Shown: positions 1 to 64,000 of the stretch, piece by piece
Layout: every line of letters begins with the position of its first letter
How positions within the stretch are numbered: position 1 is the first letter of the stretch
Notes under the pieces: generated by a model
What the model saw: only the letters and a program-made list of their open reading frames with translations
Databases searched by the model: none
What the model was told of the DNA's origin: nothing
Translations under genes and position numbers: made by a program
DNA from: Pseudomonadota bacterium
GTDB taxonomy: Bacteria; Pseudomonadota; Gammaproteobacteria; Xanthomonadales; Rhodanobacteraceae
Reading direction: 5' to 3'
Length of the DNA: 64,000 nt
NCBI GenBank assembly: GCA_018240505.1
Contig: JAFEFQ010000245.1
Coordinates: forward strand, 1-64,000

Positions 1-26
1 GAAGAGCCGATCTTGTCTAGGATCGG

Positions 27-193
27 GCGCGTCGCCGGAGCGCAGGAACCGGAGTTTCCTCAGATGTAAATGAGGATTACATGCCGCTCCTGCGGCATGC
101 CCTGCGGGCCAGCTGCGCTGTTCGCTCCGGCATCCAGCCTTCGCAGTCCGAGCACCGCCGGCGCGCAACATCGAGCGCAGTAGGTTTTTCGAG
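27..193. repeat. Dispersed palindromic element, copy A
   Basis: The left part (27-55) and right part (147-193) match a second copy at 35659-35755 almost base for base. Shared words include GTCGCCGGAGCGCAGGAACC and CCGAGCACCGCCGGCGCGCA. Between the two parts copy A carries about 65 bp of extra sequence, which begins with a perfect hairpin (ATGCCGC, 4-base loop, GCGGCAT, 81-98). No gene is supported in 1-272. An open frame crosses it into the glycosyltransferase gene, but it is repeat sequence. Confidence 0.75.
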
Positions 194-272
194 GTGCCCA
201 GGCGTAATACGTTTGTCACGCCCGCCCCGCATCGTGAACGCCGTTTCCACGGCGCCCCGCGACCTGCAAGCC

Positions 273-1427
273 ATGCATATCGCCGACATCAGCCTGTTCT
301 TCGCGCCGCATTCGGGCGGGGTAAAGCGCTATCTCCTGGCCAAGCACGCTCATCTGGCGGCGCGCACGGGCGTGCGCCACAGCCTGCTTGTGCCCGGTGC
401 GACGAGCGCGGAGATCGAGCCCGGCATCTTCACCCGCGGCGACTGGAACATCCCCTGCGCGGGCGGCTACCGCGTGCCGCTGCGTCCGGCGCGCTGGCGC
501 CGCGCGCTGGCCGGGCTGCGTCCCGACGTGATCGAGGTCGGCGATCCCTACCATCTGGCCTGGGCCGCACTCGCCGCCGCGCGCGACTGCGGCGCGATGA
601 CGGTCGCGTTCGCCCACTCCGACCTGCCGCGCATGATCGCGAGCCGCTTCGGCCGCCTCGCCGGGCGCGCCGCCGACGCCTACCTGCGCCGGCTGTATTC
701 GCGCTTCGACCTCGTCCAGGCGCCGAGCCGGCTGATCGCGCAGCGCCTGCGCGACAGCGGCATCGCGCGCATCGTCGTGCAGCCGCTCGGCGTCGATGCC
801 GAGGTGTTCCATCCGGCGCGACGCGATGCGGGCCTGCGCGAACAGCTCGGCCTCGACGGCGACGTGCGCCTGTCGATCTTCGCCGGTCGCATGGCGCGCG
901 AGAAGGACGTGCCGCTGCTGCTGCGCACGTTCGCGCGGCTCGGGCCGCGCCATCACCTGATCCTCGTCGGCGGCGAACGGCGCGAGGCGCTGTCGTCGAA
1001 CGCGACGCTGCTGCCCTACGAGCAGGATCCGGCACGCCTCGCGCGCCTGCTCGCGAGCGCCGACGCGCTCGTGCACGCGGGCGCGCAGGAGACCTTCGGC
1101 CTGATCGCGGTCGAGGCGATGGCCTGCGGCCTGCCCGTGATCGGCGTGCGCGCGGGCGCACTGCCCGAACTGATCGACGATTCGGTCGGCGCGCTTGCCG
1201 CGGCCGGCGACGCCGCCTCGCTCGGCGCCGCGATCGAAAAAGTCCATGAAGGCGATGTCGCGGCGCTGGGCCGGCGCGCACGAGCGCGCGTCGAACGGCG
1301 CTATGCCTGGGCCAGCGTGTTCGACCTGCAGCTCGATCGCTATGCGCGGCTGCTGCGCACGCGCGAGTTTCCCGCATTCGACGACGACGGCACGCTCGAA
1401 CCCGTCGACGCGACGAGTCCGCCGTGA
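273..1427 (+). CDS. Glycosyltransferase family 4 protein (GT-B fold)
   Basis: This 384-residue protein is probably a cytoplasmic GT-B glycosyltransferase transferring a sugar from a nucleotide donor to a lipid or glycan acceptor. The N-terminal glycine loop GGVKRY (residues 15-20) and the C-terminal block ETFGLIAVEAMACGLPVIG, with the two glutamates of the family's EX7E signature, are typical of GT4. I start at ATG 273 because homologous-looking sequence begins there; the open frame upstream is a dispersed repeat. Its stop overlaps the GTG of the next gene by 4 nt, so it leads a three-gene unit with a deacetylase-like protein and a flippase. The acceptor cannot be told from sequence. Confidence 0.85.
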   Translation: MHIADISLFFAPHSGGVKRYLLAKHAHLAARTGVRHSLLVPGATSAEIEPGIFTRGDWNIPCAGGYRVPLRPARWRRALAGLRPDVIEVGDPYHLAWAALAAARDCGAMTVAFAHSDLPRMIASRFGRLAGRAADAYLRRLYSRFDLVQAPSRLIAQRLRDSGIARIVVQPLGVDAEVFHPARRDAGLREQLGLDGDVRLSIFAGRMAREKDVPLLLRTFARLGPRHHLILVGGERREALSSNATLLPYEQDPARLARLLASADALVHAGAQETFGLIAVEAMACGLPVIGVRAGALPELIDDSVGALAAAGDAASLGAAIEKVHEGDVAALGRRARARVERRYAWASVFDLQLDRYARLLRTREFPAFDDDGTLEPVDATSPP

Positions 1428-2218
1428 CGCCCGGGCTCTGCGTCGCCGTGCACGACGTCGCGCCGGCGACCTGGCCGCAGTGCGCGCGCCTGCTCGAACT
1501 CGTCGATGCGCTCGGCGCGCCGCCGCTGACCCTGCTCGTCGTGCCGGACTGGCACGCGCAGGGACGCATCGACGCCGCGCCGGAATTCCGCCGCGCGATC
1601 GATGCCCGTATCGAGCGCGGCGACGAGGTCGCGCTGCATGGCTACTTCCATCGCGATGCCGCGCCCGCACCGCGTTCGCCCGGCGCGTGGCTGCGCCGGC
1701 GCGTGCTGACCGCGAGCGAGGGCGAATTCGCCGCAGTCGACGCGCACACCGCCGCAGCGCGCCTGCATGCCGGACTCGATCTGCTGCGCCGCCAGGGTTG
1801 GACCGTCGACGGCTTCGTGCCGCCCGCCTGGCTCGCGAACGCCGCGACGCGCCGCGCGCTGCGGCACACCAATCTGCGCTGGACCTCGACCCACACTGCG
1901 CTGATCGCACTCGACGGCGGCGACGAACGACGCATCGCCGCACCCTGTCTGACCGCCTCGCCGCGCTCGGCCTGGCGGCGTGCGGCAAGCCGCGCCTTCC
2001 TGCGTGCCGGCCTGCACTTGGGCGCGCGCGCGCCGCTCGTGCGCATCGGCCTGCATCCGGCCGATGCCGGGCATGCCGACCTGCTCGCCTGCTGGCGCGA
2101 CGTCCTCGGCGCGCTGCTCGCCGTTCGCCGCGCGACGACGAAGTCGCAGGCCGTGGCCGCCGCCGTTGGCGAAGGCAAATACCGGGACGCCGTCGGACAC
2201 GGCGACGCGGTGCGCTAG
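1424..2218 (+). CDS. DUF2334 / polysaccharide deacetylase-like protein
   Basis: A 264-residue protein that opens with a metal-binding-like HDVAPATW motif (residues 10-17) and has a second signature ALHGYFHRD near residues 71-79, the pattern of NodB-fold deacetylase relatives (DUF2334). It may remove an acyl group from a sugar made by the preceding glycosyltransferase. The start is GTG, overlapping the upstream TGA (GTGA), so translation is probably coupled. The last ~30 residues look low-complexity. There is no signal peptide, so it probably acts in the cytoplasm. The fold is fairly secure; the substrate is inference. Confidence 0.75.
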   Translation: MTPGLCVAVHDVAPATWPQCARLLELVDALGAPPLTLLVVPDWHAQGRIDAAPEFRRAIDARIERGDEVALHGYFHRDAAPAPRSPGAWLRRRVLTASEGEFAAVDAHTAAARLHAGLDLLRRQGWTVDGFVPPAWLANAATRRALRHTNLRWTSTHTALIALDGGDERRIAAPCLTASPRSAWRRAASRAFLRAGLHLGARAPLVRIGLHPADAGHADLLACWRDVLGALLAVRRATTKSQAVAAAVGEGKYRDAVGHGDAVR

Positions 2219-3238
2219 ATGGTACGCCGCGCCGGCACGCTGCTGATCTTCGCCGCGCTGGCCGTCGCCCTGGTCGTGCCGATCTGGCTCGGCGGTCGCC
2301 ATGCCGTGTTCACGAGTTTCGACCTGCCGGCGCATGCCTATCTGTCCATTCTCGCCCTCGTCCTGTTCGGCTGGGCGATGCGCGCGCTCAAGCAATGGCT
2401 GCTGATCGAACGGCTCGGCCTCACCGTCGGCGCCTGGCGCAACTTCGCGATCTCGCTCGCGGTCGACTTCGCCTTCGTCGCCACGCCCGGCGGCGTCGGC
2501 GGCTATGCGGCCGGCATCTGGTACGTGCGCGGCATCGGCGGCTCGTATGCGCAGGCGACCGCGATCTCGGCCGCCGACCAGGTGCTCGACCTGATGTTCT
2601 TCGCGATCGCGATGCCGGTGGCGGCACTGTGCCTGTCGCAGAGTTCGCAACTGTCGCCGCTGCTCGCGCACGGCGCGGCGTTCGGCGGCCTGGTCGCGCT
2701 CGCGCTGCTCGTCGCGCTCGTGCTCGCACGGCGGCCGCTCGGCGCGTGGTTCTTCGGCGCGCATGGGCCGATCGAACGCATCGGCTTCCTGCACCGGCGC
2801 CGCGACGCGCTGCGCGGTTTCGTCGGGAACGTGCTCGCGCAGACGCGGATCCTCATGCGCGGCTCGCCGGCCTGGTTCGCCCTGGCGTTCGCCTCGACCG
2901 CGGTGCAGTGGCTCGCGCGCTACGGCGTGCTCTGGCTCATCCTCGTGCAGCTAGCCGCGCAGGTACCGTTCTCGCTCGTGCTGCTGCTGCAGGGCGTCGT
3001 GCTGCATGTCGCGCAATGGACCGGCGTGCCGGCAGGCGGCGGCAGCGCCGACCTCGGCCTCGCCGCAACGCTGGCGCCGTTCGTCGCGACCGCGACGATC
3101 GCCAGCGCCCTGCTGCTGTGGCGCATCGCGACGCTGTACATGAGCCTGATCGCCGGCGTCGTTTCGATCACCGCGCTGCGCTGGGTGAATTCAAAGAAAA
3201 ACAATTTGGCCACGGATTACGCGGATGAACACGGATAA
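2219..3238 (+). CDS. Flippase-like integral membrane protein (LPG synthase TM / UPF0104 family)
   Basis: A 339-residue polytopic protein with about eight hydrophobic helices and the glycine-rich TPGGVGGYAAG segment typical of the lysylphosphatidylglycerol synthase membrane/flippase family. Members move or bind lipid-linked substrates in the inner membrane. ATG 2219 directly follows the TAG of the upstream gene, so it belongs to that operon. The last ~13 residues are unusual: they are encoded by the left arm of a palindromic element (3213-3235), which also supplies the stop codon. The native C-terminus was therefore probably replaced or extended when the element arrived. Confidence 0.8.
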   Translation: MVRRAGTLLIFAALAVALVVPIWLGGRHAVFTSFDLPAHAYLSILALVLFGWAMRALKQWLLIERLGLTVGAWRNFAISLAVDFAFVATPGGVGGYAAGIWYVRGIGGSYAQATAISAADQVLDLMFFAIAMPVAALCLSQSSQLSPLLAHGAAFGGLVALALLVALVLARRPLGAWFFGAHGPIERIGFLHRRRDALRGFVGNVLAQTRILMRGSPAWFALAFASTAVQWLARYGVLWLILVQLAAQVPFSLVLLLQGVVLHVAQWTGVPAGGGSADLGLAATLAPFVATATIASALLLWRIATLYMSLIAGVVSITALRWVNSKKNNLATDYADEHG

Positions 3239-3284
3239 AAGCAGATTCAGGAATTTTCCTGTCCGTGTTCATCCGCGCAATCCG
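3213..3284. repeat. Inverted repeat between convergent genes, overlapping a gene end
   Basis: Two 23-nt arms, 3213-3235 and 3262-3284, are reverse complements with a single mismatch (core GCGGATGAACACGGA). The spacer is 26 nt and A/T-rich. The left arm codes for the flippase C-terminus. The element lies between the flippase (+) and the GT2 gene (-), where its hairpin could end transcription from both sides. Confidence 0.85.
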
Positions 3285-3300
3285 CGATCGAAGAAGTTTT

Positions 3301-4089
3301 TCACGACGCCGGTACATCGACCACGATCGGCGGCACCGTGCGCGAACGGCGCAGGTTGCCGAGCATGAGGCCGCCGCGCAGCAGGCGGCCGGCGATCATG
3401 CGCGTGATGCGGGTGACGTCGCGGAACGGCTTGAAGTGGCTCGCGCGACGCTCCTCCTCGTAGCTGGCCTTGATCGGCACCGAGACGGCGCGGATTCCGC
3501 GTGCGGCGCATTCGATCAGGATCTCGCTCTCGAACACGAAACCGTCGTGCGGCAGCGCGAGCGCGGTCTCGATCGCGGCGCGCGGGTAGTAGCGCTGGCC
3601 GCTCTGCGAGTCGACGATGCGCTGGCCGCAGGCCCACGACACCCAGAAATCGGCCTGCTCGTTGCCGAAGCGGTTCTTGTCCGGCTGCGCGTCGCGGCCG
3701 AGCAGGCGCGCGCCGATGACGATGTGGTTCGGGTACTGCGCCGCGGCGGCGAGCAGGCGCGGCAGGTCGGCCGCGTCGTGCTGGCCGTCGCCGTCCATGG
3801 TCAGCACGCCGTCGGCGCCGAGCTCGAGCGCGCGCTGGAAGCCGTCGCGCAGCGCCTTCGCCTTGCCTTGCGGTGTCGCGTGGCGGATGCGTTCCACCCG
3901 CAGATCGGCGACGACCTCGCTGGTGCGGTCGCTCGATCCGTCGTCGACCACGACCACGCTCGCGCAATACCGCAGCGCGGACTCGACCACGCCGCGAATC
4001 GCGCGTTCCTCGTTCAGCGCCGGAATCACGACGACGCCGGCGACCGCCGCGCGCGCGTCCTGGGCTGCCTGATATTGCTCCCCGGTCAA
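3301..4089 (-). CDS. Glycosyltransferase family 2 (dolichyl-phosphate mannose synthase-like)
   Basis: A 262-residue GT-A enzyme. VVVIPALNEERAI at residues 18-30 opens the nucleotide-binding fold, VVVDDGSSDRTSEV carries the first acidic pair, and LTMDGDGQHD is the DXD-type metal motif of polyprenyl-phosphate sugar transferases. No large C-terminal membrane domain is present. The start is a TTG that overlaps the upstream stop by 4 nt (TTGA), making it the third gene of a tightly coupled triad with two ketosynthase-family proteins. A glycosylated lipid or polyketide-like product would fit, but that is inference. Confidence 0.85.
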   Translation of the reverse strand: MTGEQYQAAQDARAAVAGVVVIPALNEERAIRGVVESALRYCASVVVVDDGSSDRTSEVVADLRVERIRHATPQGKAKALRDGFQRALELGADGVLTMDGDGQHDAADLPRLLAAAAQYPNHIVIGARLLGRDAQPDKNRFGNEQADFWVSWACGQRIVDSQSGQRYYPRAAIETALALPHDGFVFESEILIECAARGIRAVSVPIKASYEEERRASHFKPFRDVTRITRMIAGRLLRGGLMLGNLRRSRTVPPIVVDVPAS

Positions 4090-4889
4090 AACGAAATCTC
4101 CAGATGCAGTGCCGATGCCGGCAAGTCTTGGTCGGCATGCAGGGCGAAGTCAAACCCCGCGGCTTCGCCGCGCGCCAACGCGGCCAGCAGCGGCAGGCTC
4201 GCCGCGGCCGGATTGCGCTCGCGCAAAGCGTGCAGCGCGGCCGGCAGCGGCGCAAGTTCCGCCGCCGCATCGCCGCGCAATTGCAGGCGCAGGCGCGCGA
4301 TCGGGCGTGCCGCGGCGGGCGCGAGCACGAAGGCGACGCCGAACGGCGCGTCGCAGTCGATGACCGCGGCCAGCGGCCCGGTCGCGGCAACGTCGAAGGC
4401 GACGTAGAGCGCCGGTTTCGCTTCGCTCGCGGCCATCACAGCCGCTTCGAGCAGGCCGGCGGCGAACGTGGCGCGGCCGGCGCTCAACGCAGTCGACGAG
4501 GCCATGCAGCCGGAAGCGATCGTCCAGTAGCCGGCCGGGGCGTTGTGCACCGAGTTGTGGAATTTGGTCGGCGACAGTTCGAGCGGCGCGTGCGCGAGCA
4601 CGGAGCAGAGATAGTCGTTGATCGCGAGATCGCCATAGGCCGAGGCGAAGACGTTCTGCAGGTCGCGCGGCGCATGCCCGGCCATCGCGCAGGCCTGCTC
4701 GGCGACCGCGAGCGCGAGCAGCACCGAGTCGGGCGCGCGCCGGCGCTCGTTCGGCGACAACGACACCGGCGCGGGGCGCGCGAACGGCGCCGGCGCGCCG
4801 CGCAACGCCACGCGCGCCGCCGCCCAGTCGGCCATGCCGGGCGCGCAAACGCCGATGCCTTCGATCGCGAGTTCCAGCACCGCGCTCAC
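4086..4889 (-). CDS. Beta-ketoacyl synthase-like protein (N-terminal domain only)
   Basis: A 267-residue protein resembling the short ketoacyl-synthase-like subunits of aryl polyene and related fatty-acid/polyketide clusters. It keeps a thiolase-fold block around SGCMASSTALSAG, where the cysteine sits in the usual nucleophile region. It is too short to carry the C-terminal half with the two catalytic histidines, so it probably serves as a chain-length or partner subunit of the adjacent full-length synthase. The GTG start overlaps the upstream TGA by 4 nt, and its own stop overlaps the GT2 start, so all three genes should be co-translated. Confidence 0.75.
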   Translation of the reverse strand: MSAVLELAIEGIGVCAPGMADWAAARVALRGAPAPFARPAPVSLSPNERRRAPDSVLLALAVAEQACAMAGHAPRDLQNVFASAYGDLAINDYLCSVLAHAPLELSPTKFHNSVHNAPAGYWTIASGCMASSTALSAGRATFAAGLLEAAVMAASEAKPALYVAFDVAATGPLAAVIDCDAPFGVAFVLAPAAARPIARLRLQLRGDAAAELAPLPAALHALRERNPAAASLPLLAALARGEAAGFDFALHADQDLPASALHLEISF

Positions 4890-6118
4890 GCCGCGTCTCC
4901 GCGCGCGAAGGCGAGGCAGCAGTTGTTGCCGCCGAAGCCGAACGAGTTCGACAGCGCGATGCGCATGTCGGCTTCGCCGTTGTCGATGCGGATCTGCGGG
5001 CCGCAGGCCGGATCGAGCTCGCGCGTGTTCAAGGTGCCCGGCACGAGGCCGCGCTCGAGCGCGATCAGCGTGATCGTCGCCTCGAGGATGCCGGCCGCGC
5101 CGAGCGTATGCCCGCTCCAGCCCTTGGTCGAGCTCGCGCGCGTCGTCGCCGGAAAGCGGCGCGCGATCAGCGCCGCCTCGACCTCGTCGTTCTGCCTGCT
5201 CGCCGTGCCGTGCAGGTTGATGTAGTCGACCTGCTGCGGAGCGATGCCGGCGCGCGCCAGCGCGTCGTCGAGCGCACACTCGGCGCCGAGCCCCTGCGGA
5301 TGCGGCGCGGACATGTGGTGCGCGTCGCTCGCCTCGCCGTAGCCGAGCAGCAGATTCGTTCCTTTCTCCACTTTTCCATTTTGCGGCATGCGCTCGAGGA
5401 TCGCGAAGCCCGCCGCCTCGCCGAGCGAGAGGCCGCGGCGGTCGGCGTCGAACGGGCGGCATTCCTCGCCGGAAACGAGCTGCAGCGAATTGAAGCCGAA
5501 CAGCACGCTGTCGCACAGCGTGTCCACGCCGCCGACGATCGCCGCGTCGGCCAGGCCCAGGCGCAGCAGGCGCTCGGCGCTGGCGAATACCTTCGCGCTC
5601 GACGAACAGGCCGTCGCAATCGTCAGGTTCGGCCCGGACAGGCCCAGCGCATGCGCGGCGAACAGGCCCAGCGCATGCGGCTGGTGGATCGCTGCACGGC
5701 GCTGCGCGGCGGGAAAGCGCCCATCCGCATCGAGTTCGCGGTAGGCACGCTCGGTTTCGCCGATGCTCGAGGTCGAAGTGCCGAGCAAGAGCGCGACGCG
5801 CGCGGCGCCGTGACGCTCGCGCAGCGCGTGCGCGCGCTCGAGGAATCCGTCCTGGCCGAGGCCGAGCCAGGCCAGGCGGTGGTTGCGCGAGTCGAAGGCG
5901 GCGAGCGCCGCGGGCAGGCGCAGGTCTTCCAGGCCGGCGACGCGCCCGATCTTGCACGCCAGCGGCTGCGCCGAGAACGAATTCGCGCTCAGCCCGCCGG
6001 CACGCGTTTCCAGCGCGCGCGCGATCGCGTCCAGCCCGCGCCCGGCGGCGCAAGTGGCGGTATAGGCGGTGATGGCGAGCGGCGCAATGCGGGCTGGCAA
6101 GCGGAAAGGTCGAAACAA
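4886..6118 (-). CDS. Beta-ketoacyl-ACP synthase (FabF-like)
   Basis: A 410-residue condensing enzyme that extends an acyl-ACP by two carbons. The full triad is visible: Cys171 in TATACSSSAK, His303 in NLHGTAS and His337 in TKGWSGHTLGAAG, with Lys332 just before it and the NSFGFGGNN loop near residues 391-399. The sequence is divergent from housekeeping FabF, and the gene sits with a truncated ketosynthase partner and a GT2 glycosyltransferase. This favours a specialised lipid or polyene pathway over bulk fatty-acid synthesis. No ACP, dehydratase or reductase gene is nearby, so those steps must be supplied from elsewhere. It is divergent from hemF, 140 bp away. Confidence 0.85.
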   Translation of the reverse strand: MFRPFRLPARIAPLAITAYTATCAAGRGLDAIARALETRAGGLSANSFSAQPLACKIGRVAGLEDLRLPAALAAFDSRNHRLAWLGLGQDGFLERAHALRERHGAARVALLLGTSTSSIGETERAYRELDADGRFPAAQRRAAIHQPHALGLFAAHALGLSGPNLTIATACSSSAKVFASAERLLRLGLADAAIVGGVDTLCDSVLFGFNSLQLVSGEECRPFDADRRGLSLGEAAGFAILERMPQNGKVEKGTNLLLGYGEASDAHHMSAPHPQGLGAECALDDALARAGIAPQQVDYINLHGTASRQNDEVEAALIARRFPATTRASSTKGWSGHTLGAAGILEATITLIALERGLVPGTLNTRELDPACGPQIRIDNGEADMRIALSNSFGFGGNNCCLAFARGDAA

Positions 6119-6138
6119 AATACGAGGACAAAGTATAG

Positions 6139-7263
<1,125 letters not shown>

Positions 7264-7290
7264 GCGCGGATCGTCGCGCCCGGCGTGCCG

Positions 7291-7794
7291 CTACGCCAGC
7301 GGCGGGATCGTCAGCGGCTGTGCCAGCCCGCGCTCGTCGCAGTTCGCGCCGGGACCGGCGCGATCGACGACGAGGAAATCGCCGGCCTCGCCGAGCGCGA
7401 GCAGCGGGTGGTGCCAGACGCCCGCGGCGTAGTTGACGCCCTGGTCGCCGCGCGCGAGGAACACGCGCACGTCGGCGTCGGCGAACGTTTCCCCGCGCGC
7501 CGCGACGGCGACGAGGTACGGCCGCCGGTTCAGTGGCATGAAGGCCTGGCTGCCGAGCGGATGGCGTTCGAGCATCGCGATCGCGAACGGCAGCGCGCGC
7601 GGCTGGGCGCGGAAGATGCTGACGATCGCGCGTCCAGCGGCGTCGACCTCGATGTTGGCGAGGTCGTGATAGCGCTCGGTCGTGCCGCCGTTGATCGGGA
7701 AATGGCGCGCGGCGTCGCTCGCTTCGATCACGTCGCCGAACGGCGCGAAAGCCTCGCGCGTGAGCGGCTCGATCTTCGCGATGCGGGTGCTCAC
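7291..7794 (-). CDS. allA: Ureidoglycolate lyase
   Basis: Cleaves ureidoglycolate to glyoxylate and urea, the last step of the allantoate route. The 167-residue length fits. Family features include [12 protein letters not shown] near the N-terminus, the [27 protein letters not shown] core, and the cupin-like [15 protein letters not shown] segment that holds metal-site histidines. The GTG start overlaps the stop of the upstream allantoicase gene by 4 nt, so the two enzymes for successive steps are translationally coupled. It converges on hemF. Confidence 0.93.
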
Positions 7795-8828
7795 TTCGCG
7801 AGCCGCCCCCACAGGCGCAGGCGCGACACGCCGCCGTCGGGGAAGATGTTGAAGCGGACATGCGTGATCGGGCCGAGCGCGGCGATCCCGTTCGCGAAAT
7901 GGTGCTCGGCGTCCATCGCCAGTTTCTGTTCTGGCAGCAGCACCGGCCAGAACATGCTCTGCGTGATCAGCGAAGACTCGGTGCCGCCCTCGACGCACGC
8001 GGCCTGGATCGAGCAGCGATCGGGATAGTTGCCCTTGAAGTGCGCGGTGTCGACGTCGATCTTCTCGATCACGCCCGGCGCGGCCAGCGCGATCAGGCAC
8101 CAGTCGTTGCCGGGTTCGCGTCGGCGCCGCGTTTCCCAGCCGTCGCCCATGTCGAGGCCGCGCCCGGGCAGCAGCAGGTTCGCCGCCGCGCCGAAATGCG
8201 CGTCGTTCCAGGCCACGGCGCGGCCGCCGTTCTCGAGTGCGATCAAGTCATGCTGTGTGGACGCGTCGCCCGCATCGAATGCGCCGACCACATGGCCGTA
8301 CACGCGCAGGCGCGCGACGCCGCCATCGGGATAGATGTGCACGCGCAGGTGCGAGAAGACGCCGTCGTTCGCGACCTCGACGAGATGATGACTGTTGCCT
8401 TTGAGCGCGGTCGCGGCGAGCACCGGCGTCCATGTGGCCTGCTTCAGCGCTTCCGCATCGTCGCTGGCCGAGAGCGTGCCCTCGATCGAGATCGCGGGCG
8501 CGTAGTTGCCGGTGAAGTGGCTCGTGTCGATGTCGAAGCCGGCGATGCGGCCGCGCCGGCCGAGCTTGACGATCGCCCAGTCGTGGCCGGCCGTACGCTT
8601 GCGCCGCGTCTCCCATCCGTCCATCCACTTGCCGTTGGCGTCGTACTTGCCCGGCACGAACACGGCCGGTTGCGGATCGAGCATGCGCGAGAGCGGGGCG
8701 AAGAATTCGTCCGAAGCGCAGATTGCGGCGGCGCCGATGCGCGGATTGGCGAGGTCGGTCGCACGTCGCGCCCAGTCGGGCAGTTCGATTCCCGCCGCCA
8801 CGATTGCGGCGCCTGAGGTTGGGGCCAT
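7791..8828 (-). CDS. alc: Allantoicase
   Basis: Hydrolyses allantoate to ureidoglycolate and urea. The 345-residue protein is an internal duplication of the allantoicase repeat: DGWETRRKR...[10 protein letters not shown]...[15 protein letters not shown] in the first half is echoed by [20 protein letters not shown]...[14 protein letters not shown] in the second. ATG 8828 gives the family's usual N-terminus. It leads the alc-allA pair and is divergent from uraD; the 94-bp gap between must hold promoters for both, although I see no clear operator. Confidence 0.94.
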
Positions 8829-8922
8829 GTCCGTTTTTCCTGTTCAGTTCGAAACGATTGTAGAAAAACCGCGGCGCCAACAAAATGCCCACTGGTTTGC
8901 GCAGGCGCCGAACGACACGACG

Positions 8923-9432
8923 ATGGACCTCGACACCCTCAACCGGCTATCCGCCGGCGAATTTGCCGAAACGCTGGGCGGCATCTACGAACACTCGCCG
9001 TGGATCGCTGCCGCGGCGCATGCGCGCGCGCCGTTCGCCGATGCCGACGCGCTCGTCGCGGCCTTGCGCGAGGCCGTGACGCAGGCGCCGCAGGCGCGCC
9101 AGCTCGCCCTGCTGCGCGCGCACCCTGAGCTGGCCGGCAAGGAAGCGGCGAGCGGCACGCTGACCGCGCATTCGGGCGAGGAACAGAAAGGCGCCGGGCT
9201 GACCAATCTGAGCGCCGCCGAGAAAGCCGAACTGGCCGATCTCAACCGCCGCTATCGCGACAAGTTCGGCTTCCCGTTCATCATCGCCGTGCGCCACCAC
9301 ACCCGATCGGGCATCCTCGCCGAGTTGCGCCGCCGCGCCGCGGGCGAGGATGCGGCGCGCGAATTCGCCACCTGCCTCGATCAAGTGCACGAGATCGCGA
9401 GGCTGCGCCTCGCGGCGCTGCTGGCAGGCTGA
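8923..9432 (+). CDS. uraD: OHCU decarboxylase
   Basis: Decarboxylates 2-oxo-4-hydroxy-4-carboxy-5-ureidoimidazoline to S-allantoin, following urate oxidase and HIU hydrolase. It has 169 residues. The family hallmark LLRAHPELAGKEA (catalytic-site histidine), then SGEEQKGAGLTNL, NRRYRDKFGFPFIIAVR and the C-terminal EIARLRL are all present. ATG 8923 is chosen because MDLDTLNRLSAGEF matches the family start; an upstream in-frame ATG would lie in the promoter region shared with alc. Upstream uricase or xanthine dehydrogenase genes are not in this window. Confidence 0.93.
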   Translation: MDLDTLNRLSAGEFAETLGGIYEHSPWIAAAAHARAPFADADALVAALREAVTQAPQARQLALLRAHPELAGKEAASGTLTAHSGEEQKGAGLTNLSAAEKAELADLNRRYRDKFGFPFIIAVRHHTRSGILAELRRRAAGEDAAREFATCLDQVHEIARLRLAALLAG

Positions 9433-9457
9433 TGCCGGTCGTCGGGTGAACAAGAGC

Positions 9458-11971
9458 ATGAATTTTCCGATCGCGGAGATCCTGCCCGAGTTGCTCGCGC
9501 AGCTCGACGCCGGCCCGCGCCTCGTGCTCGAGGCGCCGCCGGGCGCGGGCAAGACCACGCAGGTGCCGCTCGCGCTGCTCGATGCCGCGTGGCTGGCCGG
9601 GCGCAGGATCGTCATGCTGGAGCCGCGCCGCATCGCCGCGCGCGCCGCGGCCGAGTTCATGGCCGCGCAGCTCGGCGAGGTGGTCGGCGAGACGGTCGGC
9701 TACCGCATCCGCTTCGAGGCCAGGGTGTCGGCGCGCACGCGCATCGAAGTCGTCACCGAAGGCATCCTCACGCGCATGATCCAGGGCGATCCGGACCTCG
9801 CCGGGGTCGGCGCGATCCTGTTCGACGAATTCCACGAGCGCCACCTTGCCGGCGACGTCGGCGCGGCACTCGCGCTCGAAGTCCAGGCCTCGCTGAGGCC
9901 GGATCTGCGCCTCGTCATCATGTCGGCGACGCTCGACGGCGAGCGCATCGCGCGCTGGTTCGACGCGCCGCGCCTGAGCAGCGCCGGGCGCAGCTTTCCG
10001 GTGCGCGTCGAGTATCCGCCTGCGAAGCAGAACGAGGACTGGCCGTTCCACCTGCGCCGCGTCGTCGAGCAGGCACTGGCCGAGACCGACGGCGACATGC
10101 TCGTCTTCCTGCCCGGGCGGCGCGAGATCGAGCGTGCGCGGCAGACGCTCGCCGCGGTGGCCGCACCCAACGGCCATGAGATCGCGCTCGCGCCGCTGCA
10201 CGGCGAACTCTCGCTCGCCGAACAGCACGCCGCACTGGCGCCGGCGCACGCGGGCACGCGGCGCGTCGTGCTCGCGACCAACGTCGCCGAATCGAGCGTC
10301 ACCCTGCCGGGCATCCGCGCGGTGATCGACACCGGTCTCGCACGCGAGCCGTACTACGATCCGAACTCGGGTTTCACGCGACTGGAAACGGTCAACATCT
10401 CGCAGGCCTCGGCCGACCAGCGCGCGGGCCGCGCCGGCCGCGTCGCCGCGGGCGTCGCGTATCGATTGTGGCCGCAGAGCAAGCGTCTCGAGCCGTCACG
10501 CCGCGCCGAGATCGCGCAGGTGGAGCTGTCCGGCCTCGCGCTCGAACTCGCCGCCTGGGGCGCGAGCGACCTGCGCTGGCTCGACGCGCCGCCGCCCGGT
10601 GCGCTCGCCAGCGCGCGCGACCTGCTGCAGCTGCTCGGTGCGACCACCTCGCCCGGCGCCGACGCGAGCCTGACCGAGCTCGGCCGCGCGATGCTCGCGA
10701 GCGGCGCCACGCCGCGCCTTGCCGCCGCCGTGCTGCGCGCGCCGCCGGCGCAGCGCGCGCTGGCCTGCGATCTGCTCGCGCTGATCGAGGCGCGCAATCC
10801 ATTGCGCGGCGAGGCTGCGCGCAGCGACGATTTCCGCGCGCGTCACGCCGCGCTCGTCGCATTCCGCGGCGCCGGCGGCCGCGCCGTGCGCGAGCTCGGC
10901 GCCGACGCCGGATCGCTCGCGGCGGTCGCACAGGCGGCCGAGGCGTGGCGGCGGCGCTTCGGTGTGCGCGATGCCGCGCCTGCGCGCACAGCGGGTCTCA
11001 CCGGGATCGGCAACGTGCTCGCGCACGCGTTCCCCGACCGCATCGCGCGCCAGGATTCCGGCAACCCGCGCCGCTATGCGCTGAGCAACGGCCGCGGCGC
11101 GAGCCTGCATCCGAACTCGGCCCTCTACGGCGAGCCCTGGCTCGTCGTCGTCGATCTGCGCATGGACGAGCGCGACAGCCTCGTCCTTGCCGCGGCGCCG
11201 TTCGATCCGAACCTGCTCGAGCGCGATTTCGCCGATCGTCTGCACCGCGAACGCGTCGTGCGCTGGAACCGCGACACGCGCAGCGTCGAGGCATTCGAGG
11301 AATATCGTTTCGCCCAACTCGTGCTCGAACGCCGCAGCGTGCCGGCCAAGGCCGCGGATGCGCTGCCCGCGCTGCTCGCCGCGGTGCGCGAGGCGGGCCT
11401 GGCCTCGCTGCCGTGGAGCGACCACGCGCGTGCGCTGCGCGCGCGCGTCGCGTTCCTGCGCGAGGCGATGCCGGAACTCGAATTGCCCGACCTGTCCGAC
11501 GCGGCATTGCTCGCCGCGCTCGACGACTGGCTCGCGCCGGTGCTGGCCGGCAAGACCCGGCTCGATTCGTTGAGCACGCAAGCGCTCGGCGAAGCGCTCG
11601 CGGGCAGGCTCGACTATGCGCAACGCCGCGCGCTCGACGAGCACGCGCCCGGGGCGCTGCGCGTGCCGAGCGGCAACGAGCGCGCGCTGCACTACGAGGC
11701 CGGCAAGCCGCCGGTGCTCGCGGTCAAGCTGCAGGAACTGTTCGGCCTCGCCGACACGCCCCGCGTCGCCAGGGGACGCGTCGGCGTGACGCTGCATCTG
11801 CTGTCTCCGGCGCAGCGGCCAATCCAGGTCACCCAGGACCTGAAGGGATTCTGGGAGCGCACCTACCCCGAGGTGAAGAAAGAACTCAAGGGCCGCTATC
11901 CGAAACATCCCTGGCCGGACGATCCGTGGACGGCTACTCCCACTGCGCGCGCGAAGCCGCGCGCGCGCTGA
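9458..11971 (+). CDS. hrpB: ATP-dependent DExH helicase HrpB
   Basis: An 837-residue DEAH/RHA-type helicase of bacterial RNA metabolism whose precise substrate is unclear in the family. Walker A (PPGAGKTTQ, around residues 27-35), DEFH box (123-126), SAT motif (156-158), and the helicase C motif QRAGRAGRVAAGVAYRLW are all present. The C-terminal HrpB domain ends in the characteristic YPKHPWPDDPW sequence. I prefer ATG 9458; an in-frame GTG lies 12 nt upstream. It separates uraD from puuE but has no evident role in ureide metabolism. Confidence 0.95.
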   Translation: MNFPIAEILPELLAQLDAGPRLVLEAPPGAGKTTQVPLALLDAAWLAGRRIVMLEPRRIAARAAAEFMAAQLGEVVGETVGYRIRFEARVSARTRIEVVTEGILTRMIQGDPDLAGVGAILFDEFHERHLAGDVGAALALEVQASLRPDLRLVIMSATLDGERIARWFDAPRLSSAGRSFPVRVEYPPAKQNEDWPFHLRRVVEQALAETDGDMLVFLPGRREIERARQTLAAVAAPNGHEIALAPLHGELSLAEQHAALAPAHAGTRRVVLATNVAESSVTLPGIRAVIDTGLAREPYYDPNSGFTRLETVNISQASADQRAGRAGRVAAGVAYRLWPQSKRLEPSRRAEIAQVELSGLALELAAWGASDLRWLDAPPPGALASARDLLQLLGATTSPGADASLTELGRAMLASGATPRLAAAVLRAPPAQRALACDLLALIEARNPLRGEAARSDDFRARHAALVAFRGAGGRAVRELGADAGSLAAVAQAAEAWRRRFGVRDAAPARTAGLTGIGNVLAHAFPDRIARQDSGNPRRYALSNGRGASLHPNSALYGEPWLVVVDLRMDERDSLVLAAAPFDPNLLERDFADRLHRERVVRWNRDTRSVEAFEEYRFAQLVLERRSVPAKAADALPALLAAVREAGLASLPWSDHARALRARVAFLREAMPELELPDLSDAALLAALDDWLAPVLAGKTRLDSLSTQALGEALAGRLDYAQRRALDEHAPGALRVPSGNERALHYEAGKPPVLAVKLQELFGLADTPRVARGRVGVTLHLLSPAQRPIQVTQDLKGFWERTYPEVKKELKGRYPKHPWPDDPWTATPTARAKPRAR

Positions 11972-12021
11972 CCCGCTCGCGCGTCCTGCCACCGGAAACG
12001 GGAGCGACGCAAGCAGAATCC

Positions 12022-13008
12022 TCAGCGCGATAGCCGGCGTTCCGCCTCGGGGACGTACGGATGCGTCGCGAGCCAATGCCGCGCGATGTCGACGCGGCGG
12101 CAGATCCACACCTTGTCGTGCGCGATCGCGTAGTCGAGAAAACGCTCGAGCGCGGCGATGCGCGCGGGGCGGCCGACGATGCGCGCGTGCAGGCCGATCG
12201 AGAGCATCTTCGGCACGTCGAGACCGTCCGGATCGCCTTCGCGATACAACGCGTCGAACGCATCCTTGAGGTAGTCGAAGAATTGCGCGCCCGAGTTGAA
12301 GCCCTGCGCCGCGGCGAAGCGCATGTCGTTGCTGTCGAGCGTGTAGGGCACGATCAACTGCGGTATGCGCGCGTGCGCGCCGTCGCGCACGATGTCGACC
12401 TGCGTCCAGTACGGCAGATCGTCGGCATAGGAATCCGCGTCGTAGAGATAGCCGCCCTGTTCGGCGACGAGGCGTCGCGTGTTGGGCGAGTCGCGCCCGG
12501 TGTACCAGCCGAAAGGATGCTGGCCGACGAGTTCGCCGAGCAAGGCGGTCGCTTGCGCGATGTGAGCCCGCTCGGTCGCCTCGTCGATTGACTGGTAACT
12601 GATCCAGCGCAATCCATGACAAGCAATCTCGTGTCCAAGTTCCCGATAGGCGGCCAATGCTTCCGGATGACGCGCCAGCGCTTGCGCGACGGCAAAGATC
12701 GTCAGCGGCAATTTGCGCTGCTCGAACGCACGCAGCACGCGCCAGAGGCCCGCGCGCGAGCCGTATTCGTACAGCGACTCCATGCTCATGTGCCGCGCCG
12801 GGAATGCCTGCGCGCCGATGATTTCGGAGAGAAACGTTTCCGAGGCCGCATCGCCATGCAGCACGCAGTTCTCCGCACCCTCCTCGTGGTTGAGCACGAA
12901 CTGCAGCGCGATGCGCGCGCCGCCCGGCCAGCGCGGGTGCGGCGGCGTGCGCCCGTAGCCGATCAGGTCGCGCGGATAGGCAGGTTCGGAAATCGGCGGC
13001 ATCGGCAA
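12022..13008 (-). CDS. puuE: Allantoinase, polysaccharide-deacetylase type (PuuE)
   Basis: Hydrolyses allantoin to allantoate by a metal-dependent NodB-like fold unrelated to classical amidohydrolase allantoinases. The 328-residue protein starts with the family-specific YPRDLIGYGRTPPHPRWP and continues with LQFVLNHEEGAE, GHEIACHGLRWISYQ, GWYTGRDSPNTRRLV and YDADSYADDLPYW. With uraD, alc and allA it provides a complete path from OHCU to glyoxylate and urea. The gene is on its own, converging on hrpB. Confidence 0.94.
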   Translation of the reverse strand: MPMPPISEPAYPRDLIGYGRTPPHPRWPGGARIALQFVLNHEEGAENCVLHGDAASETFLSEIIGAQAFPARHMSMESLYEYGSRAGLWRVLRAFEQRKLPLTIFAVAQALARHPEALAAYRELGHEIACHGLRWISYQSIDEATERAHIAQATALLGELVGQHPFGWYTGRDSPNTRRLVAEQGGYLYDADSYADDLPYWTQVDIVRDGAHARIPQLIVPYTLDSNDMRFAAAQGFNSGAQFFDYLKDAFDALYREGDPDGLDVPKMLSIGLHARIVGRPARIAALERFLDYAIAHDKVWICRRVDIARHWLATHPYVPEAERRLSR

Positions 13009-13069
13009 TTCAGGCGCTGGGCGATGCCGCCATCATAGCGATTCGGCGCAATGGCGCCATGCCGTCGGC

Positions 13070-15211
13070 TCATGGCTGCGTCGCGGCGGCGAGCACCGGC
13101 GCGGCCGTGCGCTGCAGCGCGTGCAACCGCGCCTTGAGCAAGGCGACGTCGTGCGCCACATTCGACAATGCGGCGACCGCGGCTTGCGCCGTCGCCGCCT
13201 GCGTTTGCGCGGCGCGCGCCTGCGCGTTCGCCTCGGCCAATTCGCGACGCAGCGCGGCGATCTGTGCGTCGTGGACACGGCGCAGTTCGGCGATCTGACC
13301 ATCCGTGGCCGCAAGCGCCTGTTCGAGCTTGACGTTCAGGCCCTTGATCGCGGCGAGGGCGACACCCTGCGCGTCGGTGCTGCCGATCGACTTGTCGTCC
13401 GCGCCGCCGAGACCGAACGCGGCTTTGAAATCCTGCGCCATCGGGCCGATGTGCTTCGATCCGCGATCCTTCTTGAACTCCCAGCTCGATACCGGCAGCG
13501 CGACGAGCCGCGCCAGCACGTCGCTGCCGTCGGTCGGCACGATCGCCGTCTTGAGATTGCGGTCGGACGAGCATTGCCAGCCCGCAGCGCCCGTGGCGGC
13601 CAGGTAGCAGTCGTGCACGCCGCCGGCGAAGAACCAGGCCCTGCCGACGGCACCGGTGGAGACGTAAAAATCACCGTCAGAGTTGGTATGGCCGCCAATC
13701 CGGTTTGGATCGCCGTTCCACATGAAGGAAAAATCGTTCTGTGCGTGCGCATCGACGCCCATCGCGGTCGAATAGTTGCCGTCGGCGGTCGTGCCGCCGC
13801 TGCCCATTGCGATGGATCTGTTGCCACTTGCCGTTGCGATGCCTAGCGCTACGGAATAATCGCCACTCGCGAAACTGCCACCTGACGCTACGGAAGCGAG
13901 GCCGCTCGCCGTTGCGCCGAAGCCTAGCGCCAGGGACACTGGCCCACTGGCCGTTGTGTTCGCTCCCAACGCCGTAGAGTAACTGCCACTTGCCTTCGTG
14001 AAGTTACCCAGTGCCGTAGAACTGGCGCCACTCGCCACTGTGTTGTAACCCATCGCAAATGAAGTTGCTCCTACGTTGGCGTCGTCCCACTGTGTGCCAT
14101 CGATACGACCTGCCCGGAAAGCCGCCTTGGCCGGATACCACATCATGCGCACCCCGGTTCCGGTGGCCGGAATCGTGCCAGTGTCGGCCGTGCCGCCCGC
14201 CAGCAACCCGCCATCACTGAACGCCTTCAACAGATTGTTCGCGACCAGCGCATTGCCGCTGTCATAACGCAGCGTCTGGTTCGCCGTCCCCGCCGGGCCG
14301 GCGGCGAAGTAGCCGAAGTAGTCGACGATCACGTTGGGACTGCCTCCGCTCGCAAACACCTCGAACGCATAGTTGCCCGACCCGTTCCTGGCCGCACTCA
14401 AGGTCCCCGCATTGGCCCAGCCCAGAGTGCCGCCCGCCGGCCAGTTGATGAAACTGGTCAGCGCCGTATTGCCGACCGGGCGGATTCCCAGGTATCCCGC
14501 GGCTGCCGTGCCCGGCACGACGATCGTGACATTCGCCGCGATGCCCGCCTCGCCGCCCGGCGGCAGCACGCACCCGGTCGCGCCGCCGTAGTTGCTGCCG
14601 TCCAGGCTCGTGTCGAATTGACGCGGTGCGACGATGCCACCGCCCACGTTGCGTGTGTCGATGAATCGGCACGGCGTGATCGGGGTGAAGATCAGGCTGT
14701 CGCTCGCGCTGCCGAAACTGTTCGCCTCAGCGACGGGACGGACGCCATGCAGCGCGTCGGCGCGGGCCATGGCATGGGCCTCGTCCAGGGTGGACGCGCT
14801 GGCCGCGATCGCGCGCAGGGTCGCGCTCGGCGTGGCATACAGCACGCTGCTCAGGCCGACAGGCCAGTCCTCGCGCGCGCGCTTGCCGGCGGCGTCTGCC
14901 GCCACGTTCTGCACGATGCTGTGCGCCAGCTCGATGCGCGCACGCATCTCCTCGCTTTGCGCCATGCTCAGAACGGGCACGCCTGCGGTGCGAGGGCGCT
15001 GACCGGACGGCAGCAGGGAGAAATCGGGACGCGTCGCAGGGTTGTCGCCGGCCGCGGCGCCGGGGTCGACCGCACCGCCATGCGCGCCGGTCGCGGCGAG
15101 CAACAGCGTGCAAAGGATGACGCGCGGCGACAAGGACCACGGTCGCGGGGTCGACCGCGCGACGACGAGGCGTGGCAAGGACATCGGGAGTTGTGCGCGC
15201 TGCCGGGTCAT
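13070..15211 (-). CDS. Exported head-repeat / peptidase S74 (intramolecular chaperone) protein
   Basis: A 713-residue putative surface protein. A long basic N-region is followed by a hydrophobic signal segment (about residues 30-45). A module beginning TPCRFIDTRNVGG spans roughly 178-305, then YadA/Hep-Hag-like head repeats of the SxALGxxTxASG type (381-490). A peptidase S74 domain starts at about 547, with the SDRNLK self-cleavage dyad (Ser549, Lys554) and HIGPMAQDFKAAFG. A coiled coil fills 625-705. No YadA membrane anchor is present. ATG 15211 has GAGGAA upstream and lies 55 nt below a motif shared with the next two exported-protein genes. Trimerisation followed by release of the chaperone is the family behaviour; the ligand is unknown. 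Confidence 0.8.
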   Translation of the reverse strand: MTRQRAQLPMSLPRLVVARSTPRPWSLSPRVILCTLLLAATGAHGGAVDPGAAAGDNPATRPDFSLLPSGQRPRTAGVPVLSMAQSEEMRARIELAHSIVQNVAADAAGKRAREDWPVGLSSVLYATPSATLRAIAASASTLDEAHAMARADALHGVRPVAEANSFGSASDSLIFTPITPCRFIDTRNVGGGIVAPRQFDTSLDGSNYGGATGCVLPPGGEAGIAANVTIVVPGTAAAGYLGIRPVGNTALTSFINWPAGGTLGWANAGTLSAARNGSGNYAFEVFASGGSPNVIVDYFGYFAAGPAGTANQTLRYDSGNALVANNLLKAFSDGGLLAGGTADTGTIPATGTGVRMMWYPAKAAFRAGRIDGTQWDDANVGATSFAMGYNTVASGASSTALGNFTKASGSYSTALGANTTASGPVSLALGFGATASGLASVASGGSFASGDYSVALGIATASGNRSIAMGSGGTTADGNYSTAMGVDAHAQNDFSFMWNGDPNRIGGHTNSDGDFYVSTGAVGRAWFFAGGVHDCYLAATGAAGWQCSSDRNLKTAIVPTDGSDVLARLVALPVSSWEFKKDRGSKHIGPMAQDFKAAFGLGGADDKSIGSTDAQGVALAAIKGLNVKLEQALAATDGQIAELRRVHDAQIAALRRELAEANAQARAAQTQAATAQAAVAALSNVAHDVALLKARLHALQRTAAPVLAAATQP

Positions 15212-15266
15212 GGGAGTTCCTCGGTCGGGTATGAGATCGACCCTGCGTTTGCAGGTTTCTCCAGTG

Positions 15267-15294
15267 CATACGGAAAAACGCGGAAAAGACCGAC
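15267..15294 (-). promoter_or_regulatory. Shared motif, site 1 (putative ECF promoter)
   Basis: On the minus strand it reads GTCGGT-N15-CCGTATG. Of 28 positions, 20 are identical to sites 2 and 3 with the same spacing. It ends 55 nt before the start of the S74 protein gene. The spacing of the two conserved blocks fits a sigma-factor -35/-10 pair. Confidence 0.6.
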
Positions 15295-15466
15295 GTGCAT
15301 GCGCCACGGGCGCCCGACACCGGGCACCGGGCAAGACGAGATCACTTCGTGACGATTTTCCTCGTGGCTCGCCGATGCCGGTCTGGTGCGTGTGCATGTG
15401 CCTGCTCATGCGGGAGTGCACGGTTCGATCGGATGCGGAATGAGTTTTCGACGGAAGCGCAGGCGC

Positions 15467-17389
15467 TTACTGGCGACGGCGCGCTTCCACACGCGCACCC
15501 GCCATCGCCGCCAGCGCCGAAGCCAGCAGCGCTGCCGCCCACGCGCCGAGCATGGGCGCCGGCACGGACGCAACGGGTGGCGGCGGTGGTGTCAGCGCGT
15601 TCACCACCTGATTCAAAATGGCGGAGGTCGAGGTGAGATTGTTCGGATCGCCGCTGTACACCGCGGTGATCGGATGCGTGCCGACGCCAAGCGCCGAGGT
15701 GGTCAGCGTCGCGACGCCGCCGCTCATGGCCGCCGACGCGCCGAGATTGCTCGCGCCGTCCTTGAACTGCACGCTGCCGGTCGGCGCAGCGCCCGTCACC
15801 GTTGCGGTGAAGGTGACCGATTGGCCGGAGATCGAAGGATTGAGCGAGGACACGACGGTGGTCGTGGTGGTGGCCGGCGTCGTCGCGGCCGGCGTCGCGG
15901 TCAGGCACCTGGAAAATTCCGACGTGTTTTTCGCCGCGTCCGTCGCGGTGGCGGTGATGACCGCCTGGCCTGCAGGCAACGCGAGGCTCAATGGACCGAA
16001 GCTCGCGCTGCCGCTGGCGTCGGTGACGATAGCGGTCCCGCCAATGTAGCTCTGGCCCTGACCGTAACCGGAGGCGTCGCATGCGGCGCTGGCGAAGAAC
16101 TCCATGACGAACCCGCTTCCGGCGATGCCGTTGAAGCTGCCCGAAATGGCGACGTTGCCGCCGTTCAGCACGGCGGAAGTGATCACCGGGTAGTTCTGGC
16201 CGTCGTTGCCGACCTTGTCGGCCGCCCAGCTGTCGAGATCGCCCGCGTCGTTCGCCAACACGAACGGGCTGTAGTCCAGACTGATGCCGAGACGTCCGTT
16301 CGCGTAAATGGCGTTGCGGCTTATCCAGTTCCGGGTATTGACGTTGCTGCTTCCCTGCGTGGAGCCGTTGTAGATAACGATGCCATAGCCGGCGTTGTTG
16401 GCGATGACGTTCCCCGCGGCATCGCCGATGGTCGAATTCCCGCCGTGGATTTCGATGCCGCCGAAATTTCCGTTGCCCAACGGGGTGACGCCGTCGCGCT
16501 GGGTGCCAATCAGGTTGCCCTGCACGACGTCGTGGTCGAGCAACTGGATCGCGCCTCCGGGATTTCCCGAGATCAGATTGTCGACCACGGCCGCGTTGGA
16601 AATCGCGTCGAGGCCCCGCCCGTTCGACAGCGCGAGCTTGCCGGTGATGTCCGTGCCGATGTAGTTGCCCTGGATGCGATAGTTGGTACCGGGGCCCGGC
16701 GCGAGGTACGGAAGCTGCACGCCCAGGCCATAGAAGCCGCTGCCGCCGCCGGGCACGATGAGATTGCGATCCTCGACGTTGGACCCGCCGATCGTCACAT
16801 CGCTGGCGGGCGTCAGGTACGAAAAGACTTGAATGCCGAAGGCGCCGCCAAGCCCGGGCAATGCCGTCGTGCCGCCCGCATCGGTACCGATGAAATTGCC
16901 GGCGATGACGACCTGGCTGGTATAGACGCCGATGGCGCGATAGCCATGAATCGCCAGTCCGCGGATCGTGGTAGGCGCGCCGTAGATGTTCAGGCCGTCC
17001 ACGCCCGGCATGCCGGCGATTTCGATCTTGAGCACCGCGTTGATGCCCGCGTTGAGCGGATTGCTGTTCTGACTCGATCCCGGTTGCGAATAGCCGTTGA
17101 TGTATACCGACTTGTTGATGTTCGGCAGATTGGCAGCCAGCGTGATCACATGCACGCCCGCGCCGGCGATGTTGAATTCGATCGTATCGTTGCTGCCGTA
17201 GGCCCCCGCGGCAACGACGTCGCCGTTGGGCGGAGTGCCGGCGTTGATGGCGGTGATCGCTTCGCGCAGCGTCACCTGACCATCGGCCGCCACGGTGTCG
17301 GCAGTGGAATCGACCGTAATCGTCGCCGCCCATCCCGGCGCACAGAAAAGCACGGCGACAAACGCGACGCAGAGCGAGCGGAACGTCAT
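15467..17389 (-). CDS. Secreted parallel beta-helix protein with CSLREA-like start and Ig-like domain
   Basis: A 640-residue exported protein. The signal peptide (residues 1-21) ends in PGWA, followed by ITVDSTADTVAADGQVTLREAI, the CSLREA-type N-terminal motif. A right-handed beta helix with repeated NLI/NxI turns (IAGNFIGTD, IQGNYIGTD, VQGNLIGTQ, VIANNAGYGI) occupies roughly 70-430. A bacterial Ig-like domain (VTFTATVTGAAPTGSVQF) sits near 540-600. The end PAPMLGAWAAALLASALAAMAGARVEARRRQ-type tail (proline, one helix, arginine cluster) resembles IPTL-CTERM sorting signals. ATG 17389 lies 81 nt below shared motif site 2. Adhesion or a surface role is inference. Confidence 0.8.
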   Translation of the reverse strand: MTFRSLCVAFVAVLFCAPGWAATITVDSTADTVAADGQVTLREAITAINAGTPPNGDVVAAGAYGSNDTIEFNIAGAGVHVITLAANLPNINKSVYINGYSQPGSSQNSNPLNAGINAVLKIEIAGMPGVDGLNIYGAPTTIRGLAIHGYRAIGVYTSQVVIAGNFIGTDAGGTTALPGLGGAFGIQVFSYLTPASDVTIGGSNVEDRNLIVPGGGSGFYGLGVQLPYLAPGPGTNYRIQGNYIGTDITGKLALSNGRGLDAISNAAVVDNLISGNPGGAIQLLDHDVVQGNLIGTQRDGVTPLGNGNFGGIEIHGGNSTIGDAAGNVIANNAGYGIVIYNGSTQGSSNVNTRNWISRNAIYANGRLGISLDYSPFVLANDAGDLDSWAADKVGNDGQNYPVITSAVLNGGNVAISGSFNGIAGSGFVMEFFASAACDASGYGQGQSYIGGTAIVTDASGSASFGPLSLALPAGQAVITATATDAAKNTSEFSRCLTATPAATTPATTTTTVVSSLNPSISGQSVTFTATVTGAAPTGSVQFKDGASNLGASAAMSGGVATLTTSALGVGTHPITAVYSGDPNNLTSTSAILNQVVNALTPPPPPVASVPAPMLGAWAAALLASALAAMAGARVEARRRQ

Positions 17390-17470
17390 GGTTTTCTCCC
17401 GGAAAATCGTCGTTGAGAACCGCCCCGGACGGCGCAAGGCTCGACCGCCGCTTTCTGGTTCTCCTTGGCT

Positions 17471-17498
17471 CATACGGCAATCGGCGGGAAAAACCGAC
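17471..17498 (-). promoter_or_regulatory. Shared motif, site 2 (putative ECF promoter)
   Basis: Minus-strand GTCGGT-N15-CCGTATG, ending 81 nt before the beta-helix protein gene. It differs from site 3 at only three of 28 positions, and the similarity continues on both sides (CGAT before, AGCC after). Confidence 0.65.
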
Positions 17499-17542
17499 AT
17501 CGGCCGGCCGTGTACGTTTATCGCGCCTATTGCGCCCACCGC

Positions 17543-17869
17543 TTAGCCCTTGCGCGCACGCATCTCCCGAACAAGTCCGCATCCACCGAAAGCGGCCAGA
17601 AACAAGCCGACGCCCGTGAACTCCCATGCGCTGAAGTCCATGCCGCGATTGCCGCGAAACACCTCGCCGGTCGCGATTCCGCGAATGCCGAGCCCCATCG
17701 CGACCAGGCCCATGGCAAGACAAAAGACGAGGGCCGAGATTCCCGAGCGGCGGGCTGCGCTGGCGCTCTCGGGAGTCCGGAGGTTCGGCGGTCCGGAGTC
17801 GGGGTCGGCCGGCATCGGGTCGTACATCGGAACCACCTCCAATGGAACCGCGCCGGGTTCCGGCGTCAT
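17543..17869 (-). CDS. Small two-helix membrane protein, unknown function
   Basis: A 108-residue protein, not recognised. A proline/acid-rich N-terminal third is followed by two hydrophobic helices (around SALVFCLAMGLVAMGLGI and FTGVGLFLAAFGGCGL) and a short basic tail ending MRARKG. I use ATG 17869; an in-frame TTG at 17881 would add four residues. It lies 27 nt downstream of the 428-residue exported protein gene on the same strand, so it is probably co-transcribed from shared motif site 3. Confidence 0.6.
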   Translation of the reverse strand: MTPEPGAVPLEVVPMYDPMPADPDSGPPNLRTPESASAARRSGISALVFCLAMGLVAMGLGIRGIATGEVFRGNRGMDFSAWEFTGVGLFLAAFGGCGLVREMRARKG

Positions 17870-17896
17870 GTCGTCGAGCAACTGAATCGAAAATAC

Positions 17897-19183
17897 TCAG
17901 TAGCCGTAGTTGCGACCGAGATGGAACGCGACCGCGTCGTCAAATCCTTTTTGCGCGCTGGCGGAGGAAAGCGCGTTGCGGATCTGCAGGGACCCAGGCC
18001 CCATCTGCCTGTTGCCCACCGCGCCGAGCGCCCGATCGCCGAATAGTCCCGTGGCGATATTGAAACCGAGCCGGTAGAAACTGGGGTTGTTGCCGGCAAG
18101 CCACCGGGTTCCCAAGCCCGGCTTGGATTCGCGGGCATCCATGACGCTGTGGTCGGCATTGACGATCGCGGCGCCTCTGGCGGCCAGGTCGGCATTGGCA
18201 TTGCGATCCAGCGAGTACTGGACGGCGAGTCTGAAACCGTACTGTTCGCCCGCACTCAATGCGTCTTGAATGGCCTGCTTGCCCGGCCCGTTGGCGGTCT
18301 GGCCCTCGGCCACGGCCATGCCATAGTCGAATCCGTTGATGCGCGCATCGTCGAGAAGCGAATTGCGCAGCTCATTCGCCAAGGGATCCTCGCTGGCGAG
18401 GTCCGAGCCGCGGGCGATGCGATCCTTCTTCGACGCCTCGTCAACCACGGAGCGCGATCGATTCAGGCCGCGCGAATCGCCTGGCGCGTCGAACGCGGGC
18501 CTTGAAGCTTGTGCACTTTGCGCCTGGCATTGGCGCTCGAGGCTGGCTGCGGCGGGCGAATTGCGTGCGCGCGCCGACCTGGCCGCTTCGCAAATCGACG
18601 TGGCTGGCGCCGGCGTTGTGGAAGGCGTGGCGCGGCCCAGGGCCACCGTCGGTTTGGCGGCAGGGGCAAGACCCGGGGAGCCATGCGCGAGGCACCTGGC
18701 GGTTCGATTGCTGTGCCAATCCGCCTTGGTTTGTGGCGGGCAAGCCAGGGCGCCGGGCGGGCACGGCCGACTGTTCGCATCGTAGGTGCTGCCCACGATC
18801 AGCCCCTGGCGACCGACCCGGCCTTCATAGATGCCGATGGTGTTGTTGTTCCAGTACACGGTGAGCTTGAGGGAATCACCCTGGATCGTTCCGACGGCGG
18901 GGCCATGACCCGCATAGTCATCGACTACGCTCCCGATATCCAATATGGGACCCCCATGTTCCCGGGTGTAACGGTAGGAGGCGGTGCCTTGAAGGTCAGT
19001 CCCCGTTTGTTCGAGTGTGAAGGAAGTCGGGCTCGGTTGATTGGTCTGCTCGATCGCCCATTCGCCGCTCATGTCCCATTGCGTACAGGCCGCCTGTGCG
19101 ACGGACTGTGAAGGAACGACGATGCCGCCACCGAACACGATGACGCCTGCTACCGCAATGGAAATCTTGCCGATACCGGGCAT
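17897..19183 (-). CDS. Exported protein of unknown function
   Basis: A 428-residue protein, not recognised. It has a signal peptide (hydrophobic about 7-22, ending SVAQAA), then a small beta-rich domain, CTQWDMSGEWAIEQTN through TLEQTGTDLQGTASY, that resembles lipocalin-like or DUF-type ligand-binding folds. A low-complexity Ala/Pro/Arg linker follows (about 165-250), then a helical C-terminal region (260-428) ending FHLGRNYGY. ATG 19183 has AGGTGG just upstream. The start is 75 nt below shared motif site 3 and the gene is divergent from the sigma factor, suggesting it is a regulon member or a locus partner. Confidence 0.65.
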   Translation of the reverse strand: MPGIGKISIAVAGVIVFGGGIVVPSQSVAQAACTQWDMSGEWAIEQTNQPSPTSFTLEQTGTDLQGTASYRYTREHGGPILDIGSVVDDYAGHGPAVGTIQGDSLKLTVYWNNNTIGIYEGRVGRQGLIVGSTYDANSRPCPPGALACPPQTKADWHSNRTARCLAHGSPGLAPAAKPTVALGRATPSTTPAPATSICEAARSARARNSPAAASLERQCQAQSAQASRPAFDAPGDSRGLNRSRSVVDEASKKDRIARGSDLASEDPLANELRNSLLDDARINGFDYGMAVAEGQTANGPGKQAIQDALSAGEQYGFRLAVQYSLDRNANADLAARGAAIVNADHSVMDARESKPGLGTRWLAGNNPSFYRLGFNIATGLFGDRALGAVGNRQMGPGSLQIRNALSSASAQKGFDDAVAFHLGRNYGY

Positions 19184-19258
19184 GGGGCCACCTCTTGGGT
19201 TTTGACAGGATTTGCCGAATGGATACGTTCGGTATTCCGCTTCCGGGTCTTGTCGGCT

Positions 19259-19286
19259 CATACGGCAATCGACGAAAAAAACCGAC
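19259..19286 (-). promoter_or_regulatory. Shared motif, site 3 (putative ECF promoter)
   Basis: Minus-strand GTCGGT-N15-CCGTATG in the 220-bp divergent gap between the exported-protein gene and the ECF sigma gene, 75 nt before the former. The position next to the regulator gene makes this the most likely direct target. Confidence 0.65.
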
Positions 19287-19403
19287 ATCGTGCCTGCCGC
19301 CGTGTCGCGGCGCGGGTGGCGAAGACGGCGCGAAGCGGCGCGGACGCCCGCGCGGGCGGCGCGTGTATACTCGTTCCAGCGGTTCCGGGGGAGCGGGGTT
19401 CGC

Positions 19404-19973
19404 ATGGTCGGGGGCGAAGTCACAGGGCTGCTGGAAGCGGTCAACAATGGCGATGCGCAGGCGCTGCACGCCTTGTTTGCGCGCGTGTACCGCGAGCTGA
19501 AGCAGCTGGCGCGCAAGCGTCTGGCCGAATCGGCCGGGCATTCGCTGAACACCACGGCGCTGGTGCACGAGGCCTATCTGAAACTCGCCCACTCCGAAGG
19601 GCGCCCGCTGCACGGACGCACGCATTTTTTTGCCCTCGCGGCCAAGGCCATGCGCCAGATCGTCATCGATCGCGCGCGTGCGCACGTGGCAGAAAAACGC
19701 GGCGGCAGCGAGGCGCGGCTGGTCGAACTCGACGAGGCACTCGGCGTTCCCGGCGGCGGACTCGAAGCGGACGAGTTGCTGCGCCTGAACCATGCGCTCG
19801 ACTCGCTCGAAGCGGCGGAGCCGCGGCTGGCGGAACTGGTCGAGTTGCGTTTCTTCGCCGGCCTCGGCATCGGCGAGATCGCCGTGTTGCGCGATGTGAG
19901 CGAACGCACGCTCAATCGCGATTGGCGCCGCGCCAAGGCACAACTGTACGCGACGCTGCACCCAGAGCCATGA
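19404..19973 (+). CDS. ECF-type RNA polymerase sigma factor, kinase-partnered type
   Basis: A 189-residue sigma factor of the TIGR02999/ECF43-like kind. The region 2 block LNTTALVHEAYLKLA (residues 49-63), HFFALAAKAMRQIVIDRARAH and the region 4 helix-turn-helix ELRFFAGLGIGEIAVLRDVSERTLNRDWRRAKAQL-type segment are visible. Region 2.2 lacks the acidic DAED motif usual in ECF sigmas and has Asn-Thr-Thr (Thr50, Thr51) there instead. In the studied EcfP/PknT and EcfK/PknS pairs, a partner kinase activates the sigma factor by phosphorylating this region. No anti-sigma gene is adjacent. Its stop overlaps the kinase start (ATGA). ATG 19404 is chosen; longer starts run into the motif region. Confidence 0.88.
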   Translation: MVGGEVTGLLEAVNNGDAQALHALFARVYRELKQLARKRLAESAGHSLNTTALVHEAYLKLAHSEGRPLHGRTHFFALAAKAMRQIVIDRARAHVAEKRGGSEARLVELDEALGVPGGGLEADELLRLNHALDSLEAAEPRLAELVELRFFAGLGIGEIAVLRDVSERTLNRDWRRAKAQLYATLHPEP

Positions 19974-22888
19974 CCGTGGACCCGCGACGTGTCGGCGAAC
20001 TGTTCGATGCGGCGATCGACATCGCACCGGAGGAACGCGCGGTCTGGCTGGATCGAGCCTGCGACGGCGATGCCGTGCTTCGCGCCGAAGTCGAATGCTT
20101 GCTGCGCGCCGATGCCAGAGCGTCGGATTTTCTGGAAGCGCCGCCGGCCTTGATCGCCGCGGCCAGCGCAACCGCAGCACCCCACGGCGCGGAAGGCATG
20201 CCGCATCGGTTCGGTGTCTATCGCGTACTGCGTTCGATCGGCAGCGGCGGCATGGGCGAGGTGTGGTTGGCCGAGCGCAGCGACGGTGAATTCGAGCAGC
20301 GCGTCGCGGTCAAGCAACTCGCCTGGCCGACACCGGGCCTGCTGCAGCGCTTCCGCCGCGAGCGCCAGATTCTCGCGCGACTCGAGCACGCCAGCATCGC
20401 GCGCCTGATCGACGGCGGCATCGGCGCCGACGGCGCGCCCTATCTGGTGATGGAGTACGTCGACGGCGTGCCGATTACCGACTTCGCACGCGCGCGGGCA
20501 CTCGACGTGCGTGCGCGCCTGCACCTGTTCCTGCGCGTCTGCGAGGCGGTGCAGTACGCGCACCAGAATCTCGTCGTGCATCGCGACCTGAAGCCGGCGA
20601 ACATCTTCGTCACCGCGGACGGCACGCCGAAACTGCTCGATTTCGGCATCGCCAAGGTGCTGGCGACGACCGACGCAGACGCGCCGACGCAGACCGCCGC
20701 ACGCCTGCTGACGCCGGACTACGCCGCGCCCGAACAGTTCACCGGCGCGGCGATCACCACGGCGACCGACGTGTATGCGCTTGGCGTCGTGTTGTACGAA
20801 CTGCTCGCGGACAGGCGTCCGCCGCGCGCCGATTTCGGGATGCCTCGTGACGGAACGCAGCACGCGGGCGAACCGCCGCCGCCAAGCGCCGCACTCGATT
20901 CAACCGCCATCGACGCGAACCCCCGCCGGCGCGCGCTGCGCGGCGATCTGGATCGCATCGCGCTGACCGCGATCGCCGCCGAACCACCGCGTCGCTATGC
21001 ATCGGCGGAGGCGCTCGCCACCGACATCCGACGCCATCTCGAGGGCCGGCCGATCGCGGCGCGCCGCGACAGCGTCGGCTATCGATTCCGCAAATTCGCC
21101 CGGCGCAATCGCTATGTGCTCGGCGCTGCAGCGATCGCGTTCGCCGCGTGTCTTGCCGCGGCCGTCGTCAGCCTGCGCCAGGCCAGCATCGCCCGCGACG
21201 AAGCGCAGCGCGCAGCCGCCGTGCGGCAATTCATGGTCACGGTGTTCCAGCAGGCCAATCCCGAAGAAAACAAGGGTCGTCCGCTCGATGCGCATCAACT
21301 GCTGGAAAAAGGCGAGCAACAAATGCGGCGGCGTTTTGCCGGCCAACCGGCCCTGCAAACCGATGTTTCCGCGCTGTTGGCGCAGCTCTACGTCGATCTC
21401 GGCGACTACGCCCGCGCCGACACCTTGCTCAAGCAGGCGCTCGTCGCGAGCGAAGCCGCGCGCATCCCCGATGAGGTTCGCGGCCGCGTGCTCGTGAGTC
21501 TGGCCACGCTCGAGGGCGAGGTTCAGTCCCGATTCGCCGATTCACTCGCGCATGCGCGTCAAGGCGTCGCGCTGCTGCAGCCTACGCGCGAGCGCAACGC
21601 CGAACACATCGCGCAGGCGCACTGGGTCATGGCCGCGGACCTGATCGCACAGAACGACAGCGACGGGGCGATCGCGCTGTTGCATGAAGCCATTCCACGG
21701 GACCAGGCCGTACTCGGCGAACGCAGCGAACCGGTTGCTGAAGCGTGGGTGAAATTGGGGCGCGCGTCGGCAGAGCTGGAGCGCTGGATGGACGCCGATG
21801 CCGCATTCGACCAGGCACTCCGCATCATGCGGGGCATTTACGGCGAAGACAGCCTGCATGCGGCGCATGTGCTCAACGAAATCGGCAGCCTCCACTATCA
21901 GGCTGGCGACTTCGCTCGCGCCGAGGAGGCGCACCGGAAAGCGCTGCAGATGAAAATCGGCATTCTGGATCCCGACAACCCCGACACGCTGAGCCTGCGC
22001 CACAACCTGCTCGGCGACATCGAAGGCGCCGGGCGCTATGCCGAAGCCTTGCCGCAACGACTGCAGCTGCTGGAGCAGGCCAAGGCATCGCCGGCCGTCG
22101 CGGCCGCTCCGCTGCAAATCGTCGCCTACCTCGACGGCGCGGCCCAGGACTATCAGGCGTTGGGCCGTTTCGCTGAAGCCAGGGCATTGCTCGAACAGGC
22201 GCTGGCCCTGATCGACAAAGCGCAGGGGCAGCGAAGTCAGCACAGCGTGACCACGCGCAGCCATCTCGGTACCGTCTTGCTGCTGCAGGGGCATTTTGCC
22301 GAGGCCGAGGCCGCGTTTCGCGAGGCGCTCGCCACGAAGCCGACGCCGTTCCGCACATGCGGATTGCGCGAGCGGCTCGGCGTGACCTTGCGTCTCGCAC
22401 ACCAGCCTGCGCAGGCAATGAAGCAATTCCAGTCGCTGAACGACGAAGGATGTCTGGCGTCGTTGAAGGAAAGCGACAACTGGCGACCGCGCGCTCTGGC
22501 CGCGCTGGCCGAAGCACAGCTGGATTCCGGCGACACCACGACGGCCAATGTCACCGCGGATTCCGCGATGGCGTATGCGCGCAAAGCGTTCCCGCCGCAT
22601 CATTTCCAACTGGGCATCGCGTTGTTCGCGCAAGCGCGCGCACGCCTGGCTGCAGGCAAACCCGGCGAGGCGGAGCCGTTGCTGCGCGAAGCACTGGCGG
22701 TACGCAACCCGCCGCATCCTGCCGACGATCCGCGTGTGCTCGAAGTGAAGGTCGCCCTGATCAATGCGCTGACTGCGCAAAGCAGGAAAGACGAAGCCAT
22801 CCGGCTGCGCGATGAAGTCGGACCGTTGTTGCAAGGGTCGGCATCGCCCTATGCAGCCGACCTGCGCGCGCAGCTGACGGCACACTGA
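19970..22888 (+). CDS. Membrane Ser/Thr protein kinase with TPR sensor domain
   Basis: A 972-residue Hanks-type kinase. A ~80-residue N-terminal helical region is followed by the kinase domain: glycine loop GSGGMGEV (91-98), Lys115, HRDLKPAN (204-211), DFG (224-226) and a PDYAAPEQF activation-loop end. A single membrane helix (YVLGAAAIAFAACLAAAVVSL) follows at about residue 380, then a ~570-residue TPR array that would lie in the periplasm. The start overlaps the sigma gene stop by 4 nt, so the pair is co-translated. By analogy with known kinase/ECF pairs it should phosphorylate the sigma factor in response to an envelope signal bound by the TPRs; the signal is unknown. Confidence 0.92.
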   Translation: MTVDPRRVGELFDAAIDIAPEERAVWLDRACDGDAVLRAEVECLLRADARASDFLEAPPALIAAASATAAPHGAEGMPHRFGVYRVLRSIGSGGMGEVWLAERSDGEFEQRVAVKQLAWPTPGLLQRFRRERQILARLEHASIARLIDGGIGADGAPYLVMEYVDGVPITDFARARALDVRARLHLFLRVCEAVQYAHQNLVVHRDLKPANIFVTADGTPKLLDFGIAKVLATTDADAPTQTAARLLTPDYAAPEQFTGAAITTATDVYALGVVLYELLADRRPPRADFGMPRDGTQHAGEPPPPSAALDSTAIDANPRRRALRGDLDRIALTAIAAEPPRRYASAEALATDIRRHLEGRPIAARRDSVGYRFRKFARRNRYVLGAAAIAFAACLAAAVVSLRQASIARDEAQRAAAVRQFMVTVFQQANPEENKGRPLDAHQLLEKGEQQMRRRFAGQPALQTDVSALLAQLYVDLGDYARADTLLKQALVASEAARIPDEVRGRVLVSLATLEGEVQSRFADSLAHARQGVALLQPTRERNAEHIAQAHWVMAADLIAQNDSDGAIALLHEAIPRDQAVLGERSEPVAEAWVKLGRASAELERWMDADAAFDQALRIMRGIYGEDSLHAAHVLNEIGSLHYQAGDFARAEEAHRKALQMKIGILDPDNPDTLSLRHNLLGDIEGAGRYAEALPQRLQLLEQAKASPAVAAAPLQIVAYLDGAAQDYQALGRFAEARALLEQALALIDKAQGQRSQHSVTTRSHLGTVLLLQGHFAEAEAAFREALATKPTPFRTCGLRERLGVTLRLAHQPAQAMKQFQSLNDEGCLASLKESDNWRPRALAALAEAQLDSGDTTTANVTADSAMAYARKAFPPHHFQLGIALFAQARARLAAGKPGEAEPLLREALAVRNPPHPADDPRVLEVKVALINALTAQSRKDEAIRLRDEVGPLLQGSASPYAADLRAQLTAH

Positions 22889-22964
22889 AGCACCGGGTCG
22901 ACTTCAAGCGCTCCACGCGCGCACATTTCACCCGGGCGATAGCGCTGCCGGGCACAATGGCGCC

Positions 22965-24035
22965 ATGCCGTCGGCGACAATGTCATCCCGAATCCGCATC
23001 CGGATCGCCTGCATCGCGATGCTCAGCCTTCTCGCCAGCGCCTGCTCGACCCTGCGCTACGTCGCCCATGTCGCGCATGGGCAGGCACAGCTCGTGAGCG
23101 CGCGCGAGCCGATCGCCAAGCTCCTCGCCGATCCCGCGACCGATGCGAAACTCGCCGCGCGCCTGCGCCTCGCGCAGGATGCCCGCCGTTTCGCCTCGAC
23201 CCGTCTCGGCCTGCCCGACAATCGCAGCTACACGGCCTATGTGGACCTGAAGCGGCCCTATGTCGTCTGGAACGTGTTCGCCGCGCCGCGCTACTCGGTC
23301 GATCCGATCCTGCACTGTTTTCCGATCGCCGGCTGCGTGCCGTATCGCGGCTGGTTCGACGAGGCGTTGGCGAAGGCCGAAGCGGCGCGATTGGAAGCAC
23401 GCGGCGACGACGTCTACGTCGGCGGCGTCACCGCCTACTCGACGCTGGGCTGGTTTGCCGATCCGGTCACTTCGACGATGCTGCGCCGGGACGACGACGA
23501 ACTGATCGGCACGATCTTCCACGAACTCGCGCATCAGCTGCTTTACGTGAAGGACGACACCGCGTTCAACGAATCGTTCGCGAGCTTCGTGCAGGACGAA
23601 GGCCTGCGCGAATGGCGCGCGGCGCGCGGCGAAAGCTTGCACGCGGAACACAACCGCCAGGCCGACGACGACTTCACGCGCCTCGTGCTCGACCTGCGCG
23701 AGCGCCTGCACCGGCTCTATGCGAGCAATCTCGACACCGCCACGATGGATGCCGCCAAGCGCGACGAGATCGCCGATTTCCGCAGACGCTACGCCGACTG
23801 GCGCGACACGCACTGGCCAGACGACCATCGCTACGACGCCTACGTCGCCAGGCCGATCAACAACGCAAGCCTGCTGCCGTTCGGCCTCTACGACGGCTGG
23901 ATGCCGGCGTTCGCCGCGCTGTTCGCGCGAGCCGGCAACGACTGGTCGCGCTTCCACGCACGCGTGCGCGAGCTTGCACGCATGGACAAGGCAGCGCGCG
24001 AAACGCAGTTGAAAACGCTGGCGGCAAACCCGTAG
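22965..24035 (+). CDS. Predicted lipoprotein aminopeptidase (PF10023 family)
   Basis: A 356-residue zinc peptidase-like protein. A lipoprotein signal ends at LLASAC, so the mature protein should be anchored in the envelope by its cysteine. The HELAHQ zinc motif sits in IGTIFHELAHQLLYVKDDTAFNESFA, with the downstream glutamate expected as third ligand. The RYxxYVVWNVFAAP-type region and the PFGLYDGWMPAFAALF tail are also typical. ATG 22965 or the in-frame ATG 22980 could be the start; the second gives a more compact signal peptide. It heads a + strand run with a glycolipid synthase and a membrane protein. The natural substrate is unknown. Confidence 0.85.
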   Translation: MPSATMSSRIRIRIACIAMLSLLASACSTLRYVAHVAHGQAQLVSAREPIAKLLADPATDAKLAARLRLAQDARRFASTRLGLPDNRSYTAYVDLKRPYVVWNVFAAPRYSVDPILHCFPIAGCVPYRGWFDEALAKAEAARLEARGDDVYVGGVTAYSTLGWFADPVTSTMLRRDDDELIGTIFHELAHQLLYVKDDTAFNESFASFVQDEGLREWRAARGESLHAEHNRQADDDFTRLVLDLRERLHRLYASNLDTATMDAAKRDEIADFRRRYADWRDTHWPDDHRYDAYVARPINNASLLPFGLYDGWMPAFAALFARAGNDWSRFHARVRELARMDKAARETQLKTLAANP

Positions 24036-24066
24036 ATTGCGCTGACGAACCGTCGAGCACGAATCG

Positions 24067-25203
24067 ATGACCAGACTCCTGATCCTCAGCGTCAGCGCCG
24101 GCAACGGCCATGTGCGCGCCGCGCAGGCGCTCGAAGCGACCGCGCGCACGCTGCCCGACGCGCCCGAGGTCGCCCACCTCGACGCGATGGATTTCGTCGC
24201 CGCGGGCTTCCGCAAGATGTACACCGACGGTTACATCAGACTCATCAACGAGCATCCGGCGATCTGGGAGCAGGTGCACCGCAAGACCGACACGACGCCG
24301 CACGGCGCGGCCTCGCAACGCCTGCGCCGCGGCATCGAGCGCCTGTCCAGCGGCGCGCTGCGGCGCGAGGTGCGCAAGCGCCGGCCCGACGCGGTGATCT
24401 GCACGCACTTCCTGCCGGCGGAGCTGCTCAAGCGCGAGGCCGAGCAAGGCCATCTGCCCTGCCCGATCTGGCTGCAGGTGACCGACTACGACCTGCACAA
24501 CATGTGGCTGGTGCCCGACCTGGCCGGCTATTTCGCGGCGACGAACGAAGTCGCGTTCCGCATGCGCGCGCGCGGGCTGCGCGCGGATCGCCTGCACGTC
24601 ACCGGCATTCCGGTGATGCCGGCATTCGCCCAACCCGATTCCGCGGAGCTGGATCGCGGTGCCTGCGTGCGTGAACTCGGCCTCGACCCGTCGCGTCGCA
24701 TGATCCTCATCGTCGCCGGCGGCGCCGGCGTCGGCGACCTGCCGACGCTCGTGCAACGCGTGCTCGGCCTCGCCGGCGATTTCCAGATCGTCGCGGTCGC
24801 CGGGCGCAACGCCGAGGCGAAACAGAAGCTCGACGCGCTCGCCGCGCAGCATCCGCGGCGCCTGCTCGCGCTCGGCTTCACCGACCGGATGCACAAGCTC
24901 ATGGCGGCGAGCGACCTGGTCGTGACCAAACCCGGCGGGCTGACCGTTTCCGAATGCCTGGCCATCGGCCGGCCGATGCTGCTGATCTCGCCGATTCCCG
25001 GGCAGGAGGAACACAACGCCGGCTATCTGATGGAGGAAGGCGCGGCCTGGCTCGCCTACGACACGATCGGCGTCGAGTACAAGATCGCGCGCCTCATGAC
25101 CGAGCCGGCCACGCTTGCGGCGATGGCGGCGCGCAGCCGCGCGCTCGGCAAACCGCAAGCGGCGCGGGCAGTGCTGGATCGCGTGCTCGGCGGCGTGCGA
25201 TGA
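24067..25203 (+). CDS. MGDG-synthase-like diacylglycerol glycosyltransferase (GT28)
   Basis: A 378-residue GT-B enzyme similar to MurG/MGDG synthase and processive diacylglycerol glucosyltransferases. SVSAGNGHVRAAQALE (residues 8-23) is the family's N-terminal glycine/histidine motif. A lipid-acceptor domain with CTHFLPAELLKREAE follows, then IVAGGAGVGDLP and the donor motif KPGGLTVSECLA. It probably glycosylates diacylglycerol on the inner face of the membrane, giving a non-phosphorus glycolipid of a kind often made under phosphate limitation. No phosphate-box sequence is evident to me. The stop overlaps the next start (ATGA). Confidence 0.88.
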   Translation: MTRLLILSVSAGNGHVRAAQALEATARTLPDAPEVAHLDAMDFVAAGFRKMYTDGYIRLINEHPAIWEQVHRKTDTTPHGAASQRLRRGIERLSSGALRREVRKRRPDAVICTHFLPAELLKREAEQGHLPCPIWLQVTDYDLHNMWLVPDLAGYFAATNEVAFRMRARGLRADRLHVTGIPVMPAFAQPDSAELDRGACVRELGLDPSRRMILIVAGGAGVGDLPTLVQRVLGLAGDFQIVAVAGRNAEAKQKLDALAAQHPRRLLALGFTDRMHKLMAASDLVVTKPGGLTVSECLAIGRPMLLISPIPGQEEHNAGYLMEEGAAWLAYDTIGVEYKIARLMTEPATLAAMAARSRALGKPQAARAVLDRVLGGVR

Positions 25204-25691
25204 GCGCGGCGACGACGTCCCCGGCGACCCCCGGCTGGCCGCGCACCCTCGCCTACATCGGCTGGGTGCTGCTGATGGCCTGCTTCTTCGCCGAGGTCGA
25301 GGTGCAGATCGAAGGCGCTTCGGGCTGGGCGGCCAAGCTGCCGACCTGGCGCATCGAATCGCACTGGCTGCTCGACCTCTTCTGGGGCGGACGGCCGATG
25401 ACCGGCTATCACGCCTGGGTGTTCAGCTTTATGGCGCTCGCGTTCTTCTCGCCGCTGGTGTTTTTCGCAGAGTATACTTTGCGCGCGGCGGCGCAGGCGC
25501 TGGCCGGAGTGATGCTGTTCTGGATGATCGAGGACGCGGCGTGGTTCGTGTTCAACCCGGCGTTCGGCTGGAGCCGCTTCGCGCCGGAACACGTGCCGTG
25601 GCACAAGCACTGGCTGCTCGGCGTGCCGGCCGACTACTGGATCGGCATCGGCGGTGCGGCGCTGATTTTCTGGCTGATCAACCGCAAATAG
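25200..25691 (+). CDS. Small polytopic membrane protein, unknown function
   Basis: A 163-residue protein, not recognised as a named family. Four hydrophobic helices are visible, including TLAYIGWVLLMACFFAEVEV, WVFSFMALAFFSPLVFFAEY, ALAGVMLFWMIEDAAWFVF and WIGIGGAALIFWLIN. Conserved-looking polar residues (EVEVQIE, IEDAAW, HVPWHKHW) lie at helix borders and could hold a metal or lipid headgroup. The ATG overlaps the stop of the glycolipid synthase gene by 4 nt, which suggests a role with that enzyme, such as handling or moving the glycolipid. That role is inference. Confidence 0.7.
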   Translation: MSAATTSPATPGWPRTLAYIGWVLLMACFFAEVEVQIEGASGWAAKLPTWRIESHWLLDLFWGGRPMTGYHAWVFSFMALAFFSPLVFFAEYTLRAAAQALAGVMLFWMIEDAAWFVFNPAFGWSRFAPEHVPWHKHWLLGVPADYWIGIGGAALIFWLINRK

Positions 25692-25711
25692 CAGCGGCGC
25701 AATTCGCAGGA

Positions 25712-25760
25712 GGCTCGACTTTTGCGCGTCTCGCGCAAAGGATTCCAAAACAGTCGAGCC
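25712..25760. terminator. Nested inverted repeat between convergent genes
   Basis: An outer stem (GGCTCGACTTT, 25712-25722, with its complement near 25749-25760) encloses a perfect inner hairpin (TTTGCGCG 25721-25728 and CGCGCAAA 25732-25739). It lies between the small membrane protein gene and the M13 peptidase gene. A bidirectional terminator role is plausible. The rest of 25692-25829 holds a short palindrome near 25793-25812 and nothing else I recognise. Confidence 0.5.
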
Positions 25761-25829
25761 CGGCTCTTGAACTTCCGCTGCCCAAAAGCGGGCGCGACGA
25801 ATCGCGCCCCTGCGACGGACTGACATTCG

Positions 25830-27902
25830 TTACCAGATCGTCACGCGCTTTTCCGGCGCCACGTACATCTTGTCGCCTTGCTTGACGCCGAACGCATCGT
25901 AGAACGGCGCCTGGTTGGCCAGCGTGCCGAGCACGCGATCGACCGGCAGCGAATGCGGATCGGACTTGATCAGCTCGATCGCGAACTTGTCGCGCACCTT
26001 GGCCTGCCAGGCCTGCGCCCAGCCGATGTAGACGCGCTGATCGCCGCTGAAGCCGTCCAGCGTCGGCGCCGGCTTGCCACCGAGCGAGATCTGGTAGGCC
26101 TTGTACGCGATCGCGAGGCCCGAGTTGTCGGCGATGTTCTCGCCCAGCGTCAACTCGCCGTTGAGGTGGTAGCCAGGCACCGGTTCGAACGCGGCGTACT
26201 GCGCGACGAGCGCCTTGGTTTTCGCGGCGAACTTCTCGTGATCGGCTGCCGTCCACCAGTCGCGCAGGTTGCCGTCGCCGTCGTACTGCGAACCCTGGTC
26301 GTCGAAGCCATGCGAGATCTCGTGGCCGATCACCGCGCCGATGCCGCCGTAGTTGACCGCGTCGTCGGCCTTGGCGTCGAAGAACGGCGGTTGCAGGATC
26401 GCGGCCGGGAACACGATTTCGTTGAGTTCGGGGTTGTAGTAGGCGTTGACCGTCTGCGGCGTCATGCCCCATTCGGCGCGGTCAACGGGCTTTCCGAGCT
26501 TGTCGATGTTGCGCTGGTACTCGAACGCGTTGCCGCGCATGACGTTGCCGACGAGATCGTCGCGCTTGATCTCGAGCGAGGAATAGTCGCGCCACTTGTC
26601 CGGGTAGCCGATCTTCGGCATGAACTTGGCGAGTTTCTCCTGCGCCGCCTTCTTCGTCTCCGCGCTCATCCAGTCCAGCGTGTCGATGCTCTGCTGGTAC
26701 GCGGCGAGCAGGTTTTTGACGAGCTGGTCCATGCGCGCCTTGGACTCGGGCGGGAAGTGTTTGGCCACGTAGAGCTTGCCGACCGCCTCGCCGATGAGGC
26801 CTTCGGTCAGGCCGACGCCGCGTTTCCAGCGCGGCTGGTCGGCGGGCACGCCGCGCAGCTCGGTGCCATAGAACGCGAAGCGCGCGTCGACGAAGTCCTT
26901 GTTCAGATACTTCGCGTAGTTGCGCAGCAGCTGCCAGCGGAAATACGTCTTCAGCGTCGCCAGCGGCGTTTTCGCGAGGATCTTGTCCATGCCGCTGAAA
27001 TAGCTCGGCTGGCCGACGATGACATAGTCGGTCTTGCCCTCGATGCCGGCGGCGACGAGGAAGCTCTTCCAGTCGTAGCCCGGCGCGAGTTTGGCCAGGT
27101 CGGCAAACGACTCCTTGTTGTAGCCCTTGATCGGATCGCGCAGTTGCACCTTCGTCCACTGCACGCGCGCGAGCTCGGTTTCGAGGGCGAGCATCGCCTT
27201 GGCGTTCGCGGCCGCGGCCTTGTCGCCGGACATCGCCAGCATCTTCTCGATGAACTTCGCGTAGGCCTCGCGGATCTGCTTGAGCTTGGCGTCATTCTCG
27301 AGGTAGTAGTCGCGGTCGGGCAGACCGAGGCCGTCCTGCTGCAGGTCGACGACGTATTTGGTCGAGTCCTTGTTGTCCTGGTGGACGAAACTGCCGAACG
27401 GTGCGGTCGCGCCGATCTGCAGGAAGTGCGCGACCAGCGCGGGAATCTCCTTCTTGTCCTTGAGCGCGTCGATGCGCGCGAATTCGACCTCGAGCGGCTT
27501 CAGGCCCGCGCCCTCGAGCGCGGCCTCGTCCATGAAGCTCGCGTAGAGATCGGCGATCTTCTGCTTGTCCTTGTTCGCCGGATCGGGTTTCGCCGCCGCG
27601 TCCTCGATGATCGCGCGGATATTGGTCTTGGCCTCGTCGTCGAGCTTGACGAAGGCGCCGCTCATCGGCCTGTCGTCGGGAATCTGGAATGCGTCGAGCC
27701 AGTGGCCATTGACGTAACGGTAGAAGTCGTCCTGCGCGCGTACGGCCGTGTCCATGTTTTCCTTCGTCACGCCCGAAGTCAGCGGCGGCGGGGTTGGCGC
27801 AGCGGCAGCCGGGGCAGGAGCTTTCTCGGCCGGCGGCGGGGCGGACTGCGAGCAGGCAGCAATGAAGCCGGCGCAAGCCAGCCAGACGAGGGTGCGCTTC
27901 AT
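25830..27902 (-). CDS. M13-family (neprilysin/PepO-like) metallopeptidase lipoprotein
   Basis: A 690-residue zinc endopeptidase. The lipoprotein signal ends LACAGFIAAC, followed by a Pro/Ala-rich linker, so it is probably periplasmic and membrane-anchored. The catalytic zinc site is VIGHEISHGFDDQGSQYDGDG, with the third ligand in GENIADNSGLAIAY. The N-terminal M13 domain starts VRAQDDFYRYVNGHWLDAF, and NAYYNPELNEIVFPAAIL is the substrate-positioning strand. The protein ends with RVTIW, where the family keeps a C-terminal tryptophan. It probably degrades peptides up to a few kDa. The gene is monocistronic. Confidence 0.93.
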   Translation of the reverse strand: MKRTLVWLACAGFIAACSQSAPPPAEKAPAPAAAAPTPPPLTSGVTKENMDTAVRAQDDFYRYVNGHWLDAFQIPDDRPMSGAFVKLDDEAKTNIRAIIEDAAAKPDPANKDKQKIADLYASFMDEAALEGAGLKPLEVEFARIDALKDKKEIPALVAHFLQIGATAPFGSFVHQDNKDSTKYVVDLQQDGLGLPDRDYYLENDAKLKQIREAYAKFIEKMLAMSGDKAAAANAKAMLALETELARVQWTKVQLRDPIKGYNKESFADLAKLAPGYDWKSFLVAAGIEGKTDYVIVGQPSYFSGMDKILAKTPLATLKTYFRWQLLRNYAKYLNKDFVDARFAFYGTELRGVPADQPRWKRGVGLTEGLIGEAVGKLYVAKHFPPESKARMDQLVKNLLAAYQQSIDTLDWMSAETKKAAQEKLAKFMPKIGYPDKWRDYSSLEIKRDDLVGNVMRGNAFEYQRNIDKLGKPVDRAEWGMTPQTVNAYYNPELNEIVFPAAILQPPFFDAKADDAVNYGGIGAVIGHEISHGFDDQGSQYDGDGNLRDWWTAADHEKFAAKTKALVAQYAAFEPVPGYHLNGELTLGENIADNSGLAIAYKAYQISLGGKPAPTLDGFSGDQRVYIGWAQAWQAKVRDKFAIELIKSDPHSLPVDRVLGTLANQAPFYDAFGVKQGDKMYVAPEKRVTIW

Positions 27903-28449
27903 GGGATAGCCTCCGGAAAAAATTGCGACTGGTCAGTCTATTCAGCGCGCACCAACGACGCATAGGCCAAAGGTAATCGCCGGGCGCTGCACGCGCCTGC
28001 TTTGGCTTTGGCTTCGCTCTTGATCCCAAGGCCCCGTTTGCCGCGGCGAGGGCAGGACGGAGATGTCCGCAGGATCGCGCGCACGACGCGCGCGAGTTCG
28101 TTGCACGGACAGGGATGTGCGTTCAACGGACCCCGGCCTGACCTTGCGAACTCGCAGCGAAGCTGCGAGCGCGGCATCCGGAGCGTGTTTCTTTGGCTAC
28201 TTTCTTTGCACGAGCGCTGCGCCGCTGGAGCGGCGCGAACAGCGAAGCTGGCCGCGAAGCGGCAAAGGGCAGGATGCCCGAAGTCAAGGAAGTAGCCCGT
28301 GCGCCGGACGCGCGCGGAAAACCGAAGGGACGCGGCCGGAAGAAATCAAAAGCAAGATCAAGAGCGCCCCCTCATCCTGACCCTCTCCCCGACACGAACA
28401 CGTCGGTAGAGGAGACAGTTGGCAGGCGCGATGAATCGCGCCGCAACGA
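27903..28449. other. Gene-free, repeat-rich gap
   Basis: I support no gene in this 547-bp interval. It holds a degenerate palindromic element with TTTCTTTGGCTACTTTCTTTG at 28189-28209, whose partial complement AAGGAAGTAGCC lies at 28288-28299. A stretch resembling the hemF insertion (CCCTCATCCTGACCCTCTCC) begins at about 28374, and a perfect palindrome GGCGCGATGAATCGCGCC-like sequence sits at 28427-28444. Short frames here are rich in Arg/Ala and look non-coding. The speD terminator should lie in its right end. Confidence 0.6.
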
Positions 28450-29265
28450 TCAGGACAAATTGCGCCCGTGGAACAACTCCTCGATCTCGCGCTTGAGCAG
28501 CGACTCGATGCGCAGGCGTTCCTTGAACGACAAATCCTTGGCGTGCGCCTCGAACAGGTAGGTTTCGAGGTCGAACTCCTTCACGTGCATCTTCGTGTGG
28601 AAGATGTTTTCCTGATACACATTGACGTCGAACATCTCGTACTTGTTGCGGATGTGCTTGGCCAGATATTCCTGGATCGAGTTGATGCGGTGGTCGATGT
28701 AGTGTTTCTTGCCCTTCACGTCGCGGGTGAAGCCGCGCACGCGGTAGTCCATCGTCACGATGTCGGACTCGAAGCTGTCGATCAGGTAGTTCAACGCCTT
28801 GAGCGGGGAAATCACGCCGCAGGTGGCCACGTCGATATCGGCGCGGAACGTCGCGATGCCGTTGTGCGGATGCGTCTCCGGGTAGGTATGCACCGTGATG
28901 TGGCTCTTGTCCAGGTGCGCGACGACGCTGGCCTCGTTGTGCTCGACCATGGCGTCGGCAATGATTTCGCGCCCCGCGTCGCGCTTGTCGATCACCGGCT
29001 CCTCCGAGATCAGGATCGTCACGCTGGCGCCCTGCGGATCGTAGTCCTGGCGCGCGATGTTGAGGATGTTCGCGCCGATGATGTCGGCCACGTCGGTGAG
29101 GATCTTGGTCAGGCGATCGGAATCGTAGGCCTCGTCGATGTACTCGATGTAGCGGTCGCGCTGTTCGGGCGTCACCGCGTAGCAGATGTCGTAGATGTTG
29201 AAGCTGAGCGCCTTGGTCAGGTTGTTGAAGCCCTGGAGCTTCAGACGCGGGATGGGCTTGACCAT
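28450..29265 (-). CDS. speD: S-adenosylmethionine decarboxylase proenzyme (E. coli type)
   Basis: Produces decarboxylated SAM, the aminopropyl donor for spermidine. The 271-residue proenzyme is expected to cleave itself before Ser121 in [12 protein letters not shown], giving the pyruvoyl-bearing alpha chain. Other family blocks are [42 protein letters not shown] and [23 protein letters not shown] 29265 matches the family N-terminus ([10 protein letters not shown]). It is divergent from clp, and the shared 475-bp gap contains a 39-41 bp tandem repeat starting 50 bp upstream of this gene. A spermidine synthase gene is not in the window. Confidence 0.95.
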
Positions 29266-29314
29266 GGTTGTATTCCTCGCAAAACGCACCGCCGGCCGGT
29301 GAAGGGGGCGAATT

Positions 29315-29473
29315 ATGAGCCAAGTCGACTACAGACGAAACCTCGGAAACGGCATGGGCCAGTTTTGCTACAGGAGAAACCTTTTGGAGACGACATGAGC
29401 CAAGTCGACTACAGACGAACCCTCGGAAACGACACGTGCCAAGTCGGCTACGGACGGAATCCGGAAGGAGCGG
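29315..29473. repeat. Four tandem ~40-bp repeats between speD and clp
   Basis: Units are 29315-29353, 29354-29394, 29395-29433 and about 29434-29473 (39-41 bp each). Units 1 and 3 differ at only a few positions; 2 and 4 are more divergent. The shared core is AGCCAAGTCGACTACAGACG followed by AAACCTCGGAAACGACAT-like sequence. The period is close to four helical turns. No reading frame across it looks like a gene. It lies upstream of speD and 267 bp before clp. The rest of the 29266-29740 gap shows only A/T-rich promoter-like sequence before clp. Confidence 0.8.
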
Positions 29474-29740
29474 CGACCAGGCCGGCGACGAAAGGAATCG
29501 TTGCCGCGAGAGATAAAAAAACCCGCTTCCAGGCAGTCGCGGCCGCCCGAGTCGAAGATGCGGCGCAGCAATTTCGTGAACTGCGCGACACACTTGCACC
29601 CTCGTCCGCAAATTTTTCCACGACGATACGCTTTGCCGTCTTTTTCGTCTAAGATGCGGAAATGTCGATCTGGGGGCCCTGCTGGGCTCCGTGCGTTCAG
29701 GGGGTGATCGGCGACCCATGTGTGCAACCAACGATACATA

Positions 29741-30454
29741 ATGAAGAGGTCGAGCGTGCCCCAGCCCTTGCGTTACACCCTGCAGAAAGCCGTAGCGCGC
29801 GTGCAGACGCCCGCGGCTCTGGTCCTGGACCAGGCAGCCTTGAACCGCTTTCTGGAAGACTGCCACCTACGCCACTACCCGCGCAAGACCGTGATCATCC
29901 GGCCGGGTGACTCGGCGAACATCCTCTATTTCATCATCGACGGCTCGGTCACCGTTTCCTCGGAGGACGAGGAAGGACGCGAGTTGATCCTCGCCTACAT
30001 CAACGCCGGCGAATTCATCGGCGAGATGGGCCTGTTCGTGGAGACGCCGCAGCGCGAAGTCACCGTGCGCACGCGCACGCCCTGCGATCTCGCCGAAATC
30101 AGCTATGAGCGCCTGTTCCAGCTCGCCGCGGGCCCGCTGCGCGAGGACCTGCCGAAGATCCTGTTCGCGATCGGCACCCAGCTCACCAATCGCGTGCTCA
30201 ACACCTCGCGCAAGGTCAGCCGCCTCGCCTTCATGGACGTGACCAACCGCGTCGCCAAGACCCTGATCGACCTGACGACCGAACCGGACGCGCTGTCGCA
30301 CCCGCGCGGCATGCAGATCCGCATCTCGCGCCAGGAAATCAGCCGCATCGTCGGCTGCTCGCGCGAGATGGTCGGGCGCGTGCTCAAGCAGCTCGAAAGC
30401 CAGGGCATGATATCGGTGTCGGGCAAGAACATGGTGGTGTTCGACTCGCGCTGA
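29741..30454 (+). CDS. clp: CRP/FNR-family regulator, Clp-like
   Basis: A 237-residue global regulator. The N-terminal cyclic-nucleotide-binding fold contains FRPGD-like IIRPGDSANILYFIIDGSVTV and GEFIGEMGLFVETPQREVTVRTRTPCDLAEISYERL. The C-terminal winged helix has the recognition block ISRQEISRIVGCSREMVGRVLKQLE. In Xanthomonas, Clp binds c-di-GMP, which releases it from DNA, and it controls virulence and exopolysaccharide genes; the close match suggests the same here. ATG 29741 gives a family-like length; a GTG at 29720 is in frame. A hairpin follows the stop. Confidence 0.92.
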   Translation: MKRSSVPQPLRYTLQKAVARVQTPAALVLDQAALNRFLEDCHLRHYPRKTVIIRPGDSANILYFIIDGSVTVSSEDEEGRELILAYINAGEFIGEMGLFVETPQREVTVRTRTPCDLAEISYERLFQLAAGPLREDLPKILFAIGTQLTNRVLNTSRKVSRLAFMDVTNRVAKTLIDLTTEPDALSHPRGMQIRISRQEISRIVGCSREMVGRVLKQLESQGMISVSGKNMVVFDSR

Positions 30455-30474
30455 GCGCGCGAGTACTGCCTTGG

Positions 30475-30499
30475 CCATTCCCGCTGCCTGCGGGAATGG
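30475..30499. terminator. Hairpin between clp and the MarR-GNAT gene
   Basis: Perfect 10-bp stem (CCATTCCCGC 30475-30484, GCGGGAATGG 30490-30499) with a 5-nt loop, lying between convergent genes. The T-run is short, so strength is uncertain. Confidence 0.65.
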
Positions 30500-30507
30500 T
30501 TGCCCGG

Positions 30508-31506
30508 CTAACGGCCGCGCGAGCGCTTGACCGTTTTCGCGGCCTTCGCCACGGGTTTTCCCGCGTAGATCATGTAGACGTCGGAGCGCGCGTAATGCGA
30601 GCCCGGCCGCAACGCCGGCTGGTGCACGAAGCCGGCACTTGCGTACAGATTCAGCGCCGGGCCCAGCTTCGAGTTCGATTCGAGGAACAGCAGCCTGCCC
30701 TTGCGCCGCCGGAACTCGGCCACGACCGCGTCGAGCAGCAGGCGTCCCGCGCCCTTGCCGCGCCAGCCGGCCTCGACGCCCATCTTCGACACCTCGTACT
30801 CGCCGGCCGCGGCGTCCTTGATCAGCGCCACCGTGCCGATCACCTCGCCGTCGGCCAGCGCGTAGAAGATCGCGCCGCCCGGCTTGAGCACGTGCTTTTC
30901 CGGCTCGCTCAGCACGTCGCGGTCGATCGGCTCGAGCGACCAGTAGCGTTCCAGCCACTGCGCGTTGATGCGATAAAAGTGCTCGCGCAAGGCCGGCTTG
31001 AACGGTGCGATCTCGACCTTCGCCACGGCCAGGCGCGCGTGCTGCGCGAGGATTTCGCGCAACACCTGCTCGCCGGCAAGCTCGGCCTCGAGCGCGGCCA
31101 GCGCCCTGCCGAGATCGCCCGCGTGGCGGGCGAGCAGCGCCGCCGTCGCGCGCCGGATCGCGGTCCAGACCGGGCCCATCTGCGCGAGGCGCCGTTCGCC
31201 CGCGGCGGACAGGTCGAGCACGCTGCGCCGCGCGTCGGCGCGGTCGGACTTGCGCACGAGCCAGCCTTCGCGCACCAGCCGCGTCGCCAGCTGGCTCACG
31301 GCCGAATGCGTCTGCCCGATCGCCTGCGCGATCTGCGTGACCGTGCCCGGCCCCTTGACCTGCACGTAGCGCAGCACCGGAAACCAGTGCGCATCGAGTT
31401 CGATGCCGGTCGCACGGTAGGCCGCGTTGGCGATGCGGTAGCAATGTTCGCTCAGCGCCTTGAAGCGGCTGCCTAGCGCGAGTTCGGCCTGGGACTGGAG
31501 GAACAT
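30508..31506 (-). CDS. MarR / GNAT acetyltransferase fusion protein
   Basis: A 332-residue two-domain protein. Residues ~1-140 form a MarR winged helix, with GTVTQIAQAIGQTHSAVSQLATRLVREGW as the HTH and DRADARRSVLDLSAAG as the wing. Residues ~180-310 form a GNAT acetyltransferase with the acetyl-CoA loop VEAGWRGKGAGRLLLDAV. The C-terminus is Lys/Arg-rich. The fusion suggests a regulator that also acetylates a small molecule or protein; no substrate is indicated. A perfect 18-bp palindrome lies 20 bp upstream of ATG 31506, so autoregulation is likely. It converges on clp. Confidence 0.88.
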   Translation of the reverse strand: MFLQSQAELALGSRFKALSEHCYRIANAAYRATGIELDAHWFPVLRYVQVKGPGTVTQIAQAIGQTHSAVSQLATRLVREGWLVRKSDRADARRSVLDLSAAGERRLAQMGPVWTAIRRATAALLARHAGDLGRALAALEAELAGEQVLREILAQHARLAVAKVEIAPFKPALREHFYRINAQWLERYWSLEPIDRDVLSEPEKHVLKPGGAIFYALADGEVIGTVALIKDAAAGEYEVSKMGVEAGWRGKGAGRLLLDAVVAEFRRRKGRLLFLESNSKLGPALNLYASAGFVHQPALRPGSHYARSDVYMIYAGKPVAKAAKTVKRSRGR

Positions 31507-31525
31507 GACGATATCCGAAAGCACT

Positions 31526-31543
31526 TACGTTAGCGCTAACGTA
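31526..31543. promoter_or_regulatory. Perfect palindrome, likely MarR operator
   Basis: TACGTTAGCGCTAACGTA reads the same on both strands. It is placed 20 bp before the MarR-GNAT start codon. Size and position fit an autoregulatory MarR dimer site. Confidence 0.75.
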
Positions 31544-31599
31544 TCTGTTCAAGCGCCTGGATGCAAGCGGCGGCCGGCGGCCGCGAACGCCGCCCGGGT

Positions 31600-32544
31600 T
31601 CAGGCGCCCTGCTGCATGCGCCCGTTGTCGCGGATGCGCCGCCAGTAGCCGAGCAGGCGCGAGGACAGCGAGGCCGACGGTTCCGCCGCGGCCGGCTCTT
31701 CGACCGCATGGCGCGCGGCGAGCAGCGGCGCGGCGCGGATGCGCCGGTAGTGGTCGACCGCCGACTGCAGGCTGCGGCGCAGCAGTTCGCGCGACAGCGG
31801 CTTGGGCAGGAACCGGTAGATCTGGCCCTGGTTGATCAGCTCGATCAGGCCGTAGCTGTCGCCGGGAGGCGACACCGCGATCGTCAGCGTGCCCGGGCTG
31901 TAGCGCTTGAGCGTCTTCAGCGCACCGACCATGTCGTCGCTGCGGTGGCGCAGGCCGGCGATGACGATCGCGATCTCCTGCTCGCTGAGCACCGCGAGGG
32001 CGCCTTCCAGCGTCTGCGCGTATTCGACGACGCAACGCGCACCGGCGAGTTCGCGCACGAGCGCGAACGTTGCCGGGTCCTCGTCCATGGTCAGCAGGCG
32101 GATGCCGGCCTCGTCCAGGGTCGGGGCGGGCGCCGCGATCGGCAGTGGCACGGCAGCGGCGAGTTCGCGCCGCGCGACCTGCACGGCCTGCTCGACCGCC
32201 TCGGCCAGGCGTTGCGGCTGCCACGGCTTTTCGATGAAGCGGAAGATCTCGCCCTCGTTGACCGAACTGACGATCGCCTGCATGTCGGAATAACCGGTCA
32301 GCAGCAGACGCATCGTCGCCGGCGAGATTTCGCGCACCTGGCTCAGCAGTTCGGCGCCGAGCATGCCCGGCATGCGCTGGTCGCTGACCACGGCGTGGAC
32401 GACGCGGCCGCGCACGAGCTCGAGCGCTTCGCTGCCCGAACCCGCGGTCAGCACGTCGTAGCGCCCACGGAACTGCATGCGCAGCGAGCGCAGGATGCGC
32501 TCCTCGTCGTCGACGAACAGCACGGTGGCGCGTGCGTCGTTCAT
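31600..32544 (-). CDS. Response regulator with two receiver domains
   Basis: A 314-residue regulator. The first receiver (residues 5-125) is intact: VLFVDDEERI acidic pair, Asp55 in VVSDQRMPG, and Lys in IEKPW. The second (about 150-280) keeps TLTIAVSPP and FLPKPLS but has Gly in the phospho-Asp position (VIAGLRH), so it is probably a pseudo-receiver. There is no DNA-binding or enzymatic output domain. The C-terminus is an Ala-rich linker plus RRIRDNGRMQQGA. Its start overlaps the kinase gene stop (ATGA), marking a two-component pair. It may act by protein contact or as a phosphate sink. Confidence 0.85.
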   Translation of the reverse strand: MNDARATVLFVDDEERILRSLRMQFRGRYDVLTAGSGSEALELVRGRVVHAVVSDQRMPGMLGAELLSQVREISPATMRLLLTGYSDMQAIVSSVNEGEIFRFIEKPWQPQRLAEAVEQAVQVARRELAAAVPLPIAAPAPTLDEAGIRLLTMDEDPATFALVRELAGARCVVEYAQTLEGALAVLSEQEIAIVIAGLRHRSDDMVGALKTLKRYSPGTLTIAVSPPGDSYGLIELINQGQIYRFLPKPLSRELLRRSLQSAVDHYRRIRAAPLLAARHAVEEPAAAEPSASLSSRLLGYWRRIRDNGRMQQGA

Positions 32545-33914
32545 GCCGCCGCCTCCGCGTTGCCGCGCACCGGCAGCGCGATGAAGAAGCGCGTGCCGGC
32601 CCCGGGCGTGGACACGGCGCGGATGCGGCCGCGATGCTGTTCGATGATCTGGTAGCAGATCGACAGGCCGAGCCCGGTGCCCTGGCCGACCGGCTTGGTC
32701 GTGAAGAACGGATCGAAGATGCGCGCGAGATGCTCGGCAGGGATGCCGGAGCCGTTGTCCTCGACCGCGATCAGCAGATACCGGCCGACCGCATGCGTGC
32801 GCACGCCGATGCGGCCCTGCCCGTGGCCGATCGCCTGCGCCGCGTTGCTGATCAGGTTGAGCAGCACCTGGTTGATCTGCGCCGGCGAGCAGACGATCTC
32901 GGGCACGGTGCCGAACTGGCGCACGACTTCGATGTTCTTCTTGCGCAGCAGATTGCCGCCGATCTTCAGCGCGCTTTCGATCAACTGATGCACGTCGACG
33001 CGCGCGACGTGCGCCTGGTCGAGACGGCTGAAATCCTTGAGGTTGCCGACCAGTTCGGAAATCTGGTCGACGCCGAACACGGTGTCGTCGAGCAGGCCCG
33101 CCAGATCGTCGAGCGCGGCGGCATCGAACTTCGCGCGCCGCGCATCGAGTTCGAGCAGGCGCGCGGAAAGCTGCGTCTCATCGCCGCCATCGGCGAAGAA
33201 CCCTACGACCTGTTCGTAGGCACCGATCAGGCCGCGCACATCGCCCAGCGATTCCCGGGTCATGTCGACGTTGTTGCGCACGTAGCCGAGCGGCGTGTTG
33301 ATCTCGTGTGCGATGCCGGCGACCATCTGGCCGAGCGAGGCCATCTTTTCCGATTGCACCAGCTGCGCCTGCGAAGACCTGAGCTGGCGGTTGGCGCGTT
33401 CGAGTTCGTGCGAATGCGCGGCCATGCGCCGCTCCATCGCGCCGAGCACGGCCAGCACCTTGCCCATGCCGGCGTAGCGGCCGTCCGCATCGACGACGAT
33501 GAAGTCCTCCATGATCGGCTGGCGGATGCGCGCGGCGATCGTGCGGCTCGCCTGCTCGATCGTCGCCTCGGCCGGGATGACCAGCGGCTGCGCATGCATC
33601 ACGCTCGTGACCGCGCGCCGGCCGTACAACTCGCGCCCGAACGGCTTGATGTAGACGCGTTGCATGAGCTCGTAGCGGCTGACGCTGCCGACCGGCACGC
33701 CGTCGTCGACGACCGGCAGCGACAGCCACGGCGCGCTGGCCGCATCGAGAAAGCGCTCGCCGACCGCGAGCACCGGGGTCGTCGGCGCCAGCGGTTCCAG
33801 CCATTGCGCGAGCGCGGCGACACGCAACTCCGCATCGCCGGCAAGCGGACGGACGGGCGTGGCGGAGGCGGAGGCGGACGGCAAGGCCGCTGCGGCTTGT
33901 ACTGCGGAATTCAT
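32541..33914 (-). CDS. Histidine kinase with CBS-like sensor region
   Basis: A 457-residue soluble-looking kinase with no membrane helix. The N-terminal ~180 residues contain two CBS-type strands (SLPVVDDGVPVGSVSRYELMQ; VTSVMHAQPLVIPAEATIEQA...EDFIVVDADGRYAGM), which usually sense adenine nucleotides or similar small ligands. A coiled linker leads to the phospho-acceptor helix MVAGIAHEINTPLGYVRNN, then HATPase motifs (QVLLNLISNAAQAI, EDNGSGIP, FFTTKPVGQGTGLGLSI). ATG 33914 begins a Ser/Ala-rich N-terminus. The partner regulator follows with a 4-nt overlap. Confidence 0.88.
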   Translation of the reverse strand: MNSAVQAAAALPSASASATPVRPLAGDAELRVAALAQWLEPLAPTTPVLAVGERFLDAASAPWLSLPVVDDGVPVGSVSRYELMQRVYIKPFGRELYGRRAVTSVMHAQPLVIPAEATIEQASRTIAARIRQPIMEDFIVVDADGRYAGMGKVLAVLGAMERRMAAHSHELERANRQLRSSQAQLVQSEKMASLGQMVAGIAHEINTPLGYVRNNVDMTRESLGDVRGLIGAYEQVVGFFADGGDETQLSARLLELDARRAKFDAAALDDLAGLLDDTVFGVDQISELVGNLKDFSRLDQAHVARVDVHQLIESALKIGGNLLRKKNIEVVRQFGTVPEIVCSPAQINQVLLNLISNAAQAIGHGQGRIGVRTHAVGRYLLIAVEDNGSGIPAEHLARIFDPFFTTKPVGQGTGLGLSICYQIIEQHRGRIRAVSTPGAGTRFFIALPVRGNAEAAA

Positions 33915-34112
33915 CGGCTGGAATCGGATGCCGGACCGGCCGCGCAAACGCTGCGCGAACCCGTCCCCTGTGGTCGCACACCTTTGCAGATCAATATGGA
34001 TGCGGCGTGACAGCGGCGTGACGCTTGCGCCGCCGGCGGCGCGACGCGCGGCGCAAATCGTGCGATGGATCACGCCATCGCCGCGACGCGGCGGCCACGC
34101 CTGCGCGCGACC

Positions 34113-34790
34113 TCACCACTCGACGATGGCCAACCTCTGGCGCAGGCGCGCCGACAGTCGCGCGAGCAAGACGCGATCGGGATTGACGAGCACGGCCGAG
34201 CGCGCGCCGGCGAGCATGTCGAGATCGGCGATCGAATCGCCGTAGGCGACATCCCAGGGCGCGCGCACGCCGCGCAGGCGCAGCTGGTGCGCCTTCTGGA
34301 AACCGACGTTGTGCACCTTGATACGCGGACCGAGGCGGCCGGCTTCGCAGCGCGATGCGACGAGCTCGATATCGGCGAGTCCGAGGCCGTCGAGCATGGC
34401 ACGCGCCAGTGTTTCCTCGCAGCCGGTGACGACGATGACGCGCGCGCCCCGGTGACGATGCGCGTTGAGCGTCTCGAGCGCGGGCCGCGAAAACCGGCGC
34501 GCATCGCAGGCCAGCGCTGCGCCGAAGTCGCGCGCGAGCCGGCGATAGCGCGGCAGTGGAATGCCGACCAGCGCCAGATGCACGAAAAACCTCAGCGCGC
34601 GCCGCCGCGTCTTGCGCACCAGCGCGAACGGCGCGGCGAACAACAGCAGCGGCGCGGCGAGCGCGACGCGCCACCACTGCCGCCGGCAGTGTTCGCGCAG
34701 GAACGTGGTGAAGGCGTCGCCCTTGAACAGCACGCCGTCGAAATCGAACAGGACGACGGACGAGGCGGCGATTTTCCGCGAATCGTCCAC
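34113..34790 (-). CDS. HAD-superfamily phosphatase (IB type, PgpC-like)
   Basis: A 225-residue HAD hydrolase. Motif I is LFDFDGVLFKGDAF with the two catalytic aspartates, motif II VIVVTGCEETLA, and motif III VAYGDSIADLDML. A hydrophobic stretch (RVALAAPLLLFAAPFALV) near residues 38-55 resembles the membrane-associated segment of PgpC-type phosphatidylglycerophosphatases, but a soluble phosphatase is equally possible. The GTG start shares one base with the trpC stop codon, so it is the distal gene of the trp cluster. The substrate is not determined by sequence. Confidence 0.75.
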   Translation of the reverse strand: MDDSRKIAASSVVLFDFDGVLFKGDAFTTFLREHCRRQWWRVALAAPLLLFAAPFALVRKTRRRALRFFVHLALVGIPLPRYRRLARDFGAALACDARRFSRPALETLNAHRHRGARVIVVTGCEETLARAMLDGLGLADIELVASRCEAGRLGPRIKVHNVGFQKAHQLRLRGVRAPWDVAYGDSIADLDMLAGARSAVLVNPDRVLLARLSARLRQRLAIVEW

Positions 34791-35581
34791 TACGGCGAAA
34801 ACAGGCGCTTCAATTCCGCGCCGGGATCTTCCGCGCGCATGAAGGTTTCGCCGACGAGGAACGCATGCACGTCGGCCGCGCGCATCCTTGCCACGTCTTC
34901 GCGCGTGACGATGCCGCTTTCGGTGACGGGCAGGCGCTCCGCGGGCACGCGCGAACGCAGGTCCAGCGTCGTGGCCAGCGTCGTCTCGAACGTGCGCAGG
35001 TTGCGGTTGTTGATGCCGATCAGGCGCGCGGAGGTCGCCAGCGCGCGCTCGAGTTCCTCGCCGTCGTGCACTTCGACGAGCACGTCCATGCCGAGTTCGT
35101 CGGCGAGCGCGGCAAGCTCGAGCAACGCCGCATCGCCGAGCGCGGCGACGATCAGCAGGATGCAGTCCGCACCGAGCGCACGCGCCTCGTAGACCTGATA
35201 CGCATCGATCGTGAAGTCCTTGCGCAGCACGGGCAGCGCGCACGCGGCGCGCGCCTCCTGCAAATAGGCGTCGGCGCCCTGGAAGAAATCGACGTCGGTC
35301 AACACCGACAGGCAGGCGGCGCCGCCGGCCTCGTAGCTGCGCGCGATCTCGACGGGACGAAAATCCGGACGAATCACGCCCTTCGACGGACTCGCCTTCT
35401 TCACCTCGGCGATGACGCCCGCGTGCCCGGCGGCGATCTTCGTCTCCAACGCGGCGACGAAGCCACGCACCGGCGGCGCAGCGTCCACACGCGCGGACAG
35501 TTCGCGCAACGACACGCGGCCACTGCGCTCGCGGATTTCCTCGGCCTTGCGCGCGAGAATTTTTTTCAGGATGTCGCTCAT
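34790..35581 (-). CDS. trpC: Indole-3-glycerol phosphate synthase
   Basis: Closes CdRP to indole-3-glycerol phosphate in tryptophan synthesis. The 263-residue barrel shows [16 protein letters not shown] (active-site Lys), [58 protein letters not shown] and [15 protein letters not shown]. It is a stand-alone enzyme not fused to TrpF. It is separated from the upstream gene by a 145-bp palindromic element, so read-through or a separate promoter is needed for co-expression with trpGD. Confidence 0.96.
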
Positions 35582-35620
35582 CTACTCAGAAAACCAACTC
35601 AACAAAATCCAACAAGTCGC

Positions 35621-35765
35621 CTCGCGGGCGTAAAAATCGTCGCGAGCGAAGAGAATTTGCGCGTCGCCGGAGCGCAGGAACCGGAGTGTACAGTCGAGTA
35701 CATGAGGATTCCGAGCACCGCCGGCGCGCAAATTATCGAGCGCAGTAGATTTTTACGCCCGCGAG
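35621..35765. repeat. Large palindromic element, copy B, within the trp cluster
   Basis: The ends are complementary (CTCGCGGGCGTAAAAATC at 35621-35638 against GATTTTTACGCCCGCGAG at 35748-35765), and the interior repeats the copy A words. It lies between trpC and the upstream monooxygenase gene and supplies that gene's last codons and stop (SRA, TAA). A long hairpin here could attenuate expression of trpC relative to trpD. Confidence 0.85.
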
Positions 35766-36097
35766 GGGCCGCCGTAGGCGCGCTCGACCCTGGCCACGCG
35801 CACCTCGAAATGTTCGTACCACTCGCGCTTGCCGCGCTCGCGCGTCGCCGCGTGCCCGGCATGATCGCGCCAGAGGCGGATGTTTTCCTCGCTGTCGAAA
35901 TAGGCGACGGTGATGCCGAAACCATCGGCACCGCGCGTCGATTCGGCGCCGAGAAAACCCGGCTGCCGCTGCACGAGTTCGAACATCGCCTCCGCCGCGG
36001 CGGCGTAGTCCGCCTCGCCTTGGCCGTTGCGCCGCGAGGAGAAGATCACCGCGTAGTAGGGCGGCTGCGGCAGCCGCGCGAATCCCGCTCCACTCAT
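35753..36097 (-). CDS. Antibiotic biosynthesis monooxygenase (ABM) domain protein
   Basis: A 114-residue ferredoxin-like fold protein. [40 protein letters not shown] is the typical ABM opening, followed by [51 protein letters not shown]. Many such proteins are haem-degrading or quinol monooxygenases, others have no known activity. Its ATG overlaps the trpD stop by 4 nt (ATGA), so it is translationally coupled to tryptophan genes. The final three residues are encoded by the palindromic element. Its role in the trp cluster is unknown. Confidence 0.82.
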
Positions 36098-37164
36098 GCC
36101 TGCGAGTCCTTCAGGCGCCGCGTCGTGGCGACGAACTGGTCGAGCTTGGCCCGCGCCGCGCCGCTGGCCAGCGTCGCCAGCGCCGCCTCGACGCCGGCCG
36201 CGATCGAGCCGATCACGCCGGACGCATACAAGGCCGCGCCCGCATTGAGCGCGACGATGTCGCGCGCGGCGCCGGCGCGGTTCTCCAGCGCCTCGAGCAC
36301 GCGCGCCTTCGACTGCTCGGGGTTCTCGACGCGCAACACGGCGCTGTCGACCGCGCTGAAGCCGAATTGCCCGGGCACGATCTCGTATTCCTCGACTCCG
36401 CCGTCGCGCAGCTCGCCGACCAGGGTCGGGCCCGCGAGCGAGATCTCGTCCATGCCGTCGCGGCCCCAGACGACGAGCGCATTGCCCGCGCCGAGCCGCT
36501 GCAGCACGCGCACCTGGATGCCGACGAGATCGGGATGGAACACGCCCATGAGGATGTGCGAGGCGTCGGCCGGGTTGGTCAGCGGACCCAAGATGTTGAA
36601 CAGCGTGCGCACGCCCATCTCCTTGCGCACCGCGCCGACATTCTTCATCGCCGGATGATGGTTCGGCGCGTACATGAAGCCGATGCCGGTTTCCTCGAGG
36701 CAAGCGGCAACCTGTGCGGGCGCGAGATCGATCGCCGCACCGAACGCCTCGAGCACGTCCGCACTGCCGGATTTCGACGAGGCGCTGCGGTTGCCGTGCT
36801 TGGCCACGCGCGCGCCGGCCGCGGCGACGACGAACATCGATGCGGTCGAGATGTTGAACGTGTTCGAGCCGTCGCCGCCGGTGCCGACGATGTCCACCAG
36901 ATGGTCGTCGGCGCGAGGCGCGCCGATCTCCGCTTCTCTGCGGATCAAGGGAACTTTCGCCGCCATCTCGCGCATCACGCGCGCGGCCGCGGCGATCTCG
37001 CCGACGGTCTCCTTCTTCACGCGCAGACCTATGAGAATGGCGGCCGTCATCGTCGGCGACACCTCGCCGCGCATGATCTGGCCCATCAGGTCGATCATCT
37101 CGTCGTGGAAGATTTCGCGATGCTCGATCGTGCGCTGCAGCGCCTGTTGCGGAGTGATGCTCAT
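36094..37164 (-). CDS. trpD: Anthranilate phosphoribosyltransferase
   Basis: Joins anthranilate and PRPP. The 356-residue sequence has the PRPP-binding [16 protein letters not shown] motif, [19 protein letters not shown], and the anthranilate-site [21 protein letters not shown] block. The start codon ATG 37164 lies 3 nt after the trpG stop, and the gene overlaps the downstream monooxygenase gene. The order trpG-trpD-(monooxygenase)-trpC is close to the Xanthomonas-type trpGDC cluster. Confidence 0.96.
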
Positions 37165-37167
37165 CGC

Positions 37168-37761
37168 TTACGCCGCCAGCTTCGGCGCATGCAGGAAATT
37201 GCGCAGCTGGTCATGCCCGTGCTGGGTCATGATCGACTCGGGGTGGAACTGCACGCCCTCGATAGCCAGCGTGCGGTGGCGCAGGCCCATGATCTCGTCG
37301 AGGCTGCCATCGGCGTGCTGCGTCCAGGCGGTGATCTCGAGGCAGGCCGGCAGCGACTCCTTTTCCACGATGAGCGAATGGTACCGCGTCGCCTCGAACG
37401 GATTCGGCAGGCCCGCGAACACGCCAACGTTCTTGTGATGAATCGGCGAAGTCTTGCCATGCATGATCGTGCGTGCGCGCACGACCTTGCCGCCGAACGC
37501 CTGCCCGATCGCCTGGTGGCCGAGGCAGACGCCGAGGATCGGTACCTGGCCGCCGAGCTGCTCGATCACGGCCAGCGACACGCCCGCCTCGTTCGGCGTG
37601 CACGGACCGGGCGAGATCACGATTTTTTCCGGCGCCAGCTTTTTGATTTCCGCCACGCCCAGCTCGTCGTTGCGCACCACGCGCACGTCCTCGCCGAGCT
37701 CGCCCAGATACTGGACAAGGTTGTAGGTAAAGCTGTCGTAGTTGTCGATCATCAAAATCAT
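37168..37761 (-). CDS. trpG: Anthranilate synthase glutamine amidotransferase subunit
   Basis: Supplies ammonia from glutamine to TrpE. The 197-residue class I amidotransferase starts [23 protein letters not shown], has the nucleophile in [17 protein letters not shown], and the His-Glu pair in [14 protein letters not shown] use ATG 37761 because it gives the exact family start; the open frame continues upstream without homology. It is 91 nt downstream of trpE. The enzyme may also serve folate synthesis through PabB. Confidence 0.96.
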
Positions 37762-37852
37762 CGTGGCGACCCTTGGCGCGGCGGACGGACAGCAGCGTCG
37801 TTGTTGCATGCGCACATATTAGCCGTTTGCCTGACTCGGGGCGACGCGCCGG

Positions 37853-39328
37853 CTACAGCCCGCCGACCGCCTGCGCCACCGCGCGGAACAGCGCGCGGCA
37901 CTTGTTCATCGTTTCCTTCCACTCGAGTTCGGGCACGGAGTCGGCGACGACGCCGCCGGCGGCCTGCACGTGGAGCTGGCCGTCCTGCACGATCGCGGTG
38001 CGGATCGCGATCGCGAGGTCGGCCTCGTCGTGCCAGTTCCAGTAACCGATCGCGCCGCCGTAGACGCCGCGCTTGACCGTCTCGAGTTCGGCGATCACTT
38101 CCATCGCGCGCACCTTCGGCGCGCCGGTCAGCGTGCCCGCGGGGAACGTCGCGCGGAACACGTCCATGAAGGAGAGGCCGGCCTTCAGCTTGCCGACGAC
38201 CTCGGAGACGATGTGCATGACGTGCGAGTAGCGCTCGACGACCATGTTCGCGGTGAGTTCGACCGTGCCGGTTTCGGCGATGCGGCCGACGTCGTTGCGG
38301 CCGAGGTCGATCAGCATCAGGTGCTCGGCGCGCTCCTTCGGATCGGCGAGCAGTTCGGCTTCCATCGCCGCGTCCTCCGCGGCCGTGTGCCCGCGCCGGC
38401 GCGTGCCCGCGATCGGGCGCAGCACGACCTGTTCGCCTTGCGCGCGCACGAGGATCTCGGGCGAGGAGCCGATGATCTGCTCGCTGCCGAGGTCGAGGAA
38501 ATACATATACGGCGACGGATTCAACGCGCGCAATGCGCGGTAGACATCGAGCGGGCGCGAGCGGAACGGCACGGACAGGCGCTGGCTGATCTGCACCTGA
38601 AACACGTCGCCGGCGTAGACGTACTCCTTGGCCTTCTCGACCGCGGCGAGATAGTCGTCCTTCGGAAAACTCGAGACGAAATGCGATTCGTCGATCGCTT
38701 TCGGGTCGACGATGTCGGGATAGGCCGCGCTGGTCGAGCGCAGGCGGTGCACGAGCGAGTCGAGCCGGCGCTGCGCGCGCGCGTAGGCGCGAGGCTCGGC
38801 CGGATCGGCATTGACGATCAGGTACAGCTTGCCCTTGAGGTTGTCGAACACGGCGAGTTCTTCGGCCAGCATCAGGCAGATGTCGGGCATGCCGAGCTTG
38901 TCCGGTTTCGCGTCGGCCTTGATCCGGTGTTCGATGTAGCTCGCGCATTCGTAGCCGAAGTAGCCGACCAGGCCGCCGGCGAACTTCGGCAGGTCGTCGA
39001 TGCGCGGCACCTTGTACTGCGCCTTGATCCGGGCGATTTCGGCGAGCGGATCGGCGACCTCTCGTTCCTCGACCGTCTCGCCCTCCTCGCTGATCGTCAG
39101 GCGATGGCCGTGCACGCGGATCACGCGCCGCGCCGGCAGGCCGATGATCGAATAGCGCCCCCAGCGCGCGCCGCCCTCGACCGATTCGAACAGGTAGGCA
39201 TACGGCCCGTCGGCGAGCTTGAGGTACACCGACAGCGGCGTGTCGAGGTCGCTCAGCACCTCGCGCACGAGCGGAATGCGGTTGTAGCCTTGCTCTGCGA
39301 GCGCGGCGAATTCGGCGGCGGGGATCAC
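37853..39328 (-). CDS. trpE: Anthranilate synthase component I
   Basis: Converts chorismate to anthranilate with TrpG. The 491-residue protein has the family N-terminus (AAEFAALAEQGYNRIPLVREVL), the FESVEGGARWGRYSIIG region that forms part of the tryptophan feedback site, and the chorismate-binding blocks VLRPIAGTRRRGHTAAEDAAMEAELLADPKERAEHLMLIDLGRNDVGR-type sequence and GAPKVRAMEVIAELE. No ATG fits; GTG 39328 gives the correct start. I see no aromatic leader peptide or attenuator upstream, in contrast with aroG at 47.7 kb. Confidence 0.95.
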   Translation of the reverse strand: MIPAAEFAALAEQGYNRIPLVREVLSDLDTPLSVYLKLADGPYAYLFESVEGGARWGRYSIIGLPARRVIRVHGHRLTISEEGETVEEREVADPLAEIARIKAQYKVPRIDDLPKFAGGLVGYFGYECASYIEHRIKADAKPDKLGMPDICLMLAEELAVFDNLKGKLYLIVNADPAEPRAYARAQRRLDSLVHRLRSTSAAYPDIVDPKAIDESHFVSSFPKDDYLAAVEKAKEYVYAGDVFQVQISQRLSVPFRSRPLDVYRALRALNPSPYMYFLDLGSEQIIGSSPEILVRAQGEQVVLRPIAGTRRRGHTAAEDAAMEAELLADPKERAEHLMLIDLGRNDVGRIAETGTVELTANMVVERYSHVMHIVSEVVGKLKAGLSFMDVFRATFPAGTLTGAPKVRAMEVIAELETVKRGVYGGAIGYWNWHDEADLAIAIRTAIVQDGQLHVQAAGGVVADSVPELEWKETMNKCRALFRAVAQAVGGL

Positions 39329-39485
39329 GGGACGAGGCGGCAGCGGCGGGAGGGTTGCCGAAGATAGCAAGCAATGCTGCTTTGCGCCAATCACGGACCG
39401 GAATTGCGCGCACCCGAGTCGCGCAACGGATCGAACATTCAAAGCCGGCCAAAACGGCCGTCGACATCCGACTCCGGATTCTCTT

Positions 39486-39950
39486 TCAGCGAGCCACTGC
39501 GGGGCGTACGCTCGGCAGCCCGCCATGACGCGCCTCGAGCACGCGCACTAGATCATCGCGCAGCGCTTCCACGCGCGCGCTGCCGATCGCCTGCGCCCAT
39601 TCGGCCTCCAGCTCGCGATAAATCTCCTCCACGGCGGAAAGGAGGCGGCGGCCGCGCGGCGAGAGCGTCACGAGTCGCGCGCGCGCATCGTCCGCATCCA
39701 CATCGCGCAGGTAGTTCGCACCCACCATCGAATCCACGAGCTTCGACGCCGCCTGCTTCGTGACGCCCATCAAGCGTGCGACGTCGACGACACCAAGGGG
39801 ATGACTTCGCGCCTCGAGAAGAACGAAGCCGTAGCTCGGCCGCACATCGCGGAAGCCGCGCTCTCGCAGGCGCAGGTGAAGATCGTCGACCAACGTCCGG
39901 AACGCGATCGCCGTCAGCCTGGCGATGGGGACGCGTACTACGCGGCCCAC
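39486..39950 (-). CDS. MarR-family transcriptional regulator
   Basis: A 154-residue winged-helix repressor. RPSYGFVLLEARSHPLGVVDVARLMGVTKQAASKLVDSMVGANYL contains the HTH, and DVDADDARARLVTLSPRGRRLLSAVEEIYRELE the wing and dimer helix. I start at GTG 39950; it overlaps the end of the upstream cupin gene by 13 nt, so the two are one operon. Two near-identical 15-bp boxes upstream of the cupin gene are the probable operator. The ligand is unknown. Confidence 0.85.
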   Translation of the reverse strand: MGRVVRVPIARLTAIAFRTLVDDLHLRLRERGFRDVRPSYGFVLLEARSHPLGVVDVARLMGVTKQAASKLVDSMVGANYLRDVDADDARARLVTLSPRGRRLLSAVEEIYRELEAEWAQAIGSARVEALRDDLVRVLEARHGGLPSVRPAVAR

Positions 39951-40309
39951 GGCGGAGTAAAGATTCGACCTTCGAGCCGCGCCTGACCGCCGACCGGCAT
40001 GCAGCAGAGCGCCTCCAACGCCGTGTCCCCGGCATTGCTGAGTTCGAAATCGGTATTGGCCGGTACGACGATGGCGTCGCCTGCACGGGCATCGCAGATG
40101 TCGCCGGCGATCGTGACCCTGGCGGTTCCGGCCAGCACGACGAAGACTTCCTCGCGCGTCACCTGATGCGGGGTTGCTGGTGTGCCGGGCGCGATTCGCA
40201 CGCGCCAGAGGCTCGTTTCGCGGCTGCCGCGACTCGGCGTGGCGAGGGAAGTGAAGCTTGCGTGTGCGAGTTCGTGCGTCGCACTCGCGGGAGCGGTGAT
40301 GACCGGCAT
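39938..40309 (-). CDS. Cupin-domain protein
   Basis: A 123-residue single-domain cupin. The RIAPGTPATPHQVTREEVFVVLAGTARVTI motif 1 carries one His and a Glu of the usual metal set, and GDAIVVPANTDFELSNAGDTALEALCCMPVG is motif 2. It may bind a small metabolite or act as a dioxygenase or isomerase. The ATG is 23 bp below a pair of palindromic boxes, and the following MarR gene overlaps its end. Confidence 0.8.
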   Translation of the reverse strand: MPVITAPASATHELAHASFTSLATPSRGSRETSLWRVRIAPGTPATPHQVTREEVFVVLAGTARVTIAGDICDARAGDAIVVPANTDFELSNAGDTALEALCCMPVGGQARLEGRIFTPPWAA

Positions 40310-40332
40310 GCGTCTCCTCCTGACGAGAATTG

Positions 40333-40384
40333 GTCAACTTGGTTGACTATAAAATGAATTCACCAACCAGTCAACCTGGTTGAC
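40333..40384. promoter_or_regulatory. Double MarR-type operator
   Basis: Two boxes, GTCAACTTGGTTGAC (40333-40347) and GTCAACCTGGTTGAC (40370-40384), differ at one base and are 37 bp apart centre to centre. An A/T-rich -10-like stretch (TATAAAAT, 40348-40355) lies between them. The cupin-MarR operon starts immediately downstream on the minus strand. Confidence 0.8.
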
Positions 40385-40519
40385 CACTTATTCACGCTTC
40401 GGCGATGGCAGGCGCCACGCCGTCGGCGCAACGGAAGACAACGACGCGAAGCGGATTGTGCTCGACGCAACCGGCGGCGGACGCCCGGTGTTGTCCACCG
40501 GCATCGGCGAACGGCGGCT

Positions 40520-42610
40520 TCAGTTCCGCGCACCCAGCGAATGCCGCGGCATGCCGTGCAGCTCGAGCGAGAACTCGACGCCGGAGCCGTCGGCGAGGTT
40601 GCCGGCCAGTGCCCTGCCGCGATGCAGTTCGGCGATCAGGCGCACGATCGACAGGCCGAGGCCGAGGTGCGGCGGCTCGGCCGGTGCGCCGTTGACGACA
40701 GTGGCTTTCTGCGCCGTGGACGGGCGCACGCTGACCAGCGAATCGAACAGGCGATCCGCCATGGTCGGCGGCAACGGTGGTCCCTGGTTGGCCACGCTGA
40801 CGATCGCGCCGTCGCCGATTGCGTGCAATGCGATGCGGATCCAGCCGGTTTCGGGCGTGAAGCTGCGCGCGTTGTCGATGAGTTTGTCCAGCGCCTGCGC
40901 GATCAGCTCGGGCGCGCCGTGCATCAGCAGCGGCGCCGCCGGCAGGTCAGCCTCGACCCGCTTCGGTACCAGTAGCGGCCGGTACGCGTCGACGCAGCCG
41001 CGCACGACCGCGGCGAGATCGAATTCCTCGGCGTCGACGCCGGCGATCGCGCGCTCCATGCGGCTCGCCTCGCTCATCGCGCGCACGATCGCGCCGAGGC
41101 GCTCGGCGCCGCTGCGCGCGCGCACGAGGTAGGTGCGCGCATCGGTCGACACCGACTGCTGGTCGAGGTTGTCGAGCGAGGATTTGACGATCGCGAGCGG
41201 CGTCTGCAGTTCGTGCGACAGCTTCGAGGCGAGCGTGCGCAGGTAGTCGGTATACGCCGCCACTTCGTCGAGCAGGTGGGCGAAGCTGCGTGCGAGGTCG
41301 CCTAGCTCATCGCGAGCGCCGATCAGCGGCAACGGCACCGGCCGTTCTCCGCTGCGCTCGGGTTTGCCGTTCGCGTGCTTGGCGCGCTCGACCGCATCGC
41401 GCAGGCGGCGGATGCGCAGGCCGAGCACGCCGGCAAACGCGAACAGCACGGCGCCGGCGAAAATCAACGCGCCGAGGCTCGCGCCGATCAGGATCAGCAG
41501 CGCGCGGTTGGTCAGCAGCGGCAGCGCATCGCCGGACTGTTCGAGCAACAGCGCACCGCGCACTTCATTGTTTTCCTTGAGCGGCACCGCGGCAGCGAGC
41601 ACCACGCTGCTGCCCTGACCGGTACCGGCCTGAGCAGGTGCCGGATGCCAGGCGGTCGCGGCCACGCCCGACAGCGCCTGCCAGATCTCCGGCGAGGACA
41701 GGCGCGGCAGGTTGGTCGCGAAATCCTGCGCGCGCGTCATGTCGGGCGCTATCAGGCTGCGGTAGATCAGGCTCTCGAACCAGCGCCGCAGCGCGGGTGT
41801 CGAGGATTTCGAAGCAAGCGCCGCGAGCTGGCCCGATTCGGCGATCACCCAGCCTTCGGCGCTGAGCACGCGCACGCGCATGCCTTCGGGCGCGAACTGG
41901 GCGAGGTCTGCGGACAGGTCGGGTGAGCGCAACAGCAGCGGACGCAATTCGATATGCGCGTTGTTCGGCGCGTCGGCATCGAACTCGTTGAGCGTAAGCG
42001 CGTCCGGCATCTGCGCGCGCGGCAGGCGCAGTTCGACACGGTAGCCGTCCGCATCCTCCTGCCACCAGCCGCCGAGCACCTGCGGCAGCGAATCGCCGGC
42101 GCCGTCGAGCACGCGCGTCTCGAACCTGCCCGGCGCCGCGCTCGCGATGAGATAGCGGCGCAAATCATCATTGTGCGCGAGGCTCAGGGTCAGATGATCG
42201 CGCAGCAACGCGTTCTCGTCGCTCGCGTCCGCGCGCGTGCGCGTCGCATCGCGCACCTGGGCGAGCAGATAGAGCCAGTCGCCGTCGGCGCACAGCAGCA
42301 GCCTGGCCTTCTGTGCGTCGTCGGCCGGGCCGATGTTCTGCGCGTACGGCGCGAGCTGCGACCAGTCGTCGGCATAGCCGTCGACGCGCATGCCTTGCGT
42401 GCAGGGATGCACGTAGAACGCCTGCCCGGCCGGCGGCAGCACGGTCTTGAGCGCGGCGAGGCTGCGCGCGAGCGCCTTGGCCGAGGCGGTCAGGGTCTGC
42501 TCCTGGCCCTGGCGCAGCAGTTCCTCCATCTGGCGCACGATCAGCCAGCCCGCCAGCGGCAGGGCCAGCGTGGACAGGGCGAGGAGAAGGAGTTTGAAGC
42601 GGAGCGACAT
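40520..42610 (-). CDS. Membrane sensor histidine kinase, dedicated sortase system type
   Basis: A 696-residue kinase. An N-terminal membrane helix (LKLLLLALSTLALPLAGWLIV) precedes a ~340-residue periplasmic region with a carbohydrate-binding-like start (MRVDGYADDWSQLAPYAQNI). A second helix (LLILIGASLGALIFAGAVLFAFAGVLGL), HAMP-like linker, phospho-acceptor SKLSHELQTPLAIVKSSLDNL and HATPase core (LIDNARSFTPE, LGLGLSIVR) follow. Length, periplasmic domain and partner regulator resemble the kinase of the proteobacterial dedicated sortase system. No sortase or target-protein gene is adjacent. It lies 57 nt downstream of its regulator. Confidence 0.82.
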   Translation of the reverse strand: MSLRFKLLLLALSTLALPLAGWLIVRQMEELLRQGQEQTLTASAKALARSLAALKTVLPPAGQAFYVHPCTQGMRVDGYADDWSQLAPYAQNIGPADDAQKARLLLCADGDWLYLLAQVRDATRTRADASDENALLRDHLTLSLAHNDDLRRYLIASAAPGRFETRVLDGAGDSLPQVLGGWWQEDADGYRVELRLPRAQMPDALTLNEFDADAPNNAHIELRPLLLRSPDLSADLAQFAPEGMRVRVLSAEGWVIAESGQLAALASKSSTPALRRWFESLIYRSLIAPDMTRAQDFATNLPRLSSPEIWQALSGVAATAWHPAPAQAGTGQGSSVVLAAAVPLKENNEVRGALLLEQSGDALPLLTNRALLILIGASLGALIFAGAVLFAFAGVLGLRIRRLRDAVERAKHANGKPERSGERPVPLPLIGARDELGDLARSFAHLLDEVAAYTDYLRTLASKLSHELQTPLAIVKSSLDNLDQQSVSTDARTYLVRARSGAERLGAIVRAMSEASRMERAIAGVDAEEFDLAAVVRGCVDAYRPLLVPKRVEADLPAAPLLMHGAPELIAQALDKLIDNARSFTPETGWIRIALHAIGDGAIVSVANQGPPLPPTMADRLFDSLVSVRPSTAQKATVVNGAPAEPPHLGLGLSIVRLIAELHRGRALAGNLADGSGVEFSLELHGMPRHSLGARN

Positions 42611-42667
42611 GCAGGGAGAATCGCACAAGCCAAAGACAAATCGAATGCCGGCTCCGCCGGCATGACT

Positions 42668-43360
42668 TTATGTCGGCCGCCACCGATAGCCGGCACCGTG
42701 CACCGTCTCGATCGAATCGAACGATTCGTCGAGCGCGAGGAACTTCTTGCGGATGCGCTTGATGTGCGACGTGATCGTCGCGTCGTCGACGACGACCTGC
42801 GCTTCGCGCATCAACTGATCGCGGTTCTTCACGTGGCCCGGGAAGCGAACGAGCGTGTGGATCATCCAGAACTCGGTCACGGTCAACGGCACTTCGACGT
42901 TGTTCCAGGTCACACGCATGCGCTCGGCCTCGAGCTTGAGCGGGCCGTGCTCGACCACGGTCTCCTTCGACGCCGGCTTGTTCAGCGCATCGATGCGGCG
43001 AAAGAGCGCGCTGATGCGCGCGGCGAGATGATGCAGGCTGACGTCCTTGGTCAAATAGTCGTCGGCGCCCAGGCGCAAGCCGGAGATCACGTCGAAGTCC
43101 GAATCGCGCGCGGTCAGGAACAGGATCGGCAAGGTCGGCGATTGCGCGCGCAGCTCGCGGCAAAGCTCGAAACCGCCCTCGGGTTCGTCGCCGAGGCCGA
43201 CGTCGATGATGACGAGCTCGGGCAGGCGCTGCGCGAACGCGCGGCTCGCATCGGGCCGCGTGGAATAGCCCTGGGTGGTGTAACCGAAGCGATTGAGCGC
43301 CTCGACGTAGTTCGCGCGGATCGCGGGTTCGTCTTCGACGATGGCGATGTTGCGGCCCAT
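42668..43360 (-). CDS. OmpR-family response regulator, dedicated sortase system type
   Basis: A 230-residue regulator. The receiver has the acidic pair in IAIVEDEPAIR, phospho-Asp53 in VIIDVGLGDEPEGGFELC, and Lys in YLTKDVSLHHL. The C-terminal winged helix contains LTVTEFWMIHTLVRFPGHVKNRDQLMREAQVVVDDATITSHIKRIRKKF and ends ETVHGAGYRWRPT. The GLGDEPEGGF loop and the VKNRDQLM block closely resemble regulators of the proteobacterial dedicated sortase family as I remember them. Its target genes are not apparent in the window. Confidence 0.85.
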   Translation of the reverse strand: MGRNIAIVEDEPAIRANYVEALNRFGYTTQGYSTRPDASRAFAQRLPELVIIDVGLGDEPEGGFELCRELRAQSPTLPILFLTARDSDFDVISGLRLGADDYLTKDVSLHHLAARISALFRRIDALNKPASKETVVEHGPLKLEAERMRVTWNNVEVPLTVTEFWMIHTLVRFPGHVKNRDQLMREAQVVVDDATITSHIKRIRKKFLALDESFDSIETVHGAGYRWRPT

Positions 43361-43557
43361 GCGGTTGATCCTGCCTGATGAGATGCGCGCACTTTACGGG
43401 CGCGCCCCGCGCGCGGCAATGGCAGCGGCGCATTTGTCATCGCCGCGCCAGATTTGGCCTTGCCGCCGCCGCAATTGGATTCCTCGCGTCCATGCGCGGA
43501 CGCGAAGATCACGCCGCGGCCAGCCCCGGCCGCGCCTTCGAGCAGAACGCAGACCCC

Positions 43558-43671
43558 ATGAACGCCGACCGCCCCAACCCCGACCTCGAACTCCACCAGG
43601 CCGAACCGTTCCGCGTCGCATTCGCGCTGCTGGCCCTCGTGCTCGGCGCGCTCGCCGCGCTGCAATTCTGA
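43558..43671 (+). CDS. Small single-helix membrane protein, unknown
   Basis: A possible 37-residue protein: a polar N-terminus (MNADRPNPDLELHQAEPFR) followed by one hydrophobic helix (VAFALLALVLGALAALQF). No homologue is recognised. A strong intrinsic terminator begins 10 nt after its stop, on the same strand, which supports a transcript ending here. No good ribosome-binding site is visible. It lies alone between the divergent regulator gene and purU. Confidence 0.45.
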   Translation: MNADRPNPDLELHQAEPFRVAFALLALVLGALAALQF

Positions 43672-43681
43672 ATTCCCGCAG

Positions 43682-43728
43682 CGCGCCGAAGCGTCCGGCT
43701 TTGTGCCGCCCTGCTTCGGCGCGTTTTT
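43682..43728 (+). terminator. Intrinsic terminator
   Basis: An 11-bp perfect stem (CGCGCCGAAGC 43682-43692, GCTTCGGCGCG 43713-43723) followed by TTTTT. It terminates plus-strand transcription from the small membrane protein region. Confidence 0.85.
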
Positions 43729-43831
43729 CTTCGCGTCGGCTTCGTGCGCTCGTCGGTGAACGCGAAAGTCAAAAAGGCCGCATTCTTCGATACTAGAATG
43801 GCCTGCCCGTCCCGAATGTGCGTTCCGTCCA

Positions 43832-44683
43832 ATGCGTCACGACTACATCCTCACCCTGTCCTGCCCGGATCGCACCGGCATCGTCTACCGCGTCAGCGCG
43901 CTGCTGTTCGAGTCGGGCTGCAACATCCTCGACGCGCAGCAGTTCGGCGACGAGGAAACCGAGCGCTTCTTCCTGCGCATCCACTTCGACATCCCCGCGA
44001 GCCTGGATCTTGCGGTCCTCGAAAACCGTTTCAGTGAACTCGCCGGCGAGTTCGCGATGGACTGGCGGATCCACGACGCGCGCAAACGCGCGCGCCTGCT
44101 GATCCTCGTCAGCAGGCAAGGCCACTGCCTCAACGACCTGCTGTTCCGCGTGCGCAGCGGCCAGTTGCCGGTCGATATCGCGGCGGTGGCCTCGAACCAC
44201 GAGGATTTCGCCGAGCTCGCCGCATCGCATCGCGTGCCGTTCCGCCATTTGCCGGTCAGCAGCGCGACGCGCGACGCGCAGGAGGCCGCCCTCGTCGAAC
44301 TCGTCGATGGCGAGCGCATCGACCTCGTCGTGCTCGCACGCTACATGCAGATCCTGTCGCCAGGGCTTTGCGCCGCCCTCGCCGGGCGCGCGATCAACAT
44401 CCACCACAGCTTCCTGCCGAGCTTCAAGGGCGCGAGGCCGTATCACCAGGCGCACCGGCGCGGAGTGAAGGTGATCGGCGCGACGGCGCACTACGTCACC
44501 AGCGACCTCGACGAGGGCCCGATCATCGAGCAGGACGTCGCCCGCGTCGACCACGGCGCGACGCCGCGCGACCTCGTGCGCATCGGCAGCGACGTCGAAT
44601 CGCTCGTGCTCGCGCGCGCGGTGCGCTGGCACGTGGAGCATCGCGTGCTGCTGAACGGGCACCGCACCGTCGTGTTGCGCTGA
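43832..44683 (+). CDS. purU: Formyltetrahydrofolate deformylase
   Basis: Hydrolyses 10-formyl-THF to formate and THF, balancing one-carbon pools and feeding PurT. The 283-residue protein has an N-terminal ACT domain (DYILTLSCPDRTGIVYRVSALLFESGCNILDAQQF) and a C-terminal formyltransferase fold with the catalytic Asn-His in INIHHSFLPSFKGARPYHQA and the Asp in HYVTSDLDEGPIIEQD. A -10-like TAGAAT at 43794-43799 lies upstream of ATG 43832. Its stop converges on rpe. Confidence 0.95.
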   Translation: MRHDYILTLSCPDRTGIVYRVSALLFESGCNILDAQQFGDEETERFFLRIHFDIPASLDLAVLENRFSELAGEFAMDWRIHDARKRARLLILVSRQGHCLNDLLFRVRSGQLPVDIAAVASNHEDFAELAASHRVPFRHLPVSSATRDAQEAALVELVDGERIDLVVLARYMQILSPGLCAALAGRAINIHHSFLPSFKGARPYHQAHRRGVKVIGATAHYVTSDLDEGPIIEQDVARVDHGATPRDLVRIGSDVESLVLARAVRWHVEHRVLLNGHRTVVLR

Positions 44684-44712
44684 GCGCGAAGGCAGCGCGA
44701 CCCGACCGCGCG

Positions 44713-45378
44713 TCAGGCTATCGCCTGCAACATCGTCGCGACGATCTCGCGATAGTCCTTGTGGCCGAAGATCGCCGAGCCGGCGACGAAGGTATCGGCG
44801 CCGGCCTGCGCGATCCCGGCGATGTTGTCGGCCTTGACCCCGCCGTCGATCTCGAGGCGGATCGCGCGGCCGCTGCGGTCGATGCGCTCGCGCACCTCGC
44901 GCAGCTTGCCGAGCGCGGACGGGATGAAGCTCTGCCCGCCGAAGCCGGGATTGACGCTCATCAGCAGGACCAGGTCGATCTTGTCCATCACGTAGTCGAG
45001 ATACGAAAGCGGCGTCGCCGGATTGAACACGAGGCCGGCCGTGCAACCCGAGGCGTGGATCAGCTGGATCGTGCGGTCGACGTGCTCGCTCGCCTCGGGA
45101 TGGAAGCTGATGTTGCTCGCGCCGGCCCTGGCGAAGTCGGGGATGATGCGGTCCACCGGCTTGACCATCAGGTGCACGTCGATCGGCGCGGTCACGCCGT
45201 GCTTGCGCAGCGCCTCGCAGACCAGCGGGCCGATCGTCAGGTTCGGCACGTAGTGGTTGTCCATCACGTCGAAGTGCACCCACTGCGCGCCGGCGGCGAG
45301 CACGTTGTCGACTTCCTCGCCGAGCCTGGCGAAGTTCGCGGACAGGATCGACGGGGCGATGACGGGCGATTGCTTCAT
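44713..45378 (-). CDS. rpe: Ribulose-phosphate 3-epimerase
   Basis: Interconverts ribulose-5-phosphate and xylulose-5-phosphate. The 221-residue barrel shows [33 protein letters not shown] (metal-ligand Asp/His), [30 protein letters not shown] and [15 protein letters not shown] 45378 matches the family start. An inverted repeat (45411-45500) separates it from djlA. In many relatives rpe precedes trpE, but here it is apart. Confidence 0.96.
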
Positions 45379-45410
45379 GGAATTTCTCGTGCGCAACGAT
45401 GCCCGGATTG

Positions 45411-45500
45411 TAGCGTAGGGGCGCGGTTCATCGCGCCCGGCGGTCGGGTTTTGCGAACCGTGAAAAAGCCGGGTTCGATGAATCGAACCCCTACGCGCGC
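45411..45500. repeat. Inverted repeat between djlA and rpe
   Basis: The arms are GCGTAGGGGCGCGGTTCATCG-like on the left and its degenerate complement (GATGAATCGAACCCCTACGC) on the right, separated by an A-rich spacer. Smaller relatives with GCGCGA-(T/C)GA-ATCGCGCC cores occur at about 25793-25812 and 28427-28444. Position between two same-strand genes suggests a terminator or RNA-stabilising role. Confidence 0.7.
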
Positions 45501-45504
45501 GCAG

Positions 45505-46314
45505 TCACGACCCGCGCTCCGCGCGAATCCGCTCGTAGGCCGCGTTGATGTCGCGCGCGCGTTCCTCGGCGCGGCGCTTCAACTCGTCGGGCACGTTGCC
45601 GAGCTTGTCGGGATGGTGCTGGCTCATCAGCCGGCGATAGGCGCGCTTGATCTCGGCGTTGCTCGCGTCGCGCTCGATGCCGAGCACGGCGTACGGATCC
45701 TTGCCGCCCGATTTCCCGGGATCTCCGCCATAGCCGCGTTCGCCGCGCTGCGCATGGACGTATTCCTCCCAATTGTCCGGCGCGACGTAGGCATAGCCCT
45801 TCATCACCGCGATGCCGATCAGCTGGCGCTCGTCGACGCCGAGCGCGGCGCAGAGCTTGCGCACGATGACGAGCTTGCCCGGCGCGAGCGGGCCATCGGC
45901 GCAGACGATGTCGAGCAACAGGTCGATGAGGATGAACGAGCGATCGCGGCGCCCGAGCGTCCACGTGCGCAGGTGCACGATCGCATTGGTGGTCGAATAG
46001 CCCGGCTGCTTGCCGGCGGTGAACTGGCCGATCGCCACATTGCGCAGCTCCGGCGAGAGCTGCAGGCGCAGCATCAGTTGCTCGGTCGCGACGATCTCGG
46101 CCTCGGACACGCGCCCGTCCGATTTCGCGATCGCGCCGGCAAGGCCGAACAGCGGCGCGACGAAGGACAGCGGCGCGGTCTCGATCGTCCCGCCGAAACT
46201 GCCGATGCTGCGGTCGAAGATATGGCCGAGCAGGACGCAGATGATGATCGCCGGCGGGTTGTGGAACACGGCGACCCCGATCGCGAAGCCGACCAGCTTG
46301 CCCCAGATGTTCAT
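45505..46314 (-). CDS. djlA: DnaJ-like membrane co-chaperone DjlA
   Basis: A 269-residue type III J-protein that would recruit DnaK at the inner membrane. One N-terminal helix (LVGFAIGVAVFHNPPAIIICVLLG) is followed by a TerB-like helical domain (SDGRVSEAEIVATEQLMLRL) and a C-terminal J-domain (DPYAVLGIERDASNAEIKRAYRRLMSQHHPDKLGN) with the essential HPD. ATG 46314 gives the family length. The N-terminal helix has the glycine spacing typical of DjlA dimerisation. Confidence 0.93.
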   Translation of the reverse strand: MNIWGKLVGFAIGVAVFHNPPAIIICVLLGHIFDRSIGSFGGTIETAPLSFVAPLFGLAGAIAKSDGRVSEAEIVATEQLMLRLQLSPELRNVAIGQFTAGKQPGYSTTNAIVHLRTWTLGRRDRSFILIDLLLDIVCADGPLAPGKLVIVRKLCAALGVDERQLIGIAVMKGYAYVAPDNWEEYVHAQRGERGYGGDPGKSGGKDPYAVLGIERDASNAEIKRAYRRLMSQHHPDKLGNVPDELKRRAEERARDINAAYERIRAERGS

Positions 46315-46445
46315 GCGCGCGGCCCCCTGCCGGCCCGCGCAGACGCCGGATCGGGGGCGAAAAAAGACAGTGTCATCGATCGTTGCGACATTTCCCGAAG
46401 CGCGAATTCTAGCCGAACCCGGCGATGCCCGATGAATTGGGCGGT

Positions 46446-46451
46446 TACAAT
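46446..46451 (+). promoter_or_regulatory. Candidate -10 element of purC
   Basis: TACAAT, 30 bp upstream of the GTG start chosen for purC. No convincing -35 box is seen at the usual distance. Confidence 0.4.
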
Positions 46452-46481
46452 GCGCACCCGCTCGCCCCACCCGAGGTCGCC

Positions 46482-47378
46482 GTGCCCACCACGCTGCTGC
46501 AATCCCACTTGCCCGGCCTCGACCTGGTCCATCGCGGCAAGGTGCGCGACGTCTATGCCTTGTCCGCGCAGGAACTGCTGATCGTCGCCAGCGACCGCCT
46601 CTCGGCGTTCGACGTGATCCTGCCCGACCCGATTCCGGGCAAGGGCGAGATGCTCTGCCAGATTTCCAACTTCTGGTTCGCGCAGACCGCGCACCTCGTG
46701 CCGAACCACCTGACCGGCAAGGACGTCGCCGCCGTGCTGCCGGCCGGCGTCGATGTCCATTTGTATGCCCGGCGCAGCGTGATCACGAAGCGCCTCAAGC
46801 CCGTGCCGGTCGAGGCGATCGCGCGCGGCTACCTGATCGGCTCGGGCTGGAAGGACTACCAGGCAACCGGCTCGCTCTGCGGCATCAGGCTGCCGGACGG
46901 CCTGCGCCAGGCCGAGAAACTTTCCGCGCCGATCTTCACGCCCTCGACCAAGGCCGCGATCGGCGACCACGACGAGAACATCGGCTTCGATCAGGTCGTC
47001 GCCACGATCGGAGGTGACCTCGCCGAACAGGTGCGCGAGGCAACGCTGAAAATTTATACGTTTGCCGCCGAATACGCCGCCACGCGGGGCATCCTGATCG
47101 CCGACACCAAGTTTGAATTCGGCGCCGACGAGACGGGCAAGCTCTACGTGATGGACGAGATGCTGACGCCCGATTCCTCGCGCTTCTGGCCGGCCGACGA
47201 ATACCGCGTCGGCATCAGCCCGCCGAGCTACGACAAGCAGTTCGTGCGCGACTATCTCGAACGGCTTCCCTGGAACAAGACCGCGCCGGGCCCGAAGCTG
47301 CCGCAGTCGGTCATCGACGGCACGGCGGCGAAATATGCCGAAGCTCTGAAGCGGCTGGCAGGCATCGAATTGGACTGA
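46482..47378 (+). CDS. purC: SAICAR synthetase
   Basis: Phosphoribosylaminoimidazole-succinocarboxamide synthase of purine synthesis. The 298-residue protein has [13 protein letters not shown] (ATP-binding strand), [67 protein letters not shown] and [19 protein letters not shown] choose GTG 46482, which aligns with the family N-terminus and lies after a -10-like TACAAT; an upstream ATG 46425 would precede that element. The enzyme is monocistronic. Confidence 0.95.
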
Positions 47379-47452
47379 ACCGCCAATTTCACTTGCGTCA
47401 AAATCGGGCTCGCCGCTTGTCGTGCACAGATCGATGTGATATTTGTATACCC

Positions 47453-47536
47453 ATGACCTCCATCCGCCAGAGCTATTACTTTTGGTATTACGGCATTCCC
47501 AGGCCGCTGGCGGAGGAAGGGGCGCGATCGAACTGA
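47453..47536 (+). CDS. Aromatic leader peptide of the aroG attenuator
   Basis: A 27-codon frame that starts at ATG 47453 and stops at TGA 47536. Codons 8-13 read Tyr-Tyr-Phe-Trp-Tyr-Tyr (SYYFWYYG), a run of aromatic codons most unlikely by chance. Segment TCCGCCAG (47463-47470) just before them is exactly complementary to CTGGCGGA (47507-47514) later in the peptide. That second segment can instead pair with the left arm of the terminator at 47565-47593. This is the 1:2, 2:3, 3:4 arrangement of classical attenuators. Scarcity of charged aromatic tRNAs would stall the ribosome and permit aroG expression. Confidence 0.85.
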   Translation: MTSIRQSYYFWYYGIPRPLAEEGARSN

Positions 47537-47564
47537 ACAACGATCCGCAAACGAAATACCCTCG

Positions 47565-47593
47565 AAACCGCCGGCCCGCCCGGCGGTTTTTTT
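47565..47593 (+). terminator. Attenuator terminator before aroG
   Basis: A perfect 10-bp stem AAACCGCCGG (47565-47574) / CCGGCGGTTT (47580-47589), 5-nt loop, then more T residues. It is 28 nt after the leader peptide stop and 88 nt before aroG. It will end transcription unless its left arm is held by the leader segment at 47502-47514. Confidence 0.88.
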
Positions 47594-47681
47594 ATGCGCT
47601 GTTTTTGCCGTCGTCCCAGATGGCGAGGATCAAAAAGCGGCCATCCATGGCCGCACTTCTCAACAAAAGAGGCTTGCCAAC

Positions 47682-48761
47682 ATGACCACCCACCACACCG
47701 ACGACCTGCGCATCGCCGAACTGCGCGAACTTTCCACTCCCGCCCAGGTGATCGGCGAATTCCCGCTCGACGACAAGGCCGAGGACACCGTGGCGGCGTC
47801 GCGCGCGGCCGTGCACGCGATCCTCGACGGCGCGGACGACCGCCTCGTCGTCGTCGTCGGCCCGTGCTCGATCCACGACACGCAGGCGGCGATGGAGTAT
47901 GCGCAGCGCCTGGTCGCCGAACGCGCGCGCCACGCCGGCGAGCTCGAAATCGTCATGCGCGTCTATTTCGAGAAACCGCGCACCACGGTCGGCTGGAAGG
48001 GCCTGATCAACGATCCCGACCTCGACGGCAGCTTCCACATCGACAAAGGCCTGCGCCTCGCGCGCGCGCTGCTGCGCGACATCAACGCGCTCGGCTTGCC
48101 GGCCGGCTGCGAATTCCTCGACATGATCACGCCGCAGTACATCGCCGACCTGGTCGCATGGGGGGCGATCGGCGCGCGCACGACCGAGAGCCAGGTGCAC
48201 CGCGAGCTCGCTTCGGGCCTGTCCTGCCCGGTCGGCTTCAAGAACGGCACCGACGGCAACGTCAAGATCGCGGTCGATGCGGTGCTGTCGGCGGCGAGCC
48301 CGCATCATTTCATGGCGGTGACCAAGGAGGGGCGCACGGCGATCGCGGCCACGCGAGGCAACCGCGACTGCCACGTCATCCTGCGCGGCGGCAAGGCCCC
48401 GAACTACGACGCGGCGAGCGTGGAGGCGGCCTGCGGCGCGATCGCCAAGGCCGGCCTCAACGATCGCGTGATGATCGACGCGAGCCACGCCAATTCCGCC
48501 AAGAACCCGGAGAACCAGCCGAAAGTCATCGACGATATCGCCGGCCAGATCGAAGCCGGCGAAACGCGCATCCTCGGCACGATGATCGAAAGCCATCTCG
48601 TCGCGGGCCGCCAGGATCTAGTCGAAGGCCAGCCGTTGCAGTACGGCCAGAGCATCACCGACGGCTGCATCGCCTGGGACACGACCGTGCGCACGCTCGA
48701 TCGCCTCGCGCAGGCGGTGCGCACGCGCCGCGCCCGCGCGCAGGTCAAGTCGGCGGCGTGA
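47682..48761 (+). CDS. aroG: 3-deoxy-7-phosphoheptulonate (DAHP) synthase, class I
   Basis: First enzyme of the shikimate pathway: condenses PEP and erythrose-4-phosphate. The 359-residue protein matches the AroF/G/H family: VVVVGPCSIHDTQAAMEYA, MRVYFEKPRTTVGWKGLINDPDLDGSF, GLPAGCEFLDMITPQYIADLVAWGAIGARTTESQVHRELASGLSCPVGFKNGTDG, VILRGGKAPNYD, DASHANSAKNPENQP. Feedback type (Phe, Tyr or Trp) cannot be told by eye, hence the generic symbol. An AGAGG box precedes ATG 47682. Expression is probably set by the leader attenuator upstream. Confidence 0.93.
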   Translation: MTTHHTDDLRIAELRELSTPAQVIGEFPLDDKAEDTVAASRAAVHAILDGADDRLVVVVGPCSIHDTQAAMEYAQRLVAERARHAGELEIVMRVYFEKPRTTVGWKGLINDPDLDGSFHIDKGLRLARALLRDINALGLPAGCEFLDMITPQYIADLVAWGAIGARTTESQVHRELASGLSCPVGFKNGTDGNVKIAVDAVLSAASPHHFMAVTKEGRTAIAATRGNRDCHVILRGGKAPNYDAASVEAACGAIAKAGLNDRVMIDASHANSAKNPENQPKVIDDIAGQIEAGETRILGTMIESHLVAGRQDLVEGQPLQYGQSITDGCIAWDTTVRTLDRLAQAVRTRRARAQVKSAA

Positions 48762-48780
48762 AGTGCTACATTGTCGACCG

Positions 48781-49281
48781 ATGTCGACGGTGTACTACGA
48801 CTACATGCAGACGCAGATCGGCCGCCTGATGCTCGCGGCCGACGGCCGTGGCCTGCGCCACGTCGATTTCGAGAACGGCAAGTATCCGGCCACGATCGGC
48901 GAGGACTGGGAGCGCGGGCCGGGTGTGCTGCACGAAGCGCGTGCGCAGCTCAAAGCGTATTTCGACGGCCGCCTCACCGAGTTCGACCTGCCGCTCGCGC
49001 CGCAGGGCACCGATTTCCAGCAACAGGTGTGGCTGGCGCTGCTGCGCATTCCGTACGGCACGACGACGACCTACGGCGAGATCGCGCGTGTGCTCGGCGA
49101 CGCCAACGCCACGCGCGCGGTCGGTGCGGCCAACGGGCGCAACCCGTTGCCGATCATCGTGCCCTGCCACCGCGTCATCGGCAGCAACGGCTGCCTCACC
49201 GGTTTCGGCGGCGGCCTGCCGACCAAGCGCTGGCTGCTCGACCACGAGCAACGCCACAGCGCGTTCACGTTGACGCCCTAG
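48781..49281 (+). CDS. ogt: Methylated-DNA-protein cysteine methyltransferase
   Basis: Repairs O6-alkylguanine by irreversible transfer of the alkyl group to its own cysteine. The 166-residue protein shows the HTH helix TTYGEIARVLGDANATRAVGAANGRNP and the active site LPIIVPCHRVIGSNGCLTGFGGGLPTKRWLLDHE. ATG 48781 is 19 nt after the aroG stop, so the two may share a transcript. The N-terminal domain is short, as in Ogt rather than Ada. Confidence 0.94.
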   Translation: MSTVYYDYMQTQIGRLMLAADGRGLRHVDFENGKYPATIGEDWERGPGVLHEARAQLKAYFDGRLTEFDLPLAPQGTDFQQQVWLALLRIPYGTTTTYGEIARVLGDANATRAVGAANGRNPLPIIVPCHRVIGSNGCLTGFGGGLPTKRWLLDHEQRHSAFTLTP

Positions 49282-49346
49282 ACAAACCGGCTGCGGCGCA
49301 CGGTATTGCCCGTCATGCCATCATCGACAATGCCGCTCCGAAGCGC

Positions 49347-49673
49347 ATGAAACGCTGCATCGCATCCCTGGTACTCGGTTTGCTGCTTGCGCAGCTCTGC
49401 GCGTGCACCGCATACGAGGCCTATCGCAAATGCGGCTTCGCCGGCTGCCCGGGCGACAGGGAGATCGCCACACAGATCGAAGCCCGCTGCGCGGGACGCC
49501 GGGGATCAGCTTCTGGGACATCGCAGGTGCAGTCGCTGGATCACGTCGTCTATCTGTACGGGCTTGTGGATACCGATCCCGAACGCGTGCGCGTCGAAGA
49601 GGTCGCGTCACGCGCTTCCGGCGGCCTGAAAATCGTCGACTCGATCGCCGTGCGCGCCAGCATCATTCGCTGA
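49347..49673 (+). CDS. Small BON-like lipoprotein
   Basis: A 108-residue protein. The signal MKRCIASLVLGLLLAQLCAC has a lipobox-like LCAC, so it is probably a periplasmic lipoprotein. The mature part, DREIATQIEARC...VQSLDHVVYLYGLVDTDPERVRVEEVASRASGGLKIVDSIAV, follows the pattern of BON domains, which bind phospholipid membranes and occur in envelope stress proteins such as OsmY. It converges on the LacI gene. No partner gene is obvious. Confidence 0.7.
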   Translation: MKRCIASLVLGLLLAQLCACTAYEAYRKCGFAGCPGDREIATQIEARCAGRRGSASGTSQVQSLDHVVYLYGLVDTDPERVRVEEVASRASGGLKIVDSIAVRASIIR

Positions 49674-49704
49674 AGCGCCACGCAGGCAAGGGACCAGGCT
49701 TCGC

Positions 49705-50754
49705 TCAACCCTTGCGCGCGCCTCGATACGCCCCCGTGGCGCTCTTCGCCCGAACCGGACCCGTCGAACCGCGGATCCTGATTTCGTAGGAAATGCGCAC
49801 GGTCTGCGCCGCCCCGGGATCGCGCATCGACAGCAGCACCTGCTCGGTGGCGATGCGGCCCATCTCGCGGCAGGGTTGGTGCACCGTGGTCAGGCTAGGC
49901 CACACCTGCGCCGAGGCCGGCGTGTCGTCGAAACCGCAGATCGACAGGTCGCGCGGAATCGACAGCCCGCGCTCGAACGCCTCGTGCATTGCGCCGCAGG
50001 CCGAATCGTCGTTGGCGGCGAAGATCGCGGTCGGCGGATCGCGCAGGTCGAGCAGTTGCGCACCGGCGGCAATGCCCGATTCGAACGAGAAATCGCCGTC
50101 GACCACGACCGCTTCATCATAGTCGAGCCCCGCCTTGCGCAGGCCGTCGCGATAACCGGCCAGCCGCCACGCGCGCGCACCGTGGCCGGCGCGCCCGGCG
50201 ATGTGGCCGATGCGGCGATGACCGAGCGCAGCGAGGTGCTCGACCATCTCGGCCGCAGCCCTGCGCTCGTCGAAGCCCACGCCGATGCGCGCATGCGAGG
50301 AGCGCGCCGAAATCGCCGAGTAACGCACATTCCATTCGTCGAGGCGGCGCAAGATCTTGAGGTCGTCGCCGATCGGCGGCGCGAGCACGAGCGCGTCGGG
50401 ACGGAACTGGGCGACGAATTCCTCGATCGCCGCGACCGGATCGGCGGACAGGTCGAGCGGGCGCAGCATCGCGTTGTAGTGCGTGTTCTCGCAGGCCTGC
50501 AGCACGCCGACGATGAGTTCCATGACGTAGCTCGAACCCGCGTGCGGATTGTCGAACAGCAACGCGACCAGGTACGAGCGGTTGCCGGCCAGGCTGCGCG
50601 CGGACGGATTCGGCCGGTAGTTGAGTTCGCGCGCCGCCGCCTCGACGCGGGCGCGCGCCTTTTCGCTCACGTTCGGCTCGCGGTTGAACACGCGCGAGAC
50701 GGTCTTGGTGGACACGCCGGCCTTCAGCGCAACGTCTTCGATTCGGGCTGGCAT
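49705..50754 (-). CDS. LacI-family transcriptional regulator
   Basis: A 349-residue repressor. MPARIEDVALKAGVSTKTVSRVFNREPNVSEKARARVEAAARELNYRPNPSARSLAG is a textbook LacI headpiece with hinge helix, followed by a periplasmic-binding-protein-like effector domain (LVALLFDNPHAGSSYVMELIVGVLQACE; ICGFDDTPASAQVWPSLTTVHQP). It should respond to a sugar and control the adjacent halogenase-like / TonB receptor / glycosidase genes. A LacI-type box (50782-50798) lies just before its start and two more in the receptor promoter. Confidence 0.9.
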   Translation of the reverse strand: MPARIEDVALKAGVSTKTVSRVFNREPNVSEKARARVEAAARELNYRPNPSARSLAGNRSYLVALLFDNPHAGSSYVMELIVGVLQACENTHYNAMLRPLDLSADPVAAIEEFVAQFRPDALVLAPPIGDDLKILRRLDEWNVRYSAISARSSHARIGVGFDERRAAAEMVEHLAALGHRRIGHIAGRAGHGARAWRLAGYRDGLRKAGLDYDEAVVVDGDFSFESGIAAGAQLLDLRDPPTAIFAANDDSACGAMHEAFERGLSIPRDLSICGFDDTPASAQVWPSLTTVHQPCREMGRIATEQVLLSMRDPGAAQTVRISYEIRIRGSTGPVRAKSATGAYRGARKG

Positions 50755-50781
50755 GCGGCGTTTCCCGGCAATCCCTGTGAA

Positions 50782-50798
50782 ATTGATAGCGTTGTCAT
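50782..50798. promoter_or_regulatory. Likely LacI-type box before the lacI-type gene
   Basis: ATTGATAGCGTTGTCAT, matching the two receptor-promoter boxes with two changes in the core TGACAGCGCTGTCA. It lies 27 bp before the regulator gene, overlapping the end of the halogenase-like gene. Confidence 0.55.
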
Positions 50799-52360
50799 CC
50801 TACCGCAACAGCGCCGCGTTCCGCGCAGATCGCCTCGACGAGCGCGCGATGGTCGGGCAGGTCGTTGGCCGCATGCGTGCCGAGCACGCGGATCATCTCG
50901 AACTCGCGCCGCGCGGCATCGGCTTGCGTGTACGCGGCGCGCGCGGACTCGAGGTCGGTGCGGAATTCCATGCCGTAGAGGATGTATTGCCAGCTCGCCG
51001 GCAGGAACATTTCGATGTCGCTGAGGAAGTCGAGCCGGTGCGGCGGCCGGCTGCGCCACATCGCGAGGCGATCCTTGAGCGTATCGGGCACGCTCGCCGC
51101 ATCGACGTTGTCGATCCAGAACGCCGAGTCACGGCGCGCGCTCAGGCAATAGTGCATCTTGACGAAGTCGAAGATGCGTTCGTAGCGCGCGGACATCGAT
51201 TCGTTGAACAACCTGGCGACGCGCGTCATCTCGCCGTCGCGCGGCAGCAGGTGTGCAATCAGGTAGGCGGCGATCTCGATCAGGCCGATGCCGGTCGATT
51301 CGAGCGGCTCGACGAAACCGGCGGAGAGCCCGACCGCGACGCAGTTCTTCACCCACTGCGCGGGGCGATGGCCCGCCTCGAACCCGAGCACGCGCGCGTT
51401 GAGTCCCGCCGCAGCGGGGCCGATGTAGTCGCGCAGCACCTGCTCGGCGCGCGCATCGTCGGTATGGCGCGTCGAGTAGACGTAGCCGACGCCGCGGCGC
51501 GCGTGCAGGCCGATGTCCCAGGTCCAGCCAGCTTCGTGCGCGGTCGAAATCGTGTACGAGGGAATCGGCGCGTCGGCGCGCGCGTACGGCACCTGGATCG
51601 CGACCGCGCGATCGACGAACAGCGTGTCCTTCGCGCTGCGGAACGCGGAGCCGAGCGCGCGGCCGATCAGCGCCGCGCGGAAGCCGGTGCAGTCGACGTA
51701 GAGGTCCGCTTCGAGCGCACCGGCCTCGCGCGTGTGCACGCGCGCGATCGCGCCGTGCTCGTCGAGATCGACGTTCTCGACCGTCGCGATCGTGTGCCGC
51801 ACGCCAAGGCTGCGTCCGTGTTCGGCGAGCACCCTGGCGAACTGCGCCGCGTCGAAGTGGTAGGCATAGTTGAGCCGGCCGTGGTATGGCGCGTCGCCGC
51901 GCTTCTTCGGCGCGCGCGAGGCGGCGGCGACGCGCTGCTGCAGGGTCACGCTTCCGGCGAACGACGCGCCCGGCGCGGCCGCGCCGAGCAGCCAGTACGG
52001 CAACAGCTCGGGCGCGTCGCCGCGCTGGCTCGGCAGGCTGAACGGATGGAAGTAGTCGCGGCGCGCGCCGCCCGCCGCTGCGGGCGCACGCACCCAGTCG
52101 ACGAAGCGGATGCCCTGCTTGAACGTCGCCGTCGCGCCGCGCAGGAAGCGCGCCTCGTCGAGGCCGATCGCGGACAGCGTGCCGCGGATCGACGGAAACG
52201 TGCCCTCGCCGACGCCGAGGACGCCGATGTCGGCCGATTCGACCAGGCTCACGCGCACGCCCTGCGCATGCGCCGCGTTGAGCACGCGCGCGAGATAGCA
52301 GGCAGTCAGCCAGCCGGCCGTGCCGCCGCCGACCACGAGGATGTTGCGCAATGCGGCCAT
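50795..52360 (-). CDS. FAD-dependent tryptophan-halogenase-family protein
   Basis: A 521-residue flavoprotein. GGGTAGW (11-17) is the FAD-binding signature of this family, and Lys81 in ATFKQGIRF sits near the halogenase lysine region. The diagnostic WxWxIP motif is altered to WTWDIG (279-284), losing the proline. In Xanthomonadales and Caulobacter relatives, such proteins lie beside TonB receptors and glycosidases in carbohydrate loci, and their substrate is unknown. It is divergent from the receptor gene across the operator boxes and followed by the LacI gene. True halogenase activity is uncertain. Confidence 0.85.
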   Translation of the reverse strand: MAALRNILVVGGGTAGWLTACYLARVLNAAHAQGVRVSLVESADIGVLGVGEGTFPSIRGTLSAIGLDEARFLRGATATFKQGIRFVDWVRAPAAAGGARRDYFHPFSLPSQRGDAPELLPYWLLGAAAPGASFAGSVTLQQRVAAASRAPKKRGDAPYHGRLNYAYHFDAAQFARVLAEHGRSLGVRHTIATVENVDLDEHGAIARVHTREAGALEADLYVDCTGFRAALIGRALGSAFRSAKDTLFVDRAVAIQVPYARADAPIPSYTISTAHEAGWTWDIGLHARRGVGYVYSTRHTDDARAEQVLRDYIGPAAAGLNARVLGFEAGHRPAQWVKNCVAVGLSAGFVEPLESTGIGLIEIAAYLIAHLLPRDGEMTRVARLFNESMSARYERIFDFVKMHYCLSARRDSAFWIDNVDAASVPDTLKDRLAMWRSRPPHRLDFLSDIEMFLPASWQYILYGMEFRTDLESARAAYTQADAARREFEMIRVLGTHAANDLPDHRALVEAICAERGAVAVG

Positions 52361-52461
52361 CTCGCTTTCTCCCGAGTCCTTTTCTTCGTGCGCGTGAGTC
52401 GCGCCGGCGTCTCGCCATGCGCGCGGCTTTTCGCGCTTTTCTCGCAGCCTAGGATATCCCG

Positions 52462-52502
52462 ATTGTCAGCGCTGTCAATTTTCGATTGACAGCGCTGACA
52501 AT
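52462..52502. promoter_or_regulatory. Pair of LacI-type operators in the divergent promoter
   Basis: ATTGTCAGCGCTGTCAAT (52462-52479) and ATTGACAGCGCTGACAAT (52485-52502) are exact reverse complements of each other, separated by 5 bp. Each is itself a near-palindrome with the central CGCG-type core of LacI operators. They lie between the halogenase-like and TonB receptor genes and can control both. Confidence 0.85.
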
Positions 52503-52587
52503 TTGCAGTATTTCTTGCCGCGCCCCGTATCAGACCGGTCCTCGAAACCGGCAAACCGGCACCGACCAATTCTCTGGAGGGAGACCC

Positions 52588-55056
52588 ATGAATCATCGTT
52601 CCAACGACGCACGTTCGCCCGTCCGCGACCGCCGCAGCGTGTCCGGCCGAACCGCGCTCTGCTGCGCGATCGCGGCCGTGCTCGCCACCGGCCATGCCCG
52701 CGCCGCGGCCGACAATGCCGCCGACGACGCGGCCGATCCGCGGGCACTGAAGACGCAGTCGCTCGACGAAGTGAAGGTGACCGCGACCAAACGCTCGACC
52801 TCGCTGCAGAAGACCCCGCTCGCGGTCACCGCGATCGGCTCCGACACGCTCGAGAAGGAACGCGTCAACACCGTCACCGACATCGTCAAGCTCGTGCCCG
52901 GCTTCGCCGCGACCACGCAGGGTGACCACGGCGTCGTCACCCTGACCCTGCGCGGCATCGGCAACGATTCGGCCAAGACCGAATACGCCGATCCCGAAGT
53001 CGCGCTGTTCGTCGACGGCGTCTACACGCCGCGCGCGGAGGCCGCGGCCGGCCTGCTGCTCGACCTGCAATCCGCCGAAGTGCTGCGCGGCCCGCAAGGC
53101 ACGCTGTGGGGACGCAACTCGACGGTCGGCGCGGTCAACTTCCAGACCGCCAAACCCGAGCTCGGCAACTTCTACGGCTACGCCCAGTTCGAGGCCGGCG
53201 ACTACGCCCACCTCGGCCTGCGCGCCGCGGTCAACGTGCCGGTGAGCGAGACCTTCGCGTTCCGCGTGGCGGTCGCGCAGGAGCAGCACGACGGCTACGT
53301 CGACTATCAGAATCCGAACGGACAACTGCCGTCGGTGGCTTCGCAGCAGGTCGCGTATCTCGCCAACGGTGGCACGCTGGCGAGCTTCAAGGCGATCGAT
53401 CCGAACATCTACGTGACCGGCGGACCGAAATACAACGCGCAGGACCAGAGCGCCGCGCGCGTGTCGGCGCTGTGGGTGCCGAACGACAAGCTGACCTGGA
53501 ATGTGTCGCTCGAATACTTCCGCGACCGCGGCACGCCGAGCGCGAACCTGATGCAGAACCCGCGCGCCGGCCAGGATTTCTGGTCGATCCTCGCCGACAC
53601 CGCGCCGGCGTTGAGCCGCACCAACTATGCGCTGCGCTCGCGCGTCGACTATGCCATCAACGACGCGATGGAGTTCAGCTACATCGCCGGCTATTCGCGT
53701 TTCAGGGGTTCGAGCAGCTACGACCAGGATGGCGGCGTGCTCGTGCCGACCAGCTTCGCCAGCGGCGCGAATTACCAGGACGACCGCACCAACTGGTCGA
53801 AGTACGAATCGTGGAGCCACGAACTCGACCTGAAGTCCGTGGGCGACAACACGATCGACTGGATCCTCGGCCTCTACTACGCCGCCGAAGACAACGGCAT
53901 CCGCTTCGACATCCCGATTTTCAACGGTACGCCGCAGGGCACGGTCGGCTGGCAGGGCTCGTTCATCCAGCCGAAGGAAACGGTCGACTCCTGGGCCGGC
54001 TTCGGCCAGGCGACGTGGCATATCGGCGACGCGACGCGCCTGACCTTCGGCGCGCGCTTCACCCACGACGAGAAGAAGAACGAAGGCGGCCGCAACTACG
54101 GCTGGGCCTACGATGCGACGGTGCCGCAGGTGCCGATATATCCCGGCCTCGACCCGGCCTCGCCCGGTTCGGGCTTCAACGTCAGCGCGAAGAACGACGG
54201 CAAGTACAGCGCGGACAAGCCGACCTGGCTGCTCAAGGTCGACCACGACCTGTCGAGCAACACGCTGGTCTACGCGAGCGTGTCGACCGGCTACAAGTCC
54301 GGCGGCCTGCAGGACGGCGGCGTGCCGTACAAAGGCGAATCGCTGACCAACTACGAGGCCGGCATCAAGCTGAGCTTCCTCGACCATCGCCTGACCTGGA
54401 ACAGCGCGGTCTACCACGAGGACTTCAAGGACTTCCAGCTCGCCGCGCCGATCACCTTCATCGACGGCAGCCACGGCCTCGGCTTCTCCAACGTGCAGGG
54501 CACGACCAAGGTCACCGGCATCGAATCGGAAATCGCCGCGCGCCTCGGCGACGTCGATCGCTTCAACCTCGTGTTCTCGGCAATCCCGACGAAGAAGCTC
54601 GGCACGCTGCTCTACGCCGGCAGCAACGACTACGGTGGCCTGCCGGCCTGCCCGGCCGCCTCGGGCATCGGCAACTGCATGGACGTGAGCGGCCACGAAC
54701 TCGCGCATGCGCCGGACTTCGCCTTCAACGCGATCTACGAGCACGACTTCATCCTGTCGAACGGCGCGCGCCTGACACCGAGATTCTCCGGGCACTGGGA
54801 ATCGTCGAGCTGGCTGTCGCCGTTCAACTTCGGCGCGGGCGACCGGCAGAAGGCGTATTTCCGCGGCGACCTGTCGCTGCGCTACACCTCGGCTGACGAC
54901 AAGTGGTATGCCGGCGCCTACGTCAGCAATTTCACCGACGTGAAGGTGCGCACGAGCGATGCCGGCCGCACCGTGGCGCCGGGCGGCTCGTTCATCTACA
55001 CCTCGCAATACCTGCCGCCGCGCGCCTTCGGCGTCAACCTGGGCATCAACTTCTAG
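52588..55056 (+). CDS. TonB-dependent outer-membrane receptor
   Basis: An 822-residue receptor for active uptake of a large or scarce substrate, probably a glucoside. A signal peptide (residues ~22-40, ending GHARAAA) precedes a TonB-box-like EVKVTATKRS, the plug domain (KTPLAVTAIGSDTLEKERVNTVTDIVKLVPGF...LRGPQGTLWGRNSTVGAVNF) and a 22-strand barrel, ending in GVNLGINF with a terminal Phe. ATG 52588 has GGAGG upstream. The position next to LacI-type operators and a GH1 beta-glucosidase points to plant- or biofilm-derived glucosides. Confidence 0.92.
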   Translation: MNHRSNDARSPVRDRRSVSGRTALCCAIAAVLATGHARAAADNAADDAADPRALKTQSLDEVKVTATKRSTSLQKTPLAVTAIGSDTLEKERVNTVTDIVKLVPGFAATTQGDHGVVTLTLRGIGNDSAKTEYADPEVALFVDGVYTPRAEAAAGLLLDLQSAEVLRGPQGTLWGRNSTVGAVNFQTAKPELGNFYGYAQFEAGDYAHLGLRAAVNVPVSETFAFRVAVAQEQHDGYVDYQNPNGQLPSVASQQVAYLANGGTLASFKAIDPNIYVTGGPKYNAQDQSAARVSALWVPNDKLTWNVSLEYFRDRGTPSANLMQNPRAGQDFWSILADTAPALSRTNYALRSRVDYAINDAMEFSYIAGYSRFRGSSSYDQDGGVLVPTSFASGANYQDDRTNWSKYESWSHELDLKSVGDNTIDWILGLYYAAEDNGIRFDIPIFNGTPQGTVGWQGSFIQPKETVDSWAGFGQATWHIGDATRLTFGARFTHDEKKNEGGRNYGWAYDATVPQVPIYPGLDPASPGSGFNVSAKNDGKYSADKPTWLLKVDHDLSSNTLVYASVSTGYKSGGLQDGGVPYKGESLTNYEAGIKLSFLDHRLTWNSAVYHEDFKDFQLAAPITFIDGSHGLGFSNVQGTTKVTGIESEIAARLGDVDRFNLVFSAIPTKKLGTLLYAGSNDYGGLPACPAASGIGNCMDVSGHELAHAPDFAFNAIYEHDFILSNGARLTPRFSGHWESSSWLSPFNFGAGDRQKAYFRGDLSLRYTSADDKWYAGAYVSNFTDVKVRTSDAGRTVAPGGSFIYTSQYLPPRAFGVNLGINF

Positions 55057-56700
<1,644 letters not shown>

Positions 56701-56727
56701 GGGCGACGCGGCCCCGCGCCGACACGC

Positions 56728-58578
56728 CTATTCGACCGTCACCGACTTGGCCAGGTTGCGCGGCTGGTCGACGTCGGTGCCGCGCAGCACGGCGACGTGG
56801 TAGGCGAGCAGCTGCAGCGGCACGGTGAGCGCGGCCGGGGCGATGAAATTGCCGCCGGAGTCGAGCCGGACCAGTGCGCCGTGGCCTTCGCGCACGCCGA
56901 GCTGGCTAGCGTCGATGTCGGCGTTCGTGTCGGCGAACACGAACAGTTCGCCACCGCGCGCGCGCACTTCCGCCAGGTTCGACTTGAGCTTTTCCAGCAG
57001 CGCGTCGTTCGGCACGACCGCGACGATCGGCATCTCCGCATCGACCAGCGCGAGCGGGCCGTGCTTGAGTTCGCCGGCGGGATAGCCCTCGGCATGGATG
57101 TAGGAAATTTCCTTGAGCTTGAGCGCGCCCTCGAGCGCGACCGGCCAGTGCGTGCCGCGGCCGAGGAACAACGCATGCTGCTTGGGCACGAAGCGCCTGG
57201 CCAGCTCGCGCACCTGGTTCTCGGTCTTGAGCGCCGCATCGACCGCGCGCGGCAGGCGCGTGAGTTCGGCGACCAGTTCGCGCAGGCGTTCCGCCGGCAG
57301 CCCGTTGATGCGCGCCAGCTCGAGCATGAGCAGGGCGAGCGCGGCGAGCTGGGTCGTGTTCGCCTTGGTCGAGGCGACGCCGATTTCCGGGCCGGCGCGC
57401 GTCATCAGCACGAGGTCCGATTCGCGCACGAGGCTGGACTCGGGCACATTGCAGATGGAGAGCGTGGCGAGGTAGCCATGCTTCTTCGCCTGGCTCAGCG
57501 CGGCCAGCGTGTCGGCCGTTTCGCCCGACTGCGAGATCGTGACGAACAGGCTGTCCGCGGGCACGACGAATTCGCGATAGCGGAACTCGCTCGCGATCTC
57601 GACGCTGCACGGGACGCCGGCAAGCGCCTCGCACCAGTAGCGCGCGACGAGGCCGCCGTGATAGCTGGTGCCGCAGGCGACGATCTGCACGTGGCGCACG
57701 CGCCGCAGCAGCGCCTCCGCGTCGACGCCGAAAATATTCGGCAGGATGCGGTCGTTGGCGATGCGCCCTTCGAGCGTGTCGGCGATCGCCTGCGGCTGCT
57801 CGTGGATTTCCTTGAGCATGTAGTGCGCGTATTCGCCGCGCTCGACCGCGTCGGCGGACAGCGCCGACTCATGTCGCTTGCGCTGGACCACGCGGCCGTC
57901 CGCATCGAACACCGTCACCGCATCGCGGCGCACGTCGGCGACGTCGCCCTCTTCGAGGAAGATGAAGCTGCGCGTCACCGGCAGCAGCGCCTGCACGTCG
58001 GAGGCGACGAAGTTCTCGCCGTCGCCGAAGCCGATCACGAGCGGGCTGGCGATGCGCGCGACGACGATGCGATCCGGCCGCTGCGCGTCGAACACGACGA
58101 TCGCGTAGGCGCCGGTGAGCTGCCTGACCGCGAGCTTCACCGCGTCGGTGAGATCGTGGCCCTGCTTGACGAAATCGTGGATCAGGTGGGTGACGACTTC
58201 GGTGTCGGTTTCGGAGGCGAAGACATAACCCTTCGCGCTCAAGGCCGCGCGGATCTCGAGATAGTTTTCGATGATGCCGTTGTGGATCAGCGCGATGCGG
58301 TTTTCCGAAACGTGCGGGTGCGCATTGGCCTCGGTGACGCCGCCGTGCGTGGCCCAGCGCGAGTGGGCGATGCCGAGTACGCCTGCGCGCGGGCCCGCCT
58401 CGATCTTCGCGGCCAGTTGCGTGACCTTGCCGATCGTGCGCCAGAGCGCGAGGGCGCCGTCGGCCTGCGCAAGCGCGAGACCGGTGGAATCGTAGCCGCG
58501 ATATTCGAGCCGCCGCAGGCCTTCGACCAGGATGGCCGTGACATCGCGTTGCGCGATCGCGCCGACGATTCCGCACAT
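56728..58578 (-). CDS. glmS: Glutamine-fructose-6-phosphate aminotransferase
   Basis: Makes glucosamine-6-phosphate for peptidoglycan and LPS. The 616-residue enzyme starts MCGIVGAIAQRDV, with the N-terminal Cys as glutaminase nucleophile after Met removal. The glutaminase domain shows GIAHSRWATHGGVTEANAHPH, and the isomerase domain CGTSYHGGLVARYWCEAL, ISQSGETADTLAAL, GVASTKANTTQ and the C-terminal LAKSVTVE. It is downstream of glmU on the same strand with a 61-bp gap, giving consecutive steps of UDP-GlcNAc synthesis. No glmS ribozyme is expected or seen. Confidence 0.97.
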   Translation of the reverse strand: MCGIVGAIAQRDVTAILVEGLRRLEYRGYDSTGLALAQADGALALWRTIGKVTQLAAKIEAGPRAGVLGIAHSRWATHGGVTEANAHPHVSENRIALIHNGIIENYLEIRAALSAKGYVFASETDTEVVTHLIHDFVKQGHDLTDAVKLAVRQLTGAYAIVVFDAQRPDRIVVARIASPLVIGFGDGENFVASDVQALLPVTRSFIFLEEGDVADVRRDAVTVFDADGRVVQRKRHESALSADAVERGEYAHYMLKEIHEQPQAIADTLEGRIANDRILPNIFGVDAEALLRRVRHVQIVACGTSYHGGLVARYWCEALAGVPCSVEIASEFRYREFVVPADSLFVTISQSGETADTLAALSQAKKHGYLATLSICNVPESSLVRESDLVLMTRAGPEIGVASTKANTTQLAALALLMLELARINGLPAERLRELVAELTRLPRAVDAALKTENQVRELARRFVPKQHALFLGRGTHWPVALEGALKLKEISYIHAEGYPAGELKHGPLALVDAEMPIVAVVPNDALLEKLKSNLAEVRARGGELFVFADTNADIDASQLGVREGHGALVRLDSGGNFIAPAALTVPLQLLAYHVAVLRGTDVDQPRNLAKSVTVE

Positions 58579-58639
58579 GTACCGCTCCTCAATTCGACAG
58601 GCTGCCCATTTTACCCGGTTCCACTTTCGCGATGGGCGA

Positions 58640-60016
58640 TTACTTCGGCGCCTTCTGCGGGCGTTTCCAGCCGCGCACCGTCGTCTGCCGCGCGCGCGCG
58701 ACGGTCAGTTCGCCATCCGGCGCATTCGTGCTGATCGTCGAGCCCGCGCCTATCGTCGCATCCTTGCCTATCGTCACCGGCGCGACCAGGGCGCTGTTCG
58801 AGCCGATGAACGCGCCGTCCTCGATCACGGTGCGGAACTTGTTCACGCCGTCGTAGTTGCAGGTGATCGTGCCGGCGCCGACGTTGACGCCGGCGCCGAT
58901 CGTCGCATCGCCGATGTAGCTCAGGTGATTGGCCTTCGAGCCGGCGCCGATGCTCGCGTTCTTGACCTCGACGAAATTGCCGACATGCGCGCCGGCGGCG
59001 ATCTCGGCGCCGGCGCGCAAACGCGCGAACGGACCGATGACGCAGGCGCCGTGGGTGACCACGCCGTCGAGGTCGCTGTGCGCCTGCACGATCGTGCCGG
59101 CGGCGAGCGTGGAGTTGCGCACCCGGCAGAACGCGCCGATGCGCACCTCGTCGCCGAGCGCGACCGCGCCCTCGAGCACGACATCGACGTCGATCTCGAC
59201 ATCGCGGCCCGCGCTCACGCTGCCGCGCAGGTCGAAGCGCGCCGGATCGGCCAGGCGCACGCCCTGGGCGCAGAGGTTGCGCGCGGCGCGCTGCTGGTAG
59301 CGGCGTTCGAGCTGGGCCAGCTGCCAGGCGTCGTTCGCGCCGGCGAGCGCGTTCGGATCGGTCGAGAGGATCGCGAGCGCCGAGGCATTGTCGGCCGCGG
59401 CCAGCGCGAACACGTCGGTCAGGTAGAACTCTGCCTGCGCGTTCTTGTTGTCGAGTCGCGCGAGCCAGCCGCGCAGGCGCGCCGCCGCCGCGGCGAGCAC
59501 GCCGGTGTTGATCGTGCGGATCGCGCGTTGCGCGGGCGTCGCGTCCTTCTCCTCGACGATGCCCTGCACACGTTGCGCGGCATCGAGCAGGATGCGCCCG
59601 TAGCCGGTCGGATCGGGCAGGTCGGCGGCGAGCACGGCGAGCGCGGCCTGCGCCTCGACCAATGGCTGCAGGGTTACCGCACGGATCAGCGGCACGTCGC
59701 CATAGAGCACGAGCACGCGCGCCGCGTCGGGAATGCCGGCGATCGCGAGCTGCATCGCGTGGCCCGTGCCGTTCTGCTCGGCCTGATGCACCCAGGCGAG
59801 ATCGGGCTGATCGGCGAACGCCGCCCGCACCTGTTCGCCGCGGTGGCCGTAGACGACGTGGATCTTTTCCGGGTGCAGGGCGCGCGCGGTGTCGAGCACG
59901 TGCGCGAGCATCGGCCGGCCGGCGAGCGGCAGCAGCACCTTGGCGCGCGCGGACTTCATGCGCTTGCCCTCGCCCGCGGCGAGAACGACGATATGCAACG
60001 GATGGGTCGGATTCAT
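58640..60016 (-). CDS. glmU: Bifunctional GlcN-1-P acetyltransferase / GlcNAc-1-P uridyltransferase
   Basis: Makes UDP-GlcNAc. The 458-residue protein has the uridyltransferase motif [27 protein letters not shown], then YGDVPLIRA and GHAMQLA, followed by a left-handed beta helix of hexapeptide repeats ([71 protein letters not shown]) that forms the acetyltransferase. The C-terminus [13 protein letters not shown] is typical. It is probably co-transcribed with glmS. Confidence 0.96.
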
Positions 60017-60065
60017 CGGCTCAGCCTAACAGAAGCGGCAAGACGGAATTCGGGCGGAATGGTGG

Positions 60066-60788
60066 CTACGTGTTGACGCCGAACAGACGGCCGATCGCCG
60101 CCGTCGCCACCATCGCCAGCGCGCTCCAGATCAGGACGCGCAGCGCCCCCTGCAGCATCGGCGCGCCGCCCGCGCGCGCGGCGACCGCGCCGAGCACGGC
60201 CAGCGAAACCAGCGAAGAAATGGCGACCGTCAAACCCATGTGCGCCGGCGGCGCCAGCAGCGCCGCGATCAAGGGCAGCGCGGCGCCGATCGAAAAACAC
60301 AGTGCCGAAGTGAGCGCCGCCTGCAACGGGCGAGCACGCTGTGCCTCGGTCAGGCCGAGCTCGTCGCGCAGATGCGCGCCGAGCGCATCGTGCGCGGTGA
60401 GCTTGTCCGCGACCTGCTCGGCGAGCGGGCGGTCGAGGCCGCGGCCGACGTAGATGTTGACCAGTTCCTCGCGCTCGCCGTGCGCGTCGGTCGCCAGCTC
60501 GTGCTGTTCGAGCTCGCGCTCGGCCCGCTCCGCGTCGCTTTGCGAGGAGACCGACACGTATTCGCCGGTCGCCATCGACAGCGCGCCGGCGACGAGACCG
60601 GCGACGCCGGCCACCATCACGCTGGCGAGCGTCGCGTCCGCACTCGCCACGCCGACGACGAGGCCGGCCGTGGAAAGGATGCCGTCGTTCGCGCCGAGCA
60701 CGGCCGCACGCAGCCAGCCGACGCGTTCGCCGACGTGGCGTTCGCGGTGCCGGCGCATCGACGGACTGTCGTGATGGCGCGCCCTCAT
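60066..60788 (-). CDS. VIT/CCC1-family membrane transporter
   Basis: A 240-residue Fe2+/Mn2+ transporter-like protein. VGWLRAAVLGANDGILSTAGLVVGVASA is the conserved first helix, followed by VAGLVAGALSMATGEYVSVSSQSDAE. A hydrophilic loop rich in Glu (ERAERELEQHELATDAHGEREELVNIY) takes the place of the metal-binding domain of plant VIT1, then three helices finish the protein. It may export ferrous iron or manganese. It lies 3 nt downstream of amn in the same direction. Confidence 0.88.
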   Translation of the reverse strand: MRARHHDSPSMRRHRERHVGERVGWLRAAVLGANDGILSTAGLVVGVASADATLASVMVAGVAGLVAGALSMATGEYVSVSSQSDAERAERELEQHELATDAHGEREELVNIYVGRGLDRPLAEQVADKLTAHDALGAHLRDELGLTEAQRARPLQAALTSALCFSIGAALPLIAALLAPPAHMGLTVAISSLVSLAVLGAVAARAGGAPMLQGALRVLIWSALAMVATAAIGRLFGVNT

Positions 60789-60791
60789 CGG

Positions 60792-61610
60792 TCAGGCCTC
60801 ATGCTGGCCGCCGAGATCGTCGTGGTATTCCTCGTCGGCCTCGAAGCGCAGGTGCTTGACGCTGCGACCGTGGCGACGCACGAGCTTGAGCGCCTCGATG
60901 CCGACCTTGATGTGCTTCTCGACGTAGTTCGCCGTGATCGCCTTGTCGCTGGCCTCGGTCTTGACGCCCTCGGGGATCATCGGCTGGTCGGAGACGAGCA
61001 GCAGCGCGCCGGTCGGGATGTGGTTGGCGAAGCCGGCGGCGAAGATCGTCGCGGTCTCCATGTCGACGGCCATGCTGCGCGTGCGCCGCAGCAGGTTCTT
61101 GAACTCCTCGTCGTGCTCCCAGACGCGGCGGTTGGTCGTGTACACCGTGCCGGTCCAGTAGTCGTGGCCGAGGTCGCGGATCATCGTCGATACCGCGCGC
61201 TGCAGCTGGAACGCCGGCAGCGCCGGCACGATCGGCGGCAGGTAGTCGTTCGAGGTGCCGTCACCGCGGATCGCCGCGATCGGCAAGATCAGATCGCCGA
61301 GCTGGTTCTTCTTCTTGAGTCCCCCGCACTTGCCGAGGAACAGCGCGGCCTTCGGCGTGATCGCGCTGAGCAGGTCCATCATCGTCGCCGCATTCGGCGA
61401 GCCCATGCCGAAGTTGATCAGGGTGATGCCGTCGGCGGTCGCGTTCGGCATCGGCCGGTCGCGGCCCTGCACCTCGACGCCGTTCCATTGCGCGAACAGG
61501 TCGACGTAGTTGCCGAAGTTGGTCAGCAATATGTGCTCGCCGAAGCGGTCGAGCGGCGTGCCGGTGTAGCGCGGTAGCCAGTTTTCCACGATGTCCTTCT
61601 TGTCTTTCAT
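60792..61610 (-). CDS. amn: AMP nucleosidase (short form)
   Basis: Hydrolyses AMP to adenine and ribose-5-phosphate. The 272-residue protein corresponds to the nucleoside phosphorylase-fold domain: ITLINFGMGSPNAATMMDLLSAI, AALFLGKCGGLKKKNQLGDLILPIAAIRGDGTSNDYLPP and the ribose-site SMAVDMETATIFAAGFANHIPTGALLLVSDQPM. The N-terminal regulatory domain of the 484-residue E. coli enzyme is absent, as in other short Amn proteins. ATG 61610 is the family start; open frame upstream is antisense to fadE. The gene is divergent from fadE. Confidence 0.92.
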   Translation of the reverse strand: MKDKKDIVENWLPRYTGTPLDRFGEHILLTNFGNYVDLFAQWNGVEVQGRDRPMPNATADGITLINFGMGSPNAATMMDLLSAITPKAALFLGKCGGLKKKNQLGDLILPIAAIRGDGTSNDYLPPIVPALPAFQLQRAVSTMIRDLGHDYWTGTVYTTNRRVWEHDEEFKNLLRRTRSMAVDMETATIFAAGFANHIPTGALLLVSDQPMIPEGVKTEASDKAITANYVEKHIKVGIEALKLVRRHGRSVKHLRFEADEEYHDDLGGQHEA

Positions 61611-61796
61611 TTTTTGTATTCCGCTGGGGGTTGCCGATGACGGCACATCGGCGGGATGGCAGGTCGCTGGTCTCGCCGGCAAGTGTAATCGCTGCGCGCG
61701 CCGTACGCAGCCGCCGCGCGGCGCTGCCGCTTTGCTTTTTTGCGGCCGCGCAGGATGATGCAGCAGGTATCTCCGCCTCGACTCCGGGAATTTCCG

Positions 61797-64000
61797 ATGC
61801 TCGTCACCCTGCTCCTCGCCCTGATCGCGCTGAGCGCATTGCTTTTTGTCGGCCGCGGCTTCCTCGCCTGGGCCGTCGCGGCCGGCGTCTGGCTCGCAGG
61901 CTGGCGCATCACCGGCATCGCCTCGCCGCTGCTGTTCGAAGCGACGGCGCTCGTGCTGACCGCGCTCGCCGTCGTGTTCGGCATTCCGGCGATCCGCCGC
62001 GCGCTGGTCACGGCCCGGGTGATGCCGATCTTCGCCAAGGTGCTGCCGCGGCTCGGCGAGACCGAGCGCATCGCGCTCGATGCGGGCACGGTGTGGTGGG
62101 ACGCGGAGTTGTTTTCGGGCAAGCCCGACTGGAGCAAGCTGCTCGCGTTCCGCCCGCAGCCGCTGTCTGCCGAGGAGCAGGCGTTCCTCGACGGCCCGGT
62201 CGAGCAGCTCTGCGCGATGCTCGACGACTGGCAGATCAACCAGCTGCGCGACCTGCCGCCCGAGGTGTGGGACTTCATCAAGAAGCAGGGCTTCTTCGGC
62301 ATGATCATCCCGAAGGAATACGGCGGCCACGGTTTTTCCGCGATCGCGCACTCGCGCGTGGTGACGCGCATTTCCTCGCGCTCGGTCGCGGCCGCGGTCA
62401 CGGTCATGGTGCCGAATTCGCTCGGCCCCGGCGAGCTGCTGCTGCACTACGGCACCGCCGAGCAGAAGAACCACTACCTGCCGCGGCTCGCGCGCGGCGA
62501 GGAAATTCCGTGCTTCGGCCTGACCGGCCCCGAGGCGGGCTCCGACGCGGCGGCGACGCAGTCGACCGGCGTGGTCGAAAAGCGCATCGTCGACGGCAAG
62601 GAAATCCTCGGCCTGCGCCTGGAATGGAAGAAGCGCTACATCACGCTCGCACCCGTGGCGACCCTGATCGGCCTCGCCTTCCGCATCAAGGATCCCGATC
62701 ATCTGCTCGGCAACGAGGACGATCTCGGCATCACCTGCGCGCTGATCCCGCACGATCTTCCAGGCATCGAGATCGGCCTGCGCCACGATCCGATGGGCGT
62801 GCCGTTCATGAACGGACCGATCGTCGGCAACGATGTCTTCATCCCGCTCGACCAGGTCATCGGCGGCCGCGCCGGCATCGGTCAGGGCTGGCGCATGCTC
62901 ATGGAAAGCCTCGCCGCGGGCCGCTCGATTTCGCTGCCCGCGCTCAGCGTCGGCGCGGCGCAGATGATGACGCGCATCTGCGGCGCCTACGCGACCGTGC
63001 GCGAACAGTTCGACACGCCGATCGGGCGCTTCGAAGGCATCGAGGAGCCGCTCGCGCGCATCGCCGCGAAAACCTACATGATGACCGCGACGCGCACGCT
63101 GACCTGCGGCGCGCTCGACGCGGGCGAGAAGCCGGCCGTGCTCTCGGCGATCGCCAAGGCGTACCTCACCGACAGCATGCGCGAGGTCGTCACCGACGCG
63201 ATGGACATCCGCGCAGGCTCCGCGATCCAGCGCGGCCCGCGCAACTCGCTCGCGCGCGCCTGGGACGCGGTGCCGATCGGCATCACCGTGGAAGGCGCGA
63301 ACATCCTCACGCGCTCGATGATCATCTACGGCCAGGGCGCGATCCGCTGCCATCCGTTCGTGCAGAAGGAAATCGCCGCGGTCGCTGCGAACGATCTCGC
63401 CGCGTTCGATGCGGCGCTGTTCGGCCACGTCAATCTCGTCCTGCGCAACGCCACGCGTGCCAAGCTGTGCGCGCTGAGCGGCAGCCATCTCGCCACTGCG
63501 CCAAATGTACAGGACACGCGCCGCTACTATCAGCACCTGTCGCGCTTCAGCGCCGCATTCGAGTTCGCTTCGGACATCGCGATGGGCACGCTCGGCGGTT
63601 CGCTCAAGCGCCGCGAGAAGATCTCCGGCCGTCTCGCCGACGCGCTCGCTTACCTCTATCTCGCCTCGGCCGCGCTCAAGCGCTACGAGGACGAAGCGAA
63701 GACGACGGCGAACCTCAACCTCGTCTCCTGGTGCGCGGAATATTCGCTGTACAAGGTGCAGGAAGCATTGCGCGGCGTGATCGAAAATCTTCCGACGCGC
63801 ACGGCCGCATGGATGCTCAAGCTCGCGATCTTCCCGCTCGGCGCTCGCTTCCGTCCGCCCTCGGACAAGCTCGGCGCACGCGTCGCCCGCGATATCCTCG
63901 AAGACCGCGAGGCGCGCGCCACGCTGACCGGCGACGTCTTCATCCCGCCGCCGAGCGAACCCGGTCTCGGCACGCTCGAAGCCGCACTCGACAAGGCGGT
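61797..64000 (+). CDS. fadE: Acyl-CoA dehydrogenase FadE (partial, runs off the window)
   Basis: First step of fatty-acid beta-oxidation. At least 734 residues are visible; the E. coli enzyme has 814. Two N-terminal membrane helices (LVTLLLALIALSALLFVGRG; LLFEATALVLTALAVVFGI) are followed by the dehydrogenase core: FGMIIPKEYGGHGFSAIAHS, CFGLTGPEAGSDAAATQ, LEWKKRYITLAPVATLIGLAF, GRSISLPALSVGAAQ and EGANILTRSMIIYGQGAIRCHPF with the catalytic-region Glu. The C-terminal FadE-specific region is partly present. ATG 61797 follows a GGGAA box. The frame has no stop up to the window edge. Confidence 0.93.
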   Translation, partial: MLVTLLLALIALSALLFVGRGFLAWAVAAGVWLAGWRITGIASPLLFEATALVLTALAVVFGIPAIRRALVTARVMPIFAKVLPRLGETERIALDAGTVWWDAELFSGKPDWSKLLAFRPQPLSAEEQAFLDGPVEQLCAMLDDWQINQLRDLPPEVWDFIKKQGFFGMIIPKEYGGHGFSAIAHSRVVTRISSRSVAAAVTVMVPNSLGPGELLLHYGTAEQKNHYLPRLARGEEIPCFGLTGPEAGSDAAATQSTGVVEKRIVDGKEILGLRLEWKKRYITLAPVATLIGLAFRIKDPDHLLGNEDDLGITCALIPHDLPGIEIGLRHDPMGVPFMNGPIVGNDVFIPLDQVIGGRAGIGQGWRMLMESLAAGRSISLPALSVGAAQMMTRICGAYATVREQFDTPIGRFEGIEEPLARIAAKTYMMTATRTLTCGALDAGEKPAVLSAIAKAYLTDSMREVVTDAMDIRAGSAIQRGPRNSLARAWDAVPIGITVEGANILTRSMIIYGQGAIRCHPFVQKEIAAVAANDLAAFDAALFGHVNLVLRNATRAKLCALSGSHLATAPNVQDTRRYYQHLSRFSAAFEFASDIAMGTLGGSLKRREKISGRLADALAYLYLASAALKRYEDEAKTTANLNLVSWCAEYSLYKVQEALRGVIENLPTRTAAWMLKLAIFPLGARFRPPSDKLGARVARDILEDREARATLTGDVFIPPPSEPGLGTLEAALDKA

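Follow-up and report, generated by a model that had tools for sequence, protein, structure and literature searches.

To our knowledge, kinase-activated ECF sigma factors have very few known targets. Ordinary ECF sigma factors carry an acidic DAED motif in region 2.2, canonical ECF promoters have a -35 element with AAC, and some ECF promoters, for instance those of ECF41, follow the pattern TGTC..CGTC. The -10 element of ECF promoters is usually CGT (PMC8103513). ECF43 sigma factors are activated through phosphorylation by a neighbouring kinase, as described for two systems (PMC8999054, PMC13147305). In EcfP of Vibrio parahaemolyticus, region 2.2 reads STTA, and its second threonine is phosphorylated by the kinase PknT (PMC8999054).

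The locus described here was found in a stretch of 64,000 nucleotides (the window, meaning that whole stretch) and combines a sigma factor and kinase pair with three units encoding exported proteins. Its predicted promoters share with those of the ECF41 type a -35 element that lacks AAC and starts with TGTC, a -10 element starting with CGT and a spacer of about 16 nt, whereas ECF41 sigma factors have a C-terminal extension and another genomic partner, the partner of the window sigma factor being a kinase. Like EcfP/PknT, the pair consists of an ECF sigma factor adjoining a Hanks-type kinase, with an uncharged region 2.2 motif containing a second threonine, NTTA in place of STTA; however, the EcfP regulon concerns polymyxin resistance, while the regulon predicted here comprises three adjoining surface-protein units with a defined motif (PMC8999054). 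EcfK/PknS of Xanthomonas citri, from the same bacterial order, likewise has a transmembrane kinase gene adjoining the sigma gene and a Thr51 in region 2.2, but the target of EcfK is a type VI secretion system, and the corresponding region 2.2 residues are QATE; the available part of that report shows no promoter consensus for EcfK (PMC13147305). Nor did we find an ECF43 promoter consensus in the literature searched, the main ECF classification being outside the reach of that search, and the novelty of the motif as a first definable ECF43-type promoter is not proven.

A sigma factor and kinase pair of the ECF43 kind

The sigma factor (19404-19973, plus strand, 189 aa) matches PF07638 (1.3e-46) and TIGR02999 with 185.5 bits, against a cut-off of 126.15 bits. 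Its region 2.2 reads LNTTALVHEAYLK, in which N49-T50-T51-A52 replaces the acidic motif, and its region 4.2 helix is VSERTLNRDW. The kinase gene (19970-22888, plus strand) overlaps the end of the sigma gene, its start lying in the stop codon (ATGA). Its product matches PF00069 (1.3e-38) and TPR families and has intact GSGGMG, HRDLKPAN, DFG and APE motifs, a single hydrophobic, predicted transmembrane segment at approximately residues 382-402 and a C-terminal TPR domain. The families named in an earlier reading of this DNA made from the sequence only, an ECF sigma factor paired with a TPR-containing Ser/Thr kinase, were therefore borne out. By the features that can be tested in the sequences, namely an uncharged, threonine-containing region 2.2 motif of the STTA/QTTA type, an adjoining Hanks-type kinase gene and a TIGR02999/PF07638 protein with regions 2 and 4 only, the pair belongs to the ECF43 kind, an assignment made with profile libraries that contain no ECF43 model itself.

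A shared element upstream of three exported-protein units

The sequence-only reading had pointed to the motif GTCGGT-N15-CCGTATG before three genes, and the positions, strand, distances of 55-81 nt to the start codons and 20 identical positions out of 28 were all exact on recheck. Site 1 (15267-15294, minus strand) ends 55 nt before the ATG at 15211 of a fibre-like protein gene, site 2 (17471-17498, minus strand) ends 81 nt before the ATG at 17389 of a beta-helix protein gene, and site 3 (19259-19286, minus strand), located between its unit and the divergently oriented sigma gene, ends 75 nt before the ATG at 19183 of a gene for an exported protein that is followed by one for a small membrane protein. 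The whole-genome search proposed in that reading was run on the complete assembly (3,510,567 bases in 281 contigs, 86% complete): the motif is not scattered but occurs in exactly three copies, all in the window and all before exported-protein units. Allowing up to three mismatches to the 20-position consensus retrieved no copies from the assembly beyond the same three, and the reversed-pattern control gave 0 matches. Since the assembly is 86% complete, distant targets may be absent from it.

All three sites contain a -10 box starting with CGT (CGTATG in 3/3), and the AAC of the canonical ECF -35 is absent, the sites reading TGTCGG or CGTCGG. The copies hold as first described; the conserved block is better given as (A)TGTCGGT-N16-CGTATG, with site 1 lacking the first T and beginning CGTCGGT. 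A block ACCnGnAAnCG also recurs 3' of each motif at a similar distance (approximately 15245-15266, 17448-17470 and 19236-19258) and may be an element of the initially transcribed region.

The three sites could be left over from a recent duplication of an upstream segment, or be a local repeat, without present function, as sites 2 and 3 agree at 25/28 positions and share some bases immediately 3' of the motif. However, identity among the three upstream regions is 21-25/28 inside the motif and falls to near chance (13-21/60) in the 60 nt upstream, so that the sites do not represent a duplicated segment. The element is, moreover, kept in other genera with different spacer sequences and before unrelated downstream genes (see below), and this conservation largely refutes an origin by duplication, which we consider very unlikely.

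It could also be argued that the conservation reflects coding sequence, because sites 2 and 3 lie within open frames containing ATG codons and the proteins could start further upstream; a peptide MSVF(P/F)(A/V)DCRMS is encoded in frame with the gene in both cases (17390-17499 and 19184-19287). This explanation is hardly credible, as the equivalent frame at site 1 is not that of the gene, and in the relatives the distance from the element to the good signal peptides, which start 44-81 nt downstream, varies. A promoter remains the reading that we prefer for the three sites.

Proteins encoded by the three units

The first unit encodes an exported fibre-like protein (13070-15211, minus strand) with YadA_head repeats (PF05658, 1.7e-17), a coiled-coil-like end and an S74 intramolecular chaperone domain (PF13884, 4.9e-10) containing SDRNLK, whose Ser and Lys we take to be spaced as in the S74 dyad. 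Adjoining the locus at 8506-13008, genes of purine (ureide) catabolism were recognised by eye, with an OHCU decarboxylase-like and an allantoinase/PuuE-like gene and an HrpB-like helicase gene between them.

The product of the second unit is an exported right-handed beta-helix protein (15467-17389, minus strand; PF13229 and PF16640, Big_3_5) with a hydrophobic, CSLREA-like N-terminus, for which TIGR04214 scored just under the cut-off. It ends in VPAP, a hydrophobic stretch and RRR, which had been taken for a sorting-like tail. A working sorting system is unsupported: the tail matched no NCBIfam sorting-domain (CTERM) model up to E 0.5, and the exosortase family PF09721 had no match in the 86% complete assembly.

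The third unit starts with an exported protein of 428 aa (17897-19183, minus strand) with a hydrophobic N-terminus and probably forms an operon with the gene for a membrane protein of 108 aa (17543-17869, minus strand), from which it is separated by a 27-nt gap. The label "lipocalin-like" previously given to the larger protein found no backing, as it has no Pfam or NCBIfam match and its single-sequence AlphaFold model reached a pLDDT of only 37.5. With one good partial relative (residues 28-219, 45% identity, in genome G070) and one marginal match, orthology of this target cannot serve as evidence. The 108-aa protein showed no family match and no relative in the related loci examined.

Conservation of the element beside orthologous sigma genes

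The nearest relatives of the sigma factor come from one Lysobacterales family that includes Dokdonella, to which matches at E <= 1e-50 were confined among the 398 genomes sampled from the order. In the neighbourhoods of these genes, taken up to 20 kb, the kinase adjoins the sigma factor wherever the contig reaches that far. The comparison with relatives, likewise proposed in the sequence-only reading, supported it: TGTCG-N17/18-CGTATG recurs beside orthologous sigma genes and before exported-protein genes in G024, G083, G055, G128, G074 and G026, as exemplified by loci L052 (GATGTCGCATTCCGGTGGCGACCCTCGTATGGG), L178, L179, L180, L181 and L182. Across the twelve genomes with such a sigma factor, leaving out the window's own, 8/37 exact matches are located no more than 10 kb from the sigma gene, where 0.2 would be expected (Poisson P ~6e-11). 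Element matches are only scattered in seven genomes of a single genus that lack a sigma match at E <= 1e-50, and across 20 genomes TGTCG-N18-CGTATG is not commoner genome-wide than its reversed control; only the position of the element adjoining the sigma gene, not its genome-wide frequency, is informative. At sigma loci with identities of about 50% or less no motif was found, save two chance-like matches. L051 is among the loci with the nearest sigma factors (65% identity) yet has only a degenerate site, GATGGC-N19-CGTACG.

Exact matches to GTCGGT-N15-CCGTATG elsewhere in 197 genomes of the family were set aside, being mostly a recurrent sequence GTCGGTTCsACyGGyGC..CCGTATG, presumably coding, together with chance sites, all unrelated to the sigma factor.

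Matrices were trained reciprocally. One built from the relatives' sites only ranked the window sites 1, 2 and 3 in the 64-kb window, with site 3 in the top two and site 1 third by a narrow margin (14.33 vs 14.24). Conversely, a matrix from the three window sites only placed the promoter of the sigma locus first in L052, L178, L179, L180, L182 and L170. The site expected in L181 tied for second, and the variant sites of L171, L172 and L174 were not ranked first. Best scores were higher in loci of the sigma clade than in 56 control loci with more distant sigma factors (Mann-Whitney P 5e-4), some of which also score high by chance.

In L179 (10826-10931) and L182 (5968-6082), two motif copies lie back to back with approximately 50-60 nt between them, giving a compact bidirectional promoter that is flanked by exported-protein genes. 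L181 has a second site (10820; GATGTCGGTTCGGCCAGGCGTTTGCGTAGGC) after the first target gene, from which a further unit may be transcribed.

Predicted targets in the relatives

The target genes vary between genomes, and predicted export is what they have in common. A strongly hydrophobic N-terminal stretch was detected in 20/21 predicted targets compared to 18% of the 228 ORFs in the neighbourhood (Fisher P 7e-13), the one remaining target being just below the threshold, and most targets have a good start codon 44-81 nt 3' of the -10 element. They include trimeric autotransporters of the YadA type with an ESPR in L180, where the anchor is present, and in L178, where the gene is cut by the contig end, as well as S74 proteins in L051 and L053. 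Further targets are Kelch/Big_3_5, DUF5122 propeller/Big_3_5, PKD, matrixin-like (metalloprotease-like) and DUF3558 proteins. Several targets, in the window, L170, L171 and L174, end in a hydrophobic segment and then basic residues, with no match to a sorting-domain model.

Variants of the element follow the sigma subclade

On the sigma tree, motif-bearing loci were clustered, requiring 3 changes compared to 10.2 on shuffling (0/500 shuffles as low), with moderate support only for the deep nodes of the motif clade. The -10 element differs between subclades: it reads CGTATGAG or CGTATGGG after an 18-nt gap in the window and L052, CGTATGT with a gap of mostly 17 nt in L178-L182, CGTTTC in L170-L172 and CGAT in L174 and L175, the last two variants having been recognised post hoc. 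All sigma factors with a strong motif share the region 4.2 helix RTLNRDW. In L053, the helix is RTIHRDW, and TGTCA replaces TGTCG. The locus represented by L177 and L232, of which L232 was examined as a test of the prediction, has the helix RTLQRTW and no motif; L051 is an exception, with RTLNRDW despite its merely degenerate site.

In L232 (3185-4795), an exported-protein gene nevertheless lies divergent from the same-clade sigma gene, perhaps reflecting a shifted promoter specificity. In L174 (6452 and 6551) and L175 (10335 and 10434), the motif precedes both the sigma gene and the divergent gene, which suggests autoregulation of the sigma factor in this subclade; no such arrangement was seen in the window.

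A shared upstream element does not by itself identify its reader, and the motif could instead be bound by some unlinked regulator that controls the same surface genes, with the adjoining sigma factor acting on other targets. The genome offers candidates, as it encodes four other TIGR02999 sigma factors in addition to weaker sigma-70 matches. However, the loci of these four paralogues contain no strong motif site in our motif and matrix scans, whereas the element follows the orthologous sigma factor across genera and adjoins it. The spacing of its -35 and -10 boxes and its CGT at -10 match an ECF promoter, and its variants track the sigma subclade and the region 4.2 helix. We therefore regard an unlinked regulator as unlikely and favour recognition by the adjoining sigma factor.

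Discussion

Taken together, the comparisons with relatives strongly suggest recognition by the sigma factor of a promoter that, within the assembly, is confined to the three units. The locus probably encodes an ECF43-type sigma factor that is activated by its kinase and dedicated to a strictly local surface-protein regulon. Of the original interpretation, control of the three units by the sigma factor and kinase through the motif is supported by the uniqueness of the motif, its co-occurrence with the sigma gene, the reciprocal matrices and the exported targets in relatives; the lipocalin-like label and a working sorting system are not supported.

In the mechanism that we propose, the catalytic domain of the transmembrane kinase would lie in the cytoplasm and its TPR domain is predicted to lie outside, where the kinase would sense an envelope or external cue. 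It would then phosphorylate the sigma factor, the most likely residue being Thr51 of NTTA, which stands in for the acidic core-binding motif, and the activated sigma factor would bring RNA polymerase to promoters composed of TGTCGGT (-35), a 16-nt spacer and CGTATG (-10). Transcription of three units would follow: the exported protein with the small membrane protein, the beta-helix protein and the S74/YadA-head fibre. Because the targets are of the fibre type, a role of the surface proteins in adhesion or cell-cell interaction is plausible.

With somewhat less assurance, we lean towards viewing these loci as a branch, so far undescribed, of ECF sigma factors under kinase control, with a promoter code of its own, TGTCG-N17/18-CGTAT. 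Such a branch would constitute a portable switch for adjoining surface-protein genes across several genera, in which targets turn over while promoter, sigma factor and kinase stay together and the promoter co-evolves with the region 4.2 helix.

On the proposed reading, the locus would be a small, self-contained switch for altering the cell surface. The predicted promoter, with variants matched to variants of the sigma factor, makes the DNA read by such sigma factors directly testable, and the same holds for the gating by phosphorylation and for whether this pathway changes the cell surface in the lineage.
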